NCBI GenBank assembly: GCA_019637105.1
Contig: JAHBWF010000046.1
Span: 1 to 46,386, forward strand
DNA length: 46,386 nucleotides
Origin: Labilithrix sp.
GTDB lineage: Bacteria; Myxococcota_A; Polyangia; Polyangiales; Polyangiaceae
Direction: 5' to 3'
Under the pieces are notes generated by a model, which was not told the origin of the DNA, made no database searches, and saw only the letters and a list, made by a program, of their open reading frames with translations. The translations under genes and the position numbers were made by a program. Below are positions 1-46,386 of the stretch, piece after piece (positions within the stretch are counted from its first letter, which is position 1; each line of letters opens with the position of its first letter).

Positions 1-493
1 CGATCTCGCTCGCGAACGCGTCGTCTCCGAAGATCTCGTCGCAGAGCACCTTCACGTAGTGGCTCGTCTTCGGATCGACGTGTACGACCACCGAGCCGTG
101 CGGCGCGAGCAGCTCCCGCACGAGGACCAGGCGCTGGCCGAGCGCCTCGAGGTACTCGCCGCGGCTCGCCCATCGATCGTCGAACGCGAACCTCTTCGGG
201 CGCGTCTTCAGCGGCCCCGAGCGCGCGACGCGCTTGCCCGACTCGGGCGGGCTGGCGCGCTCGATCGCGTCGAACGCGCGGTTCGTCAAGAACGGCGGGT
301 CGAGGTAGGCCAGCGACACGCGGCCGCCGAGCTCCGCCGCCATCGACGCGAGCGCCGCACGGTTGTCCCCGAGGTGGAGGCTCCCCTTCCCGTCCCGGGC
401 GACCAGGACCCTCCGGGGTGCCTCGACGGTGGCCGGGTCGAAGACGCACGTCTTCCCCTGCCACGAAAGCCGCACGCCTTCGTCGCGCTTCAC
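1..493 (-). CDS. DNA methyltransferase, N4/N6 amino class (partial, C-terminus off window)
   Basis: The N-terminal 164 residues are visible; the gene runs off the left edge. Residues 42-44 are GDN, and residues 63-68 read YLDPPF, the catalytic motif IV of amino (N4-cytosine or N6-adenine) DNA methyltransferases of the PF01555 type. A run predicted to form a helix and strand (LAPHGSVVVHVDP) follows, as in these enzymes. The catalytic motif precedes the missing SAM-binding FxGxG region, which fits the beta-type domain order. I chose GTG at 493 because no ATG is in frame upstream; the start is uncertain and has no clear Shine-Dalgarno. The gene is divergent from trpS, 85 bp away. It could be the Mod subunit of a restriction system or an orphan enzyme; the neighbouring gene off the edge would decide. 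Confidence 0.75.
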   Translation of the reverse strand, partial: MKRDEGVRLSWQGKTCVFDPATVEAPRRVLVARDGKGSLHLGDNRAALASMAAELGGRVSLAYLDPPFLTNRAFDAIERASPPESGKRVARSGPLKTRPKRFAFDDRWASRGEYLEALGQRLVLVRELLAPHGSVVVHVDPKTSHYVKVLCDEIFGDDAFASEI

Positions 494-564
494 GGAGCGA
501 TCGTCGCCAATCGTCCCGGGCCGGCGCCAATTTTCGACATGGCTATGTCCGACCGATTGCGCGC

Positions 565-570
565 TAGACT
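565..570 (+). promoter_or_regulatory. -10-like TAGACT just upstream of trpS
   Basis: TAGACT ends 8 nt before the GTG start. There is no Shine-Dalgarno, so the transcript would begin at or next to the start codon. The same hexamer precedes two other genes in this window (2974 and 10611). Confidence 0.5.
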
Positions 571-578
571 CGCGCCCC

Positions 579-1628
579 GTGAGCCCACAGAGCCCCTTCG
601 CTTCGACCTCGAACCCGACCGGATCGCCGGCGCGGCCGACGGTCTTCTCCGGCATCCAGCCGTCCGGAGAGCTCCACATCGGAAACTACCTCGGGGCGGT
701 GCGGACCTGGCGCCAGCAGATCGAGGCGAACCGGGAGGACACGCTCTTCTGCATCGTCGACGCCCACGCGACCACTGTGCCCTACGACGCCGCGGACCTC
801 CGCCGGCGCATCGACGGCTTCGCGATCGACCTCATCGCCTGCGGCGTCGATCCGGACAAGACGATCCTCTTCGTCCAGAGCGACGTGCGCGAGCACACGG
901 AGCTCGCCTGGTACCTCTCCGGCGTCACGCCGATGGGCGATCTCCAGCGCATGACGCAGTTCAAGGAGAAGGGCGAGGGCAAGGAGTTCGTCTCGTCGGC
1001 GCTCTTCACCTACCCGGTGCTGATGAGCGCGGACATCCTGCTCTACAAGGCGACGGTCGTGCCCGTCGGCGACGACCAGGTCCAGCACCTCGAGCTCGCG
1101 CGCGAGACCGCGCGCCGGTTCAACCACCGCTTCGGCGACGTCTTCCCCGAGCCCAAGCCGCGCCTCTCGACCACGCCGCGGATCATGGGCCTCGACGGCG
1201 ACTCGAAGATGTCGAAGTCCAAGGGCAACACGATCTCGCTGTTCGAGCCGGAGGAGTCGTTCTGGAGCAAGCTCCGCACGGCGTACACCGATCCGCAGCG
1301 CCTCCAGCTGAGCGATCCCGGGCGCCCGGAGATCTGCAACATCTACACGATGCACAAGGCGGTCTCCCCCAAGGAGACGCAGGACGAGGTCGTCGCGAAC
1401 TGCACCGGCGCCGCCTGGGGCTGCGTCGACTGCAAGAAGGTGCTCTTCGAGAACTTCAACCGAGAGCTCGTCCCGCTCCGGAAGAAGCGCGAGGCCCTCT
1501 CGCTGCCGGAGGTCCGCGAGGCGCTCGGCGACGGCGCGGCCAAGGCGCGGCGCATCGCGCAGGCGACGATGAGGGAGGTCCGCGAGCGGATGGGCCTCGG
1601 CAGCCTCGCGTCCTCGACGGTCACGTGA
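579..1628 (+). CDS. trpS: Tryptophanyl-tRNA synthetase, 4Fe-4S type
   Basis: Charges tRNA-Trp with tryptophan in the cytosol. The protein has 349 residues, the normal length for bacterial TrpRS. Class I signatures are visible: HIGN at 33-36 and KMSKS at 210-214. The C-terminal tRNA-binding region carries Cys253, Cys275, Cys282 and Cys285, spaced C-x21-C-x6-C-x2-C, which closely matches the 4Fe-4S cluster motif known from Thermotoga maritima TrpRS. The GTG at 579 is preferred because conserved sequence (FSGIQPSGELHIGN) begins shortly after it and a -10-like hexamer lies just upstream; the longer reading frame has unrelated N-terminal sequence. The downstream lipoprotein gene overlaps its stop codon. 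Confidence 0.95.
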   Translation: MSPQSPFASTSNPTGSPARPTVFSGIQPSGELHIGNYLGAVRTWRQQIEANREDTLFCIVDAHATTVPYDAADLRRRIDGFAIDLIACGVDPDKTILFVQSDVREHTELAWYLSGVTPMGDLQRMTQFKEKGEGKEFVSSALFTYPVLMSADILLYKATVVPVGDDQVQHLELARETARRFNHRFGDVFPEPKPRLSTTPRIMGLDGDSKMSKSKGNTISLFEPEESFWSKLRTAYTDPQRLQLSDPGRPEICNIYTMHKAVSPKETQDEVVANCTGAAWGCVDCKKVLFENFNRELVPLRKKREALSLPEVREALGDGAAKARRIAQATMREVRERMGLGSLASSTVT

Positions 1629-2095
1629 GGCGGCGACCGTTCACGACGACGCGGCGCGCGGCGCTCGCGGGGCTCGCGGCGCTCGCCGTCGCCGGCTGCT
1701 CGCGCGCGCCGCCCGACGCGACGCCGGAGGGCGTGGTCCGCCTCTGGCTCGAGAAGATGGAGAGCTCCGCGGACGACGGCCGCGCGATGAGGGAGGCGTA
1801 CGCCCTGCTCGGCCCGCGCGCGCGCGCCAACCTCAAGGAGCGCGCGGACCGGGCGAGCCGCGGCCAGGGCCGCCGCTACGAGCCGCACGAGATGCTCGCC
1901 GAGGGCCGCTTCGGGCTCCGGTTCCGCCCGAAGTCGATGACCGCGAAGATCGAGGGCGACGACGCGTGGGTCGAGGTGAAGGGCGACGGCGCCGACCAGC
2001 GCGCGACCGTGAAGTGCACGCGCGAGGGGGGCGCGTGGCGGATCGAGCCGGACCTCCCGGACGTCCTCGCGCCCGCCCGGCGCGAGGGCGGCTAG
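1625..2095 (+). CDS. Small lipoprotein, NTF2-like (DUF4878-type) domain
   Basis: A 156-residue lipoprotein. The N-terminus has arginine pairs (RRR at 2-4, RR at 10-11), then an Ala/Leu-rich stretch ending in AGC, with the lipobox Cys at 25; the arginines leave Tat export possible. The mature part (TPEGVVRLWLEKM, then a basic helix and beta-strands ending in CTREGGAWRIEPDL) resembles NTF2-like DUF4878 lipoproteins, a comparison from memory only. Its GTG start overlaps the trpS stop as GTGA, so translation is probably coupled to trpS. Its stop codon overlaps the stop of the convergent gene in a shared CTAG. Function unknown. Confidence 0.7.
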   Translation: MRRRPFTTTRRAALAGLAALAVAGCSRAPPDATPEGVVRLWLEKMESSADDGRAMREAYALLGPRARANLKERADRASRGQGRRYEPHEMLAEGRFGLRFRPKSMTAKIEGDDAWVEVKGDGADQRATVKCTREGGAWRIEPDLPDVLAPARREGG

Positions 2096-2895
2096 AACAC
2101 GCGCTTGAAGCCGCCGTCGGGCAGCGGCGTCCGCGTGACGCCGATCCGCGTCGTCACCTTCCGCTCTTCGCGTCCGAGCCCGTAGAACGGCAGCTCGACC
2201 GTCACCGTGTACTCGCCCGGGACGAGGTTCTGCGCGGTCGTCTTCGGCACGTAGCGGTGGCCGCCGTCGAGGGTCACGGCCGGCGACGGCGCCGGGATCC
2301 GGAGCGCCCACCACGAGATCACGCGCGTGAGCTTTCCGCCGGGGCGGAGGTGGACGGCGAGGAGCGTCGGCGCGGGCGGCGGGGCGGAGGGCGCGACGGT
2401 CGGCACCGCGTCGACGTCGCGATCGCGGCTGTCGGTGGTCGTCGTCGGGAAGAGGAGACGGGGCGCCTCGGACGTCCCCGGACGCGGCTCGGGGATCCCG
2501 ACGACCCGCGACCAGTCCGTGCGCGGGCCGGCCGGCCGCGCGCGCGCCTCGAGGAGGAGCGTCGCCTCGGCCGGCGAGGTGTTCTCGATCGTGAGCGTGA
2601 GCAGCGCGGTGCCGCCGCCGACGACCTCGGAGGGCGAGGCCGTGAGGGTGATCGACAGGCTCTTCAGCGCCGCGCGCGTCGCGTCCTCGCTCGCGCTCTT
2701 CACCACGCACGTGGGGTCGTTCTCGACGGCGTCGAAGCCGCCGGCGCGAGCGCAGCCGGCGCGCGGCGGCGGCGGCGGCGGCGACGACGGGCGCACGCTC
2801 GCGTCCACGGCCGGCGCGGCGCGGGGCGGGTCGTCGCATCCGGCCAGCGCCGCGGCGATCGTGAGCAAGCGGACGTGCGTCGCGCGGACGGCCAT
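2092..2895 (-). CDS. Hypothetical lipoprotein with Pro-rich linker
   Basis: A 267-residue predicted lipoprotein with its lipobox Cys at residue 20 (AAALAGC). A linker with a run of prolines follows, then beta-rich sequence (SLSITLTASPSEVVGGG, LLTLTIENTSP) resembling an Ig-like or intracellular-proteinase-inhibitor-type fold, and a second beta region (PGEYTVTVELPFYGLG). I do not recognise the family. ATG 2895 is chosen because it immediately precedes the signal peptide and lies 8 nt from a -10-like element. Two cysteines near residues 48 and 63 could form a disulphide. The gene is divergent from the next gene and convergent with the preceding one. Confidence 0.65.
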   Translation of the reverse strand: MAVRATHVRLLTIAAALAGCDDPPRAAPAVDASVRPSSPPPPPPRAGCARAGGFDAVENDPTCVVKSASEDATRAALKSLSITLTASPSEVVGGGTALLTLTIENTSPAEATLLLEARARPAGPRTDWSRVVGIPEPRPGTSEAPRLLFPTTTTDSRDRDVDAVPTVAPSAPPPAPTLLAVHLRPGGKLTRVISWWALRIPAPSPAVTLDGGHRYVPKTTAQNLVPGEYTVTVELPFYGLGREERKVTTRIGVTRTPLPDGGFKRVF

Positions 2896-2903
2896 CGACG
2901 ACG

Positions 2904-2933
2904 GCGGTAGCCCCGCCGTCCCGATCCGGTCAA
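2904..2933 (-). promoter_or_regulatory. Promoter for the minus-strand lipoprotein at 2895
   Basis: On the minus strand, TTGACC (2928-2933) and TACCGC (2904-2909) are separated by 18 nt, and the -10 lies 8 nt before the ATG. The -10 is weak; no Shine-Dalgarno is present. Confidence 0.4.
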
Positions 2934-2973
2934 GACCTTCGCGCGCCAGTAGGCCCGCGAGGGGCGCGAGCGA

Positions 2974-2979
2974 TAGACT
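2974..2979 (+). promoter_or_regulatory. -10-like TAGACT
   Basis: TAGACT ends 6 nt before the GTG at 2986, with no Shine-Dalgarno between. This arrangement is expected for a leaderless mRNA. Confidence 0.5.
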
Positions 2980-2985
2980 GCGGCC

Positions 2986-4191
2986 GTGCTCCCCGCCCTC
3001 TCGCAGCGCGCGCGCGCCGTCGTCCTCGGCGTGGTCGGCGCGGTCGCCGCGTTCTTCCTCTTCGGCGGAGCACGAGGGACGAGCGCGGCCGGCGTCCCCG
3101 TCGACGCCGTGCCGCGCGACTCGTTCTTGGTGGCGACCGTCGATCTCGCCGAGCTCCGCCGTTCGCCGCTCTACGAGGTGCTCTTCGGCAAGGACGCGCC
3201 GGGGGGCGGGCCCAAGCCCGACGGCCCGATGTTCGGGCCGCGCGCGCTGGGGATCGGGAAGCTCGCCGACGCGTGCGGCTTCGATCCCCTCTCGCGCGTC
3301 GAGCGGCTCGCGGTCGCCGTGCCGGAGGAGGGCGACAAGGGCGAGCTGGGCGTCGCGGCGAGCGTCACCGTCTCGCGCGCGGAGCTCTCGACGTGCACCG
3401 AGAACCTCGCGGGCCGCCGCGGCGGCAAGGTCGCGACGAAGGAGACCGGCAGCTTCGTGGTCGTCGAGGACTCGACCGGCGCGGGCGAGGCCGCGCGCCC
3501 GCGCCTCGCCTACGGCCGCGGCGGCCTGCTCGTGGTCGGGCGCGGCGCGTGGTTCGACGCCATGCTCGCCGCCGCCGACGGGAAGCGGCCCGGCGTGCGC
3601 GAGGCGGAGGCGCACGTCGCGATGCGCTCCTCGCTCACCGGACGCGACGGCTGGCGCTCGCCCACCGTGCTCGTCTCCGCGCTGCTCCCGCGATCGCTGC
3701 GGGAGCGGCTGAAGGACGAGATGGGCGCCGAGCTGCCGGCGGCCGGCGGCGAAGGCGGGCAGGGCGTGATGGCCGGCGTGCTCGGGGTGTCGGGCGTCGG
3801 GCTCGCGCTCCGCGCCGGCGGACGCTCGATCGACGCGGCCGTCGAGCTCGTGTGCGACGCCGAAGAAGGCTGCGCGGTGGTCGAGAAGCTCATCCTCAAG
3901 AAGCGGCTCGAGTGGTCGAAGGAGCTGACGCTCCGTATGGTCGGCCTCGGCCCGCTGCTCGACTCGATCGAGGTGAAGCGCGAGGGCGCTCGCGTCCGCG
4001 TGACCGCCGGCGCGTCCGCGGACGCCCTCGCCGCCACGATCGATCGCCTGCTGCGGCTGCGGGCCCGTTCGCGAGGGCTCGACGCCGCGCGCGACGCGCC
4101 GCCCGCGGCGCCGCCCGCGTCCACGCCCCCCGGCCCGCGGGGCGAGACCATGCCGGCCCCGCGCCCCGCGCCGCAGCCGCCGGAGCGTTGA
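2986..4191 (+). CDS. Hypothetical membrane-anchored or exported protein
   Basis: A 401-residue protein. One hydrophobic segment (residues 11-27, AVVLGVVGAVAAFFLFG) acts as a signal anchor or signal peptide. A mixed alpha/beta body follows with three notable cysteines (DACGFDP, STCTEN and CDAEEGC). The last 30 residues are Pro/Ala-rich. The pattern near the start (VPRDSFLVATVDLAELR), with a later repeat of the same style, resembles DUF3352-like periplasmic proteins, but this is weak. I do not recognise a function. The GTG start follows a -10-like hexamer. Confidence 0.6.
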   Translation: MLPALSQRARAVVLGVVGAVAAFFLFGGARGTSAAGVPVDAVPRDSFLVATVDLAELRRSPLYEVLFGKDAPGGGPKPDGPMFGPRALGIGKLADACGFDPLSRVERLAVAVPEEGDKGELGVAASVTVSRAELSTCTENLAGRRGGKVATKETGSFVVVEDSTGAGEAARPRLAYGRGGLLVVGRGAWFDAMLAAADGKRPGVREAEAHVAMRSSLTGRDGWRSPTVLVSALLPRSLRERLKDEMGAELPAAGGEGGQGVMAGVLGVSGVGLALRAGGRSIDAAVELVCDAEEGCAVVEKLILKKRLEWSKELTLRMVGLGPLLDSIEVKREGARVRVTAGASADALAATIDRLLRLRARSRGLDAARDAPPAAPPASTPPGPRGETMPAPRPAPQPPER

Positions 4192-4309
4192 ACGGCCGAG
4201 CCGCGCCGCGGGAGCGGTAGATTTCGCGGCCGAGATTCCTTACCCTACGAGTCCCTTCGGTCTCGGCCCGCAACGCCGTAGCCCGAGCTGCCATCCGAAC
4301 TCGTTGGAA

Positions 4310-4327
4310 GGCGTCGGTCGAGACGCC
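4310..4327 (+). promoter_or_regulatory. Hairpin in the trxA leader
   Basis: GGCGTC and GACGCC flank a 6-nt loop about 30 nt before the trxA start. A -10-like TACCCT lies at 4241-4246. The leader could be structured; its role is unknown. Confidence 0.3.
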
Positions 4328-4357
4328 CTCCGCACCTAGCAAGCACAGGAGGCCGCC

Positions 4358-4681
4358 ATGGCCGGCAAGAACGTCATCGAGCTCACCGACGCGAACTTCG
4401 AGGCCGAGGTCCTCCAGTCGAACGTGCCCGTCCTCGTCGACTTCACGGCGACGTGGTGCGGCCCGTGCAAGGTCCTCGCGCCGATCGTCGAAGGCCTCGC
4501 CGATGAGTTCGCGGGGAAGTACAAGATCGGCAAGCTCGACATCGACGACGCCCCCGGCGTCACGCAGAAGTACGGCGTCCGCGGTGTCCCGACCGTCATG
4601 GTCTTCAAGGGCGGCGAGAAGAAGGCTCAGCACGTCGGCGTGACCAACAAGGACACGCTCGTGAAGCTGCTCGAGTCCTGA
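4358..4681 (+). CDS. trxA: Thioredoxin
   Basis: A 107-residue cytosolic thioredoxin that reduces protein disulphides and is recycled by thioredoxin reductase. The active site WCGPCK has its redox cysteines at 34 and 37. The cis-proline region GVRGVPTVMVF and the terminal helix are in the expected places, and the length is normal. A strong Shine-Dalgarno (AGGAGG) sits 6 nt before the ATG, unlike the leaderless neighbours. It is flanked by 166 bp upstream and 95 bp downstream and is probably monocistronic. Confidence 0.97.
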   Translation: MAGKNVIELTDANFEAEVLQSNVPVLVDFTATWCGPCKVLAPIVEGLADEFAGKYKIGKLDIDDAPGVTQKYGVRGVPTVMVFKGGEKKAQHVGVTNKDTLVKLLES

Positions 4682-4760
4682 GCGGCTCGCCCCACGTCGT
4701 TTCACGGCGGCGCGGCGCCTAGCCCGACAAACCCGGGTTGGCCGTGGCCGACTCGGGGCG

Positions 4761-4766
4761 TATCCT
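4761..4766 (+). promoter_or_regulatory. -10-like TATCCT upstream of the kinase gene
   Basis: TATCCT ends 10 nt before ATG 4777 and no Shine-Dalgarno is seen. It supports ATG 4777 over the earlier in-frame start at 4738. Confidence 0.45.
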
Positions 4767-4776
4767 CGGGCAGAGC

Positions 4777-6900
4777 ATGCACCCGTCGCCGGACCTGCGC
4801 CTCGTCCCCCTGCGCGACTCGCTCGTCGGCAGGGTGCTGCGAGGCACGGGCAACACGGCGTACTACCTTCGCGAGTGCATCGGCGAAGGCGGGCAAGGGT
4901 GGGTCTTCCGCGCGAACTGGGACGATCCCTCCGGCCACGTCGTCATCGTCAAGGTGCTGCGGCCGGACGTGGTCGCGACGGAGGCGCTCCGCCGATTCCA
5001 GCGGGAGGCGGAGGTCCTGCGCATGCTCTCGACGCAAGGTCGACCGAACCCGTACATCGTTCGGTTCTACGACCACGCGATCGCCCAGGTGCCGTCGACG
5101 TACGGGCCCGATCCGCTGACGCTGCCCTTCACGGTCCTCGAGTTCGTCGACGGGACGACCCTCGAGAAGGAGATCGTGAAGCAACGCGCGACCGGTCGCG
5201 GCTTCTCGGCGGAGCGCGTCCGGCGCCTGCTCCGGCAGATCTGCCAGGCCCTCGACGTCGTGCACAAGCAGAAGGTCGTTCATCGCGACCTGAAGCCGTC
5301 GAACATCCTCCTCGCGAACGAGGCCGGGACGGAGGTCGCGAAGGTCACCGACTTCGGGCTCGTCAAGCTCGTCGACGTGAACCTGCAGAAGACGTCGGCG
5401 CTCGCCGGCGCCTCGCTCGGCTACGCGCCGCCCGAGCAATACGAGCAGGGGAACCAGCGCGTCTCGCCGCGCACCGACGTCTTCTCGCTCGCCGCGGTCG
5501 TCTTCGAGATGCTCACCGCGAAGCCGGCGTTCCCGTTCCACGACGGCGAGAACCCGCTGCTCATCGTGACGCGCATCCTCAACGGGCCGCGGCCGTCGCT
5601 GGTGAAGGCGCGGAGCTCGCTCGCTCCCGAGCTCGAGGCGTCGGCGCCGCTGGTCGAGGCGCTCGACCGCGAGCTCGCCCGGGCGCTCGCCGCCGATCCC
5701 TCCGCGCGCCACGAGGGCGCGATGGAGCTGTGGAACGCGCTCGAGCCGTCGCTCCGCGCGGCGACGGAGGAGCACAAGCCCGCGCCGCGGAGCCACGTCT
5801 CTCCGTACGAGACGACGGCGCGCGCCGGCGAGCCGCAGCCGTCCGCGGGCGGCGGCTCCGGCGTCCGCGTGCGGACCGACGACCAGCAGCCCTTCGTCTC
5901 GAACCCGTCGGCGCCTCGGCTCGAGGCGGCGACCGGCGACGCCGCGCGCCCGGAGCGCGTCCCCGAGGCGCAGGCGGCGACCCCGGCCGCGTGGACGTGG
6001 TCGATGCTGACGCCCGCGCTCGCGGCCAAGTCGATCCGGAGCGCGGTGTTCACCTCCACGGCCGACGCCGCGATCGCCCTCACGACGGCGGGGCTCGTGC
6101 GGTGGGAGCGCGGCAGCTGGGTCTCCGTCACGCTGCCGAGCCACGTGCCGCGGAGCGGGCTCCGCGGCCTGCGCTGGATGCGCGACGGCAGCGTGCTGCT
6201 CTTCGGCGAGGGCGGCTTCGTCGCGCGCCACGTCCTCGGAGGCGCGACCACGCTCTGGCGCGTCCCCGATCCCGAGATCACGTTCCTCGGCGCGCTCGTC
6301 GAGGAGAACGGCGTCACCACGCTCGTGGGCGAGCGCCCTTACCGCGGCGGCGCCGCGCGATCGTTCCCCGGCAAGACGGCCGGCGTCGTGACGCAGTTCA
6401 ACGGCGACCGCGTCACCGTCGTCGGCGACGCCATGAGCTGCTCGCGCCTCCACGGCGTCGCGCGCATGACGAACGGACAGCTCGTCGCGTGCGGCGACTG
6501 GGGCGCCATCGTCCGCGTCGAGCTCGGCGTCGTCGAGTTCGTCTCGTCCATCTGCGCGGGCCACCTGCTCGCGATCGCGCCGCTGCCCGACGGCGGCGCC
6601 GTCACCGTCGGCGTCGGCGGCCACGCGCTCTCGCTCGACGCCCAGCTCCACGCGCAGCTCGAGGCGGTTCAGACCACGCGCGACCTCTTGTGCCTCACGA
6701 GCACGGACGACGGGCAGGCGTGGGCGGGCTCGGCGCAGGCGCGCCTGGTCCGGCGCTCGAGCCTGGGCGGCGCGAGCAGCTGGGTCCGGATCAGCGGCGA
6801 CATCGGCGTCACGGCGAGCATGATCGCGATCGCCGCCGGCCCGCGCACCGTCCGCTCCATCGGCGACGACGGGACCGTGGTCGAGGGCCGGCTCGCGTAG
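4777..6900 (+). CDS. Ser/Thr protein kinase with C-terminal repeat (propeller-like) domain
   Basis: A 707-residue cytosolic eukaryote-like kinase. The glycine loop GEGGQG is at 36-41, the likely ATP-contacting lysine at 59, the catalytic HRDLKPSN at 169-176, DFG at 192-194 and an APPEQY activation-segment motif follows, so it looks catalytically intact. After a Pro/Ala-rich linker (about 325-405) comes a region of about 300 residues with repeated short strands and W/G motifs (GLVRWERGSW, LRWMRDGSVLLFGEGG, MTNGQLVACGDWG). This suggests a WD40/BNR-like propeller that may sense a ligand or bind substrates. There is no transmembrane segment. The substrates are unknown. Confidence 0.9.
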   Translation: MHPSPDLRLVPLRDSLVGRVLRGTGNTAYYLRECIGEGGQGWVFRANWDDPSGHVVIVKVLRPDVVATEALRRFQREAEVLRMLSTQGRPNPYIVRFYDHAIAQVPSTYGPDPLTLPFTVLEFVDGTTLEKEIVKQRATGRGFSAERVRRLLRQICQALDVVHKQKVVHRDLKPSNILLANEAGTEVAKVTDFGLVKLVDVNLQKTSALAGASLGYAPPEQYEQGNQRVSPRTDVFSLAAVVFEMLTAKPAFPFHDGENPLLIVTRILNGPRPSLVKARSSLAPELEASAPLVEALDRELARALAADPSARHEGAMELWNALEPSLRAATEEHKPAPRSHVSPYETTARAGEPQPSAGGGSGVRVRTDDQQPFVSNPSAPRLEAATGDAARPERVPEAQAATPAAWTWSMLTPALAAKSIRSAVFTSTADAAIALTTAGLVRWERGSWVSVTLPSHVPRSGLRGLRWMRDGSVLLFGEGGFVARHVLGGATTLWRVPDPEITFLGALVEENGVTTLVGERPYRGGAARSFPGKTAGVVTQFNGDRVTVVGDAMSCSRLHGVARMTNGQLVACGDWGAIVRVELGVVEFVSSICAGHLLAIAPLPDGGAVTVGVGGHALSLDAQLHAQLEAVQTTRDLLCLTSTDDGQAWAGSAQARLVRRSSLGGASSWVRISGDIGVTASMIAIAAGPRTVRSIGDDGTVVEGRLA

Positions 6901-7059
6901 CGAACCGGGCCCGCCTCCGGGAGGAGCGAGGGCGTCGCGCGCGAGCGGCGGGCGCGACCGCGCCGAGCCCGCGATCCAAAAATTTCATGGGATCATGTAC
7001 TTGGGTCGTGCCGCAAAAAAAGTCCTGGCCGCGCGGCGACGGCACGTCATACCAAGGCC

Positions 7060-8034
7060 GTGAATCGCACTTTGCCTTACAAGGTAGGCCTCGCCCTCGG
7101 CGCGCTGCTCCTCGCCGCGGCCTGCGGCGCCGCCGACGACGACGCGGCTTCGTCGGAGTCCGCGCAGACCACGTGGCGCGCGCCCGCCGAGGGGAGCTGC
7201 GAAGCCGCCGGGATGCTCGCGGTCGCCAACGAGGCGACCTTCGACGAGCTCGACGGCGAGGCGAGGCTCGATCGTCGCGCCGCGGAGAACCTCGTCGCCG
7301 CGCGCCCCTTCTCGACGGTGCGCGAGATCGACGACGTGCCGCGCGTCGGCGACGCGACGCTCGCGTCGATCCTCGAGTACGCGCGGCGGCGCGGCGATCT
7401 CGACGCGTGCGCGACGGACGCGACGGAGATCGGCGTCGTGTCGGACCTCGACGAGACCGTGATCCCGTCGGCGACGCCGGACCTCTCGCGCGCGCCCTTC
7501 CCCGGCGTGAGGGCGCTGCTCTCGCTCCTCGAGCATCGAAACGGCGGCGCGGCCGGCGACGTCCACTACGTCACCGCGCGGACGCCGGAGCGGGTGGCCG
7601 ACGTGCCCGCGTACCTCGCGGCCCACGGCGTGCCCTCGGGCGCGATCGAGACGGGCGTCTCGGGCGTCCCCTGGATCGCCGAGGCCGAGAAGGTCAGGGA
7701 CATCGAGGCCATCCTCGGGCGGACGGGCGCGCAGCGCTTCGTCCTGCTGGGCGACTCCTCGCACCGCGATCCCGAGGTCTACAAGCGCGTGCTCGCGGCG
7801 CATCCGGATCGCGTCATCGGCGGCTTCATCCACAAGGTGAACGCGACGGTGTCCGCGGGCCGCGTCGAGGGTCTCCACCTCTTCGAGAGCTACGCCGAGG
7901 TCGCCGCGATCCTCCACGGCATGCGTGTGATCACGCGGGAGGAAGCGCTCTCCGTGATGCGCGCCGCGCGCGACGAGGGGCTCGCGCTGACCGACGCCGA
8001 GATGAACGCGTTGCTCGACGGCCCGTCCCCCTGA
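7060..8034 (+). CDS. Secreted HhH-APP1 phosphatase-domain lipoprotein (DUF2183)
   Basis: A 324-residue lipoprotein with its lipobox Cys at 22. Residues about 50-110 form a ComEA-like helix-hairpin-helix pair (NEATFDELD, RPFSTVREIDDVPRVGDATL). From about 125 a DUF2183/APP1-type HAD-like phosphatase domain begins: DLDET at 129-133 is the DxDxT catalytic motif and LLGDSSHRDPEVY matches the family's conserved second motif. DUF2183 enzymes include yeast phosphatidate phosphatase App1; a lipid phosphatase role in the envelope is inferred. Joining an HhH module to this domain in one exported protein is unusual. A weak CATACC element lies 6 nt before the GTG start. The 159 bp upstream are relatively AT-rich around 6975-7025. 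Confidence 0.75.
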   Translation: MNRTLPYKVGLALGALLLAAACGAADDDAASSESAQTTWRAPAEGSCEAAGMLAVANEATFDELDGEARLDRRAAENLVAARPFSTVREIDDVPRVGDATLASILEYARRRGDLDACATDATEIGVVSDLDETVIPSATPDLSRAPFPGVRALLSLLEHRNGGAAGDVHYVTARTPERVADVPAYLAAHGVPSGAIETGVSGVPWIAEAEKVRDIEAILGRTGAQRFVLLGDSSHRDPEVYKRVLAAHPDRVIGGFIHKVNATVSAGRVEGLHLFESYAEVAAILHGMRVITREEALSVMRAARDEGLALTDAEMNALLDGPSP

Positions 8035-8120
8035 CCCCGAGGGCGCGCGCCTTCGAGCTCTTCAGGAGCGTCCGGCGCTCCGCCGCGCGCCGGCGACCTC
8101 GTTTCGCGTCGCCGAGCGCC

Positions 8121-8158
8121 GCGACGACGGAACGGTGGTCGAGCGGCACGACGCGTAG
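8121..8158 (+). pseudogene. Possible remnant of a kinase-gene paralogue 3' end
   Basis: These 38 bases match the last 38 bases of the kinase gene (6863-6900) at 30 positions, ending in the same in-frame TAG (DDGTVVERHDA against DDGTVVEGRLA). Nothing recognisable remains upstream. It could be chance in GC-rich DNA. Confidence 0.25.
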
Positions 8159-8206
8159 TAGGAAAAAGGTGGCTCGGCGCGGTCCCACGGTCGAGCTCGT
8201 CGCCCC

Positions 8207-9502
8207 ATGTCCGCCTCGCCGCCGTCGTCGTCCCCTGCTCTCGTGGACGAGTCGCCCCCGCCGGGAGGAGCCGCGACCCCGAGCGAGCCGCGGCAGCGGC
8301 TCAGCAGCGTTCCGCCGCCGCACGCGGCCGCGAAGGCGATCGGCAAGCGCCCGCGCATGTCTCGCTTTCGCCGCATCCTCCTCGGCATCACGGCGCTCTG
8401 TCACCTCCCCTTCGTGGTCGGGCTCGCCGAGCTCGCCCGGCGGCTCGGCGCGCCCTCGCTCGCGGCCTGGCTCAGCGCGACGCTCGCGGGGGCGCTCGGC
8501 GTCTACCTCTTCCTCGGCCGCGCGGAGAAGATCGCCGACGACGCGCCGCGGCCGTTCTTGCCGACCTTCTTCTTCGACGTGCCGTACTACGTGCACTGGT
8601 CGGCGTGCGTCTTCTGCCTCGTGCCCTCGCTCGTGTACCTCGTCGGCGAGCCCGTCGTCGACGCGATCCGCGGCGCGCCCATCGGCCCCGAGCCCGGCTT
8701 CTTCATGTGGACGTACGCCCTCGGGCTCGTCGTCTGCTTCTACGGCGTGACGTTCCGGCGCTGGTTCTTCGTCACGCGGCGCGTCGAGATCCGCGTCCCC
8801 GGCCTCGACGCACGGCTCGACGGGTATCGCATCGTCCACCTGTCCGACCTCCACATCGGCGCGCTCACGCCTCCGTGGTGGGGCAAGCGCTGGATCGAGC
8901 GCGCCAACCGGGAGCGCGCCGACGCGATCGCGGTGACGGGCGACCTCGTCACGAGCGGCGTCGCCTTCCACCAGGCGATCGCCGAGCTCGTCGGCGGGCT
9001 CCGGGCGCGCGACGGCGTCTTCTGCGCGATGGGGAACCACGACTATTTCGGAGAAGGTGAGCCGCTCATCACCTTCATCCGCGCGCGCGGCCCGAAGGTG
9101 CTCCGCAACGAGGGCGTCCTCGTCGAGCGCGACGGCGCCCGCCTCTACATCGCCGCGATCGACGACACCTGGACGCGCCGCGCGAACCTCGATCAAGCGC
9201 TCTCCGAGCGGCCCGCGGGCGTCGCGACCGTCCTGCTCGCGCACGATCCCGGCCGGTGTTCGCAGATCGCGAAGCGCGGCGTCCAGCTCGTGCTGAGCGG
9301 CCACACCCACGGCGGTCAGATCGCCGTGCCGTTCCTCGCGCGCTGGATCAACGCGTCGAAGCTCGCGCATCACTTCCACCTCGGCGTCTACGAGGAGGGC
9401 GACTCGACGCTCTACGTGCACCCCGGCCTCGGCACGACCGGACCGCCGATCCGGCTCGGCGTCGCGCCCGCCGTCGTGGTGCTCACGCTCCGCGCCGCCT
9501 GA
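8207..9502 (+). CDS. Membrane metallophosphoesterase (YkuE/YaeI-like)
   Basis: A 431-residue protein. It has a cytosolic Ser/Pro-rich N-terminus of about 50 residues, then about four membrane segments (55-80, 87-105, 130-150 and 168-188) and a C-terminal calcineurin-like phosphoesterase domain. All metal-binding motifs are visible: DLH at 214-216, GD at 245-246, GNHD at 276-279, AHDP and GHTHGGQ around 365-371. Relatives such as YkuE and YaeI act on phospholipid headgroups or UDP-sugar lipids; the substrate here is unknown. The ATG start has no strong Shine-Dalgarno. The last 20 nt before it are GC-rich. Confidence 0.88.
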   Translation: MSASPPSSSPALVDESPPPGGAATPSEPRQRLSSVPPPHAAAKAIGKRPRMSRFRRILLGITALCHLPFVVGLAELARRLGAPSLAAWLSATLAGALGVYLFLGRAEKIADDAPRPFLPTFFFDVPYYVHWSACVFCLVPSLVYLVGEPVVDAIRGAPIGPEPGFFMWTYALGLVVCFYGVTFRRWFFVTRRVEIRVPGLDARLDGYRIVHLSDLHIGALTPPWWGKRWIERANRERADAIAVTGDLVTSGVAFHQAIAELVGGLRARDGVFCAMGNHDYFGEGEPLITFIRARGPKVLRNEGVLVERDGARLYIAAIDDTWTRRANLDQALSERPAGVATVLLAHDPGRCSQIAKRGVQLVLSGHTHGGQIAVPFLARWINASKLAHHFHLGVYEEGDSTLYVHPGLGTTGPPIRLGVAPAVVVLTLRAA

Positions 9503-9534
9503 CCCGTGCGGAGGCGCCCTTCGCGCGCGGGTGA

Positions 9535-9540
9535 TACGCT
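9535..9540 (+). promoter_or_regulatory. -10-like TACGCT before a mini-ORF
   Basis: TACGCT ends 6 nt before GTG 9547, the spacing seen at the leaderless-type genes here. That GTG opens a 19-codon ORF rather than the main gene. Confidence 0.4.
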
Positions 9541-9546
9541 CCGAGC

Positions 9547-9606
9547 GTGACCACCTCGCCCGGCGCTCGACAGCGACGGAGCGCCCGGGCGCGGGGGCGC
9601 GCGTGA
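9547..9606 (+). CDS. Candidate 19-codon leader ORF
   Basis: GTG 9547 opens a 19-residue Arg/Ala-rich peptide (MTTSPGARQRRSARARGRA). Its TGA (9604-9606) overlaps the GTG at 9603 as GTGA. With a -10-like hexamer at leaderless spacing upstream, it could be a leader peptide coupling translation to the next gene. The composition is not distinctive, so it may be fortuitous. Confidence 0.3.
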   Translation: MTTSPGARQRRSARARGRA

Positions 9607-10394
9607 GCTCGCAGCACGTCGTGGCGGTGATGGCGTTCGCCCGGAGCGTCGACGACGAGGCGCCGCGGCTCGCGGCCGACCTCGGGCTCACCGCCTACGA
9701 GACCGCGATGATGCTCCGCGCGCCCGCGCCCGTGATCGTGCTCCGCTCCGAGGACCGCGCCCGGGCGGACGCCGTGCTCGGCAAGCTCCGGTCGCGCGGG
9801 CACGACGCCATCACCTGCGGGCTCGACGAGGTCGTCTCCAGCGACGACATGTTCCGGCCGCGCGCGTTCCGCTTCGAGCACGGCGACATCATCGGGCTCG
9901 GGCAAGGCGCGGAGCGTCGCCTGCCGCTCACGGACGTCTTCGCCCTCGTCCGCGCGAACCACGCCACGCGCATCGAGGAGACCGTGGTCGGGCGCTCGCG
10001 GAAGGTCAGCCTCGCGCGGGCGGTGCTCTCCGGCGGCATGCTGGCGACGAAGACGACCGAGAGGACCCGCGTGACGAACGAGCGCGAGCCCGTGCTCTAC
10101 GTCTTCCGGAGCGACGGACCGCCGTGGTTCTTGGCGTCGATGCAGATGCGGTACGACGGGCTGGAGGAGGGCATGAAGGTCTCGAAGATCCAGAACTTCG
10201 AGGTGCTCGTCGGGGCGCTGCGAGCGCGGGCGCCCGCGGCGGTGTTCGACGCGCGGCTGCTCGCCGTGCGGGCGAGCTCCACGGTCGTCGCGTCGAGCCC
10301 CACGCACTACGGCGCCTCGTCGGCCGCGGCGCTCGACGTGCTCGCCCACCTCATCGCCCTCTCGCTCGGCCGCGCCGCCCGGCCCTACCGCTGA
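9603..10394 (+). CDS. Conserved hypothetical protein
   Basis: A 263-residue soluble protein with no signal peptide or membrane segment. The N-terminal region (AADLGLTAYETAMMLRAPAPVIVL, followed by ADAVLGKLRSRGHDAITC) looks like an alpha/beta module of the kind seen in small ligand-binding or L7/L12-like domains in myxobacterial proteins. The middle (RKVSLARAVLSGGMLATKTTE) resembles sequence seen in uncharacterised myxobacterial proteins. I do not recognise a function. GTG 9603 is chosen because it overlaps the stop of the mini-ORF; an upstream in-frame GTG at 9531 is possible but precedes the -10-like element. Confidence 0.6.
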   Translation: MSSQHVVAVMAFARSVDDEAPRLAADLGLTAYETAMMLRAPAPVIVLRSEDRARADAVLGKLRSRGHDAITCGLDEVVSSDDMFRPRAFRFEHGDIIGLGQGAERRLPLTDVFALVRANHATRIEETVVGRSRKVSLARAVLSGGMLATKTTERTRVTNEREPVLYVFRSDGPPWFLASMQMRYDGLEEGMKVSKIQNFEVLVGALRARAPAAVFDARLLAVRASSTVVASSPTHYGASSAAALDVLAHLIALSLGRAARPYR

Positions 10395-10511
10395 TGCGCT
10401 CCCCCGCGCGTCCCGGCGTCGCCGCGCTCCCGACGGTCGCCGCGTCCGCGCCCGACGCGCCGCATCGCTCGCGGCGCTCGACGCGCCTCGTCGCGAGGGC
10501 GCAGCGGCCGC

Positions 10512-10526
10512 GTCGCCTCCGGCGAC
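10512..10526 (+). terminator. Short hairpin in the gap after the 9603 gene
   Basis: GTCGCC and GGCGAC flank a 3-nt loop about 120 nt past the stop. There is no U-tract. Otherwise the 229-bp gap 10395-10623 shows only the -10-like element near its right end. Confidence 0.25.
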
Positions 10527-10610
10527 CGTCGTCGGTGGAAACGACCTTTCGCGGCGACGGCCGCCACGGAATTCGGCCCCCGCGAAGCGGACCGGTCACG
10601 AGGGGCGTGC

Positions 10611-10616
10611 TAGACT
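10611..10616 (+). promoter_or_regulatory. -10-like TAGACT
   Basis: The third copy of TAGACT in the window, ending 7 nt before GTG 10624, with no Shine-Dalgarno. Confidence 0.5.
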
Positions 10617-10623
10617 CTCCATC

Positions 10624-11370
10624 GTGTCCGTCGGACGACGTGGAGGGCGCCGCTCGGTGAGTACGACCCGACGGCGCCGTGGGCTGACCCGCGCGGTGGC
10701 CTGCTGCGCGATCGCGCTGGCGTCGCTCTTCGCCGGCGGTGAGGCGAGCGCCAAGGCGCCGCCGGGCTTCTGGGAGAAGAGCCTCCGCAGCTTCAAGGCG
10801 CAGGACGAAAAGGATCGGACCAAGGGCGGCGTCGTCTTCGTCGGGAGCTCGAGCATCCGCGGGTGGCACCTCCCGAGCGCGTTCCCGACGCTCCAGGCCG
10901 CCAACCGCGGGCTCGGCGGGGCGCAGATCGACGACGTCCTCGGCTTCACCGAGCAGCTCGTCCTCCGCCGCGAGCCGAAGGTCGTCGTCTTCTACGCCGG
11001 CGAGAACGACCTCGGGGCGGGCGCCACGCCCGAGCGCGTCCTCGGCGACTACCGCGCGTTCGTCGGGCTCGTCCACGCGCGCCTCCCGAAGACGCAGATC
11101 CTCTTCATCTCGATCAAGCCGAGCCCGGTGCTGCGGGGCGTCTGGCACCGAGCGCGCGAGTCCAACCGCCTCGTCGAGGAGTTCACGGCCAGCGACGCGC
11201 GCCTCCGCTACATCGACGTCGCGTCGGCGATGCTGAGCGAGTCGGGCAAGCCGCGACGCGAGCTGTTCGTCGACGACGGCCTCCACATGAACGCGGCAGG
11301 CTACCGCCTCTGGAGGCGGATCGTGGCACCGGTCGTGCAAGCAGCGCTCGCCGCGCCCGCCGCGCCCTGA
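10624..11370 (+). CDS. Exported SGNH/GDSL hydrolase
   Basis: A 248-residue esterase or acyltransferase-like protein with a signal peptide (Arg-rich n-region, hydrophobic core 24-39, ending SAKA). SGNH blocks: FVGSSSI with nucleophile Ser75; NRGLGGAQIDDV with the block II Gly; YAGEND with Asn128; DDGLHMN with Asp218 and His221. It resembles TesA/YrhL-like periplasmic esterases that cleave O-acyl groups. It lies 53 bp ahead of a second SGNH gene and faces an MBOAT plus SGNH-fusion operon, so a shared role in acylation of an envelope polymer is plausible. Confidence 0.85.
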   Translation: MSVGRRGGRRSVSTTRRRRGLTRAVACCAIALASLFAGGEASAKAPPGFWEKSLRSFKAQDEKDRTKGGVVFVGSSSIRGWHLPSAFPTLQAANRGLGGAQIDDVLGFTEQLVLRREPKVVVFYAGENDLGAGATPERVLGDYRAFVGLVHARLPKTQILFISIKPSPVLRGVWHRARESNRLVEEFTASDARLRYIDVASAMLSESGKPRRELFVDDGLHMNAAGYRLWRRIVAPVVQAALAAPAAP

Positions 11371-11423
11371 GCGAAGCGCGCGAGATTCTTGCTCCGCGCG
11401 CGCGTTCGTGCGTAATCGAAGGC

Positions 11424-12140
11424 ATGTCATCCACGAACATGCTTCGAGCGTTCGCGCCGCTCCTCGCGTGCGCGGTGGCCAGCGGGGCGAGCGTCGCCTC
11501 CGCCGCACCGAAGGCGAAGGGGCACGTCGTGCTCGTCGGCTCGTCGTCGGTGAACGACGCGTTCGGCGACGTCGTCGTCGACGCCCTCGAGCGCGAGGGG
11601 TACGAGGTCGTGCGCCGCGGTTATCCGTCGGCCGGCCTCTCGCGACCGGACTTCCGGAACATGGCGACCGAGCTCTCGTCGATGCGCATCGGCCCGAGCA
11701 CCGACGCCGTCGTGTTCTACCTCGGCGGCAACGACGCGCAGGCCTTGTGGCTGGACGAGAAGGAGCGCCCCAAGGGCGGCGACGCCTGGATCAAGTGGGA
11801 GGAGAAGGGGTGGTCCGACGTCTACGAGCGACGCGTCCGCCAGCTCATCGACGGCGTCTGCGCGCGCGGCGCGCGCCGCGTCGTCGTCCTCCCCCCGGCG
11901 GACGTCGTCGGCGCCAAGATGCAGCGGCGCCTCGACCGCGTCCGCTCTCTCCAGCAGCGCGCCGCGTCCGCGTCGAAGTGCGGTCAGGCGGTCTCCACCG
12001 CCGGCGACGAGAGCGCGCTCGCCGCCGACGGCGCGCGGCTCCGCGGCCCCGGCGGCGTCCACATGACGCACGCCGGGGCGAACCGCGTGTGGGACCGCGT
12101 CTCGAGGCGCGTGCTCGGGCTCATCGCGAAGCCGGAGTGA
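11424..12140 (+). CDS. Exported SGNH hydrolase, DUF459-like, incomplete triad
   Basis: A 238-residue protein with a signal peptide (cleavage near ASAAP at about 30). Nucleophile Ser40 lies in VGSSSV and Asn103 in LGGNDAQ; the same GGNDAQ string recurs in the fused SGNH protein encoded opposite, so the two domains are related. The terminal block reads GPGGVHM with His213, but Gly occupies the position of the usual Asp three residues earlier, so the triad may be incomplete or acetyltransferase-like. It starts 5 nt after TAATCG. The 3' end overlaps the convergent gene by 20 bp. Confidence 0.8.
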   Translation: MSSTNMLRAFAPLLACAVASGASVASAAPKAKGHVVLVGSSSVNDAFGDVVVDALEREGYEVVRRGYPSAGLSRPDFRNMATELSSMRIGPSTDAVVFYLGGNDAQALWLDEKERPKGGDAWIKWEEKGWSDVYERRVRQLIDGVCARGARRVVVLPPADVVGAKMQRRLDRVRSLQQRAASASKCGQAVSTAGDESALAADGARLRGPGGVHMTHAGANRVWDRVSRRVLGLIAKPE

Positions 12141-13959
12141 CGGCCCCGGCGCGGAGCTGCTCCGCGTGCCACGCGACGTGGCGCGGGAGCTTCTCCGTCC
12201 ACGTCGGCCAGTCGTGGCCGCCGGCGTGCTCCTCGAACGTGTGGTCCACGCCGAGCGCGGCGAGGAGCTCGGCGAACGCGCGGTTCTCGGGCGCCCAGCG
12301 ATCCGACGAGCCGACGGTGATCAGCATCGGGAGGCCGCGGGCGACCTCGGCGCGCGCCTCGACCAGGTGGCGCGCCGAGCTCTCCTCCCAGCGCTCGCGG
12401 TTGTCCGCGTAGGGTCCGAGCCGCTCGACGAGCGCCTCGCGGCTCGCCGCCGCCGAGAGGTCGACGACGCCGCTCATCGAGCTCGCGCTCGCGAACAGCT
12501 CCGGGTGCTTGAGCGCGAGCGTGAGGGCGCCGTGTCCTCCCGCGGAGATCCCCGCGACGCCGCGCCGGTCGTCGACGGGCATCGTCGCGCCCACGTCGGC
12601 GACGACCTCCTCGACGACGTGCGACTCGTAGCGGCTGTTCGGGACGAGCGGGCTGTCGACGTACCATCCGCTCGCGCCGCCCTCCGGCGTCACGATGACC
12701 AGCTCGTGCCGGCTCGACAGCTCCTGCAGCGCGCGGTGCGCGTGGTCCGCCCAGTCGGTGAAGCCGCCGTCGGCGCCGTGGAGCAAGAGCAGCGTCGGGA
12801 GCGCGTCGCCCTCGCGCGCCGCGGTCTGAGGCACGTACGCCAGGTACGAGACGCTCCGCCCGAGCGCCTTCGAGTCGATGTCCCGGCGCACCACGACCGC
12901 CATGTCCTCGTCGGCGGGCACGAGGAGCACCTCCCGCTCGAGCTGCTCGCTGACCCGCCGCGCCATGTAGACCGCTCCCTCACGCGTGAAATGAACGCCG
13001 TCGGACGAGCGCAGGAGGTGCGACGCGCCGTCGAGCCGGATCGAGTTCGTGTACTCCCCGCGAGGGTCCGCGGAGAGGTCCCAGGTCGAGATGAAGGTCG
13101 CGCCGCTCTTCTCCGCGCGCTCGCTCGTGATCGCGTTGACGTGCTCGATGCGCCGGGAGAAGCGCGGCTCGCGCATCATCGGCATGCCGAGGAGGATCAA
13201 GCGGGCGCCGCGCGACCGCACGAGCTCGGCGAGCGCCGTGATGCGCCGGCCGTACTCCTCGTCCCACTCCGGCGTGGCGAACATCAACGGCGCGCGCCGC
13301 GCCTGCGCGATGGCCTGCGCGTCGTTGCCCCCGAACTGAGCGACCACGACGTGCGGCTCCACCTTGTCGAGCAGCTCGGTCGTCTTCGCGGGCCAGTCGA
13401 AGAAGTCGTCCCGCACGAGCCCGGTCGCGAGCTTGCCGAGCCGGGTGACCTCGACGCTCTTGTACGACGTCCTCAGCGTGCGCTCGAGCTCGACGCCGAA
13501 GTGGAGCAGCATCGACGAGGCGCCGATGAGCAGGACACGCTTGGGCTCGCCGGCCTCCGCGAGCAACGGGGCGCGCTCGGCCGCGCTCGGGGCGCCGGCG
13601 TCACCGTCCGCGGCCGGCGGCTCGACGCGCGCGGGAGGCGCCGCGGCGCGACGCGGCGCGGGAGCCTCGTCCTCGCGGAGCCAGACGACGTCGGGCCTCG
13701 CGCGCTCCACGAGGCCCGAGAGGAGCTCGGAGAGCCACGAGGCGCGCGCCCGCTCCGACGTCTCCACGAGCGCGTCCGCGGCGGCGAGCGCCACGGGCCT
13801 CGCGCCGAGATCGCGATCGTGCACGACGAAGCTTCGCACGTCGTCGGCGAAGAGCATCGTCAGCGCGAGCGCGGTCAGCCACAGGCCCACGATCACCGAG
13901 GCCGGCTCGCTCCGCTCGCTCGGGCGCGGGCTTCCTTGGAGGGGAGATCGGGGCGCCAT
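12121..13959 (-). CDS. SGNH (DUF459-like) plus esterase-D-type hydrolase fusion, membrane anchored
   Basis: A 612-residue two-enzyme protein. Hydrophobic residues 22-38 anchor it, probably with the body in the periplasm. After a Pro/Ala linker the SGNH domain has Ser148 (IGASSM), Asn212 (FGGNDAQ) and Asp320/His323 (SDGVHF). From about 360 an alpha/beta hydrolase of the PF00756 putative-esterase family follows: LLLLHGADGGFTDW oxyanion region, Ser472 in GISAGGHG, Asp553 in GSSDRW and His582 in GGHDWP. Both triads look complete. It lies 2 bp downstream of the MBOAT gene, as PatB or AlgJ/X partners do. The inferred role is transferring acyl groups delivered by MBOAT to a periplasmic substrate, with a second esterase activity on the same chain. 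The start is the ATG just after the MBOAT stop. Confidence 0.87.
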   Translation of the reverse strand: MAPRSPLQGSPRPSERSEPASVIVGLWLTALALTMLFADDVRSFVVHDRDLGARPVALAAADALVETSERARASWLSELLSGLVERARPDVVWLREDEAPAPRRAAAPPARVEPPAADGDAGAPSAAERAPLLAEAGEPKRVLLIGASSMLLHFGVELERTLRTSYKSVEVTRLGKLATGLVRDDFFDWPAKTTELLDKVEPHVVVAQFGGNDAQAIAQARRAPLMFATPEWDEEYGRRITALAELVRSRGARLILLGMPMMREPRFSRRIEHVNAITSERAEKSGATFISTWDLSADPRGEYTNSIRLDGASHLLRSSDGVHFTREGAVYMARRVSEQLEREVLLVPADEDMAVVVRRDIDSKALGRSVSYLAYVPQTAAREGDALPTLLLLHGADGGFTDWADHAHRALQELSSRHELVIVTPEGGASGWYVDSPLVPNSRYESHVVEEVVADVGATMPVDDRRGVAGISAGGHGALTLALKHPELFASASSMSGVVDLSAAASREALVERLGPYADNRERWEESSARHLVEARAEVARGLPMLITVGSSDRWAPENRAFAELLAALGVDHTFEEHAGGHDWPTWTEKLPRHVAWHAEQLRAGAVTPASR

Positions 13960-13961
13960 CG

Positions 13962-15386
13962 TCAGAACCCGAAGTAGATGTAGGGCGCGACGTCGCGCGT
14001 CTTGATCGCGAGCATGACCACGCCGACGGCGATCCACGCCACCGGCCGAGCCGCGGCCGGTATCCGCGCGTGCCACTGGACGCAGCGCTCGAAGACGGGG
14101 CGCCCGACGAAGTTCATCGCGACGGTGAGGGCGGTGACGAAGACGACCATCGCGTCGACGCCGCGACCGTGGACGGTGAGGCGCGCGAGGCCCGCGAAGA
14201 CCTCGCGCGCGACCGCGAGATCGCTCGAGCGGAAGAACACGCGCGCGAAGGCGCAGAAGGCGAGCGTCGTGAACCAGCCGAGCGCGGCCCACCACCACGC
14301 CCGTGGAGGCTCGACGCCGCGCGCGCGCCGGAGGTCGACGAAGAGCTTGTAGGCAGCGAGCCCGACGCCGTGGGCCAGCCCCCAGATCACGAACGTCCAC
14401 TGCGAGCCGTGCCAGATCCCGCAGACGAGGAACGTGAGGATCAGGTTCAGGCTGGTCCGCGCGCGGGAGCGGCGCGAGCCCCCGAGCGGGAAGTAGACGT
14501 ACTCACGGAGCCACCGCGAGAACGTGATGTGCCACCGCTTCCAGAACTCGCCGATGTTCGTCGCGGCGTACGGGTACCGGAAGTTCTCCGGCAGCTCGAA
14601 CCCGAGCAAGAGCGCGAGGCCGCGCGCGAGGTCCGTGTAGCCGCTGAAGTCGAGGTAGACCTCCGCTGTGTACGCGTAGATCGCGACGACGAGCTCGAGC
14701 GACGAGTAGTCGCCCGGCATCTGGAACGCGCCGCTCATCGAGCTCGTCGCGAGGAACGACGCGAGCACCATCTTCTTGAAGAGGCCCGAGGCGATGAGGA
14801 CGACGGCGCGCGACGCGTCCGGCACCGCCGACGGAGCGCGGGACATGATCTGCGGGAGCAGCTCGCGCGATCGGCAGATCGGCCCCGCGAGCAGCTTCGG
14901 GAAGAACGCCATGAAGAGGAGGAAGTCGAGGAGCGGCGGCGCCTCGACGGCGTCCCGCCGATAGACGTCGACGAGGTAGGCGATCCCCTGGAACGTGTAG
15001 AACGAGATCCCGACGGGCAGGAAGATCTCGAGCACCGGCAGGTGCGCCCCGAGCCCGAGGAAGTCGGCGAACGCGGCGGTCGAGACGCGGAAGAAGTCGT
15101 AGAGCTTGAAGACGCCGAGGAGCGACAGGTTCGCCACGACGCCGGCGACCACGAGCGCGCGACGCGCGCGCGCGCCGTCGACGCGCTCGAGGGCGCGACC
15201 GATCCCCCAGTCGACGACCGACACGCCGAAGAGCAGCGCGAAGAGCTTGGGATCCCAGCGCGCGTAGAAGACGTAGCTCGCCGCGAGGAGGAAGAGCTTC
15301 TGCGCCGTCCGCCATCGCCGGATCGCCCAGCCGATCGTCGCGACCGCGAGGAAGAAGTAGGCGAACGGGAGAGACGGAAAGGCCAC
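13962..15386 (-). CDS. MBOAT O-acyltransferase (AlgI/PatA/DltB type)
   Basis: A 474-residue polytopic membrane protein with about 10-12 hydrophobic segments. Family hallmarks are VFKLYDFF near 120, YTFQGIAYLVDVYRR, the signature FWKRWHITFSRWLREYVYFPLGG region and the catalytic His326 in CGIWHGSQWTF. Such proteins pass acetyl or other acyl groups from the cytosol across the membrane to a periplasmic SGNH partner (AlgI-AlgJ/X, PatA-PatB). The partner is the fused SGNH-esterase gene immediately downstream. The start is GTG 15386; no Shine-Dalgarno is obvious, and a long inverted repeat begins 4 nt upstream of it. Confidence 0.92.
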   Translation of the reverse strand: MAFPSLPFAYFFLAVATIGWAIRRWRTAQKLFLLAASYVFYARWDPKLFALLFGVSVVDWGIGRALERVDGARARRALVVAGVVANLSLLGVFKLYDFFRVSTAAFADFLGLGAHLPVLEIFLPVGISFYTFQGIAYLVDVYRRDAVEAPPLLDFLLFMAFFPKLLAGPICRSRELLPQIMSRAPSAVPDASRAVVLIASGLFKKMVLASFLATSSMSGAFQMPGDYSSLELVVAIYAYTAEVYLDFSGYTDLARGLALLLGFELPENFRYPYAATNIGEFWKRWHITFSRWLREYVYFPLGGSRRSRARTSLNLILTFLVCGIWHGSQWTFVIWGLAHGVGLAAYKLFVDLRRARGVEPPRAWWWAALGWFTTLAFCAFARVFFRSSDLAVAREVFAGLARLTVHGRGVDAMVVFVTALTVAMNFVGRPVFERCVQWHARIPAAARPVAWIAVGVVMLAIKTRDVAPYIYFGF

Positions 15387-15390
15387 GGAG

Positions 15391-15454
15391 AGAGCTCGCG
15401 ATCGGGCGTCGCAACGCTGCGCTGTCCCCCCGGCCCGGCGTGATCGCGAGCTCT
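15391..15454 (-). repeat. Perfect 13-bp inverted repeat in the MBOAT leader
   Basis: AGAGCTCGCGATC (15391-15403) and its exact complement GATCGCGAGCTCT (15442-15454) flank 38 nt and begin 4 nt upstream of the MBOAT start codon. A transcript started at a TATAAC-like element near 15474-15479 would carry this as a 13-bp stem that could hide the initiation region, or it may be an operator. Confidence 0.6.
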
Positions 15455-15612
15455 GGCAGCGAGGCCCCTCGAGTTATAGCGGCGACCGGCGGGCGTCGCT
15501 CCTCGTACGACCGCGGCGCGGCCCGAAAAGTGGCCGGGCCCGCGACGTTTCGCCGCAGGCTGCGAGCGGGACCGGACCGGCGGCGACGTCGCGCGGCCGT
15601 TCGCGCGACGCC

Positions 15613-15660
15613 GCCGAGCCTCTCACCGGGCGCGAGGCCGAGCCTCCCACCGGGCGCGAG
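15613..15660. repeat. Two tandem 24-bp units
   Basis: Units 15613-15636 and 15637-15660 differ at one base (GCCGAGCCTCYCACCGGG is the shared start). They lie in the 334-bp gap 15387-15720, which holds no gene; apart from this, the inverted repeat next to MBOAT and the -10-like element at 15706, I see nothing else in it. Confidence 0.6.
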
Positions 15661-15705
15661 AAGGCGGGAAACGTCCGCCCCGTGCCGCGCGCGACGCAGG
15701 CGAGG

Positions 15706-15711
15706 TAGCCT
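15706..15711 (+). promoter_or_regulatory. -10-like TAGCCT
   Basis: TAGCCT ends 9 nt before the ATG at 15721. A GAGG that could act as a weak Shine-Dalgarno sits directly against the ATG, too close to be normal. Confidence 0.4.
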
Positions 15712-15720
15712 CTCGCGAGG

Positions 15721-16803
15721 ATGTCGATCTTCGTCCCCTCCCAGCAGGCGCGCGCGTTCCGCGGCATCGCCGTCCTCGTCGCGCTCGCCGGGATCGCCGT
15801 GTTCCTTCCGCTCTGGATCTCGCTCGTGCTGGCCGCGTGGGCGGCGTCGATGGCGCGGCCGCTCCTCGAGCGCATCTCCAGCGCCACGGGCGGGCGCAAG
15901 CGCGCCGCAGGCGTCCTCGTGGCCGCGCTCGTCTTGACGATCGCGCTCCCGCTCGCGACGGCGGTGATCTCGCTCTCGCGCGGCGTCGTGAGCCTCGCGC
16001 GGGGGCTGATGGGATCGTCGGGCGCACGCGGGGCGCTCGTCTCGCTCGTGTCGGGCGGCGACGGCGAAGGCGCGGCCACGCTCGACGTCCTCCGTCATCC
16101 GGGCAAGGTCATCGGCCTCGTGCAGGAGCACGGCGCGCAGGCGTTCGACATCGTCGGCGGGATCGCGGGCGCCGCGACGGACGCGCTCGTCGGCCTCTTC
16201 GTGTTCCTCTACGCGGTCTTCGTCTTCCTCGTCGACGGGCCCGCGTACTACGCGTGGATCGAAGAGCACGCGCCGATCGGCCGCGAGGCCACCCGGCGCT
16301 TCGCCTCCGCGTTCAAGGAGACCGGGCGCGGGCTCTTCGTGGGCATCGGCCTCACGGGCCTCGCGCAGGGGGCCGTCGCGACCGCCGCGTACTTCGCGCT
16401 CGGCGTCCCGCGCGCGCTCGTCCTCGGCATGCTCACGTGCCTCGCGTCGGTCATCCCCTCGGTCGGCACGGCGCTCGTCTGGGTGCCGGTCGCGGCGGGC
16501 CTGGCGTTCTCCGGGAAGACGGGCTCCGCGGCGATCCTCGTGGGCGTCGGCGTCGTGATCATCGGATCGATCGACAACGTGCTCCGGCCGATGTTCGCGC
16601 GCTTCGGGCGGCTCGAGCTGCCGTCCTTCGTCCTGCTCACGTCCATCTTCGGCGGCCTGGCCGTCTTCGGCACGTGGGGGTTCGTGCTCGGACCGCTCCT
16701 CGCGCGGCTCGCCAAGGAGGCGCTCGTGCTCGCGCGCGAGGACCGCCTCCGCGAGGCGCCGGCATCCATCGCTCCTCAGCCGCCGTCCAAGGACGGCGAT
16801 TGA
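15721..16803 (+). CDS. AI-2E family (PF01594) permease-like membrane protein
   Basis: A 360-residue integral membrane protein. There are hydrophobic segments at about 15-45, 60-85, 150-180, 210-235, 240-265, 270-290 and 305-335, with a long polar region between the second and third, as in PF01594 proteins (TqsA, YdiK, PerM). Recognisable family blocks are IPSVGTALVW, GSIDNVLRPMF and LTSIFGGLAVFGTWGFVLGPLL. Members export small molecules or ions; the substrate here is unknown. The C-terminal 25 residues are charged and cytosolic. It is divergent from the MBOAT operon. Confidence 0.9.
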   Translation: MSIFVPSQQARAFRGIAVLVALAGIAVFLPLWISLVLAAWAASMARPLLERISSATGGRKRAAGVLVAALVLTIALPLATAVISLSRGVVSLARGLMGSSGARGALVSLVSGGDGEGAATLDVLRHPGKVIGLVQEHGAQAFDIVGGIAGAATDALVGLFVFLYAVFVFLVDGPAYYAWIEEHAPIGREATRRFASAFKETGRGLFVGIGLTGLAQGAVATAAYFALGVPRALVLGMLTCLASVIPSVGTALVWVPVAAGLAFSGKTGSAAILVGVGVVIIGSIDNVLRPMFARFGRLELPSFVLLTSIFGGLAVFGTWGFVLGPLLARLAKEALVLAREDRLREAPASIAPQPPSKDGD

Positions 16804-16883
16804 CGAGACGGCGCGCCTGACGGCACGCTGCGGGAGGTCCTCCCGGCGGGCGCGCCGCCGCCGAGAGCGCGCGGGGTGGGAGC

Positions 16884-17666
16884 ATGATCGAGATCGTCGT
16901 CACCCAGAATCGACGCGAGACGACCTATCGGCTCGAGGGCGCCGTGAGCGTCATCGGCCGCAGCCGCGACGCCGAGGTCTGCATCCCCGACGGCACCATC
17001 GCTCGGCGCCACGCGCGCCTCTACGAGCGCGACGGGAGGATCTGGATCGAGGACATGCGCAGCACGAACGGCACGTGGATCGACGACGCGCGGGTCCAGC
17101 GCGCGCGGGTCGAGGTCGGCCAGCGGTTCCGGATCGCGCTCGACGCGTTCGTCGAGGTCGTCCGTCACCTGCCGGTCATCTCGCCCGACTTCGAGGCCCG
17201 CGAGGCCGCGTTCCTGACGCCGATCGTCCGCGATCCCGACGACGAAGACGCGCGCGAGGCCTACAGCGCCGCCCTCGCCGAGCGCGGCGAGCACCTCCGC
17301 GCGCAGTGGCTGCGCGCCGAGCTCGCGCTGCGGCGCCGGGCGCGGGCTCCGGGCGGCCCGCCGGTCGACTCCGAGCCCTACCGCGAGCTCGACCGGAAGC
17401 TCGAGGCCGCGCGACGCTGGCGCATGCTCGTGGGGCGCCCGCGGATCGAGGGGTGCGCCCGCCCGAGCTGTGCGACGCGCTGGGGGCACCTCCCGCGGAG
17501 CCCCGGCGAGCTCGACGCCGTGATCGTCGCGCGCGAGTGCGAGACGTGCCACCGGTCGGTGGTCTACCGGAACGAGCTCGACAGGGATCCGCCTTACGAC
17601 GCGCCCACCCCGCCGCTCATCGCGATCGATCGGCTCGCGGAGACCGCCTCTCCGCGGCGCGGATGA
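16884..17666 (+). CDS. FHA-domain protein with TIGR02996-like and zinc-finger-like segments
   Basis: A 260-residue cytosolic protein. The N-terminal FHA domain (about 5-95) has IGRSRDAE at 24-31 and STNGTWID at 60-67, but the usual S-x-x-H reads A40-R-R-H43, replacing the phosphothreonine-contacting Ser with Ala. Residues about 115-147 (DPDDEDAREAYSAALAERG) match the TIGR02996 repeat-companion style. A C-terminal CARPSC and CETC pair could bind zinc. It would link Ser/Thr kinase signalling, possibly the kinase encoded at 4777, to other partners. A GGGAG Shine-Dalgarno lies 2-6 nt before the ATG. Confidence 0.82.
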   Translation: MIEIVVTQNRRETTYRLEGAVSVIGRSRDAEVCIPDGTIARRHARLYERDGRIWIEDMRSTNGTWIDDARVQRARVEVGQRFRIALDAFVEVVRHLPVISPDFEAREAAFLTPIVRDPDDEDAREAYSAALAERGEHLRAQWLRAELALRRRARAPGGPPVDSEPYRELDRKLEAARRWRMLVGRPRIEGCARPSCATRWGHLPRSPGELDAVIVARECETCHRSVVYRNELDRDPPYDAPTPPLIAIDRLAETASPRRG

Positions 17667-17714
17667 CGCCCGCCGAGGCCGACGACCTCACGCCCTCCCG
17701 GCGCCCGACGGGGC

Positions 17715-20327
17715 TCAGCGCTCGTCGTCGTCGTCCGTCTCGACGCCGACCGTGTCCTCGAGCGGCACCCACTCCATCCGCGCGAGCGCCTGACCGTCGC
17801 CGTAGAGCGTGACCGGCGCGACGCCGCGGAGCACCTCGCGCACCGAGACCGGCAGGTCCTGCACGCTGATGCCCGCGCCCGCCTTCAGCCCCGCGAGCCC
17901 GAGCGCGTACTCGACGAGCGACTGCTGCACCGGGGGGTACTCGGCGATCGGCGCGTCCTTGGGGAGGTGGGCCATCTCCCGCGCCGCGTCGAGGGCGTGG
18001 CGGAGGCCGCCCATGCGATCGACGAGCCTGTGCTGGAGCGCCTGCTGCCCCGCCCAGACGCGGCCCTGCCCGACGGCGTCGACCTCCTCCTTCGTCATGT
18101 GCCGGCCCTGCGCCACGCGGTCGAGGAAGACGTCGTAGAACTGCCGGACCTTGTGGTTCAGCTCGGCGCGCTCGTCGTCGGTGAAGCCGCGGTAGAGCGA
18201 CTCGGCGTCCGCTCGCGACGTCGTCTTGCGGACCTCGATGTTGACGCCGATCTTGCCGAGCAGACCGCTGATGTCGGCCTTGCCGTAGAAGATGCCGATC
18301 GAGCCGGTGATCGTCAGCGGCAGCGCGTAGATCACCTTGGCCGGCGCCGCCACGTAGTAGCCGCCGCTCGCGGCGATCGAGCCCATCGAGACGACCAGCG
18401 GCTTCTTCTCGCCGAGCTTCTTGAGCTCGCGCCACATGACGTCCGACGCCATCGACGAGCCGCCGGGGCTCTCGATCCGAAGGACGACCGCCTTGATCGA
18501 CGGATCCTCGCGGAGCTTCTTCACCGACTCGGCGATCGTGTACGAGCCGACGAGCTTCGTGTCGATGAGCGGGATCGTGCGCGAGCGGCCGTCGATGATG
18601 TCGCCGTCGATGTAGAGCAGGGCGATGCGCGGGCGCGGGCCGAACTGCTGCGGCACCTTCTTCTCGTCGGCGTACTTCTGGTAGCTCGTCTTCTTGCCGA
18701 CGACGTCCTGCGTGACCCGCTCGAGCTCGTCGTCGAACGCGAAGCCGTCGACCAGCTTGGCGTCGCGCGCCTCGCTCGCGACGAACGGGCCCTTGGCCGA
18801 GATCTCGCGGAAGCGGTCCTCCGGGATCTTCCGGTAGAGCGCCATGTTGCGCGCGAAGACGGCCTCGTGCTGGCGGAGGAGGTCCTCCTGGTCCGCCCGC
18901 GCGACGTCGCTCGCGTGCTCGTTCATGAACTGCTCGGGCGCGCTCTTGTGCGCGCCGATGCGGACGAACTCGGCCTTCACGCCGATGTTCTTGAGCAGCC
19001 CCGCGAGGTACATGTGCGACGTCTTGAGGCCCGAGTAGCGGACGCCGCCGGCCGGGTTGACGACGATGCGGTCGGCGCTCGCGCACGTGTAGAGCGCCTT
19101 CGCGCCCGCGTCCTCGAAGCTGCAGACGACCTTCTTGCCGTGCGCGCGGAGGACGCGGAACGCGTCGGCGACCTCCTCGGCGTGGGCGTAGCTCGTCGCC
19201 GGCTCGGCCCGGAGCACCATCGTGACCGCCTTGATCTCCTTGTCCTCGGCGATCTTCCAGAGGCGGCGGAGGAGGCGCACGTGGCTCCGCGTGCCGGGGG
19301 TGCTCTCGAGCCGGATGTAGACGGACCGCTCGGAGCGCGGGACGCCCGGCATCAGGTAGGTGCCGATCGCCGCGGTCGCGTACTGGCCGACCGAGTGCGC
19401 GTCGCCGAGGGCGTTGCCGAAGAGGGCGCCGCCGCCGGCGCTGAACTGGTTGAAGTAGATCTCGGCGCCCGCGGTCGCGAGGACCCCGCGCCGCGCGTCG
19501 TTGCCGAGGTCCTGCACCTCGACGTCGCCGCGGATGCGCCCGACGCCGGGGATGTCGATGCCGAGGTTCGCGCGCGGTCGGACCTGATCGGCGCCGTCGA
19601 AGTAGCGGGCCTCGAGGCCGATCTCGACGTTGCGCTTGCCGGTGGGGCGGAAGACGGCGGCGCCGAGGAACGTCCGGTCGAGCACGGGGAAGCCGCCGGG
19701 CGGCAGGTTCTGCATGCTCGGGCCGTTGAAGTCGTGCGCGACGACGGCGAAGCCGAAGCGCGTGTTCATCCGGTACGACAGGCCGCCGCTGATCCCGAAG
19801 AGATCGTTGGTGTACGGGTTCGCCGAGTACGACCACTGGATCGAGCCGCCGATCTGGAGCCGCTCGGAGACCTTGTACGCGAGGCCCCAGGTCAGCCACG
19901 AGTAGTCGCGTCCGTTGTAGGGGAACCCCGCGCCGGAGGGCGGCGTCACGTAGTCGAGGCGGAGCCCCGAGGCGATGCCCCAGAAGAGCGGCGTCGCGAG
20001 CTCGATCGCGTGGCCGCACGCGACGCGGCGCGTGTCGGGGCAGCGCACGCCGGTCCAGCGCGCCTCCGCGCCGGGCATGTTCGCGAGGTTCGCCGGGTTG
20101 AGGACGAGCGCCTCGGCCGAGTCCTCGCCGGCGGCCGAGCGGCCGGGGGAGAGGATGCGCTCCGCCCGCGGAGGGAACGGGTCCGCGCTCGCCGTCTCGA
20201 CCGCGAAGGCGGACGCGAGGGCGAACGCGCCCGAGGCGAGCGCCGTCCGGCGCGCGCTCGTCCACGACCGCGGCGTGCGGTCGGCGCGCGCGCCCGGGTT
20301 ACGACGGGGGAGCGAAGGGCTGGTCAT
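17715..20327 (-). CDS. sppA: Outer-membrane-barrel-like domain fused to SppA (S49) protease
   Basis: An 870-residue exported protein. The signal peptide is preceded by a basic n-region (hydrophobic core about 30-45, cut near ASA-DP). Residues about 50-325 look like an outer-membrane barrel of the PorV/UPF0164 kind: NPANLANMPG, alternating short strands such as LQIGGSIQWSYSA and RNVEIGLEARYF. From about 335 an SppA (signal-peptide peptidase, family S49) tandem domain follows, with general-base Lys461 in GAHKSAPEQF and nucleophile Ser654 in AASGGYY, 193 residues apart (about 200 in E. coli SppA). ATG 20327 is preferred over an earlier TTG at 20342 because GGAAGAGG is placed to serve it. Two genes upstream on the same strand lie close and may be co-transcribed. 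Confidence 0.85.
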   Translation of the reverse strand: MTSPSLPRRNPGARADRTPRSWTSARRTALASGAFALASAFAVETASADPFPPRAERILSPGRSAAGEDSAEALVLNPANLANMPGAEARWTGVRCPDTRRVACGHAIELATPLFWGIASGLRLDYVTPPSGAGFPYNGRDYSWLTWGLAYKVSERLQIGGSIQWSYSANPYTNDLFGISGGLSYRMNTRFGFAVVAHDFNGPSMQNLPPGGFPVLDRTFLGAAVFRPTGKRNVEIGLEARYFDGADQVRPRANLGIDIPGVGRIRGDVEVQDLGNDARRGVLATAGAEIYFNQFSAGGGALFGNALGDAHSVGQYATAAIGTYLMPGVPRSERSVYIRLESTPGTRSHVRLLRRLWKIAEDKEIKAVTMVLRAEPATSYAHAEEVADAFRVLRAHGKKVVCSFEDAGAKALYTCASADRIVVNPAGGVRYSGLKTSHMYLAGLLKNIGVKAEFVRIGAHKSAPEQFMNEHASDVARADQEDLLRQHEAVFARNMALYRKIPEDRFREISAKGPFVASEARDAKLVDGFAFDDELERVTQDVVGKKTSYQKYADEKKVPQQFGPRPRIALLYIDGDIIDGRSRTIPLIDTKLVGSYTIAESVKKLREDPSIKAVVLRIESPGGSSMASDVMWRELKKLGEKKPLVVSMGSIAASGGYYVAAPAKVIYALPLTITGSIGIFYGKADISGLLGKIGVNIEVRKTTSRADAESLYRGFTDDERAELNHKVRQFYDVFLDRVAQGRHMTKEEVDAVGQGRVWAGQQALQHRLVDRMGGLRHALDAAREMAHLPKDAPIAEYPPVQQSLVEYALGLAGLKAGAGISVQDLPVSVREVLRGVAPVTLYGDGQALARMEWVPLEDTVGVETDDDDER

Positions 20328-20366
20328 GACGTCCTCTTCCAAATGCGATCTGCGTTCCGGCGAGCC

Positions 20367-20873
20367 TCAGACGAGCGTGGCGAGATCGCGGAGCGTCTCG
20401 GCCTCGGCGTCGAACACCTTCCTCACCTCACCGACGATGAGCTTCTCCGCGACCTGGCTCAGGACGGGGACACGCAGCTCCACCGCGCCGGTCACCGTGC
20501 GCTTCGTGCGGCCGCTGTCGAGCGACGTGAGGAGATACGTGCCCGTCGACGCGAAGTACTTCCGCCACTCGGGCTTCACGCGCGGCGTGATGGTCCACTC
20601 CGACGCGTGCTTCTTGATGTCGTACGAGCTCCGCTCCTCCCAGGCCATCATCTCGGGCGTGACGTACGCGCGCGCGAACGCCGGGATCCGCACGTTCGCG
20701 CGGTAGCTCCACACGCGCTCGAGGCGGTCGTCCTTGAGGACGTGCTCCTTCTGCTGCACGCTCTCGATGTTGGCGAGCCGATGCGCGAGCTTCTGGCACA
20801 GCGCCGGCGAGATCACCGCGAGCTCCAGCGCGTCGAGCGGGATGTCGAACTCGTGAACGATCTCGAAGTGCAC
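20367..20873 (-). CDS. DUF2505 family protein (START/SRPBCC-like)
   Basis: A 168-residue soluble protein beginning MHFEIVHEFDIPLDALELAV and ending with VEKL-type C-terminal helix sequence (LSQVAEKLIVGEVRKVF). The pattern fits DUF2505 (PF10698), a helix-grip fold that binds hydrophobic ligands. Function unknown. It is 39 bp upstream of the sppA-fusion start and 76 bp downstream of the nucleotidyltransferase, probably one transcript. The GTG start is preceded by GAGGG that lies inside a 9-bp hairpin. Confidence 0.8.
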   Translation of the reverse strand: MHFEIVHEFDIPLDALELAVISPALCQKLAHRLANIESVQQKEHVLKDDRLERVWSYRANVRIPAFARAYVTPEMMAWEERSSYDIKKHASEWTITPRVKPEWRKYFASTGTYLLTSLDSGRTKRTVTGAVELRVPVLSQVAEKLIVGEVRKVFDAEAETLRDLATLV

Positions 20874-20874
20874 G

Positions 20875-20903
20875 GGCGGCCCTCGTCCCTGGAAAGGGCC
20901 GCC
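20875..20903 (-). promoter_or_regulatory. Hairpin covering the ribosome-binding site of the DUF2505 gene
   Basis: GGCGGCCCT (20875-20883) and AGGGCCGCC (20895-20903) form a perfect 9-bp stem with an 11-nt loop, ending 1 nt before the GTG. On the mRNA the only Shine-Dalgarno-like bases lie in its second arm. Confidence 0.45.
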
Positions 20904-20908
20904 AGCTT

Positions 20909-20927
20909 ACCCGACCTTCGGACGGGT
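20909..20927 (-). terminator. Small UUCG-type hairpin after the nucleotidyltransferase gene
   Basis: ACCCG and CGGGT flank a core whose plus-strand form has a CUUCGG loop. It lies 23 nt past the stop at 20950. No U-tract; it may be an attenuator rather than a full terminator. Confidence 0.3.
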
Positions 20928-20949
20928 GTGGCGCCTTCCTGCTCGGTCG

Positions 20950-22110
20950 TCAGATCATCCCGCGCGCGCGCGCGACCGCGACGATGGCCGCCCTCCGCCG
21001 CGCGAGCTCCTCGTGGTCCTTGACGGGCAAAAAACGCGACTCGACGCCCTCGCGCGGGACGCGGAGGTACGTCGTCGGCAGGTGCGCCGTGATCTCCTGG
21101 ACGAGCCGCTCGAACTGGATCGCCGGGCGACCGTCCACGGTCTTCTCGACCTCGAAGTACGTCCAGCCGAGCGGCGCCCTCGCGATGGGCTCCGCGCGGA
21201 CGAGGAAGGTGTTCGTGTTGAAGACGTCCACGGTCTTCGGATCGAAGCCGGGCGGCAGGCGGAACTCCTCGAGCACCTGGAGCCTGCCCTCGGCGTGCAC
21301 GGGGATGCCGCCCTTGTCGCCCGCCTTCGGGCAGACCTCGCACTGGACGTCGATCCCGCGCGCGGTCGCCTCGATGAAATGCCCCAGGGTGGCCTCGTCG
21401 ATCGACGCGCCGAGGTTGTCGACGTTGGTGATCCAGACGTACTTCCCGCCGGCGTCGACGAAGGCGTCGAGGAGCCCCGCGCGACGGAGCGCGTCGACGA
21501 GGTCGCCGTGCCCGGTCGCGTAGACGCTGGGCGCGCCGCGATCGTCGAGGAACAGCGTGCCGTCCGGGTTCAGCCGCAGCGAGAGATCCTGCATGAAGCA
21601 CGCGACGTGCGGGCCCGCCCCGGCGGCGGCGAGCGCCTCGGTCAGCGCGTCGTGCGTCGCCTCGCTCGTCATCAGCCAGAGCGGGATCGGCCGCCCGGCG
21701 CGCGCGCTCGCCGAGCGGTTCTCGCCGAGGCGCAGATCGAGGAACGTGCGCCCGGCGTCGACCTCGGCGAGCGCCTTGACGATGCCGCCCATCCGCGTCG
21801 CCATCCCGCCGGCCATCGTGCAGAACGCGAGCTCGCCGCGCGCGAGCGCGGCCGCCCCGACCACGCGGAGGCGCTCGCGCTCGGGCGAGCCGGCGTCCGG
21901 GAGCGCGGCGATCTCGCCGGGGCGCGGGGCGGTCACCTCGCCCTTCACCGTGTTGCGGAGACGCCGGCGTAGGGCGGCGTCGCCTTCGGTGAGCGTCGCG
22001 GCGAGCGCCAGGAAGCGCGCTCGGTCGAAGCCGCCTGACGCGAGGCGGCGAACGAGCGCCGGATCGAGAGACGCGAGCTGCGCCTCGAGGTCGGTGTGGG
22101 GAGTCGCCAT
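20950..22110 (-). CDS. UDPGP-family nucleotidyltransferase (UTP-sugar-phosphate uridylyltransferase-like)
   Basis: A 386-residue cytosolic enzyme. The family nucleotide-binding motif appears as AGGMATRMGGIVKAL (about 99-113), close to the AGGxGTRLG...K motif of PF01704, and ITNVDNLGA (about 230) is the sugar-nucleotide binding TNxD motif. A VDVFNTNTFLV segment and ERLVQEIT are also typical. It probably joins UTP to a sugar phosphate to feed polysaccharide synthesis; the exact sugar is unknown. ATG 22110 is preferred because AAGGAAAGG lies 8-16 nt upstream of it. It is divergent from the YXWGXW gene. Confidence 0.82.
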   Translation of the reverse strand: MATPHTDLEAQLASLDPALVRRLASGGFDRARFLALAATLTEGDAALRRRLRNTVKGEVTAPRPGEIAALPDAGSPERERLRVVGAAALARGELAFCTMAGGMATRMGGIVKALAEVDAGRTFLDLRLGENRSASARAGRPIPLWLMTSEATHDALTEALAAAGAGPHVACFMQDLSLRLNPDGTLFLDDRGAPSVYATGHGDLVDALRRAGLLDAFVDAGGKYVWITNVDNLGASIDEATLGHFIEATARGIDVQCEVCPKAGDKGGIPVHAEGRLQVLEEFRLPPGFDPKTVDVFNTNTFLVRAEPIARAPLGWTYFEVEKTVDGRPAIQFERLVQEITAHLPTTYLRVPREGVESRFLPVKDHEELARRRAAIVAVARARGMI

Positions 22111-22334
22111 CGCTTCGCGCCTTTCCTTGGGGGATCGTCCCCCCCTCGCGGCACGTATCATGGCTCGGCATGCACGAAGCGTGGGTGGGTTTCTCGGGTG
22201 TCGTCGCGCACGTGGACGGGACGCGATCCGGAGGCTGGGGCGTACATGAGACGCGACGCCGTGGGGCGCAGAGGTTGCTTCGCCCGCGGGAGGTGCAAGT
22301 CTTGTCTCGGATGGCCGCGAGGCCGGGGGTGATC

Positions 22335-22679
22335 ATGCGCGCCGGGTGGTGGATGGCGATCTCGATGGTGGTGGGTCTCGCGACCGGCTGCGTGGTGAAC
22401 GAGCCCGAGTCGCCGCCGCGCGGCGTGGTCGTGAGCGGACCGCCGCCCGCGCCCGTCCACGAGGAGCGCCCGCCGGCGCCGAACCCGCAGGCGATCTGGG
22501 TCGCCGGCTACTGGCACTGGACCGGTATGCAGTACGCCTGGATCCCAGGACACTGGGAGGCTCCCCCTTCGGGCGCCGTCTGGGCCGCGCCGCGGGTGAC
22601 GACGATGAAGGACGGCCGCTACATCTACGAGTCCGGCGGCTGGCGCCCCGGCGGCGGCGCGCGCAACGCCATTCGCTGA
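22335..22679 (+). CDS. YXWGXW-type lipoprotein
   Basis: A 114-residue lipoprotein with its lipobox Cys at 19 (GLATGC). A Pro-rich linker follows, then aromatic repeats WVAGYWHWTGMQYAWIPGHW, the signature of YXWGXW-repeat proteins common in myxobacteria. Function unknown; such repeats often sit at the cell surface. ATG 22335 follows GGGGGTGA. An in-frame ATG at 22170, 8 nt after TATCAT, would add 55 residues before the signal peptide and is less likely as the protein start, although it may mark the transcript start. Confidence 0.8.
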   Translation: MRAGWWMAISMVVGLATGCVVNEPESPPRGVVVSGPPPAPVHEERPPAPNPQAIWVAGYWHWTGMQYAWIPGHWEAPPSGAVWAAPRVTTMKDGRYIYESGGWRPGGGARNAIR

Positions 22680-22765
22680 CGGCGGCCCACGGACGAGCTC
22701 GGCGTGCCCTCGTCGAGCGCGGCGCGGCCCGACGACGCAGGTGGGAACTTCGGCGCGCCTGCGGG

Positions 22766-22771
22766 TACACT
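22766..22771 (+). promoter_or_regulatory. -10-like TACACT
   Basis: TACACT ends 8 nt before GTG 22780, with no Shine-Dalgarno. Confidence 0.45.
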
Positions 22772-22779
22772 CGAGGACC

Positions 22780-24481
22780 GTGCCGGCCCCTCGACGTCCG
22801 CGGAACGCCTCGAAGCGCGCGCGCGTCCTCGCGTTGCCGCTGCTCCTCCTCGCGCTCACGCCGCCGGCGATCGCGCAGCGGCCCTTCCGCGGTCCCACGC
22901 TCCACGAGCCGATCCCGCCCGATCCGCGCGAGGACGTCGCGCTCTCGGTGTCGCTCGACGGCGATCTCCCCGCCGCGATCAACACGCCGCGCGGCCTCGT
23001 CTCGGCGCCGGATCCGGCGCGCCCGTTCGGCACGGGCGAGGCGCCGTACAGCCCGGTCCCGAAGAACGACGCGCCCGGCTCGACCTTCCGCCCGGACCGC
23101 AACACCGCGCGCCCCGACGCGCTCCCGTACGACGATCCGTTCTCGCCCTCGACGGCCCCGTTCAAGCGGCTCGCCGCCTACGACACGGTCGATGCAAACT
23201 ACACGCTCTCGGTGCGAGACGCCCACGCGACGCCGCTCGCGGTCTCGCCGACGCCGCCCCCGGACGCGTCGGAGGAGCACTTCTACGCGGACATGGTCGT
23301 GGACCTGGCCGCGGGCCGGAAGGTCCGTATCCCGTCGGTGGGTCCCGGGGCGCGCGTCCTCCGCGCGCGCGCGGGCATCCGGACGGAGGACGTGAGGTTC
23401 ACGCTGTACAAGGACGGCGCGGAGAACTGGTTCATCGAGGGCGACGCGACGACGCGCGCGCGGCTGGTGATGGAGGTGTCGGCGCCGCGCGCGGCCTTCG
23501 GCGGCGACTTCGGCAACCCGACGCGCGCGGAGCTCCGCGCGGTCCCGCCGCTCCCGCCCAACGTCCAGGCGGCCGCCGCGCAGGTGGCCCAGAAGATCGG
23601 CGTCACGCCGCGCAGCGCGCCGCGCGAGGTGGTCACGAAGCTCGTCACCTACTTCCGCGCGTTCCAGGACTCGGAGGAGCCGCCCACCGGGCGCGGCGAC
23701 ATCTACCTCGATCTCGCGCTCCAGCAGAAGGGCGTCTGCCGGCACCGCTCGTTCGCGTTCCTCGTCACCGCCCTCTACCTCGGGATCCCGACGCGCATGA
23801 TCTCGAACGAAGCCCACGCGTGGGTCGAGGTCGACGACGGGCACACGTGGCGCCGCATCGATCTCGGCGGCGCCGGACGCACCCTGCACGATCCCCTCTC
23901 GACCAACGTTCCCTACGAGCCTCCGCCCGATCCGTTCGCCTGGCCGCAGCGTCCACGCGCGGCGACGACCTCGCCGACCGCGCCAGGCGCGCAGGCGGAC
24001 CGATGCCCCGGCGCCGCCTCCTCTTCCGAACGGCGCCCGAGCGCCGGGCAGGCGCCGCGACCGGCGGGCGCCAGCAGCGCGGGCGGCGCGAGCGGGTCGG
24101 ACGAAGGCCCCGGAGGCATGAGCAGCGGGGCGGCGGCGAGCGGCGTACGTCGACGGGCCTTCGCCCGTCGTGATGCCGGGCCCCGACGATCGCCCGCCGT
24201 CGAGCGTGACGATGACGCTCGGCGGACGGACGCGCGCCGGCGCGCCGCTCGCCATCCGCGGCGAGGTGTCGGCCGAGGGCGAGCCGTGCGGCCACGTCGC
24301 CGTCGAGGTCGTCCTCAGGAGCCGGGCGCAGGGGGACGTCCCGGTCGGCGTGCTCGCCACCGACGAGCGCGGCAACTACGCGGGGGCGCTGGTCTTGCCG
24401 GCGACCGTCCCGCTCGGCGACTACGAAGCTCATGCGCGCACGCTCGGCGACGGCCGGTGCGGGCGCGGCCAGACAAGATGA
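22780..24481 (+). pseudogene. Exported transglutaminase-like protein with an apparent frameshift
   Basis: The exported protein has a signal peptide (Leu-rich core ending PPAIAQ). The transglutaminase-like core carries Cys320 (KGVCRHRS), His346 (EAHAWVEV) and Asp361 (RRIDLGG), the full triad. It may cross-link or cleave peptide-linked polymers. After a low-complexity Ala/Ser/Gly linker, coding signal jumps from one frame to the next: from about 24145 the +1 frame reads AYVDGPSPVVMPGPDDRP and then a clean Ig-like domain (VAVEVVLRSR, VGVLATDERGNYAGALVLP) ending at 24481, while the original frame becomes Arg-rich and runs on to 24495. One base is gained or two lost between 24122 and 24170. It may be a genuine lesion or a base-call error; the core domain is intact either way. 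Confidence 0.7.
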
Positions 24482-24510
24482 GGAAGACGCAGTAGATCTT
24501 CGTATCGAGC

Positions 24511-25716
24511 ATGAGCGCCGCCTTCATCCCGTTCCTCTACGAGCTCCGCGCGCGCAAGGTGAAGGTCGGAGCGCAGGAGGCGACGACCCTCGCCAAGGCG
24601 CTCGTGATGGGCCTCCACGAGAGCTCGCTCGACGGCTTCTACCACCTGGCCCGCGCCATCTGCGTGCACCGCGAGAGCGACCTCGACAAGTTCGACGAGG
24701 CGTTCCTCGCCCACTTCCGCGGGATCGAGACGAAGAACCTCGAGCTGATCGACGAGCTCGAGGCGTGGCTCGCGGATCCCGCCCACAGGAAGGAGCTCTC
24801 GGCCGAGGATCTCGCCGCGCTCCAGGCGCTCGACATGGCCGAGCTGAAGCGGATGTTCGAGGAGCGGATGAAGGAGCAGAAGGGCCGCCACCAGGGCGGC
24901 AGCCGCTGGATCGGCACCGGCGGCACGAGCCCCTTCGGCGCGCACGGCCAGCACCCTTCGGGCCTCCGCGTGGGACAGCAAGGCGGCGGACGGAGCGCGA
25001 TGGGCGTCGCGGACGCGCGGCGCTTCCGGCCGTACCGCTCGGACCTGCTGCTCGACGTCCGGCAGATCGAGGTCGCGCTCCGCAAGCTCCGCGCGTTCCA
25101 GCGCGAGGGGCAGCCGGACGAGCTCGATCTCGACGCGACCATCGACGCGACGGCGAAGAACGCCGGCGAGCTCGAGATCGTCGTCCGGCCGCCGCGCAAG
25201 TCGAACGTCCGCGTGCTCCTCTTGATGGACGTCGGCGGATCGATGGATCCGCACATCGAGATGGTCTCGCGCCTCTTCTCCGCCGCGAAGCGCGCGTCGA
25301 ACATCCGCTCGCTCAAGACGTACTACTTCCACAACTGCGTGTACGCGCGCGTCTACGAGACCGAGCGCTTCAGCGATCCGGTGCGCGTGGACGACGTGCT
25401 CCACGAGCTCGGGCCGGAGTGGAAGCTCGTCGTCGTCGGCGACGCGGCGATGCACCCGGCGGAGCTGCTCGGGCAGGGCGACTACGAGTTCTACGCGACG
25501 GGGCAGGCGGGAGAGCCGACGACCGGCCACAAGGTGCTCGCCAAGCTCGCCGATCACTTCCGTCGCTCGGTGTGGCTGAACCCGGATCCGCCGAACTACT
25601 GGCGCGGCGGGACCGCCGAGGAGATCGCGAAGCTCTTCTCCATGCACCACCTGACGCTCGAGGGGCTCGGCGAGGCCATCAAGCACCTGTCCAAGGGAGA
25701 CGTCCGCAAACGCTGA
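24511..25716 (+). CDS. CoxE-type VWA-domain protein
   Basis: A 401-residue cytosolic protein. The N-terminal helical region (IPFLYELRARKVKV) and the C-terminal von Willebrand A domain with MIDAS motif MDVGGSM (Asp240, Gly242, Ser244) match the CoxE-like/DUF58-related group, which works with MoxR AAA+ ATPases in metal insertion or protein maturation. No MoxR gene is in the window. Residues 120-160 are a Gly/His-rich linker. The C-terminal YWRGGTAEEIAKLFSMHHLT is typical. It follows the transglutaminase gene by 29 bp and may share its transcript. Confidence 0.85.
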   Translation: MSAAFIPFLYELRARKVKVGAQEATTLAKALVMGLHESSLDGFYHLARAICVHRESDLDKFDEAFLAHFRGIETKNLELIDELEAWLADPAHRKELSAEDLAALQALDMAELKRMFEERMKEQKGRHQGGSRWIGTGGTSPFGAHGQHPSGLRVGQQGGGRSAMGVADARRFRPYRSDLLLDVRQIEVALRKLRAFQREGQPDELDLDATIDATAKNAGELEIVVRPPRKSNVRVLLLMDVGGSMDPHIEMVSRLFSAAKRASNIRSLKTYYFHNCVYARVYETERFSDPVRVDDVLHELGPEWKLVVVGDAAMHPAELLGQGDYEFYATGQAGEPTTGHKVLAKLADHFRRSVWLNPDPPNYWRGGTAEEIAKLFSMHHLTLEGLGEAIKHLSKGDVRKR

Positions 25717-25803
25717 GCGGGCGGCTCGGCGCGCCGGCCCCCGGTCGGCCCACGCGCCGTCCTGCGAGAGCCGCGCCAGGCGGTTGCGCGGCGGGGCCTG
25801 TGG

Positions 25804-25827
25804 ACAATAACGCGGCGCGTTGTCCCT
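25804..25827. promoter_or_regulatory. 24-bp interrupted palindrome
   Basis: GGACAA and TTGTCC flank 12 nt. It lies in the 352-bp gap 25717-26068, which becomes AT-richer from about 25840 and probably holds the promoter of the DUF1508 lipoprotein. I see no gene in the gap. Confidence 0.35.
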
Positions 25828-26068
25828 GTCTGAAGGAACCTGGTGAATTTGTTCAATGTCTTTCCCCAGCTCCGAATGCAGGGATCTTGGGGAGAAGAAA
25901 CCACTTGCGCATACATCCACCAGGTGACACAAGGCGGCCTGCGTCGCGTGCCGCTGGGCCGCGCGAAAGGTGCTCGGGGCGAAGCGTCTCGGGGGCCCCA
26001 TCGACGGAGAGCGCTTCGCTCGCCGGCGGTGCCGAATCGAAGAAAGGAAGTCTGGAGCTCGAAGAAAC

Positions 26069-26863
26069 ATGATCCGCCACATCCGCGCGCTCGCCGCCGT
26101 CGCCGCCCTCTCGCTGTCGTCCGTCGCCTGCATGGCGCCCATCGACGAGGAGGAAATCGAGGTCGAGGAGACGACACAGGATCTCGTCTCACGGAGCGCG
26201 CGCTTCGAAACCTTCCAGGGTATCGACGGCCGCCACTACTTCCACCTCATCGCCGGCAACGGCGAGAACGTGCTCCGCTCGCAGGGCTACACCGCGCTCG
26301 CGTCGGCCCAGAAGGGCGTCGCGTCCGTCCTCGCGAACGGCAACGACAAGCGCAACTTCGACGTGCGCGAGGCGAAGAACGGCCAGTACTACTTCAACCT
26401 CAAGGCCGCCAACGGTCAGATCATCGGCACGAGCGAGCTCTACGTCTCGAAGGGGAACGCCGAGCGCGGCGCCCGCACCGTGCGCGCGCTCGTCCGCCTC
26501 GTCGGCGAGGCGACGTCCGAGGCCGCTCCGCGCCGCGAGCGCTTCGAGCTCTACACGGGCGAGGACAAGCTGACCTACTTCCGCCTCCGCGCGGCCAACG
26601 GAGAGAGCCTCCTCGGCTCGCAGGGCTACACCGCGAAGGCGAGCGCCAAGAAGGGCATCGCGTCCGTCCAGACCAACGGCTCGGACGTCTCTCGCTTCGA
26701 CGTCTTCGAGGCGTTCGACGGCGGGTGGGTCGTGAACCTCGTCGCGGCCAACGGCGAGGTCGTCGCGCAGAGCGAGGCCTACTCGTCGAAGTCGAACGCG
26801 AACCGCGCGGTGAAGCGCATCGCCGAGATCCTCGAGAGCCGCCTCACCGTCACGGAGCGCTGA
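26069..26863 (+). CDS. DUF1508 four-repeat lipoprotein
   Basis: A 264-residue lipoprotein with its lipobox Cys at 21 (SSVAC) and an acidic linker (DEEEIEVEE). Four copies of the roughly 50-residue DUF1508 (YegP-like) module follow, each marked by AxNGE/Q and an alternating strand pattern: AGNGENVLRSQGYT, AANGQIIGTSELY, AANGESLLGSQGYT and AANGEVVAQSEAY. E. coli YegP has two copies and is cytosolic; here the module is doubled and exported. Function unknown. ATG 26069 is chosen as the start of the signal peptide. A strong terminator follows 33 nt after the stop. Confidence 0.88.
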   Translation: MIRHIRALAAVAALSLSSVACMAPIDEEEIEVEETTQDLVSRSARFETFQGIDGRHYFHLIAGNGENVLRSQGYTALASAQKGVASVLANGNDKRNFDVREAKNGQYYFNLKAANGQIIGTSELYVSKGNAERGARTVRALVRLVGEATSEAAPRRERFELYTGEDKLTYFRLRAANGESLLGSQGYTAKASAKKGIASVQTNGSDVSRFDVFEAFDGGWVVNLVAANGEVVAQSEAYSSKSNANRAVKRIAEILESRLTVTER

Positions 26864-26896
26864 GTCGCCCGGCGCGACGAGGACGAGATAGTAAGA

Positions 26897-26940
26897 AGCC
26901 CGCGCGGGCCCTCTCGGTGCGCACGCGCGGGCTCCTTTTT
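26897..26940 (+). terminator. Intrinsic terminator of the DUF1508 gene
   Basis: AGCCCGCGC and GCGCGGGCT form a 9-bp stem followed by CCTTTTT. This is the only classic U-tract terminator I see in the window. The rest of the gap to 27163 shows nothing I can name. Confidence 0.9.
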
Positions 26941-27163
26941 CTCCCCTCTCCCCCCACTTCCCCTTGTCGTTGTCTCTCTGCCTGGAGCCTTCGCGAGCGA
27001 CCTCGCTGAGCCCCAGGAAACGCCCTCGGCCGAACGCTGTCAACGCGGCATCGCGCGACGCGCCGCCCGCCGCACGGTCGACCGTCGCGTCGCGCGGCCG
27101 CCCCCGCCGGGGGTCGCCGCGGGCGCCGGCCACGCCGAGCCGCGCGCGCCTCGCCGCCGGGGC

Positions 27164-28216
27164 TCAGAGCCGGACGTCGATGTAGACGCCGCGGCGCAGC
27201 TCCTGGAGCCACATCTTCCGCTGCCGCTCGGTCGCCTCGACGTAGGCGCGCTCCATCATCTGCTCCTTGACCTGCTCGTAGGCGGGCGCCTTGCCCTGCC
27301 CCTCGACGGTCTGGACGACGAGCACGGCCTGCTGCCCGGTCGGGTCCCGGAAGACGATCGGCGCCGAGGTCTCCCCGGGCCGCTGGTTCTTGGCGACCTC
27401 TTGGAGCTCGGGGAAGAGCGCGTTGAGCGGCATCGGCCCGCGCGATCCGCACGTGTTCTTCGTGCTCGGATCGTCGCTGTAGGCCAGCACGAGCTGGCAG
27501 AAGTCCTCGCCCGCGTTCCCTCGACGCGAGAGCTCCTCGGCGAGCACGACGCGCGCCTGGGCCGTCTCCTGGCTCGAGCCGGGCGGGATCGACAGCACGA
27601 GGATGCGGAGGTCGACGGCGGACTGCTGTCCGAGCTCCTTCACGAAGGTGTTGTACGAGCTGCGCGCGTCCTGCTCGGTCACGCGCACCCGCCCGCGGAC
27701 GCGGAGCTGGATGAGCTTGCCCTCGAGGACCTGGCGGCGGATCTCGTCGCGGTAGTCCTGCTCGGTGAGCCCCTGACGCTTGGCCTCGGTGATGAGCTGC
27801 TTCGGGTCCATCCGCTGCTGCGCGGCGACCTGGCGGATGCCGTTGTCGACCTCCTCGGGCGTGACGGTCAGGTGGGCCTTGTCGGCCGCCTGCTCCTCGA
27901 GGCGCTCGTCGATGAGGCGCGTCAGCAGCTCGCGGAACATCTCGCTCTCGGCCGCCGCCTGCTGCGAGGCGTTGTGCGTCGACAGCGCGATGCGGAACAG
28001 GTGCGGGCGCGCCCGCTGACGGAGCTCGGAGAGGAGGATGGGGCGCTCGCCCACGACGGCGACGACGCGCTCGACGATGGCGGCCTCGGCCTGCTTGGGC
28101 GCCGCCGTGCCCGCCAGAAACAGCCCCGCCGCCAGGGCGCACACGCGAGCCGAACCGGCGACCGCGCGCCGGACGAAGGGCATCACCGACGTGGAGGTGC
28201 GCGAGCGGACGGCCAT
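27164..28216 (-). CDS. Periplasmic SurA/PpiC-type peptidyl-prolyl isomerase
   Basis: A 350-residue exported chaperone-like protein. The signal peptide (about 18-45, cut near QAEA-AIV) is followed by the typical SurA N-terminal opening (AIVERVVAVVGERPILLSEL), a helical SurA_N domain (about 45-190) and one parvulin (PpiC) domain (about 195-315: DLRILVLSI, DFCQLVLAYSDDP, GSRGPMPLNALFP). It would assist outer-membrane protein folding, as a partner for the BamA protein encoded in this window. ATG 28216 has GGGG 8 nt upstream and is preferred over GTG 28222. It is divergent from the DUF3829 gene, 96 bp away. Confidence 0.88.
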   Translation of the reverse strand: MAVRSRTSTSVMPFVRRAVAGSARVCALAAGLFLAGTAAPKQAEAAIVERVVAVVGERPILLSELRQRARPHLFRIALSTHNASQQAAAESEMFRELLTRLIDERLEEQAADKAHLTVTPEEVDNGIRQVAAQQRMDPKQLITEAKRQGLTEQDYRDEIRRQVLEGKLIQLRVRGRVRVTEQDARSSYNTFVKELGQQSAVDLRILVLSIPPGSSQETAQARVVLAEELSRRGNAGEDFCQLVLAYSDDPSTKNTCGSRGPMPLNALFPELQEVAKNQRPGETSAPIVFRDPTGQQAVLVVQTVEGQGKAPAYEQVKEQMMERAYVEATERQRKMWLQELRRGVYIDVRL

Positions 28217-28312
28217 ATTCACGTCCCCGTCTTAGCACTTCCGGTCACACGGAGAAGGGATCTATCCTCCGATCCCCGTCGCCGCAGCGGCGTGGTTCAG
28301 GAGGAGTTTCGC

Positions 28313-29392
28313 ATGGGGACGAGGGTGGCGGGCAGGTTGGTGATGGTGTGCGTGCTCATCGCCACCGCGATGACGATGACGGGGTGCAAGAAGCTCCTCA
28401 GCGGCCTGAAGAAGAAGGGGGCCGACGCCGGCGTCGCGACGACGACGACGGAGCTCACCGGTCAGGACCTCGCCGACGAGCAGCTTCAGGAGAAGCTCGA
28501 CGACTACATCAAGTGCCTCAACTCGCTGGCCTCCTCGATCCACCAGTCGCGTCAGCGCTACCTCACCGTCGTCCCGCGGACCGGCCCGACCGGGCGCGAG
28601 ACGTCGGTCACGCTGCCGCGCCTCCCGACGGGCGCGACGGGGACCTGCGCCGCCGGCATCACGCGCGCGAAGGCCTTGCCGCCGTCGGAGCCCACGCTCG
28701 AAGACGCGGGCGCGGAGTTCTCGAGCGCGGCCACGGAGGTCGAGCAGGTCGTCACCGAGCTCAACCCCTACTTCGAGCTGCGGCTCTTCCGCGACGACAA
28801 GTGGGCCAAGGGCAAGGCCACGCACCCGCGCCTGATGGCGGCGTGGGAGCGCTTCTCGAAGGCCGACAAGGCGCTCCACGACGCCCTCGACGGCATCACC
28901 AAGCCGCTCGCGCAGCGCGTGCTCGCCCGCATCGAGCGCGAGGACGGGAAGAAATTCCGCTACAGCCGGAAGAAGGTCCTCATCACGGCGCGGGAGCTGG
29001 TCGAGGCGAGCGATCCGATCGGCGACGACGACGACGTCGATCCGAACCTCTACACCGCGTCGTACACCGCGCTCGATCAGGCGCTCGACGAGCTCGTCGC
29101 GTACGGCAGCATGCACAAGACCGAGCTGACGAACCCGAACAGCCCCGCGTTCCCGATGGCGTCGTCGAACTACGACTCGTTCGTGCGTGAGGCGACGGAC
29201 TTCAAGAAGGCGGCGAAGGACTACTGGCGTTGCCTCCAGGACGCGCCCGCCAAGGCGAAGACGCCGTCCGGGAAGATCGACCTCGACAAGCTCGGCTACT
29301 GCTCGGGCGCGCCGGCGTGGAAGCTCGCCGACAAGGTCGTCTCCGAGTACAACGTGTTCATCCGCACGTCGAACGCGCATCAGTTCCCCTGA
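28313..29392 (+). CDS. DUF3829 (YiiG-like) lipoprotein
   Basis: A 359-residue lipoprotein with its lipobox Cys at 25 (MTMTGC) followed by a basic stretch (KKLLSGLKKK). The body matches the YiiG/DUF3829 pattern: EKLDDYIKCLNSLASSIHQS, then helices ending in YWRCLQDAP and VSEYNVFI. The function of the family is unknown. GGAGGAG lies 7-13 nt before the ATG, and a TATCCT (28263-28268) is positioned as a promoter 45 bp upstream, so this gene has a normal leader. The gene faces rpsI across a 391-bp repeat-rich gap. Confidence 0.85.
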   Translation: MGTRVAGRLVMVCVLIATAMTMTGCKKLLSGLKKKGADAGVATTTTELTGQDLADEQLQEKLDDYIKCLNSLASSIHQSRQRYLTVVPRTGPTGRETSVTLPRLPTGATGTCAAGITRAKALPPSEPTLEDAGAEFSSAATEVEQVVTELNPYFELRLFRDDKWAKGKATHPRLMAAWERFSKADKALHDALDGITKPLAQRVLARIEREDGKKFRYSRKKVLITARELVEASDPIGDDDDVDPNLYTASYTALDQALDELVAYGSMHKTELTNPNSPAFPMASSNYDSFVREATDFKKAAKDYWRCLQDAPAKAKTPSGKIDLDKLGYCSGAPAWKLADKVVSEYNVFIRTSNAHQFP

Positions 29393-29403
29393 GCCGAGCG
29401 CGG

Positions 29404-29451
29404 CGCGCGTCGTCGCTCGCTCGGCCCGATCGCGGGAGCGAGCGACGCGCG
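29404..29451 (+). terminator. Long hairpin after the DUF3829 gene
   Basis: CGCGCGTC and GCTCGCTC (29404-29422, with a GTC bulge) pair with GAGCGAGC and GACGCGCG (29436-29451), a 16-bp stem with a 13-nt loop. There is no U-tract. Confidence 0.5.
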
Positions 29452-29479
29452 GCCGTCCCTCGTCCGGGTCGATCTCCTC

Positions 29480-29618
29480 GAGGCTCGGCGCGACGACGAC
29501 GTCGTCGCCCTGCACGAGGCTCGGCGCGACGACGACGTCGCCCCTGCACGAGGCTCGGCGCGACGACGACGTCGCCCCTGCACGAGGCTTCGGCGCGACG
29601 ACGACGTCGTCCCTGCAC
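29480..29618. repeat. Four tandem 34-36 bp palindromic units
   Basis: Units at 29480-29515, 29516-29549, 29550-29583 and 29584-29618 each begin GAGGCT(T)CGGCGCGACGA and end CCTGCAC. Their lengths (36, 34, 34, 35) are not multiples of three, which argues against coding. Each holds a self-complementary core; in unit 1 GCGACGACG and CGTCGTCGC flank a single A (29490-29508). Together with the hairpins at 29404 and 29720 and the 17-bp repeats they fill the 391-bp gap 29393-29783, which has no gene. Confidence 0.85.
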
Positions 29619-29688
29619 GCGTCCCTCGAGCACGGGCCCCCGGTCGCCGTCGCCCCGTGCGCCGCGAAGCCGCCGCCCGGGTGTCCTT

Positions 29689-29722
29689 GGCGCAGACGCG
29701 ACGAAGGCGCAGACGCGACGAA
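29689..29722. repeat. Two perfect tandem 17-bp units
   Basis: GGCGCAGACGCGACGAA occurs at 29689-29705 and again at 29706-29722 without a mismatch. It abuts the hairpin downstream of rpsI. Confidence 0.8.
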
Positions 29723-29751
29723 GGCCGCCCACCGCGAGGTGACCGGCCTTC
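29720..29751 (-). terminator. Hairpin at the end of the rplM-rpsI transcript
   Basis: GAAGGCCG and CGGCCTTC form the outer 8-bp stem; CACC, GCGA and GGTG make the inner stem with a GNRA-type loop on the plus strand. It lies 32 nt past the rpsI stop. No U-tract; it may act in both directions. Confidence 0.55.
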
Positions 29752-29783
29752 GAAAGCGTGCGCGGCTCGCGCGCGGCGCGGGC

Positions 29784-30182
29784 TCAGCGCTTGGAGTACT
29801 GGAAGCGCTTGCGGGCGCCCGGCTGGCCGTACTTCTTGCGCTCCTTCTTGCGGGCGTCGCGCGTGAGGAAGCCGGCGCGCTTGAGGACGCTGCGCTTCTC
29901 CGGATCCATCGTGATGAGCGCGCGGGAGATGCCGTGGCGCATGGCCTCGGCCTGGGCCGAGTGACCGCCGCCGCGGACCGTCGCCCAGACGTCGAACTGG
30001 TCGGTGGCCTCGATGAGCTCGAGCGCCTGCTTCATGACCATGATCGAGGTCTCGCGCTCGAAGTACTGGTCGGCGGGGCGGTCGTTGACGATGACCTGGC
30101 CCGAGCCGGCCGAGAGCCACACGCGGGCGATGGCCGTCTTGCGCTTGCCGGTGGCGTACGTGCGATTGGAGGCGGTGCTCAT
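29784..30182 (-). CDS. rpsI: 30S ribosomal protein uS9
   Basis: A 132-residue ribosomal protein with standard uS9 blocks: [48 protein letters not shown] and the conserved basic C-terminus [17 protein letters not shown], whose tail reaches the P-site tRNA. The length is normal. It follows rplM by 40 bp, the conserved uL13-uS9 pair, and is co-transcribed from the promoter ahead of rplM. Confidence 0.98.
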
Positions 30183-30222
30183 CGTCTTTCCTTGCTACGC
30201 GGGCCCAGCGGCCACGTCTTCC

Positions 30223-30705
30223 TTACTTGATCTCGAGGGCCTTGGGCTGCTGCGCGGTGTGCGGATGATCGGGGGTCGCGTAGACCTTGAGCTTGCCGAA
30301 CATCTGGCGACCGAGGACGTTCTTCGGGAGCATGCCCTTCACGGCCTTCTCGATCGGGAACTCCGGCTTCTTGGCGAGCAGGGTGCGGTAGCTGACCTGC
30401 TTGAAGCCGCCGGGGATCCCCGAGTGGTGCGAGTAGAGCTTCTGGTCGAGCTTGTTGCCCGTGAGCTTCACCTTGTCCGCGTTGACGACGATGACGAAGT
30501 CACCGGCGTCCTCGTGCGGGGTGAACGTGGGCTTGTGCTTGCCGCGAAGCACGGAGGCGACGTGGCTCGCGAGGCGGCCGAGCGGCTTGTCCGTCGCGTC
30601 GATGACCCACCAGGCGCGGCTCGCGGCGGCGTCCTTGGGGGTAGCTACGTAGCTCCGGTGCAGGTTCCTCGGTTTTGCGGCCTTCTCGGCCTCGGGCGTC
30701 GCCAT
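30223..30705 (-). CDS. rplM: 50S ribosomal protein uL13
   Basis: A 160-residue uL13 with the core [50 protein letters not shown] and [19 protein letters not shown]. It is slightly longer than E. coli L13 (142) because of an N-terminal Lys/Ala-rich extension (about 15 residues). A Shine-Dalgarno (AGAGG) precedes the ATG. It is the first gene of the rplM-rpsI operon; in E. coli this operon is controlled by L13 through its leader, and a small hairpin is present here in the leader. Confidence 0.98.
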
Positions 30706-30732
30706 CTCTTGCCTCTCGAAAACACGTCAGGA

Positions 30733-30747
30733 TCCGCCTGAGGCGGA
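30733..30747 (-). promoter_or_regulatory. Leader hairpin of rplM-rpsI
   Basis: TCCGCC and GGCGGA flank 3 nt, 27 nt upstream of the rplM ATG and just downstream of the predicted transcription start. It is a candidate site for feedback by uL13; this is inference. Confidence 0.4.
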
Positions 30748-30757
30748 AGGGGGCGGG

Positions 30758-30786
30758 AACGTACGCGGCGCGCGCGCTTCCGTCAA
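30758..30786 (-). promoter_or_regulatory. Sigma-70-type promoter of rplM-rpsI
   Basis: On the minus strand, TTGACG (30781-30786) and TACGTT (30758-30763) are separated by exactly 17 nt. It is the best -35/-10 pair in the window, as expected for ribosomal genes. A perfect 6-bp inverted repeat (CCTGGC/GCCAGG, 30804-30821) lies just upstream. Confidence 0.75.
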
Positions 30787-30904
30787 GCCGATCTCGCGGG
30801 CGCCCTGGCGCATTTGCCAGGCCGTCCGGAGGAGCGTGGGGCCTCTTTAGCCTGGGAGGAGCGCGCCGGGAAGGCGGGCCGACGGCCGGCCCCCGAAAGC
30901 GAGT

Positions 30905-30930
30905 GTCCCGAGCCCTTGCGGACTCGGGAC
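30905..30930 (-). terminator. Hairpin after the cysteine-rich lipoprotein gene
   Basis: GTCCCGAG and CTCGGGAC form a perfect 8-bp stem with a 10-nt loop, 1 nt beyond the stop codon. No U-tract. Confidence 0.5.
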
Positions 30931-30931
30931 G

Positions 30932-31375
30932 CTAGACGCAACCCCAGTGGTCCCTGACCAGGTGGCACTCCTTGCCCGGCGGGCAGGTGTCGTTGTCCCG
31001 CTTGAACGGGCTGCACTCGTCGGGCGGCGGCTCGGGGAAGTCGGGCAGCGAACCGCTCGAGCCGCCCGAGGAGGACGGCACCTCCGACGACGACGTCCCC
31101 TCGAGGCAGACGCCGCTCCTCCAGCAGCCCATCGAGTCGCAGAGCGTCCGGCTCGGCGCGCCGGTCGCCGGGTCCCCGCAGACGAGGCCGCCGTCGCAGC
31201 AGCTCTCGGGCGGGCGCTCGCCGACCGCGCTCGTGCAGCGACACGTCTCGCCCGCCACCGGCAGGGCCCAGACGCCGCTGGAGGCCGCCGGATCCCGCCC
31301 CTCTCCTTCGACGGTGTGCGTGCACGCGAAGAGACCGGCGACGACGAGCGGGGCGGCGAGCGCGGAGAACCTCAT
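30932..31375 (-). CDS. Cysteine-rich lipoprotein
   Basis: A 147-residue lipoprotein with its lipobox Cys at 18 (AGLFAC). The mature part has 13 further cysteines in two groups: TCRC, SCCDGGLVC, LCDSMGC and VC, then after a Ser/Gly-rich linker ECSPFKRD, TCPPGKEC and a C-terminal GCV. The arrangement suggests two small disulphide-knotted domains outside the cell. Function unknown. ATG 31375 is chosen as the start of the signal peptide. It is divergent from the acyl-CoA dehydrogenase genes. Confidence 0.75.
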   Translation of the reverse strand: MRFSALAAPLVVAGLFACTHTVEGEGRDPAASSGVWALPVAGETCRCTSAVGERPPESCCDGGLVCGDPATGAPSRTLCDSMGCWRSGVCLEGTSSSEVPSSSGGSSGSLPDFPEPPPDECSPFKRDNDTCPPGKECHLVRDHWGCV

Positions 31376-31461
31376 GGCGAAACGTCGGCAGGCTTTTGAC
31401 ACAGGACTCGTCGAGGGCAAGCCGAGATTCGTGACACGCCGCCGGCCCGCGCCGCGTTCGA

Positions 31462-31475
31462 TGAATGGCCATTCA
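31462..31475. promoter_or_regulatory. Perfect 14-bp palindrome upstream of the acyl-CoA dehydrogenase promoter
   Basis: TGAATGGCCATTCA lies 8 bp upstream of the -35 element. Its half-sites TGAATG/CATTCA resemble those I recall for the FadR-type TetR regulator of fatty-acid genes in Bacillus, but the spacing here is shorter. Confidence 0.45.
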
Positions 31476-31483
31476 GTCGACGA

Positions 31484-31512
31484 TTGAACTCGAGATATTT
31501 CGCACGTAAAAG
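31484..31512 (+). promoter_or_regulatory. Promoter of the acyl-CoA dehydrogenase genes (leaderless type)
   Basis: TTGAAC (31484-31489), 17 nt, TAAAAG (31507-31512), then 6 nt to ATG 31519. This is the best-defined case of a full -35/-10 pair placed so that transcription would start at the start codon. Confidence 0.65.
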
Positions 31513-31518
31513 ATTCTC

Positions 31519-32742
31519 ATGATCAGCTTCCAGCCGACGGAGGATCAGGGGCTCATGGTGGAGTCGGTCGCGCAGTTCGCGCGCGCCCTCCGCGCGAAGA
31601 TCCGCGACAACGAGAAGGCGCGCGAGCTGCCCGAGGCCGTCCGGAAGACGGCGCACGAGCTCGGGCTCGGGCTCGTCGCGCTCCCCGAGTCCCTCGGCGG
31701 CGCCGGCCTCGGGCTCACCACCGCGGTGCTGCTCGACGAGGAGCTCGCCTGGGGCGATCCGGCCGCCCCGTTCGCGCTGGGCGGCCCGGGCGCGTTCGGC
31801 CTCGCCGTCGCGGAGCTCGGCACCGAGGAGCAGGCCCGGGCCGCGCTGGCCCCGTTCACCGCGGAGGGCGCGCACGGGCGCTTCGGGGCGGTCGCGTGGG
31901 GCGAGCGGAGGCCGAACGCCGAGCGGCCGGGGCTCTCGACGACCGCGACGAAGAAGGGCGACGGCTGGCAGCTCGACGGCGCGAAGGCCTACGTGCTGAA
32001 CGCCGATCGCGCCGAGCACTTCGTCGTCTTCGCCCAGGTCGACCCGAGCGCCGGCTGGCGCGGCCTCGGCGCGTTCCTCGTCGATCGCGGCGCGGCGGGG
32101 CTGACGGTGACCGAGCGCGCCGTGACGCTCGGCCTCGACGCCGCGAGCTTCGGCGGGCTCGCGCTCTCCGGCGTCGTGGTGCCCGCGGCGGCGCGGCTGA
32201 CCGGCGGCGCCGACTTCGACGCGGCCCTCGTGCGGTTCTTCGCGAAGAACGCGCTGCTCGTCGCCGCGCGCGGCGTCGGCCTGTCGCGCGCCGCGTTCGA
32301 GGTGACGCGCGAGTACGTCGACACGCGGAGGGCGTTCGGCAAGCCGATCGGTCATTTCCAGGCGGTCGCGTTCACCGTCGCCGACCGCGCGATGGACGTC
32401 GACGCGAGCCGCGGGCTCGTGTGGCGCGCGGCGGCCGCGTGGGACGCCCTCGCGCGCGGCGAAGGGAGCGAAGCGGACGCGCTGCTGCTGACGGCGCAGG
32501 CCGTCGCGTTCGGCCACGAGGCGGCGATGCGCTGCGGGGACGACGGCGTTCAGCTCCACGGCGGCGCCGGCTTCATGCGCGACTACCCCGTCGAGAAGCT
32601 GATGCGCGACGCGAAGCAGATCGGCCTCACCGGCATGACCGCGGAGCAAGCCGATCAGCTCGCGGCGGCGATCACGCTCGGCGCGCCGCTCGATCCGGGG
32701 CTCGTGCTCCCCACCCCCGAGACGCAGAACGCGTTCGTCTGA
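31519..32742 (+). CDS. Acyl-CoA dehydrogenase-like protein, catalytic Glu not evident
   Basis: A 407-residue cytosolic flavoprotein-family member. N-terminal helices, a mid beta-domain (GWQLDGAKAYVLNA, FLVDRGAAGLTV) and a C-terminal helical domain (TRRAFGKPIGHFQAVAFTVADRAMD, GDDGVQLHGGAGFMRDYPVEKLMRDA) follow the family order. Where most members have YEGTxEI with the catalytic Glu, this one reads LTGMTAEQAD (Gly372), so the base is absent from its usual place. The next gene keeps EGT. Paired dehydrogenases of this kind form alpha2beta2 heteromers in mycobacteria, with the base in only one subunit. A non-catalytic partner role is inferred. Confidence 0.85.
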   Translation: MISFQPTEDQGLMVESVAQFARALRAKIRDNEKARELPEAVRKTAHELGLGLVALPESLGGAGLGLTTAVLLDEELAWGDPAAPFALGGPGAFGLAVAELGTEEQARAALAPFTAEGAHGRFGAVAWGERRPNAERPGLSTTATKKGDGWQLDGAKAYVLNADRAEHFVVFAQVDPSAGWRGLGAFLVDRGAAGLTVTERAVTLGLDAASFGGLALSGVVVPAAARLTGGADFDAALVRFFAKNALLVAARGVGLSRAAFEVTREYVDTRRAFGKPIGHFQAVAFTVADRAMDVDASRGLVWRAAAAWDALARGEGSEADALLLTAQAVAFGHEAAMRCGDDGVQLHGGAGFMRDYPVEKLMRDAKQIGLTGMTAEQADQLAAAITLGAPLDPGLVLPTPETQNAFV

Positions 32743-32761
32743 CGAAGTCCCCGCGCCTCGC

Positions 32762-32799
32762 CGCCCGCCCACGGAAGCAGCGCCCGCCCACGGAAGAAG
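32762..32799 (+). repeat. Tandem 19-bp duplication of the ribosome-binding region
   Basis: CGCCCGCCCACGGAAGCAG (32762-32780) is followed directly by a copy with one change (32781-32799). The second copy supplies the GGAAGAAG Shine-Dalgarno of the next gene. Confidence 0.7.
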
Positions 32800-32804
32800 A
32801 TGCC

Positions 32805-34056
32805 ATGACGATCGAGTTCTCGTTCAGCAAGAAGCACCTCGAGATGCGCGAGGGGATCCGCGGCCTCGCGAAGAGCGTCATCCGCCCGCAGGCGCTCGCG
32901 TGGGACCGCGCCGGCGGGATCCCGGAGGACTTCCTCCGGAACATGGCGCGGCTCGCGACGTCGATGGGCTCGAACGCGATGACGTCCGGCCTCGGCGACG
33001 AGTCCGACGGCGCGCGCGCGGACCTCGCCGACGCCGGCGATCGCAAGAAGAAGCTCGGCGCGAACCTGTTCGGCGTGCTCGCAGCCGAGGAGCTCTCGTG
33101 GGGCGATCCCGGCCTCTTGCTCTGCCTCCCCGGTCCTGGCCTCGGGGGCCCGCCGGTCCGCGCGAGCGGGACGCCGGAGCAGAAGAAGCGCTTCTTCTCG
33201 ATCTTCAAGGATCTGCACGACGACGGCGCGCCGCTCCAGTGGGGCGCCTACGGCCTGACCGAGCCCGCGGCGGGCAGCGACGTCGCCGGCATCCGCGCGA
33301 CGTGCCGCAAGGACGGCAAGCACTGGGTCCTCAACGGGCGCAAGTGCTACATCACGAACGGCGCGCGCGCGGCGTGGACGGTGATCTTCGCGACGGTCGA
33401 TCCGTCGCTCGGACGCGCCGGGCACCGCGCGTTCGTCGTCGAGAAGGGCACGCCCGGCTTCTCGCGCGGAGGCCCATCTTCTCCTCGATGCGTCCGACCG
33501 AGAAGCCGGGCGTGCCCTCCGAAGGTTCTGCCGCGTCCCCGAGGAAAACCTGCTCGGCGGCGAGGAGAGGTACGTCTCGAAGGAGGGCTTCATGACCGCC
33601 ATGAAGACCTTCGACAACACGCGGCCCCTCGTCGGCGCGATGGCGCTCGGCATCGGCCGCGCCGCGTACGAGTACACCTGCGAGTTCGTGAAGAAGAACT
33701 ACGTGCTGTCGCGCCCCGTCCCGCGCTACGCCGCGATCGCCGAGCGCCTCGCGCGCGTCGGCCGCGGCCTCGAGGCCGCGCGCACGCTCACCTGGCGCGC
33801 CGCGTGGCTGGCCGACGAGGGCGAGCCGAACGCGAAGGAGGCGAGCATGTCGAAGGCGATGGCGGGTCAGGCCGCCATCCGGGCGTGCATCGAGGCGATC
33901 GAGATCTGCGGCGCGGAGGGCTCGATCGCGAAGGACCACCAGCTCCTCGAGAAGTGGTTCCGCGACATCAAGGTCTACGACATCTTCGAAGGCACCGGGC
34001 AGATCCAGCGCATCGTCATCTCGAAGCGGCTGATCTCGGACCTCAAGGCGTTCTGA
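32805..34056 (+). pseudogene. Acyl-CoA dehydrogenase disrupted by a local inverted duplication
   Basis: The first part (32805-33464) encodes a normal N-terminal half: SFSKKHLEMREGIRGLAK, GLTEPAAGSDVAGIRATC, GRKCYITNGARAAWTV and VVEKGTPGFS. The last part (33520-34056), in the +1 frame, resumes with CRVPEENLLGGEERYVSKEG and includes the catalytic EGT (VYDIFEGTGQIQR). Between them 33465-33519 should encode something like VGRIEEKMGLRA plus about ten more residues, but those bases are present only as the reverse complement (33465-33498), followed by a reverse-complement copy of the GTPGFS codons. The total length departs from a multiple of three by one base. It may be a true lesion or an assembly fault. 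Confidence 0.85.
33445..33518. repeat. Perfect 20-bp inverted repeat enclosing an inverted coding segment
   Basis: AGGGCACGCCCGGCTTCTCG (33445-33464) and its exact complement (33499-33518) flank 34 nt. Read on the minus strand the enclosed bases give GTPGFSVGRIEEKMGLRA, exactly the protein expected on the plus strand. Confidence 0.9.
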
Positions 34057-34127
34057 CGCGACGAAGCACGCCGGCGCTCGAAGCCCGGAGAGCTCCTCGA
34101 GCGCCGCGGCGGCGTCCTCGGCGGACC

Positions 34128-34170
34128 GACGCCCCCGAGGCGCGCGAGCGATCTCGCGCCTCGGGGCGTC
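34128..34170. terminator. Long hairpin downstream of the acyl-CoA dehydrogenase genes
   Basis: The left arm 34128-34148 (GACGCCCCCGAGGCGCGCGA...) pairs with 34153-34170 (CTCGCGCCTCGGGGCGTC) over 18 bp, with one C and one CG bulged and a CGAT loop. No U-tract. Confidence 0.5.
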
Positions 34171-34178
34171 GTCGCGCC

Positions 34179-34202
34179 GGAGGTGGGGCGCACCCCACCT
34201 CC
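34179..34202. terminator. 10-bp perfect hairpin
   Basis: GGAGGTGGGG and CCCCACCTCC flank CGCA. It stands 9 nt from the previous hairpin, and the pair separates the plus-strand dehydrogenases from the minus-strand cysteine-rich remnant. Confidence 0.55.
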
Positions 34203-34679
34203 GTTGCTCCCGCAGAACGCGACGCACGTGTTCGTCGGGTCGCCCTCGGTGCAGAGCCCCTGACACGCGCCGAGCCCCTGGAACCCGACGAAGCACTCCG
34301 CCGGCCCCGCGGCCGCCTTCGCCTTGCAGGTGCCGGCGTCGCAGTCGTTCCCCGGCTTGCAGGCGCCGATGCCCGAGCAGGCGTCGCCGACGTCGCCGGG
34401 CGGCGCGTCGGAGCAGACGTCGTTCAGGCAGATCTGCCCCGGCGCGCACGGGGTGCCCCCCGCGCAGCTCCCGTCCTTCGGAGCGAACGCCTTGCAGGTG
34501 CCCGCGTCGCCGCTCCCGTTCGGCGAGCAGTACGCGCCGTCCACGCAGATCGGGTGATTCTTGCTCGGGATCCCGTTCCAGCAGGGGCCGTCGACGGCGC
34601 CGGGGGGCTTGCACGTCCCCGGCGTCGACGGACGCGGAGCCGCACCGAGCGCGACTCGCCGGCGCCGCCGAGGTCCGCG
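34200..34679 (-). pseudogene. Remnant of a cysteine-rich secreted protein
   Basis: One minus-strand frame carries a clear disulphide-rich sequence: PGTCKPPGAVDGPCW, NHPICVDGAYCSP, GTCKAFAPKDGSC, APGQICLNDVCSD, GDACSGIGACKPGNDC and TNTCVAFCGSNGGG. It has no start codon or signal peptide (a TGA at 34680-34682 closes the frame just upstream). A plausible earlier part (SPEVDVTRDADLGGAGESRS) lies in another frame at about 34640-34720. Downstream it runs on without a natural stop into the hairpins. A decayed or frameshifted gene is most likely; a real small gene starting at GTG 34544 is possible but less likely. Confidence 0.5.
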
Positions 34680-34745
34680 TCACGCGTGACGTCGACCTCC
34701 GGTGACGCCGCGCGATCGCGCCCGGCGCGCTCGAGCGCTCAGGGC

Positions 34746-35234
34746 TCAGGACCGATAGGCCGCCTCGAGCGCCGCGACGTCGAGCTTGATCATCTTGAGC
34801 ATCGCGTCGGTGACCCGCTTCGATCGGACCGGATCGCGATCGCTCATCAGCTCGTCCATCACCGCCGGGACGATCTGCCAGCGCAGCCCGAACTTGTCGA
34901 TGAGCCAACCGCACGCCTGCGCCTTGCCGCCGCCCTCGAGGAGCGCGTTCCAGTAGCGATCGAGCTCGGCCTGATCGTCGCACGAGACGACGATCGAGAC
35001 GGCGTCGTTGAACTCGTGGTGGGGACCGGCGCTGATGGCCTGGAAGCGCTGCCCGAAGAGCGTGAAGTCCACGACCTTCACCGAGCCCGCGGGCCCGCTC
35101 GGCGAGTCGCTCTGCAGCGGCGTCACGCGGTCGACGCGCGAGCCCGGGAAGATGGAAGCGTAGAAGCGCGCCGCCTCCTCGGCCTCTTTCGCGAACCACA
35201 GGTGCGTGAAGATCTTCGAGCCGTTCAACGTCAT
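34746..35234 (-). CDS. PhnB-like VOC-superfamily protein
   Basis: A 162-residue cytosolic protein of the 3-demethylubiquinone-9 3-methyltransferase/PhnB-like group (PF06983): KIFTHLWFAKEAEEAARFYASIFPGS, SVKVVDFTLFGQRFQAISAGPHHEFNDAVSIVVSC and KFGLRWQIVPAVMDEL. Several members bind no metal and the function is unclear. AGGAGG lies 8 nt before the ATG. The 275 bp upstream (35235-35509) hold an AT-richer patch near 35370-35400 that may be its promoter; I see no gene there. Confidence 0.85.
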   Translation of the reverse strand: MTLNGSKIFTHLWFAKEAEEAARFYASIFPGSRVDRVTPLQSDSPSGPAGSVKVVDFTLFGQRFQAISAGPHHEFNDAVSIVVSCDDQAELDRYWNALLEGGGKAQACGWLIDKFGLRWQIVPAVMDELMSDRDPVRSKRVTDAMLKMIKLDVAALEAAYRS

Positions 35235-35509
35235 GGTCGTGCCTCCTGGTGAGCGACGGCTCGAGCGCCGCCGCGCCGCCGCGGGAAGGGCGGCGTCCGA
35301 GAGACGACGAACGACCCCGGCCTCGATCGACACGCCCGCTCGAAAATTTCGCGGGGTCGCACCTCGGTCGAATTGGCCATGCAATTTCGCTCGTTTATGA
35401 ACGACCACCGCTCCGCGGAGCGCATCCAACGCGAGCCTGCGCCGCGCACGCGCGCGGGCCGGAGGAGCCCTCGCGAAGCCGAGCGCGTCCGGCGCGAGCG
35501 CGCGCCGCG

Positions 35510-38500
35510 TCAGAAGAGCCCGATCGCGAAGTTGATCGCCCCGATGTCCTCGTAGGGCTGCTTCGTCACGTTGAAGCCGTAGTCGACCGCGAGCGGCCCG
35601 ACCGGCGTCTGGACGCGGAGGCCGCTGCCGACCGCGACGCGCATCGGGAACACGCCCTTGCGGAACGGGTAGCTCGGATCGATCCAGAGGTTGCCGATGT
35701 CGCCGAAGAGCACCGTCTCGAACGGGCCGCGCAGCGGGATGCGCAGCTCGATGCGCTCGTTCACCATCAGGTTGCCGCCGCGGATCGGCTGCGTCGCCGC
35801 GGTGAACTTGTTGGCGTTCGGGATCGTCTGCCCCGGGTTGTTCGGATCCTCGACGTCGTCCGGCAGGTCCTTCGACGCGTAGATGCGGTCGACGTTGTCC
35901 TGCGGGATGAAGCTGTTCAGCGTCCAGCCGCGCATCGTGTCGACGCCGCCCATGAAGAAGAGGCGATCCGGATACGTCTGCGACGTGTCGGTCAGCTGCA
36001 GGTTCACCCCGGCGCGCGTCAGCGCCGCGATGCGCAGGCCCTTCGGCAGCGGGATGTAGCCGCCGAAGGTCTGCGTCAGCTTGAAGAAGTGGCTCTCGGG
36101 CGGCGGCGGCTGGCCGCTCAGCCGCGCGCGCTCGAGGTTCACGTCCGTCGGGAAGGCGTCGACGTGCTCGATGCCGCTGACGACGAACGTGCCGCGCGTC
36201 GCGTTGAACGCGTTGTCGCGCCTGTCCCAGGTCGCCAGGAGGCGCTGCGAGAACGCGTACGTCTCGCCGTCGGGCACGAGGAGCTGGCGGACCAGGTCCG
36301 TGATGTTCTGGCCCTGATCGAGCAGCGCGCGGAGGTAGTCGTTCGCGCTGCCCGAGCGGAAGATGCGGCTGTTGTTGAACTCGAAGCTCTGGAAGAACGT
36401 GAACTGCAGCTCGCCGACGGGGCGGTAGTTCACGTTGGGGATCGCGGCGATCTTCGTGAGGTAGAAGTCGCGCTGGAGGTCGTGCACGAGGATCGTGTCG
36501 ACGCCGCCGCGGACGAGCGGCCCCAAGCCGATCTCCGGGAAGACGACGCCCGCCGTGGCGCGGATCCCGAGGCGCGCGATGTCGTTCAGGTTGCGGTAGT
36601 TGCTCCGCGCGACGGGATCGATGATGAGCGGCGTCGGGATGTACGCGAGCTGGAGGCGCAGCGTGAGCTGGATCGCGTTGCCCCAGAGGTTCGTGTGCCC
36701 GTACTCGGCGCGCAGGCGGAAGCCCTCGCCCGTCGAGAAGCCGGGGCCGATCTCCGTGTACTGCCGCGGCCGCTCGACCATCGTGACGATGACGGTCTTG
36801 TTCCGCTGCGGGACGTACGGGTTCTCGAGCGCCACGGTCACCGTCGAGAACGCGCCCAGCGTCGCGATGCGCTCCTCGGTCAGGCGGACGAGGCTCGCGC
36901 GGCACGGCTTGCCCTCGATCAGCGCGATGCGCTTGCGGATGACGGAGGCGCGGGTGAAGTCGTTTCCGCGGAGGACGATGTTGCGGACGATGACCTGCTC
37001 GCCCTCCGAGATCGCGAAGCGGACGCGCGCGCGCGTGTGGTCGGGGGACTGCTCGAGGGAGTACTTGACGTCCGCGAAGGCGTAGCCCTCCTCCCTGTAG
37101 GCGTCGAGCACGCGACGGCGCGCCTCCTCGAGCTTCACCGTGCTCGCGTACTGCCCGAGCTTCACGTCGGCCGCCGCGGCGAGGCGCGAGGGGGCGAGCG
37201 CCTCGGCGCCCGCGAAGGCGACGTCCCAGAGCTGCGTGCGCGGCCCGAGCTTCACCGGGATGCGGAGCCAGACGCGCGCCTCGCACTCGACGCCGTGCGC
37301 GGGATCGGGGACGCAGGTCGTCCCTTGCTCGAGCGGCGGCACGGTGAGCGGGAGGCCGATCGCGTCGTAGGTGCAGATGTCCGCGCCCTCCGCCGGCACC
37401 GGGATCGGGTTGCACTCGCCCGGCGGCGAGCGCGGGTGGCAGCGACGGCGGATGACCTGCACCGGGCCGACCTGCGCCGAGAGGAAGCCCTCGGAGCGGT
37501 AGAGCTCCTGCACGTGCTGCACGGCGCGCTCGTAGGTCTCGGGCACGTAGGCGCTCCGCGGCTCGAGGTCGAGCGGCGCCGGCCGGGCGCCCGTCGCGCC
37601 GAGCGGCTTCGCGATCGTCCGGTCGAGGACGCCGGGCTTCGGCGGCGCGAGGAGGTCCGCGCCCGGCAGCTCCTCCTCGAGGTAGCTGTCGATCTCGCTC
37701 CCGATCGCGCGGGCCGACCTCGGGCCGCCCTCGGTGAGCTTCTTGACGTCCTCCTCGCGGAGGCACGGGTACGACCGCGCGGCCACCTGGACGCGCGCGC
37801 CCTCGTTCACGTGAAAGACGAGGAACGTGAGCCCCTCCCCCGGCGCGCGGCCGGCGCCGCTCGGCTCCGGCGCGCCGCGGTGCTCGAGCTTCACCTCGAC
37901 GTCGAGGAAGCCGTGCTTCACGTAGAAGTCGACGATCTTCTGCACGAGGTGGTTCGGCGTTCGATCCGTCTCCTCCTCGAGGTCGAGCACGCCGTCGAGC
38001 GTGGAGCGATCGAAGTGGTCGTTGCCCTCGTAGCGCGTCTCGTAGCGCGTGCCGAAATCGACCCGGACGCGCAGCGTGATGATGCCTCGATGGAGGACGA
38101 GGTCGTGCGAGACCGCCGCGCGGTGGTGGTTCCGCGCTCGGATACGCGCCTCGAGCGCAGCGTCCGCGGCCGCGAGCAGGCTCTCGTCCGCGCGCATGCC
38201 CGTCTTCATCGCGTAGAAGCGCTCGGCGTCCTCGATCTCCTCCTTCGTCGCGCCGGTCGCGTACACCACGCGACGCTCGATGCGACGCGGCGCGCCCACC
38301 GAGGCGCTGACCTCGACGACGACGCGGAGCGGATCGTTGGTCCCCTGCGTCGTGATCGCGACGCGCGGCGCCGGGAAGCCGCGGCGCTGGATCAGCGCGT
38401 CGAGGCGCGCCTCGAGGGCGCGGAGATCGCCGGCGACGATCTCCCCCTCGGTCGCGAGATCGAGATCGCGGAGCAGCTCGTCGGCGTCGAGCGGCGCGCC

Positions 38501-38944
38501 GTGGAGATCGATGCGGATCGCGTCGATGACCTTGCGCGGCGTGACGACGATCGCGACGCGCACCCCGGCGCCGTCCATCTCGAGCTCGGCGCGCGCGTCG
38601 CCGAACGAGCCCGTCGCGAGCACCTCCTGCATCGCGCCGCGGAGCAGCTCGCGCGTGAGGATGTCTCCGGGCTTGAGGACCCCGACCGGCGGGACCTTCA
38701 CGTCGGGCCACACGCTCTTCTGCTCCGGCGGGATCACGACGTCGACGCCGAGCACGACCTGGTTCAGGTAGGGCTCGAGGTCCGGGCCGCTCCGGAGGAC
38801 GGGCGCCGGGTTGACCAGCGGCGGTACGGCCGGCGGGGTGAGCACCGCGACGTCGTCCGCGGCGTCGGCGCGCGCGCGCGCGACCGCCGAGAGGAGGGCG
38901 AGCGTGAGCATGACCCACGCGAAGCGCCTCCGGCATACACCCAT
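35510..38944 (-). CDS. bamA: Very long BamA/Omp85 outer-membrane assembly protein
   Basis: 1,144 residues, against about 810 in E. coli BamA. The signal peptide ends near ARA-DAA. A long periplasmic region (about 30-740) contains several POTRA-like beta-alpha-alpha-beta-beta units (for example RVRVDFGTRYETRYEGNDHF, VKYSLEQSPDHTRARVRFAI). The C-terminal barrel carries the L6 motif as MRGW (1004-1007) and ends VAVDYGF...IGLF with the terminal Phe. An insert around 500-555 has five cysteines (502, 511, 524, 544, 554), unusual in this family. It is either the essential BamA or an accessory Omp85/TamA-like paralogue; the barrel and size favour BamA. The -10-like TAGAAT lies 9 nt before the ATG. 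Confidence 0.88.
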   Translation of the reverse strand: MGVCRRRFAWVMLTLALLSAVARARADAADDVAVLTPPAVPPLVNPAPVLRSGPDLEPYLNQVVLGVDVVIPPEQKSVWPDVKVPPVGVLKPGDILTRELLRGAMQEVLATGSFGDARAELEMDGAGVRVAIVVTPRKVIDAIRIDLHGAPLDADELLRDLDLATEGEIVAGDLRALEARLDALIQRRGFPAPRVAITTQGTNDPLRVVVEVSASVGAPRRIERRVVYATGATKEEIEDAERFYAMKTGMRADESLLAAADAALEARIRARNHHRAAVSHDLVLHRGIITLRVRVDFGTRYETRYEGNDHFDRSTLDGVLDLEEETDRTPNHLVQKIVDFYVKHGFLDVEVKLEHRGAPEPSGAGRAPGEGLTFLVFHVNEGARVQVAARSYPCLREEDVKKLTEGGPRSARAIGSEIDSYLEEELPGADLLAPPKPGVLDRTIAKPLGATGARPAPLDLEPRSAYVPETYERAVQHVQELYRSEGFLSAQVGPVQVIRRRCHPRSPPGECNPIPVPAEGADICTYDAIGLPLTVPPLEQGTTCVPDPAHGVECEARVWLRIPVKLGPRTQLWDVAFAGAEALAPSRLAAAADVKLGQYASTVKLEEARRRVLDAYREEGYAFADVKYSLEQSPDHTRARVRFAISEGEQVIVRNIVLRGNDFTRASVIRKRIALIEGKPCRASLVRLTEERIATLGAFSTVTVALENPYVPQRNKTVIVTMVERPRQYTEIGPGFSTGEGFRLRAEYGHTNLWGNAIQLTLRLQLAYIPTPLIIDPVARSNYRNLNDIARLGIRATAGVVFPEIGLGPLVRGGVDTILVHDLQRDFYLTKIAAIPNVNYRPVGELQFTFFQSFEFNNSRIFRSGSANDYLRALLDQGQNITDLVRQLLVPDGETYAFSQRLLATWDRRDNAFNATRGTFVVSGIEHVDAFPTDVNLERARLSGQPPPPESHFFKLTQTFGGYIPLPKGLRIAALTRAGVNLQLTDTSQTYPDRLFFMGGVDTMRGWTLNSFIPQDNVDRIYASKDLPDDVEDPNNPGQTIPNANKFTAATQPIRGGNLMVNERIELRIPLRGPFETVLFGDIGNLWIDPSYPFRKGVFPMRVAVGSGLRVQTPVGPLAVDYGFNVTKQPYEDIGAINFAIGLF

Positions 38945-38953
38945 CGGGCGCGC

Positions 38954-38959
38954 ATTCTA
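38954..38959 (-). promoter_or_regulatory. -10-like TAGAAT before bamA
   Basis: On the minus strand TAGAAT ends 9 nt before the ATG, with no Shine-Dalgarno. Confidence 0.5.
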
Positions 38960-39009
38960 GTCCGTGCGGCGCCGCCGTGGACGACATCGTGACGCGAGCG
39001 CCGCCGGAT

Positions 39010-39642
39010 TCACGCCGACCGGCACAGGCGCTGCACGACCTCGGTGTACCAGCGGGCGGCCTCGCGCGGGCTCGGCGACGTCGAGGCCGAGCGCGCCGTG
39101 ATGAACCAGCGGTCGAACGTCATCGACGCGTCTCGGACGAGCGCGACGACGAGGTCGAACGGCATGTCGGCCCGCACGGTCCCGAGCCTCTGCCCCTCGC
39201 GGATCATGTCGGCGTAGAACGCCTCGATCACGCCGAGCAGCTCGGTCGAGCCGAGCTCGTCGAGCAGCGCCTTCTCCCGCTGCAGGCACATCATCAGCGC
39301 CGCAGCCGTGGGGTCCTCGAGCATGAACTCGTAGCCGAGCTCGGTGCTCCGCTCGACGAAGGCCCAGAAGCCCTCGGCGCCCTCCGGGCGCTCCACGGTC
39401 CGGACGACGGCGAAGAATTTTTCGTAGCAGCGCTGCAGCGCCGTGAGGAAGAGATCGCGCTTGTCGTCGAAGTAGTAGTACGCGGAGCTCTTCCCGAGCT
39501 GGAGCCGCTCGAGGAGCTGGTTGTACGAGGTGCGCTGGAACCCCGCGCGCGCGAACTCCTCGGCGGCGACGCGGAGGATCTCCTCCTGCCGCTCCGGAGG
39601 GAGCTGCTCGAACCGCCGCCTGGCCACACGCGTCGGTAGCAC
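39010..39642 (-). CDS. TetR-family regulator
   Basis: A 210-residue repressor. The N-terminal helix-turn-helix (RQEEILRVAAEEFARAGFQRTSYNQLLERLQLGKSSAYYYFDDK) is typical TetR, and the C-terminal helical part binds the inducer. It is divergent from the cyclopropane-synthase gene, 44 bp apart, with a perfect palindrome between. It most likely represses that gene and itself. The ligand is unknown but may be a fatty acid or acyl-CoA. The GTG start is the first of the frame. Confidence 0.93.
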   Translation of the reverse strand: MLPTRVARRRFEQLPPERQEEILRVAAEEFARAGFQRTSYNQLLERLQLGKSSAYYYFDDKRDLFLTALQRCYEKFFAVVRTVERPEGAEGFWAFVERSTELGYEFMLEDPTAAALMMCLQREKALLDELGSTELLGVIEAFYADMIREGQRLGTVRADMPFDLVVALVRDASMTFDRWFITARSASTSPSPREAARWYTEVVQRLCRSA

Positions 39643-39650
39643 GATTTGGC

Positions 39651-39667
39651 TTGTACCGTCGGTACAA
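39651..39667. promoter_or_regulatory. TetR operator between the regulator and cfa
   Basis: TTGTACCGTCGGTACAA is a perfect 17-bp palindrome around one T. It contains the TTGTAC that would be the -35 for the cfa-like gene, with GGTACA about 16 nt further on as -10. GGTACA also repeats the half-site. Confidence 0.85.
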
Positions 39668-39686
39668 CCGTAGGTACAGAGGAGCC

Positions 39687-40901
39687 ATGAGCTCCACCAC
39701 TCCCGCGGCCGCGCGCTCGGTCGCGGCGGCCGCCGCGCACATCGGCGATCTCGTGACCTTCGACGACGCGCAGCTCGAGCGCGCGTGGCGGCGCCGGCGC
39801 GTCCCCATGTCCGACCTCTACGAGGCGTACATCGACGGCCGGATCGACATCCCCGACGAGAGCTGGGACGCGCTGTTCGCCGCGCGCCACGACCTCCTCT
39901 CGTTCCGCCTCACCGAGTCGCACGTGAAGTGGGCGTTCACGAACTTCGTGCCCGAGGTCGCGCTCCATTCGCGGAGCCAGGACCGCCGGATCGTCGGCGA
40001 GCACTACAACCGGGGCAACGACTTCTTCGGCTGGTTCCTCGGCGAGTCGATGGTCTACACCTCGGCGTGGTTCGAGAGCCCTTCGGTGTCCCTCGAGGAC
40101 GCGCAGCATCGCAAGATCGATCGCTGCTGCGAGAAGCTCAGGCTCCGGCCGGGCGAGAGCCTGCTCGACATCGGCTGCGGCTGGGGGACCTTCGTCGCCC
40201 GCGCCGCGCGCGACTTCGGCGCGCGGGCGCGCGGCGTGACGCTCGCGCAGGAGCAGGTGGACTTCGGCGCCGAGCGGATCGCGGCGTACGGCGTGGCGGA
40301 GCGAGCGCGCGTCGAGGTCTGCGACTACCGCGCCGTCGAGGGGCGCTTCGACAAGATCGTCAGCCTCGAGATGGTCGAGCACGTCGGGGTGAAGAACCTC
40401 CCTCGCTTCTTCGAGAAGGTCCACGACCTGCTCGCGGACGACGGGCTCTTCGTCCTGCAGTGGACGGGGATCCGGAAGCTCTATCGGCCCCAGAACCCGC
40501 TCTCGGCGCTCGTGATGCGGCCGGAGGACCTCATCTGGGCGCTCTTCATGAACCGCTACGTCTTCCCGGGCGCCGACGCGAGCCTCCCGCTCTCGAGCAT
40601 GATCCGCGCCGCCGAGGACGCGGGCTTCGAGGTCGAGGACGTCGAGCGGATGAGCGCGCACTACATCCTCACCCTCCGCGCCTGGCGCGCTCGCTGGACG
40701 GAGAACCGCGCCGCGATCGTCGCCGCCTACGGCGAGCGCTGGTACCGCCTCTGGTCCTTCTTCCTCTACTGGGCGGCGCTCATGGGCGAGGAGGGCGCGG
40801 GCTTCACGTACCAGATCACCATGCACAAGAACCACGTCCGCTTCCCGCGGCTCGACCTCGCCTTCCCGGAGGCGGAGGCGCGCGGCGAACGCCGGCGATG
40901 A
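39687..40901 (+). CDS. cfa: Cyclopropane-fatty-acyl-phospholipid synthase
   Basis: A 404-residue cytosolic enzyme that methylates unsaturated acyl chains of membrane phospholipids using S-adenosylmethionine. The SAM motif LLDIGCGWGTF starts at 159 and RIVGEHYNRGNDFF, EMVEHVGVKNLPRFF and FMNRYVFPGA are family blocks. The N-terminal 85 residues are the lipid-binding helical domain. GAGGAGCC provides a Shine-Dalgarno before the ATG. It is controlled by the adjacent TetR gene by inference from the shared operator. Confidence 0.93.
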   Translation: MSSTTPAAARSVAAAAAHIGDLVTFDDAQLERAWRRRRVPMSDLYEAYIDGRIDIPDESWDALFAARHDLLSFRLTESHVKWAFTNFVPEVALHSRSQDRRIVGEHYNRGNDFFGWFLGESMVYTSAWFESPSVSLEDAQHRKIDRCCEKLRLRPGESLLDIGCGWGTFVARAARDFGARARGVTLAQEQVDFGAERIAAYGVAERARVEVCDYRAVEGRFDKIVSLEMVEHVGVKNLPRFFEKVHDLLADDGLFVLQWTGIRKLYRPQNPLSALVMRPEDLIWALFMNRYVFPGADASLPLSSMIRAAEDAGFEVEDVERMSAHYILTLRAWRARWTENRAAIVAAYGERWYRLWSFFLYWAALMGEEGAGFTYQITMHKNHVRFPRLDLAFPEAEARGERRR

Positions 40902-40935
40902 CGCCCGCGACGAGCGCCGGACGGCGTCGCCGAGG

Positions 40936-41838
40936 CTACTCGCTGTAGCCCATCATGAAGCCCCACAGCTGGTCGTGCTCGTCCAGGACGACCAGGTAGT
41001 GCGCGCTCCACTCGTTCCCGCCGCCGGCGAAGTACCAGCGCTTCTTGATGCCGGGGCCTCGGAGGAGATCGGCGATCGGATCGAACAGCGCGGTCTCGTC
41101 GGGGCCTTCGCCCGCGACGTGAAACTCGTCGATCGCCTCGTTGCCCCAGGTCTCGTAGCGGACCTGGTACGGCATGTTCATCGCCCGGCGGATGTCGGCG
41201 AGGCTCGGCGAGCCCCCCGAGATCCTCACCGGCGAGAGCCACTCGGAGTCGAGGCCGCGCTGCTCCTCCTGCACCTCGCGCCACATCTCGCGGACGGCGC
41301 GGAGCGTCGTGCCCCGCGGGTTCTTGGCCGACGTCAAGGCCTTCTCTTCCCGCGCGGCGAGCTCGGCCTCGAGGAACCGACCGCCGTCGTTCGCGGGGCG
41401 CACGTAGTAGCCGTCGGCGTCGACGCTGAGCGACAGCTCGGCGATCGCGTACGGCTCCACCATGTCGGTGAGCTGATCGACCGGGATCGGCTGTCCGCCG
41501 TTGGCCTCGAGCAGCGCGAGGACGAAGTGGCGCACGCCGAAGTACGAGACGACGCCCACGCGGTAGAAGCCTTCGACGTGGCTCCGGTCGAGGAGCGTGA
41601 TCTCGGGGTGAGCCGCGACGCACTTGGCGACGTTGGGGACCATGGAGCTCGCGTAGGCCGCGGCGACTTCCTGCGGGGTGACGCGATCGAGGCGCGTCTG
41701 CGTGACGAGGAGCGACTCGTCCGCGCCGAGGCCGTCCGAGCGCGCGGCGTCGCCGGCGCAGCCGACGAGGGCGAGGCTCGCGCCAAGGAGGAGCGACGAG
41801 ACGAGGCGACGGGACCGAGGGAGAACGGAGAAGGTCAT
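40936..41838 (-). CDS. Hypothetical lipoprotein
   Basis: A 300-residue lipoprotein with its lipobox Cys at 27 (ALVGC). The body contains VTPQEVAAAYASSMVPNVAKC, helices (RFLEAELAAREEKALTSA) and a mostly beta C-terminal half ending GFMMGYSE. I do not recognise the family. ATG 41838 is chosen as the signal-peptide start; an upstream in-frame start would add unlikely sequence. Its end is convergent with the cfa gene, 34 bp apart. Confidence 0.65.
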   Translation of the reverse strand: MTFSVLPRSRRLVSSLLLGASLALVGCAGDAARSDGLGADESLLVTQTRLDRVTPQEVAAAYASSMVPNVAKCVAAHPEITLLDRSHVEGFYRVGVVSYFGVRHFVLALLEANGGQPIPVDQLTDMVEPYAIAELSLSVDADGYYVRPANDGGRFLEAELAAREEKALTSAKNPRGTTLRAVREMWREVQEEQRGLDSEWLSPVRISGGSPSLADIRRAMNMPYQVRYETWGNEAIDEFHVAGEGPDETALFDPIADLLRGPGIKKRWYFAGGGNEWSAHYLVVLDEHDQLWGFMMGYSE

Positions 41839-41885
41839 GACGGTGCTTTTGGCAGAGCGCTGGGTATGTGCAAGTGCGAGATGTG

Positions 41886-41896
41886 TGACATTGTCA
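41886..41896. promoter_or_regulatory. Short palindrome TGACATTGTCA
   Basis: TGACA and TGTCA flank a single T, 47 bp upstream of the minus-strand lipoprotein start. A second pair ATGTC...GACAT (41907-41923 region) lies next to it. They may be operator half-sites. Confidence 0.35.
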
Positions 41897-41935
41897 TGTC
41901 CTGACGATGTCCGCGCGCGACATGGAAACAACCAA

Positions 41936-41965
41936 TTGAAACAATTGTGTTTATTGGCCTAGTCT
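41936..41965 (+). promoter_or_regulatory. Sigma-70-type promoter pointing to the serpin gene
   Basis: TTGAAA (41936-41941), 18 nt, TAGTCT (41960-41965). The -35 is inside CAATTGAAACAATTG (41933-41947), a small direct and inverted repeat. The nine bases TTGAAACAA recur at 42197-42205. Confidence 0.6.
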
Positions 41966-42248
41966 GGACAGATCGCTCGCCCACGTGTGCGGGTGCTTGC
42001 GTCGCGGGACGGGCATCTCACGTCGCGGGCGGACGTGAAGAAGGGGGACGCGCGCCGCGCGCGGCCGCCGCGTCCGCCAGCGGGGCTTCGAACCTCGGAG
42101 ACTCGAAGCGCGCGGCGGGTCGCACCTCGTTTTCGGATGTCCGGTCGAGGGGGTGCACGACGGCACAAGATGGCAGACTCGATCGAAGCCAAGTAGTTGA
42201 AACAAGTTCGTAGGTTCATGGCACAGGAGATGCTCTGGGTATCTCGGC
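41966..42248 (+). other. Structured leader-like region before the serpin gene
   Basis: No gene is seen. Two perfect 7-bp-stem hairpins occur: GGACGCG/CGCGTCC (42046-42075) and GCTTCGA/TCGAAGC (42085-42109). A second TTGAAACAA lies at 42197-42205, and a TATCTC (42240-42245) sits 3 nt from the serpin ATG. It could be a long 5' leader or encode a small RNA. Confidence 0.4.
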
Positions 42249-43571
42249 ATGAAGTCCGCCCACGTCGCCCTGCTCCTCGCCCTCGGTCTCGGCCTCTCCG
42301 CCTGCTCCGACTCGGAGTCCGACGCGGAGAAGGGGGCTGGAGAGAAGGTCGAGGTCGCGCGCTCCTCGCAGCAGCGCGACACGAACCCCGAGCTCACCGA
42401 CGCGGAGCGCGCGAGCTTCGCCGCGAGCCAGGCGACGTTCGCCGTCGACCTCTACCGCGCGGTGGCCGAGGATCCGGACCACGCGGGCAAGGACCTCTTC
42501 CTCTCGCCGCACAGCGTGTCGACCGCCCTCGCGATGACCTACGCGGGCGCGCGCGGCGAGAACGCCGCCGAGATGCGCGAGGCGCTCCGCTTCGATCTCC
42601 CGGACGACCGGATCCACGTGGCGTTCAACGCGCTCGATCTCGCGCTGGAGAGCCGCGGAGAGGGCGCCGACGGCGCCGACGGCGAGCCGTTCCGCCTGAG
42701 CGTCACCAACTCGATCTGGGGCCAGAAGGGCGCGCCGTTCGAGGCGCCGTACCTCGACACGCTCGCGCGGAACTACGGCGCCGGCCTGAACCTCGTCGAC
42801 TTCGTCAACGAGACGGAGGCCTCGCGCCGGGCGATCAACGCGTGGGTCGAGGAGCAGACGGAGAAGCGCATCAAGGACCTCCTGCCCAGCGGCGCCATCC
42901 GGCCGACCACCCGCCTCGTGCTCACCAACGCCGTCTACTTCAACGCGGCGTGGTCGACGCCGTTCGAGCCGAGCCTGACCAGGGCGGAGCCCTTCACGAA
43001 GATCGACGGGGCGAGCACCGACGTGCAGATGATGGTGAGCTCGGAGAGCCGCCGCTACGCGCGCGGCGACGGCTACGAGGCGGTGGAGCTGCCGTACCAG
43101 GGCTACGAGCTCTCGATGCTCGTCATCGCCCCGGAGGTCGGCTCCTTCGCGACGTTCGAGTCCGCGCTCACCGGCGGAAAGGTGCTCGACATCCTCGCCG
43201 GCCTCGAGCAAAAGGAGGTGCTCTTGCACTTCCCGAAGCTCGAGATCGAGATGGACGCGCCGATCAGCCTCGTCGATCCGCTCAAATCGCTCGGGATGGT
43301 GCAGGCCTTCGACGGCGGCGACTTCAGCGGGATCAGCGCGACGATGCCGCTCTCCGTCTCCGACGTCCTCCACAAGACGTTCCTCAAGATCGACGAGAAG
43401 GGGACCGAGGCGGCCGCGGCTACGGCGGTCGTCTTCGACGAGTCGGCCGCGGCCGACCCGCCGGAGTCGATCGAGGTGAAGGTCGACCGGCCGTTCTTCA
43501 CCGCGATCGTGGATCGGCAGACGAAGGCGATCGTCTTCTTCGGACGCATCCTCGAGCCGCGCGTGAAGTGA
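42249..43571 (+). CDS. Serpin-family protease inhibitor lipoprotein
   Basis: A 440-residue lipoprotein with its lipobox Cys at 19 (LGLSAC). The fold blocks are visible: FAVDLYRAVAED, DLFLSPHSVSTALAMTYAGARG, LTNAVYFNAAWSTPF and VDRPFFTAIVDRQTKAIVFFGRILEP. The reactive-centre loop hinge reads EKGTEAAAATA (Glu383 = P17), the Ala-rich pattern of inhibitory serpins, and counting from it gives Ser399-Ala400 as the P1-P1' bond, suggesting elastase-like targets. It would act at the surface or periplasm, perhaps against envelope or prey proteases. Confidence 0.93.
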   Translation: MKSAHVALLLALGLGLSACSDSESDAEKGAGEKVEVARSSQQRDTNPELTDAERASFAASQATFAVDLYRAVAEDPDHAGKDLFLSPHSVSTALAMTYAGARGENAAEMREALRFDLPDDRIHVAFNALDLALESRGEGADGADGEPFRLSVTNSIWGQKGAPFEAPYLDTLARNYGAGLNLVDFVNETEASRRAINAWVEEQTEKRIKDLLPSGAIRPTTRLVLTNAVYFNAAWSTPFEPSLTRAEPFTKIDGASTDVQMMVSSESRRYARGDGYEAVELPYQGYELSMLVIAPEVGSFATFESALTGGKVLDILAGLEQKEVLLHFPKLEIEMDAPISLVDPLKSLGMVQAFDGGDFSGISATMPLSVSDVLHKTFLKIDEKGTEAAAATAVVFDESAAADPPESIEVKVDRPFFTAIVDRQTKAIVFFGRILEPRVK

Positions 43572-43846
43572 TCGCCTGCGCCGCCTGACGTGGCGCGCGG
43601 CGCCTCCTCCCGCCGACGAAGCGCTTCAACGCGGGCCCGCCGCCGGTGTTAACCGCGATGATGAGCCCGACCGTTCCGTTCGAGGAGCTCCCTGCGGCTT
43701 CGGCCGACCCGATCGCGGATCGCGCCGACGCGGCGCGCGGGGCGCAGGGTGGTTCGAAATCGCCTCGCGTCGTCTGCCGCGCGTGCGAGGACACGACGCG
43801 AGGCGGCGACGGCGCGCGCGGCCGTCGAGCGCCGAGGAAGGGCCGC

Positions 43847-44815
43847 ATGCGGGCCGTCGTGTACGAGAGGTACGGGGCGCCGGACGTGCTCGAGCTCCGC
43901 GACGTCCCGACGCCGACGCCGAGGCGCCGCGAGGTCCTCGTCGAGGTCCGCGCCACGAGCGTGACCTCCGCGGACGTCCGCCTCCGCGCGCTGGACGTGC
44001 CGCCCGGCTTCGGCCTCTTCGCGCGCCTCGCCTTCGGCGTCTTCCGGCCGAGGCAGCGGATCCTCGGCGTGGAGCTCGCCGGCGTCGTCGTCGCGATCGG
44101 CGAGGAGGTGCGCCGCTTCGCCGTCGGCGACGCGGTCTTCGGGCTCACGGGCGCGCGGATGGGTTGCCACGCCGAGTACCGAGCGCTGCCCGAGGACGGC
44201 GCGCTCGCGAGGATCCCCGAGGGCCTCGACTTCGAGCAGGCCGCCGCGCTCCCGTTCGGCGGGACCACGGCGCTCGAGCTCCTCCGGCGCGCGAACGTCC
44301 GATCGGGCGAGCGCGTGCTCGTCAACGGCGCGTCCGGCTGCGTGGGCGCCGCGACGGTGCAGCTCGCGAAGCACCTCGGAGCCCACGTCACCGGCGTCTC
44401 GAGCACCGCCAACCTGGCGCTCCTCCGCGCGCTCGGGGCCGACGAGGTCGTCGACTACACGCGCGGCGATTTCACGGGCAACGGCGAGTCCTACGACGTC
44501 ATCGTGGACACGGTGGGGACGGCGACGTTCTCGCGATGTCGACGCTCGCTCGAGGACGGCGGGCGCCTCGTGCTCGCGGCGGCGGGCCTCCCCGAGATGC
44601 TCGCGATCCCGTGGGTGGCGATGACGACGAACGCGCGGATCATCGCCGGGCCGGTGGCCGAGCGCGCCGAGGACGTGGCGCGGCTGGCGGAGCTCGCGGC
44701 GAAGGGGAGGCTCGAGCCCGTGATCGATCGGGTCTACCCGCTCGAGCACGCGGCGAAGGCTCACGCGTACGTCGACTCGAAGCGCAAGCGCGGCAGCGTG
44801 ATCGTGCGCGTGTGA
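43847..44815 (+). CDS. MDR-type (quinone-like) zinc-independent oxidoreductase
   Basis: A 322-residue NAD(P)-dependent medium-chain dehydrogenase. The N-terminal GroES-like domain (MRAVVYERYGAPDVLELRDVP) and Rossmann fold (VNGASGCVGAATVQLAKHLGA, from 159) are typical of quinone oxidoreductase/alcohol-dehydrogenase members. The usual catalytic zinc ligands are not visible, so it is likely zinc-free and NADPH-dependent. The substrate is unknown. ATG 43847 follows GAGGAAGGG; the longer in-frame reading from 43646 has sequence unlike a protein. The 275-bp gap 43572-43846 shows nothing I can name. Confidence 0.88.
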   Translation: MRAVVYERYGAPDVLELRDVPTPTPRRREVLVEVRATSVTSADVRLRALDVPPGFGLFARLAFGVFRPRQRILGVELAGVVVAIGEEVRRFAVGDAVFGLTGARMGCHAEYRALPEDGALARIPEGLDFEQAAALPFGGTTALELLRRANVRSGERVLVNGASGCVGAATVQLAKHLGAHVTGVSSTANLALLRALGADEVVDYTRGDFTGNGESYDVIVDTVGTATFSRCRRSLEDGGRLVLAAAGLPEMLAIPWVAMTTNARIIAGPVAERAEDVARLAELAAKGRLEPVIDRVYPLEHAAKAHAYVDSKRKRGSVIVRV

Positions 44816-44823
44816 GCGGTCCT

Positions 44824-44853
44824 CGCTCGGCGCGCGCGGCGCGCCCTCGAGCG
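44824..44853. terminator. Bidirectional hairpin between convergent genes
   Basis: CGCTC/GAGCG enclose GGCGCGC/GCGCGCC with a GCG loop and a 3-nt bulge. It lies 9 nt after the oxidoreductase stop and 36 nt from the porin stop. No U-tract. Confidence 0.55.
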
Positions 44854-44888
44854 GCCGGCTCCAGCGAGCGACGCGCGCGGGACGCGGC

Positions 44889-46386
44889 TCAGAGCGCCAG
44901 GCCGACGCGGAACGAGAGCTCGTGGAGGTGATCCGCCGAGGGCTGCGCCGGCCGGCCGTTGGCCCCCGGAGCGGCGGCCTGGTTCGAGGCCCCGGCTCCC
45001 GCGGAGAGCGGCGCGCCCGGGAACCCGTAGAGCGAGTACTCGGCCGTGAGCCGCACGTGCTTCGTCGCCCAGTAGGTCGCGCCGGCCTGGAGCGCGTTCA
45101 CCTGGATGCGCGTCGTCTGCGCCGAGAGCTCCCCGTCGGGGACGGCCGGCGTGCGCGCGTTGCCGTCGTAGCGGAGGCGCATCGCCTCCGCGCGGACGAC
45201 GAGCTGGAGGCCGTACGGCGCCTCCGCGCCGCGATGCTTCGGCGGGCGGAGGCTGAAGTAACGGCCAGCAGGGTGTCCGTTGATCCGCGGCGCGCCGAGC
45301 GGCCACCACGAGAGCTGGACGTAGCCGCCCGCGCCCTCGAGCCGGCCTCGCCGCAGCGTCGCGCTGCGGTCCGTCGACGGCGCCTCGCGGCGGCCCTCCG
45401 ACACGTAGACGAGCTCTCCCTTCACGTCGAAGCGCTCGAAGGGCAGGTAGAGCTCGGCGGCCGCGGCGAGCTGATCGCCCGCGGGGACGACGTGGACGCT
45501 CGCGCCGTCCGCCGCGCGGTAGACGGGCGACCAGAAGACGTAGCCGCCCGGCGTCGACATCGACGGCGCGTCGTACGACACGTAGTCGTCGTCGCGCGAG
45601 CCGGCGCGCGCGCTCGCGCCGACGTGGAAGCGATGGATCGGCCCCTTCACCGACGACGCCGGGCGCACGACGACGCGCCCCATCCCGTCGACGCGATCGT
45701 CGACGCTCGGGCGGTTCATCCCGTCGCCGCCGACGACGCCGAGCTGGTACTCGAAGGGCGCGGCGCCGTCGCGCGTCGCTCCCCAGATCGTGACGCCGAG
45801 GTCCTTGTTGTACGGGGCGGCGACCGTGCGGATCACGAGCGCGCGCTCCATCAGATCGAGCCAGCGCGAGCTCGTCACGTTCTCCATCGTGAACGGGGCG
45901 TTGTACTGCCCGACGTAGATCTGGCGGTGCGGGTCGAGCTGGTAGCCGGCGAAGCCGTCGTAGACCGCCGCCGAGCTCGCCGGCGCCTGGTTCACGTCGA
46001 GCTGCGTCGGGGCGAAGTTGCCGCCGACCCAGAAGAACCAGTGCCTCCGCACGATCCCGCCGAGCTCGATGATGAAGCGGCGAAAGAGCATGTGCGTCGA
46101 GAGACCGCTGCCGTTGGCGCGACGGAAGCGCCCGACGCCGGGGCCGCGGAACGCGTACGTGTCGATGTGCACGCGGCCGCCCGTGCCGAGGACGAAGTTG
46201 TCATCGACGCTCCGGAAGTAGAAGGTGCCGTCGGAGTAGTCGACGAACGCCCGCGGCGAGCCGAGGTGAGGGCCGACGCCGGGGATCTCCGCCTCCGCAC
46301 GCGGCGCGATCGGCTCCGACGGTGACGCCGCGGGAGCACGCGGCGCGGCCTCCGGCGGTGACGAGCCCGGAGCAGGCGCCTCCGCA
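44889..46386 (-). CDS. Phosphate-selective porin-like (OprO/P) outer-membrane protein (partial, N-terminus off window)
   Basis: The reading frame is open to the right edge. It starts inside an Ala/Pro-rich linker, then GTFYFRSVDDNFVLGTGGRVHIDTYAF begins the barrel. Strand-rich blocks follow: FIIELGGIVRRHWFFWVGGNF, QIYVGQYNAPFTMENVTSSRW, LGVTIWGATRDG and the C-terminal ATYWATKHVRLTAEYSLYGF ending FRVGLAL. This pattern matches the OprO/OprP family that takes up phosphate or polyphosphate. Terminal Leu instead of Phe is slightly atypical. About 499 codons are seen; the signal peptide is off the window. Confidence 0.7.
   Translation of the reverse strand, partial: AEAPAPGSSPPEAAPRAPAASPSEPIAPRAEAEIPGVGPHLGSPRAFVDYSDGTFYFRSVDDNFVLGTGGRVHIDTYAFRGPGVGRFRRANGSGLSTHMLFRRFIIELGGIVRRHWFFWVGGNFAPTQLDVNQAPASSAAVYDGFAGYQLDPHRQIYVGQYNAPFTMENVTSSRWLDLMERALVIRTVAAPYNKDLGVTIWGATRDGAAPFEYQLGVVGGDGMNRPSVDDRVDGMGRVVVRPASSVKGPIHRFHVGASARAGSRDDDYVSYDAPSMSTPGGYVFWSPVYRAADGASVHVVPAGDQLAAAAELYLPFERFDVKGELVYVSEGRREAPSTDRSATLRRGRLEGAGGYVQLSWWPLGAPRINGHPAGRYFSLRPPKHRGAEAPYGLQLVVRAEAMRLRYDGNARTPAVPDGELSAQTTRIQVNALQAGATYWATKHVRLTAEYSLYGFPGAPLSAGAGASNQAAAPGANGRPAQPSADHLHELSFRVGLAL

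What the first reader, a model, noticed from the sequence alone, without database searches (positions are those of the whole stretch)
33445..33518. Fold-back inversion inside an acyl-CoA dehydrogenase gene
The plus strand encodes VVEKGTPGFS, then loses sense, then resumes in another frame with CRVPEENLL. The missing residues VGRIEEKMGLRA are present, but only on the minus strand between two perfect 20-bp inverted copies. The arrangement A-B'-A' replaces A-B-C: 64 nt lie between the GTPGFS and CRVP codons where about 66 are expected. This is what a template-switch (quasi-palindrome) mutation should leave, and it is far too tidy for random decay. A phase switch is less likely because flipping the 34 bp does not restore the frame. 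A chimeric assembly is the main alternative.
Basis: partly seen in the sequence, partly recalled or inferred. Interest (0 to 1): 0.78.

Follow-up and report, generated by a model that had tools for sequence, protein, structure and literature searches.

The report
Gene broken by template-switch inversion
A metabolic gene in a bacterium's draft genome is broken because a short stretch appears to have been copied backwards from the opposite DNA strand, a known kind of copying accident that is very clean here but still needs raw reads to rule out an assembly error.

Summary
In an acyl-CoA dehydrogenase gene (32805-34056, +), 33445-33518 is a perfect 20-bp inverted repeat around 34 nt. The 58 nt at 33461-33518 are the reverse complement of the orthologue: 57/58 against the nearest relative, whose gene is intact. 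All 11 relatives aligned are forward and in frame with 66 nt here; the window has 64. The forward segment was not found elsewhere in the assembly, nor the first junction in the 108 other family genomes searched. The rest of the gene shows no decay: no indels against G004 outside the lesion, and 12 of 13 own-branch codon changes are synonymous.

Best explanation: one recent short-range template switch at a 4-nt match (CTCG/CGAG), of the inter-strand order, which replaced 22 codons and shifted the frame. A two-step route (fold-back duplication, then spacer flip) gives the same sequence. The strict quasi-palindrome label does not fit: relatives show only 4 nt of inverted complementarity at the switch point. 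A 10-nt filler at the second junction stays unexplained. A library or assembly chimera is the main rival; no reads were available. A known kind of mutation and a legible example, of modest interest.

The parts
32805..33464 (+). 5' part of the acyl-CoA dehydrogenase gene, 220 codons, in frame from ATG to GTPGFS
   Evidence: frame; Pfam Acyl-CoA_dh_N and Acyl-CoA_dh_M; 98% aa identity to G004
33445..33464 (+). arm A, original 20 nt, ends with the CTCG switch site
33461..33518 (-). inverted patch: reverse complement of 58 nt of the orthologue (A + B + CGAG); 33461-33464 is the 4-nt microhomology shared with the forward sequence
   Evidence: inverted BLAST match 98.3% to G004, 96.6% to G007, 94.8% to G003; 1 and 2 mismatches to G004 and G007
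33465..33498 (-). B', inverted 34 nt that encodes VGRIEEKMGLR(A) on the minus strand
33499..33518 (-). A', new second copy of A in inverted orientation
33519..33528 (.). 10-nt junction filler CCGAAGGTTC; best nearby match is the inverted sequence just downstream with a 2-nt gap (suggestive only)
   Evidence: score reached by 1.6-3.0% of shuffles
33529..34056 (+). 3' part of the gene, CRVPEENLL to stop, intact, in a displaced frame
   Evidence: frame; Pfam Acyl-CoA_dh_1; 98% aa identity to G004 and to G007

Best explanation
A single, recent, short-range template switch during DNA synthesis. In + strand terms: copying reached the end of arm A (33464), the nascent end paired through CTCG with the opposite strand at CGAG, 34 nt ahead in the ancestral sequence, copied 54 further nt backwards (B' and A') to the start of A, and then returned to the normal template at about TGCCGC (33529), leaving 10 nt of uncertain origin at the return point. 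Ordered on the ancestral sequence the four switch points read 3-1-2-4 (assigned by hand), so the landing point lies ahead of the departure point: this needs the other strand of the fork, not the nascent strand itself, and the mirror reading from the other side needs it too. The event replaces 66 nt (22 codons of the middle domain) by 64 nt and shifts the frame, so the full-length enzyme cannot be made from this sequence. Shown: inversion, intact forward form in relatives, absence elsewhere in what was searched, microhomology, a single lesion in the gene. Inferred: the replication mechanism, the inter-strand route, loss of activity.
For: 58-nt inverted match of 98.3% inside a colinear match to the nearest relative. 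Of 13 pieces of relatives' contigs compared with the window, the four that cover this gene (one each of G004, G007, G003, G010) all show the inverted piece; in the one G004 piece that aligned colinearly it is the only one. Derived state: 11 of 11 relatives aligned are intact with 66 nt, and the junction is in 0 of 108 other family genomes. Forward B was not found in the own assembly (a degenerate pattern without mismatches). The linear alignment of the 66 and 64 nt scores 4.0 against a shuffled mean of -1.7, sd 3.2, maximum 9.5, whereas the inverted patch has one mismatch. Outside 33471-33523 the gene has no indel against G004, and polarised by G007 its own branch has 12 synonymous and 1 non-synonymous codon changes; the G004 branch has 22 and 4. 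The event class, its four-point description and the rule that point 2 ahead of point 1 excludes intra-strand switching are in PMC7954356 (passages).
Against: No reads and no second isolate: reality in cells is not shown. The 10-nt filler is not explained by one clean switch and needs a further slip, a second inverted template (weak support) or extra mutations. The lack of decay elsewhere in the gene also fits an assembly error. The final sequence cannot tell one event from two.
Confidence: 0.55

Rival explanations
1. Sequencing-library or assembly chimera. A fold-back molecule (end repair of single-stranded ends, whole-genome amplification, or branch errors in a short-read graph) was built into the consensus of this fragmented assembly; the cells carry the intact gene.
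For: The assembly is fragmented (334 contigs, 91.5% complete) and the records of its nearest named kin are MAGs. Library artefacts whose sequence between inverted repeats is inverted are described (PMC10908179, passages), and palindromic chimeras from whole-genome amplification too (PMC6218980, passages). The gene is otherwise under normal constraint.
Against: A fold-back gives one junction (upstream-A-B-A'-upstream'); here a second junction rejoins the correct downstream sequence within 74 nt at almost the right spacing. The sonication artefacts of PMC10908179 start from near-perfect natural inverted repeats; relatives have only 4 nt here. Long-looped hairpins are not rife in the assembly: one repeat with arm >=18 and loop >=15 in 1,995,896 bases sampled outside the window; but the sample is under a quarter of the assembly, and artefacts with other geometry were not looked for.
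Confidence: 0.22
2. Two steps: first an intra-strand fold-back primed by CGAG on CTCG copied A behind B (A-B-A'), then the spacer B flipped between the two new perfect arms by a later switch or recombination.
For: Yields exactly the same sequence; the priming match CTCG/CGAG fits a nascent-strand hairpin. Spacer inversion is documented in yeast genes, in nine of ten cases with arms that were perfect before (PMC8604942, passages).
Against: Needs two events where one suffices; no genome with the A-B-A' intermediate was seen (11 of 11 relatives aligned lack A').
Confidence: 0.17
3. Phase-variable invertible segment (inverton) inside the gene.
For: Perfect 20-bp inverted repeats around 34 nt resemble one in outline.
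Against: Neither orientation restores the frame (64 nt either way); the second arm is absent in the 11 relatives aligned; the ten other window ORFs scanned with Pfam include no recombinase (a small part of the 140 mechanical ORFs).
Confidence: 0.03
4. Ordinary pseudogene decay by independent indels and substitutions.
For: The frame is broken and the linear alignment has many gaps, five of them between 33471 and 33523.
Against: The linear alignment is within the range of shuffled sequence, while the inverted one has 57 of 58 identical; the gene outside has no indels against G004, and 1 of 13 own-branch codon changes is non-synonymous.
Confidence: 0.02

Closest known systems
Short-range template switch mutations, four-point model (Loytynoja and Goldman, recalled; PMC7954356, passages seen)
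   Same: A reverse-complement patch copied from nearby replaces original sequence between two switch points; creates a new perfect inverted repeat and a stable hairpin (-36.7 kcal/mol as DNA, z -5.4)
   Different: Here in a bacterium; an extra 10-nt filler at the return point; event order 3-1-2-4 assigned by hand, not with their pair HMM
Quasi-palindrome-associated mutations of E. coli and yeast (Ripley model; PMC7202029, abstract and part of the introduction seen)
   Same: Polymerase switches template at inverted complementarity and the product is a perfect inverted repeat
   Different: No imperfect inverted repeat of note existed before; the spacer is inverted as well, which points to inter-strand rather than nascent-strand copying
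Spacer inversion with arm homogenisation, REG2 of yeast (PMC8604942, passages seen)
   Same: Arm completed and spacer inverted together by inter-molecular switching, there from a 5-bp arm to a 16-bp arm
   Different: Here the spacer is 34 nt instead of 5, the arms are 20 bp from a 4-nt seed, and the frame is lost
Template-switch patterns in RNA genes, including inverted loops in bacterial RNA sequences (PMC8794818, passages seen)
   Same: Bacterial examples of an inverted loop explained by inter-strand switching; new hairpins made in one event
   Different: Those inverted loops are 7-8 nt at most in the passages seen; here 34 nt in a protein gene
Inverted-repeat library artefacts (PMC10908179, passages seen)
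   Same: Sequence between the arms is inverted relative to the reference
   Different: Those start from natural near-perfect repeats and show as soft-clipped read ends

Membership tests
Short-range template switch mutation | Patch matches the reverse complement of nearby ancestral sequence far better than the linear orthologue | tested here: met
Short-range template switch mutation | Direction known: ancestral form in outgroups | tested here: met
   11 of 11 relatives aligned, junction in 0 of 108 other genomes
Short-range template switch mutation | Clean return to the original template | tested here: inconclusive
   10-nt filler 33519-33528 with only a weak second inverted match
Short-range template switch mutation | Present in real DNA molecules (reads) | not testable with these tools
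Quasi-palindrome mutation | Pre-existing imperfect inverted repeat made perfect | tested here: not met
   relatives show only the 4-nt CTCG/CGAG match at the switch site (judged by eye on the aligned sequences)
Inverton (phase-variable segment) | One orientation gives a working gene | tested here: not met
   64 nt in both orientations against 66 nt; frame not restored
Inverton (phase-variable segment) | Inverted repeats kept in relatives | tested here: not met
   no second arm in 11 of 11 relatives aligned
Acyl-CoA dehydrogenase (gene before the lesion) | Pfam N-terminal, middle and C-terminal domains above cut-off | tested here: met
   on the two intact parts separately

The most novel reading that the evidence does not exclude
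A three-template event: after the 58-nt inverted patch, the polymerase also copied about 12 nt of the inverted sequence just downstream (CCGA..AGGTTC) before resuming, that is, serial template switching at one fork in a wild bacterium, leaving a new hairpin whose spacer could keep flipping.
Probability: 0.15. Interest if true: 0.4.

Novelty: new member of a known kind. Interest (0 to 1): 0.25.

Why it matters
It is a clear natural example, with direction fixed by intact relatives, of what looks like one copying accident that rewrites 22 codons and creates a 20-bp hairpin from a 4-nt match. If real, it shows that the inter-strand kind of event described in primates, in yeast genes and in short RNA loops (bacterial ones included) can also break a protein gene in a bacterium over tens of bases. 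If an artefact, it is a useful signature for screening apparent pseudogenes in draft genomes.

Tried and rejected
Looked for a second, intact copy in the own assembly: the next best match to the first part by score is 36% aa identical, further listed ones 40-41% over shorter stretches; the forward segment was not found. Looked for the same junction in the family: 1 of 109 genomes, the own one. Tested whether long hairpins are common in the assembly: in 1,995,896 bases (100 stretches, window not counted) 57 perfect repeats with arm >=14 and loop <=100, of these 35 with loop >=15; 15 with arm >=16 (5 with loop >=15); 6 with arm >=18 (1 with loop >=15). In 400,000 bases of four relatives 9 with arm >=14 (5 with loop >=15), 1 with arm >=16, the same one with arm >=18 and loop 93. 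The own sample is under a quarter of the 8.45 Mb assembly, and repeats across the ends of stretches are missed. Looked for other frame breaks near by: in the G004 piece aligned the other gaps lie at 31519 and 32487/32490 (one base each way) and 32750, at 29757-30206 and 30895, at 34061-34139 and 34512, at 35238-35301, and at 35495-35507 and 38989; most lie outside the two dehydrogenase genes and were not examined further. Looked for a source of the 10-nt filler: no exact match of 8 nt or more within 31501-35500, two of 7 nt; the best gapped match is inverted and downstream, not strong. Rfam: 0 matches in the window. PADLOC: 0 matches for the 7 ORFs given. Paper searches: (template switching) listed quasi-palindrome and reporter work in E. 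coli and the papers cited; (bacterial genomes, local inversion, pseudogene) listed one unrelated paper; (invertons) listed one and none. None of the entries listed is by its title or abstract start a case like this; the library lacks most subscription papers, so nothing is claimed about absence in print. PMC3411829 (spontaneous rearrangements in Salmonella, passages) did not bear on events of this size.

Considered and not pursued: structure prediction of the broken protein (would not decide anything); naming the substrate of the enzyme (all NCBIfam scores lie far below the cut-offs).

Full report
WHAT IS THERE. The window is contig C276 of an 8,454,228-base assembly in 334 contigs (91.5% complete, 2.08% contamination). 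By this gene its nearest named kin are Labilithrix sp. MAGs (98% and 95% aa identity) and other Myxococcales or Polyangiaceae MAGs (the own record is not named). At 32805-34056 (+) lies an acyl-CoA dehydrogenase gene, behind a second one at 31519-32742. The first 220 codons are in one frame from ATG 32805 to GTPGFS at 33464; the last part, from CRVPEENLL at 33529 to the stop at 34056, is in another. Pfam finds the N-terminal and middle domains in the first part and the C-terminal domain in the second.

THE REPEAT. 33445-33464 and 33499-33518 are perfectly complementary over 20 bp around 34 nt. Chance does not give this: the next longest arm in the window (loop <=60) is 13 bp, six first-order Markov versions of the window reach 15 bp at most, and 500,000 bases of order-2 Markov sequence gave five repeats with arm >=14 and none >=16. 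Real sequence of the same assembly has more: six repeats with arm >=18 in 1,995,896 bases, five with loops of 5-13 nt, several alike in sequence, and one with a loop of 68 nt. The single strand folds as DNA at -36.7 kcal/mol against a shuffled mean of -21.3 (z -5.4).

COMPARISON WITH RELATIVES. Of the 58 relatives searched with the two intact parts, I aligned the locus in 11: nine of the 12 same-genus genomes (the other three, G002, G009 and G011, gave only distant matches) and two more of the family. All 11 read through the site in frame, with exactly 66 nt between the two anchor codons and the peptide VGR(I/L)E(E/D)KMGLRASETAELV(L/F)E(D/E). The window has 64 nt. BLAST against the nearest relative (G004, 98% aa identity in both parts) gives the colinear match plus an inverted one of 58 nt at 98.3%, window 33461-33518; base by base there is 1 mismatch to G004 and there are 2 to G007. 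A linear alignment of the 66 and 64 nt scores within the range of shuffled sequence (4.0; shuffled mean -1.7, sd 3.2, maximum 9.5). So the window carries A, then the reverse complement of A+B+CGAG, then 10 nt, then the normal downstream sequence. The present order is the derived one.

JUNCTIONS. At the first junction the forward sequence ends in CTCG, and in the relatives the sequence just after B is CGAG, whose reverse complement is CTCG: a 4-nt match at which the end could have changed template. At the second junction stand 10 nt, CCGAAGGTTC, which fit neither the inverted patch nor the linear orthologue. Their best match within 150 nt on either side is the inverted strand just downstream, CCGA(GC)AGGTTC with a 2-nt gap; 1.6-1.7% of shuffled decamers do as well, 3% when 400 nt are allowed. 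That suggests a further switch, but it was found after looking and is no more than a hint.

MECHANISM. In the four-point description (PMC7954356, passages) the points fall on the ancestral sequence in the order 3-1-2-4, as I assign them by hand. The landing point 2 is ahead of the departure point 1, and by the rule given there the nascent strand cannot have been the template; read from the other end the order is 1-3-4-2, with the same consequence. So, as a single event, this is an inter-strand switch. The alternative is two steps: a nascent-strand fold-back primed by the same 4 nt gives A-B-A', and a later inversion of the spacer gives A-B'-A'. Spacer inversion together with growth of the arm from 5 to 16 bp is recorded in yeast REG2 (PMC8604942, passages). 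The sequence alone cannot choose; parsimony favours one event.

WHY NOT OTHERWISE. Not a phase switch: 64 nt in either orientation, and the second arm is missing in the relatives aligned. Not a second copy: a degenerate pattern of the forward segment is found in the own assembly once, on the minus strand of this very place; the next best match to the first part in the own genome is 36% identical. Not shared: the 31-nt first junction, with up to 3 mismatches, is in 1 of 109 family genomes, the own. Not slow decay: all indels of the gene against G004 lie between 33471 and 33523, and polarised by G007 the own branch has 12 synonymous and 1 non-synonymous codon changes, the G004 branch 22 and 4 (with G003 as outgroup the own branch has 11 and 1). 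Not strictly a quasi-palindrome mutation, since the relatives have no imperfect repeat at the switch point beyond 4 nt.

ARTEFACT. This is the serious rival. The absence of decay fits an assembly error as well as a young mutation. Against it: a fold-back molecule yields one junction, and here a second one rejoins the right downstream sequence with only 2 nt lost; long-looped hairpins are not rife in what I sampled of the assembly; and among 13 pieces of relatives' contigs compared with the window, the inverted piece at this place was seen in the four that cover it (L128, L129, L137, L143), with only two other, weaker inverted pieces inside colinear matches: 79% over 52 nt at 29718-29769 against G007 and 93% over 27 nt at 24738-24764 against G010. 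Library artefacts of similar look start from natural near-perfect repeats (PMC10908179, passages). Without reads I leave it at about one in five.

CONSEQUENCE. The 22 codons lost belong to the middle domain; translation from ATG 32805 would run out of frame to the stop at 35252 (frame of ORF 31896-35252). The C-terminal part could start at ATG 33592 but would lack the first two domains. Loss of activity is inferred, not tested.

VERDICT. It is a new example of a known kind of mutation, unusually legible, with an artefact not excluded.

Noticed in passing
L091 11352-11465 (G000:C1:111352-111465): Perfect 23-bp inverted repeat with 68-nt loop inside an open, Ala-rich frame upstream of what looks by eye like a flgD gene (name recalled, no family search); the only other sampled repeat in the assembly with arm >=18 and loop >=15. 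Could be a second, frame-keeping event or low-complexity chance.
   Followed up: partly
L116 14364-14421; L154 10814-10870; L150 13892-13944; L121 2990-3034; L100 13814-13872: Similar hairpins (GGGGAATCGCGAGGCCC type, loop 12-13 in four of the five) recur on several contigs of the own genome, as if a dispersed hairpin element or a common terminator; likeness judged by eye.
   Followed up: no
L135 17871-18019 (G007:C150): 28-bp perfect inverted repeat with 93-nt loop in a relative, not obviously inside a gene.
   Followed up: no
window 42249-43568 (+): Strong serpin family match (Pfam PF00079, E 1.8e-102) in a bacterial genome.
   Followed up: no
G005:C314:11164-11613: A relative has, besides its orthologue, a second C-terminal piece at 84% aa identity in a 150-aa open frame; contig end or duplicate not checked.
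   Followed up: no
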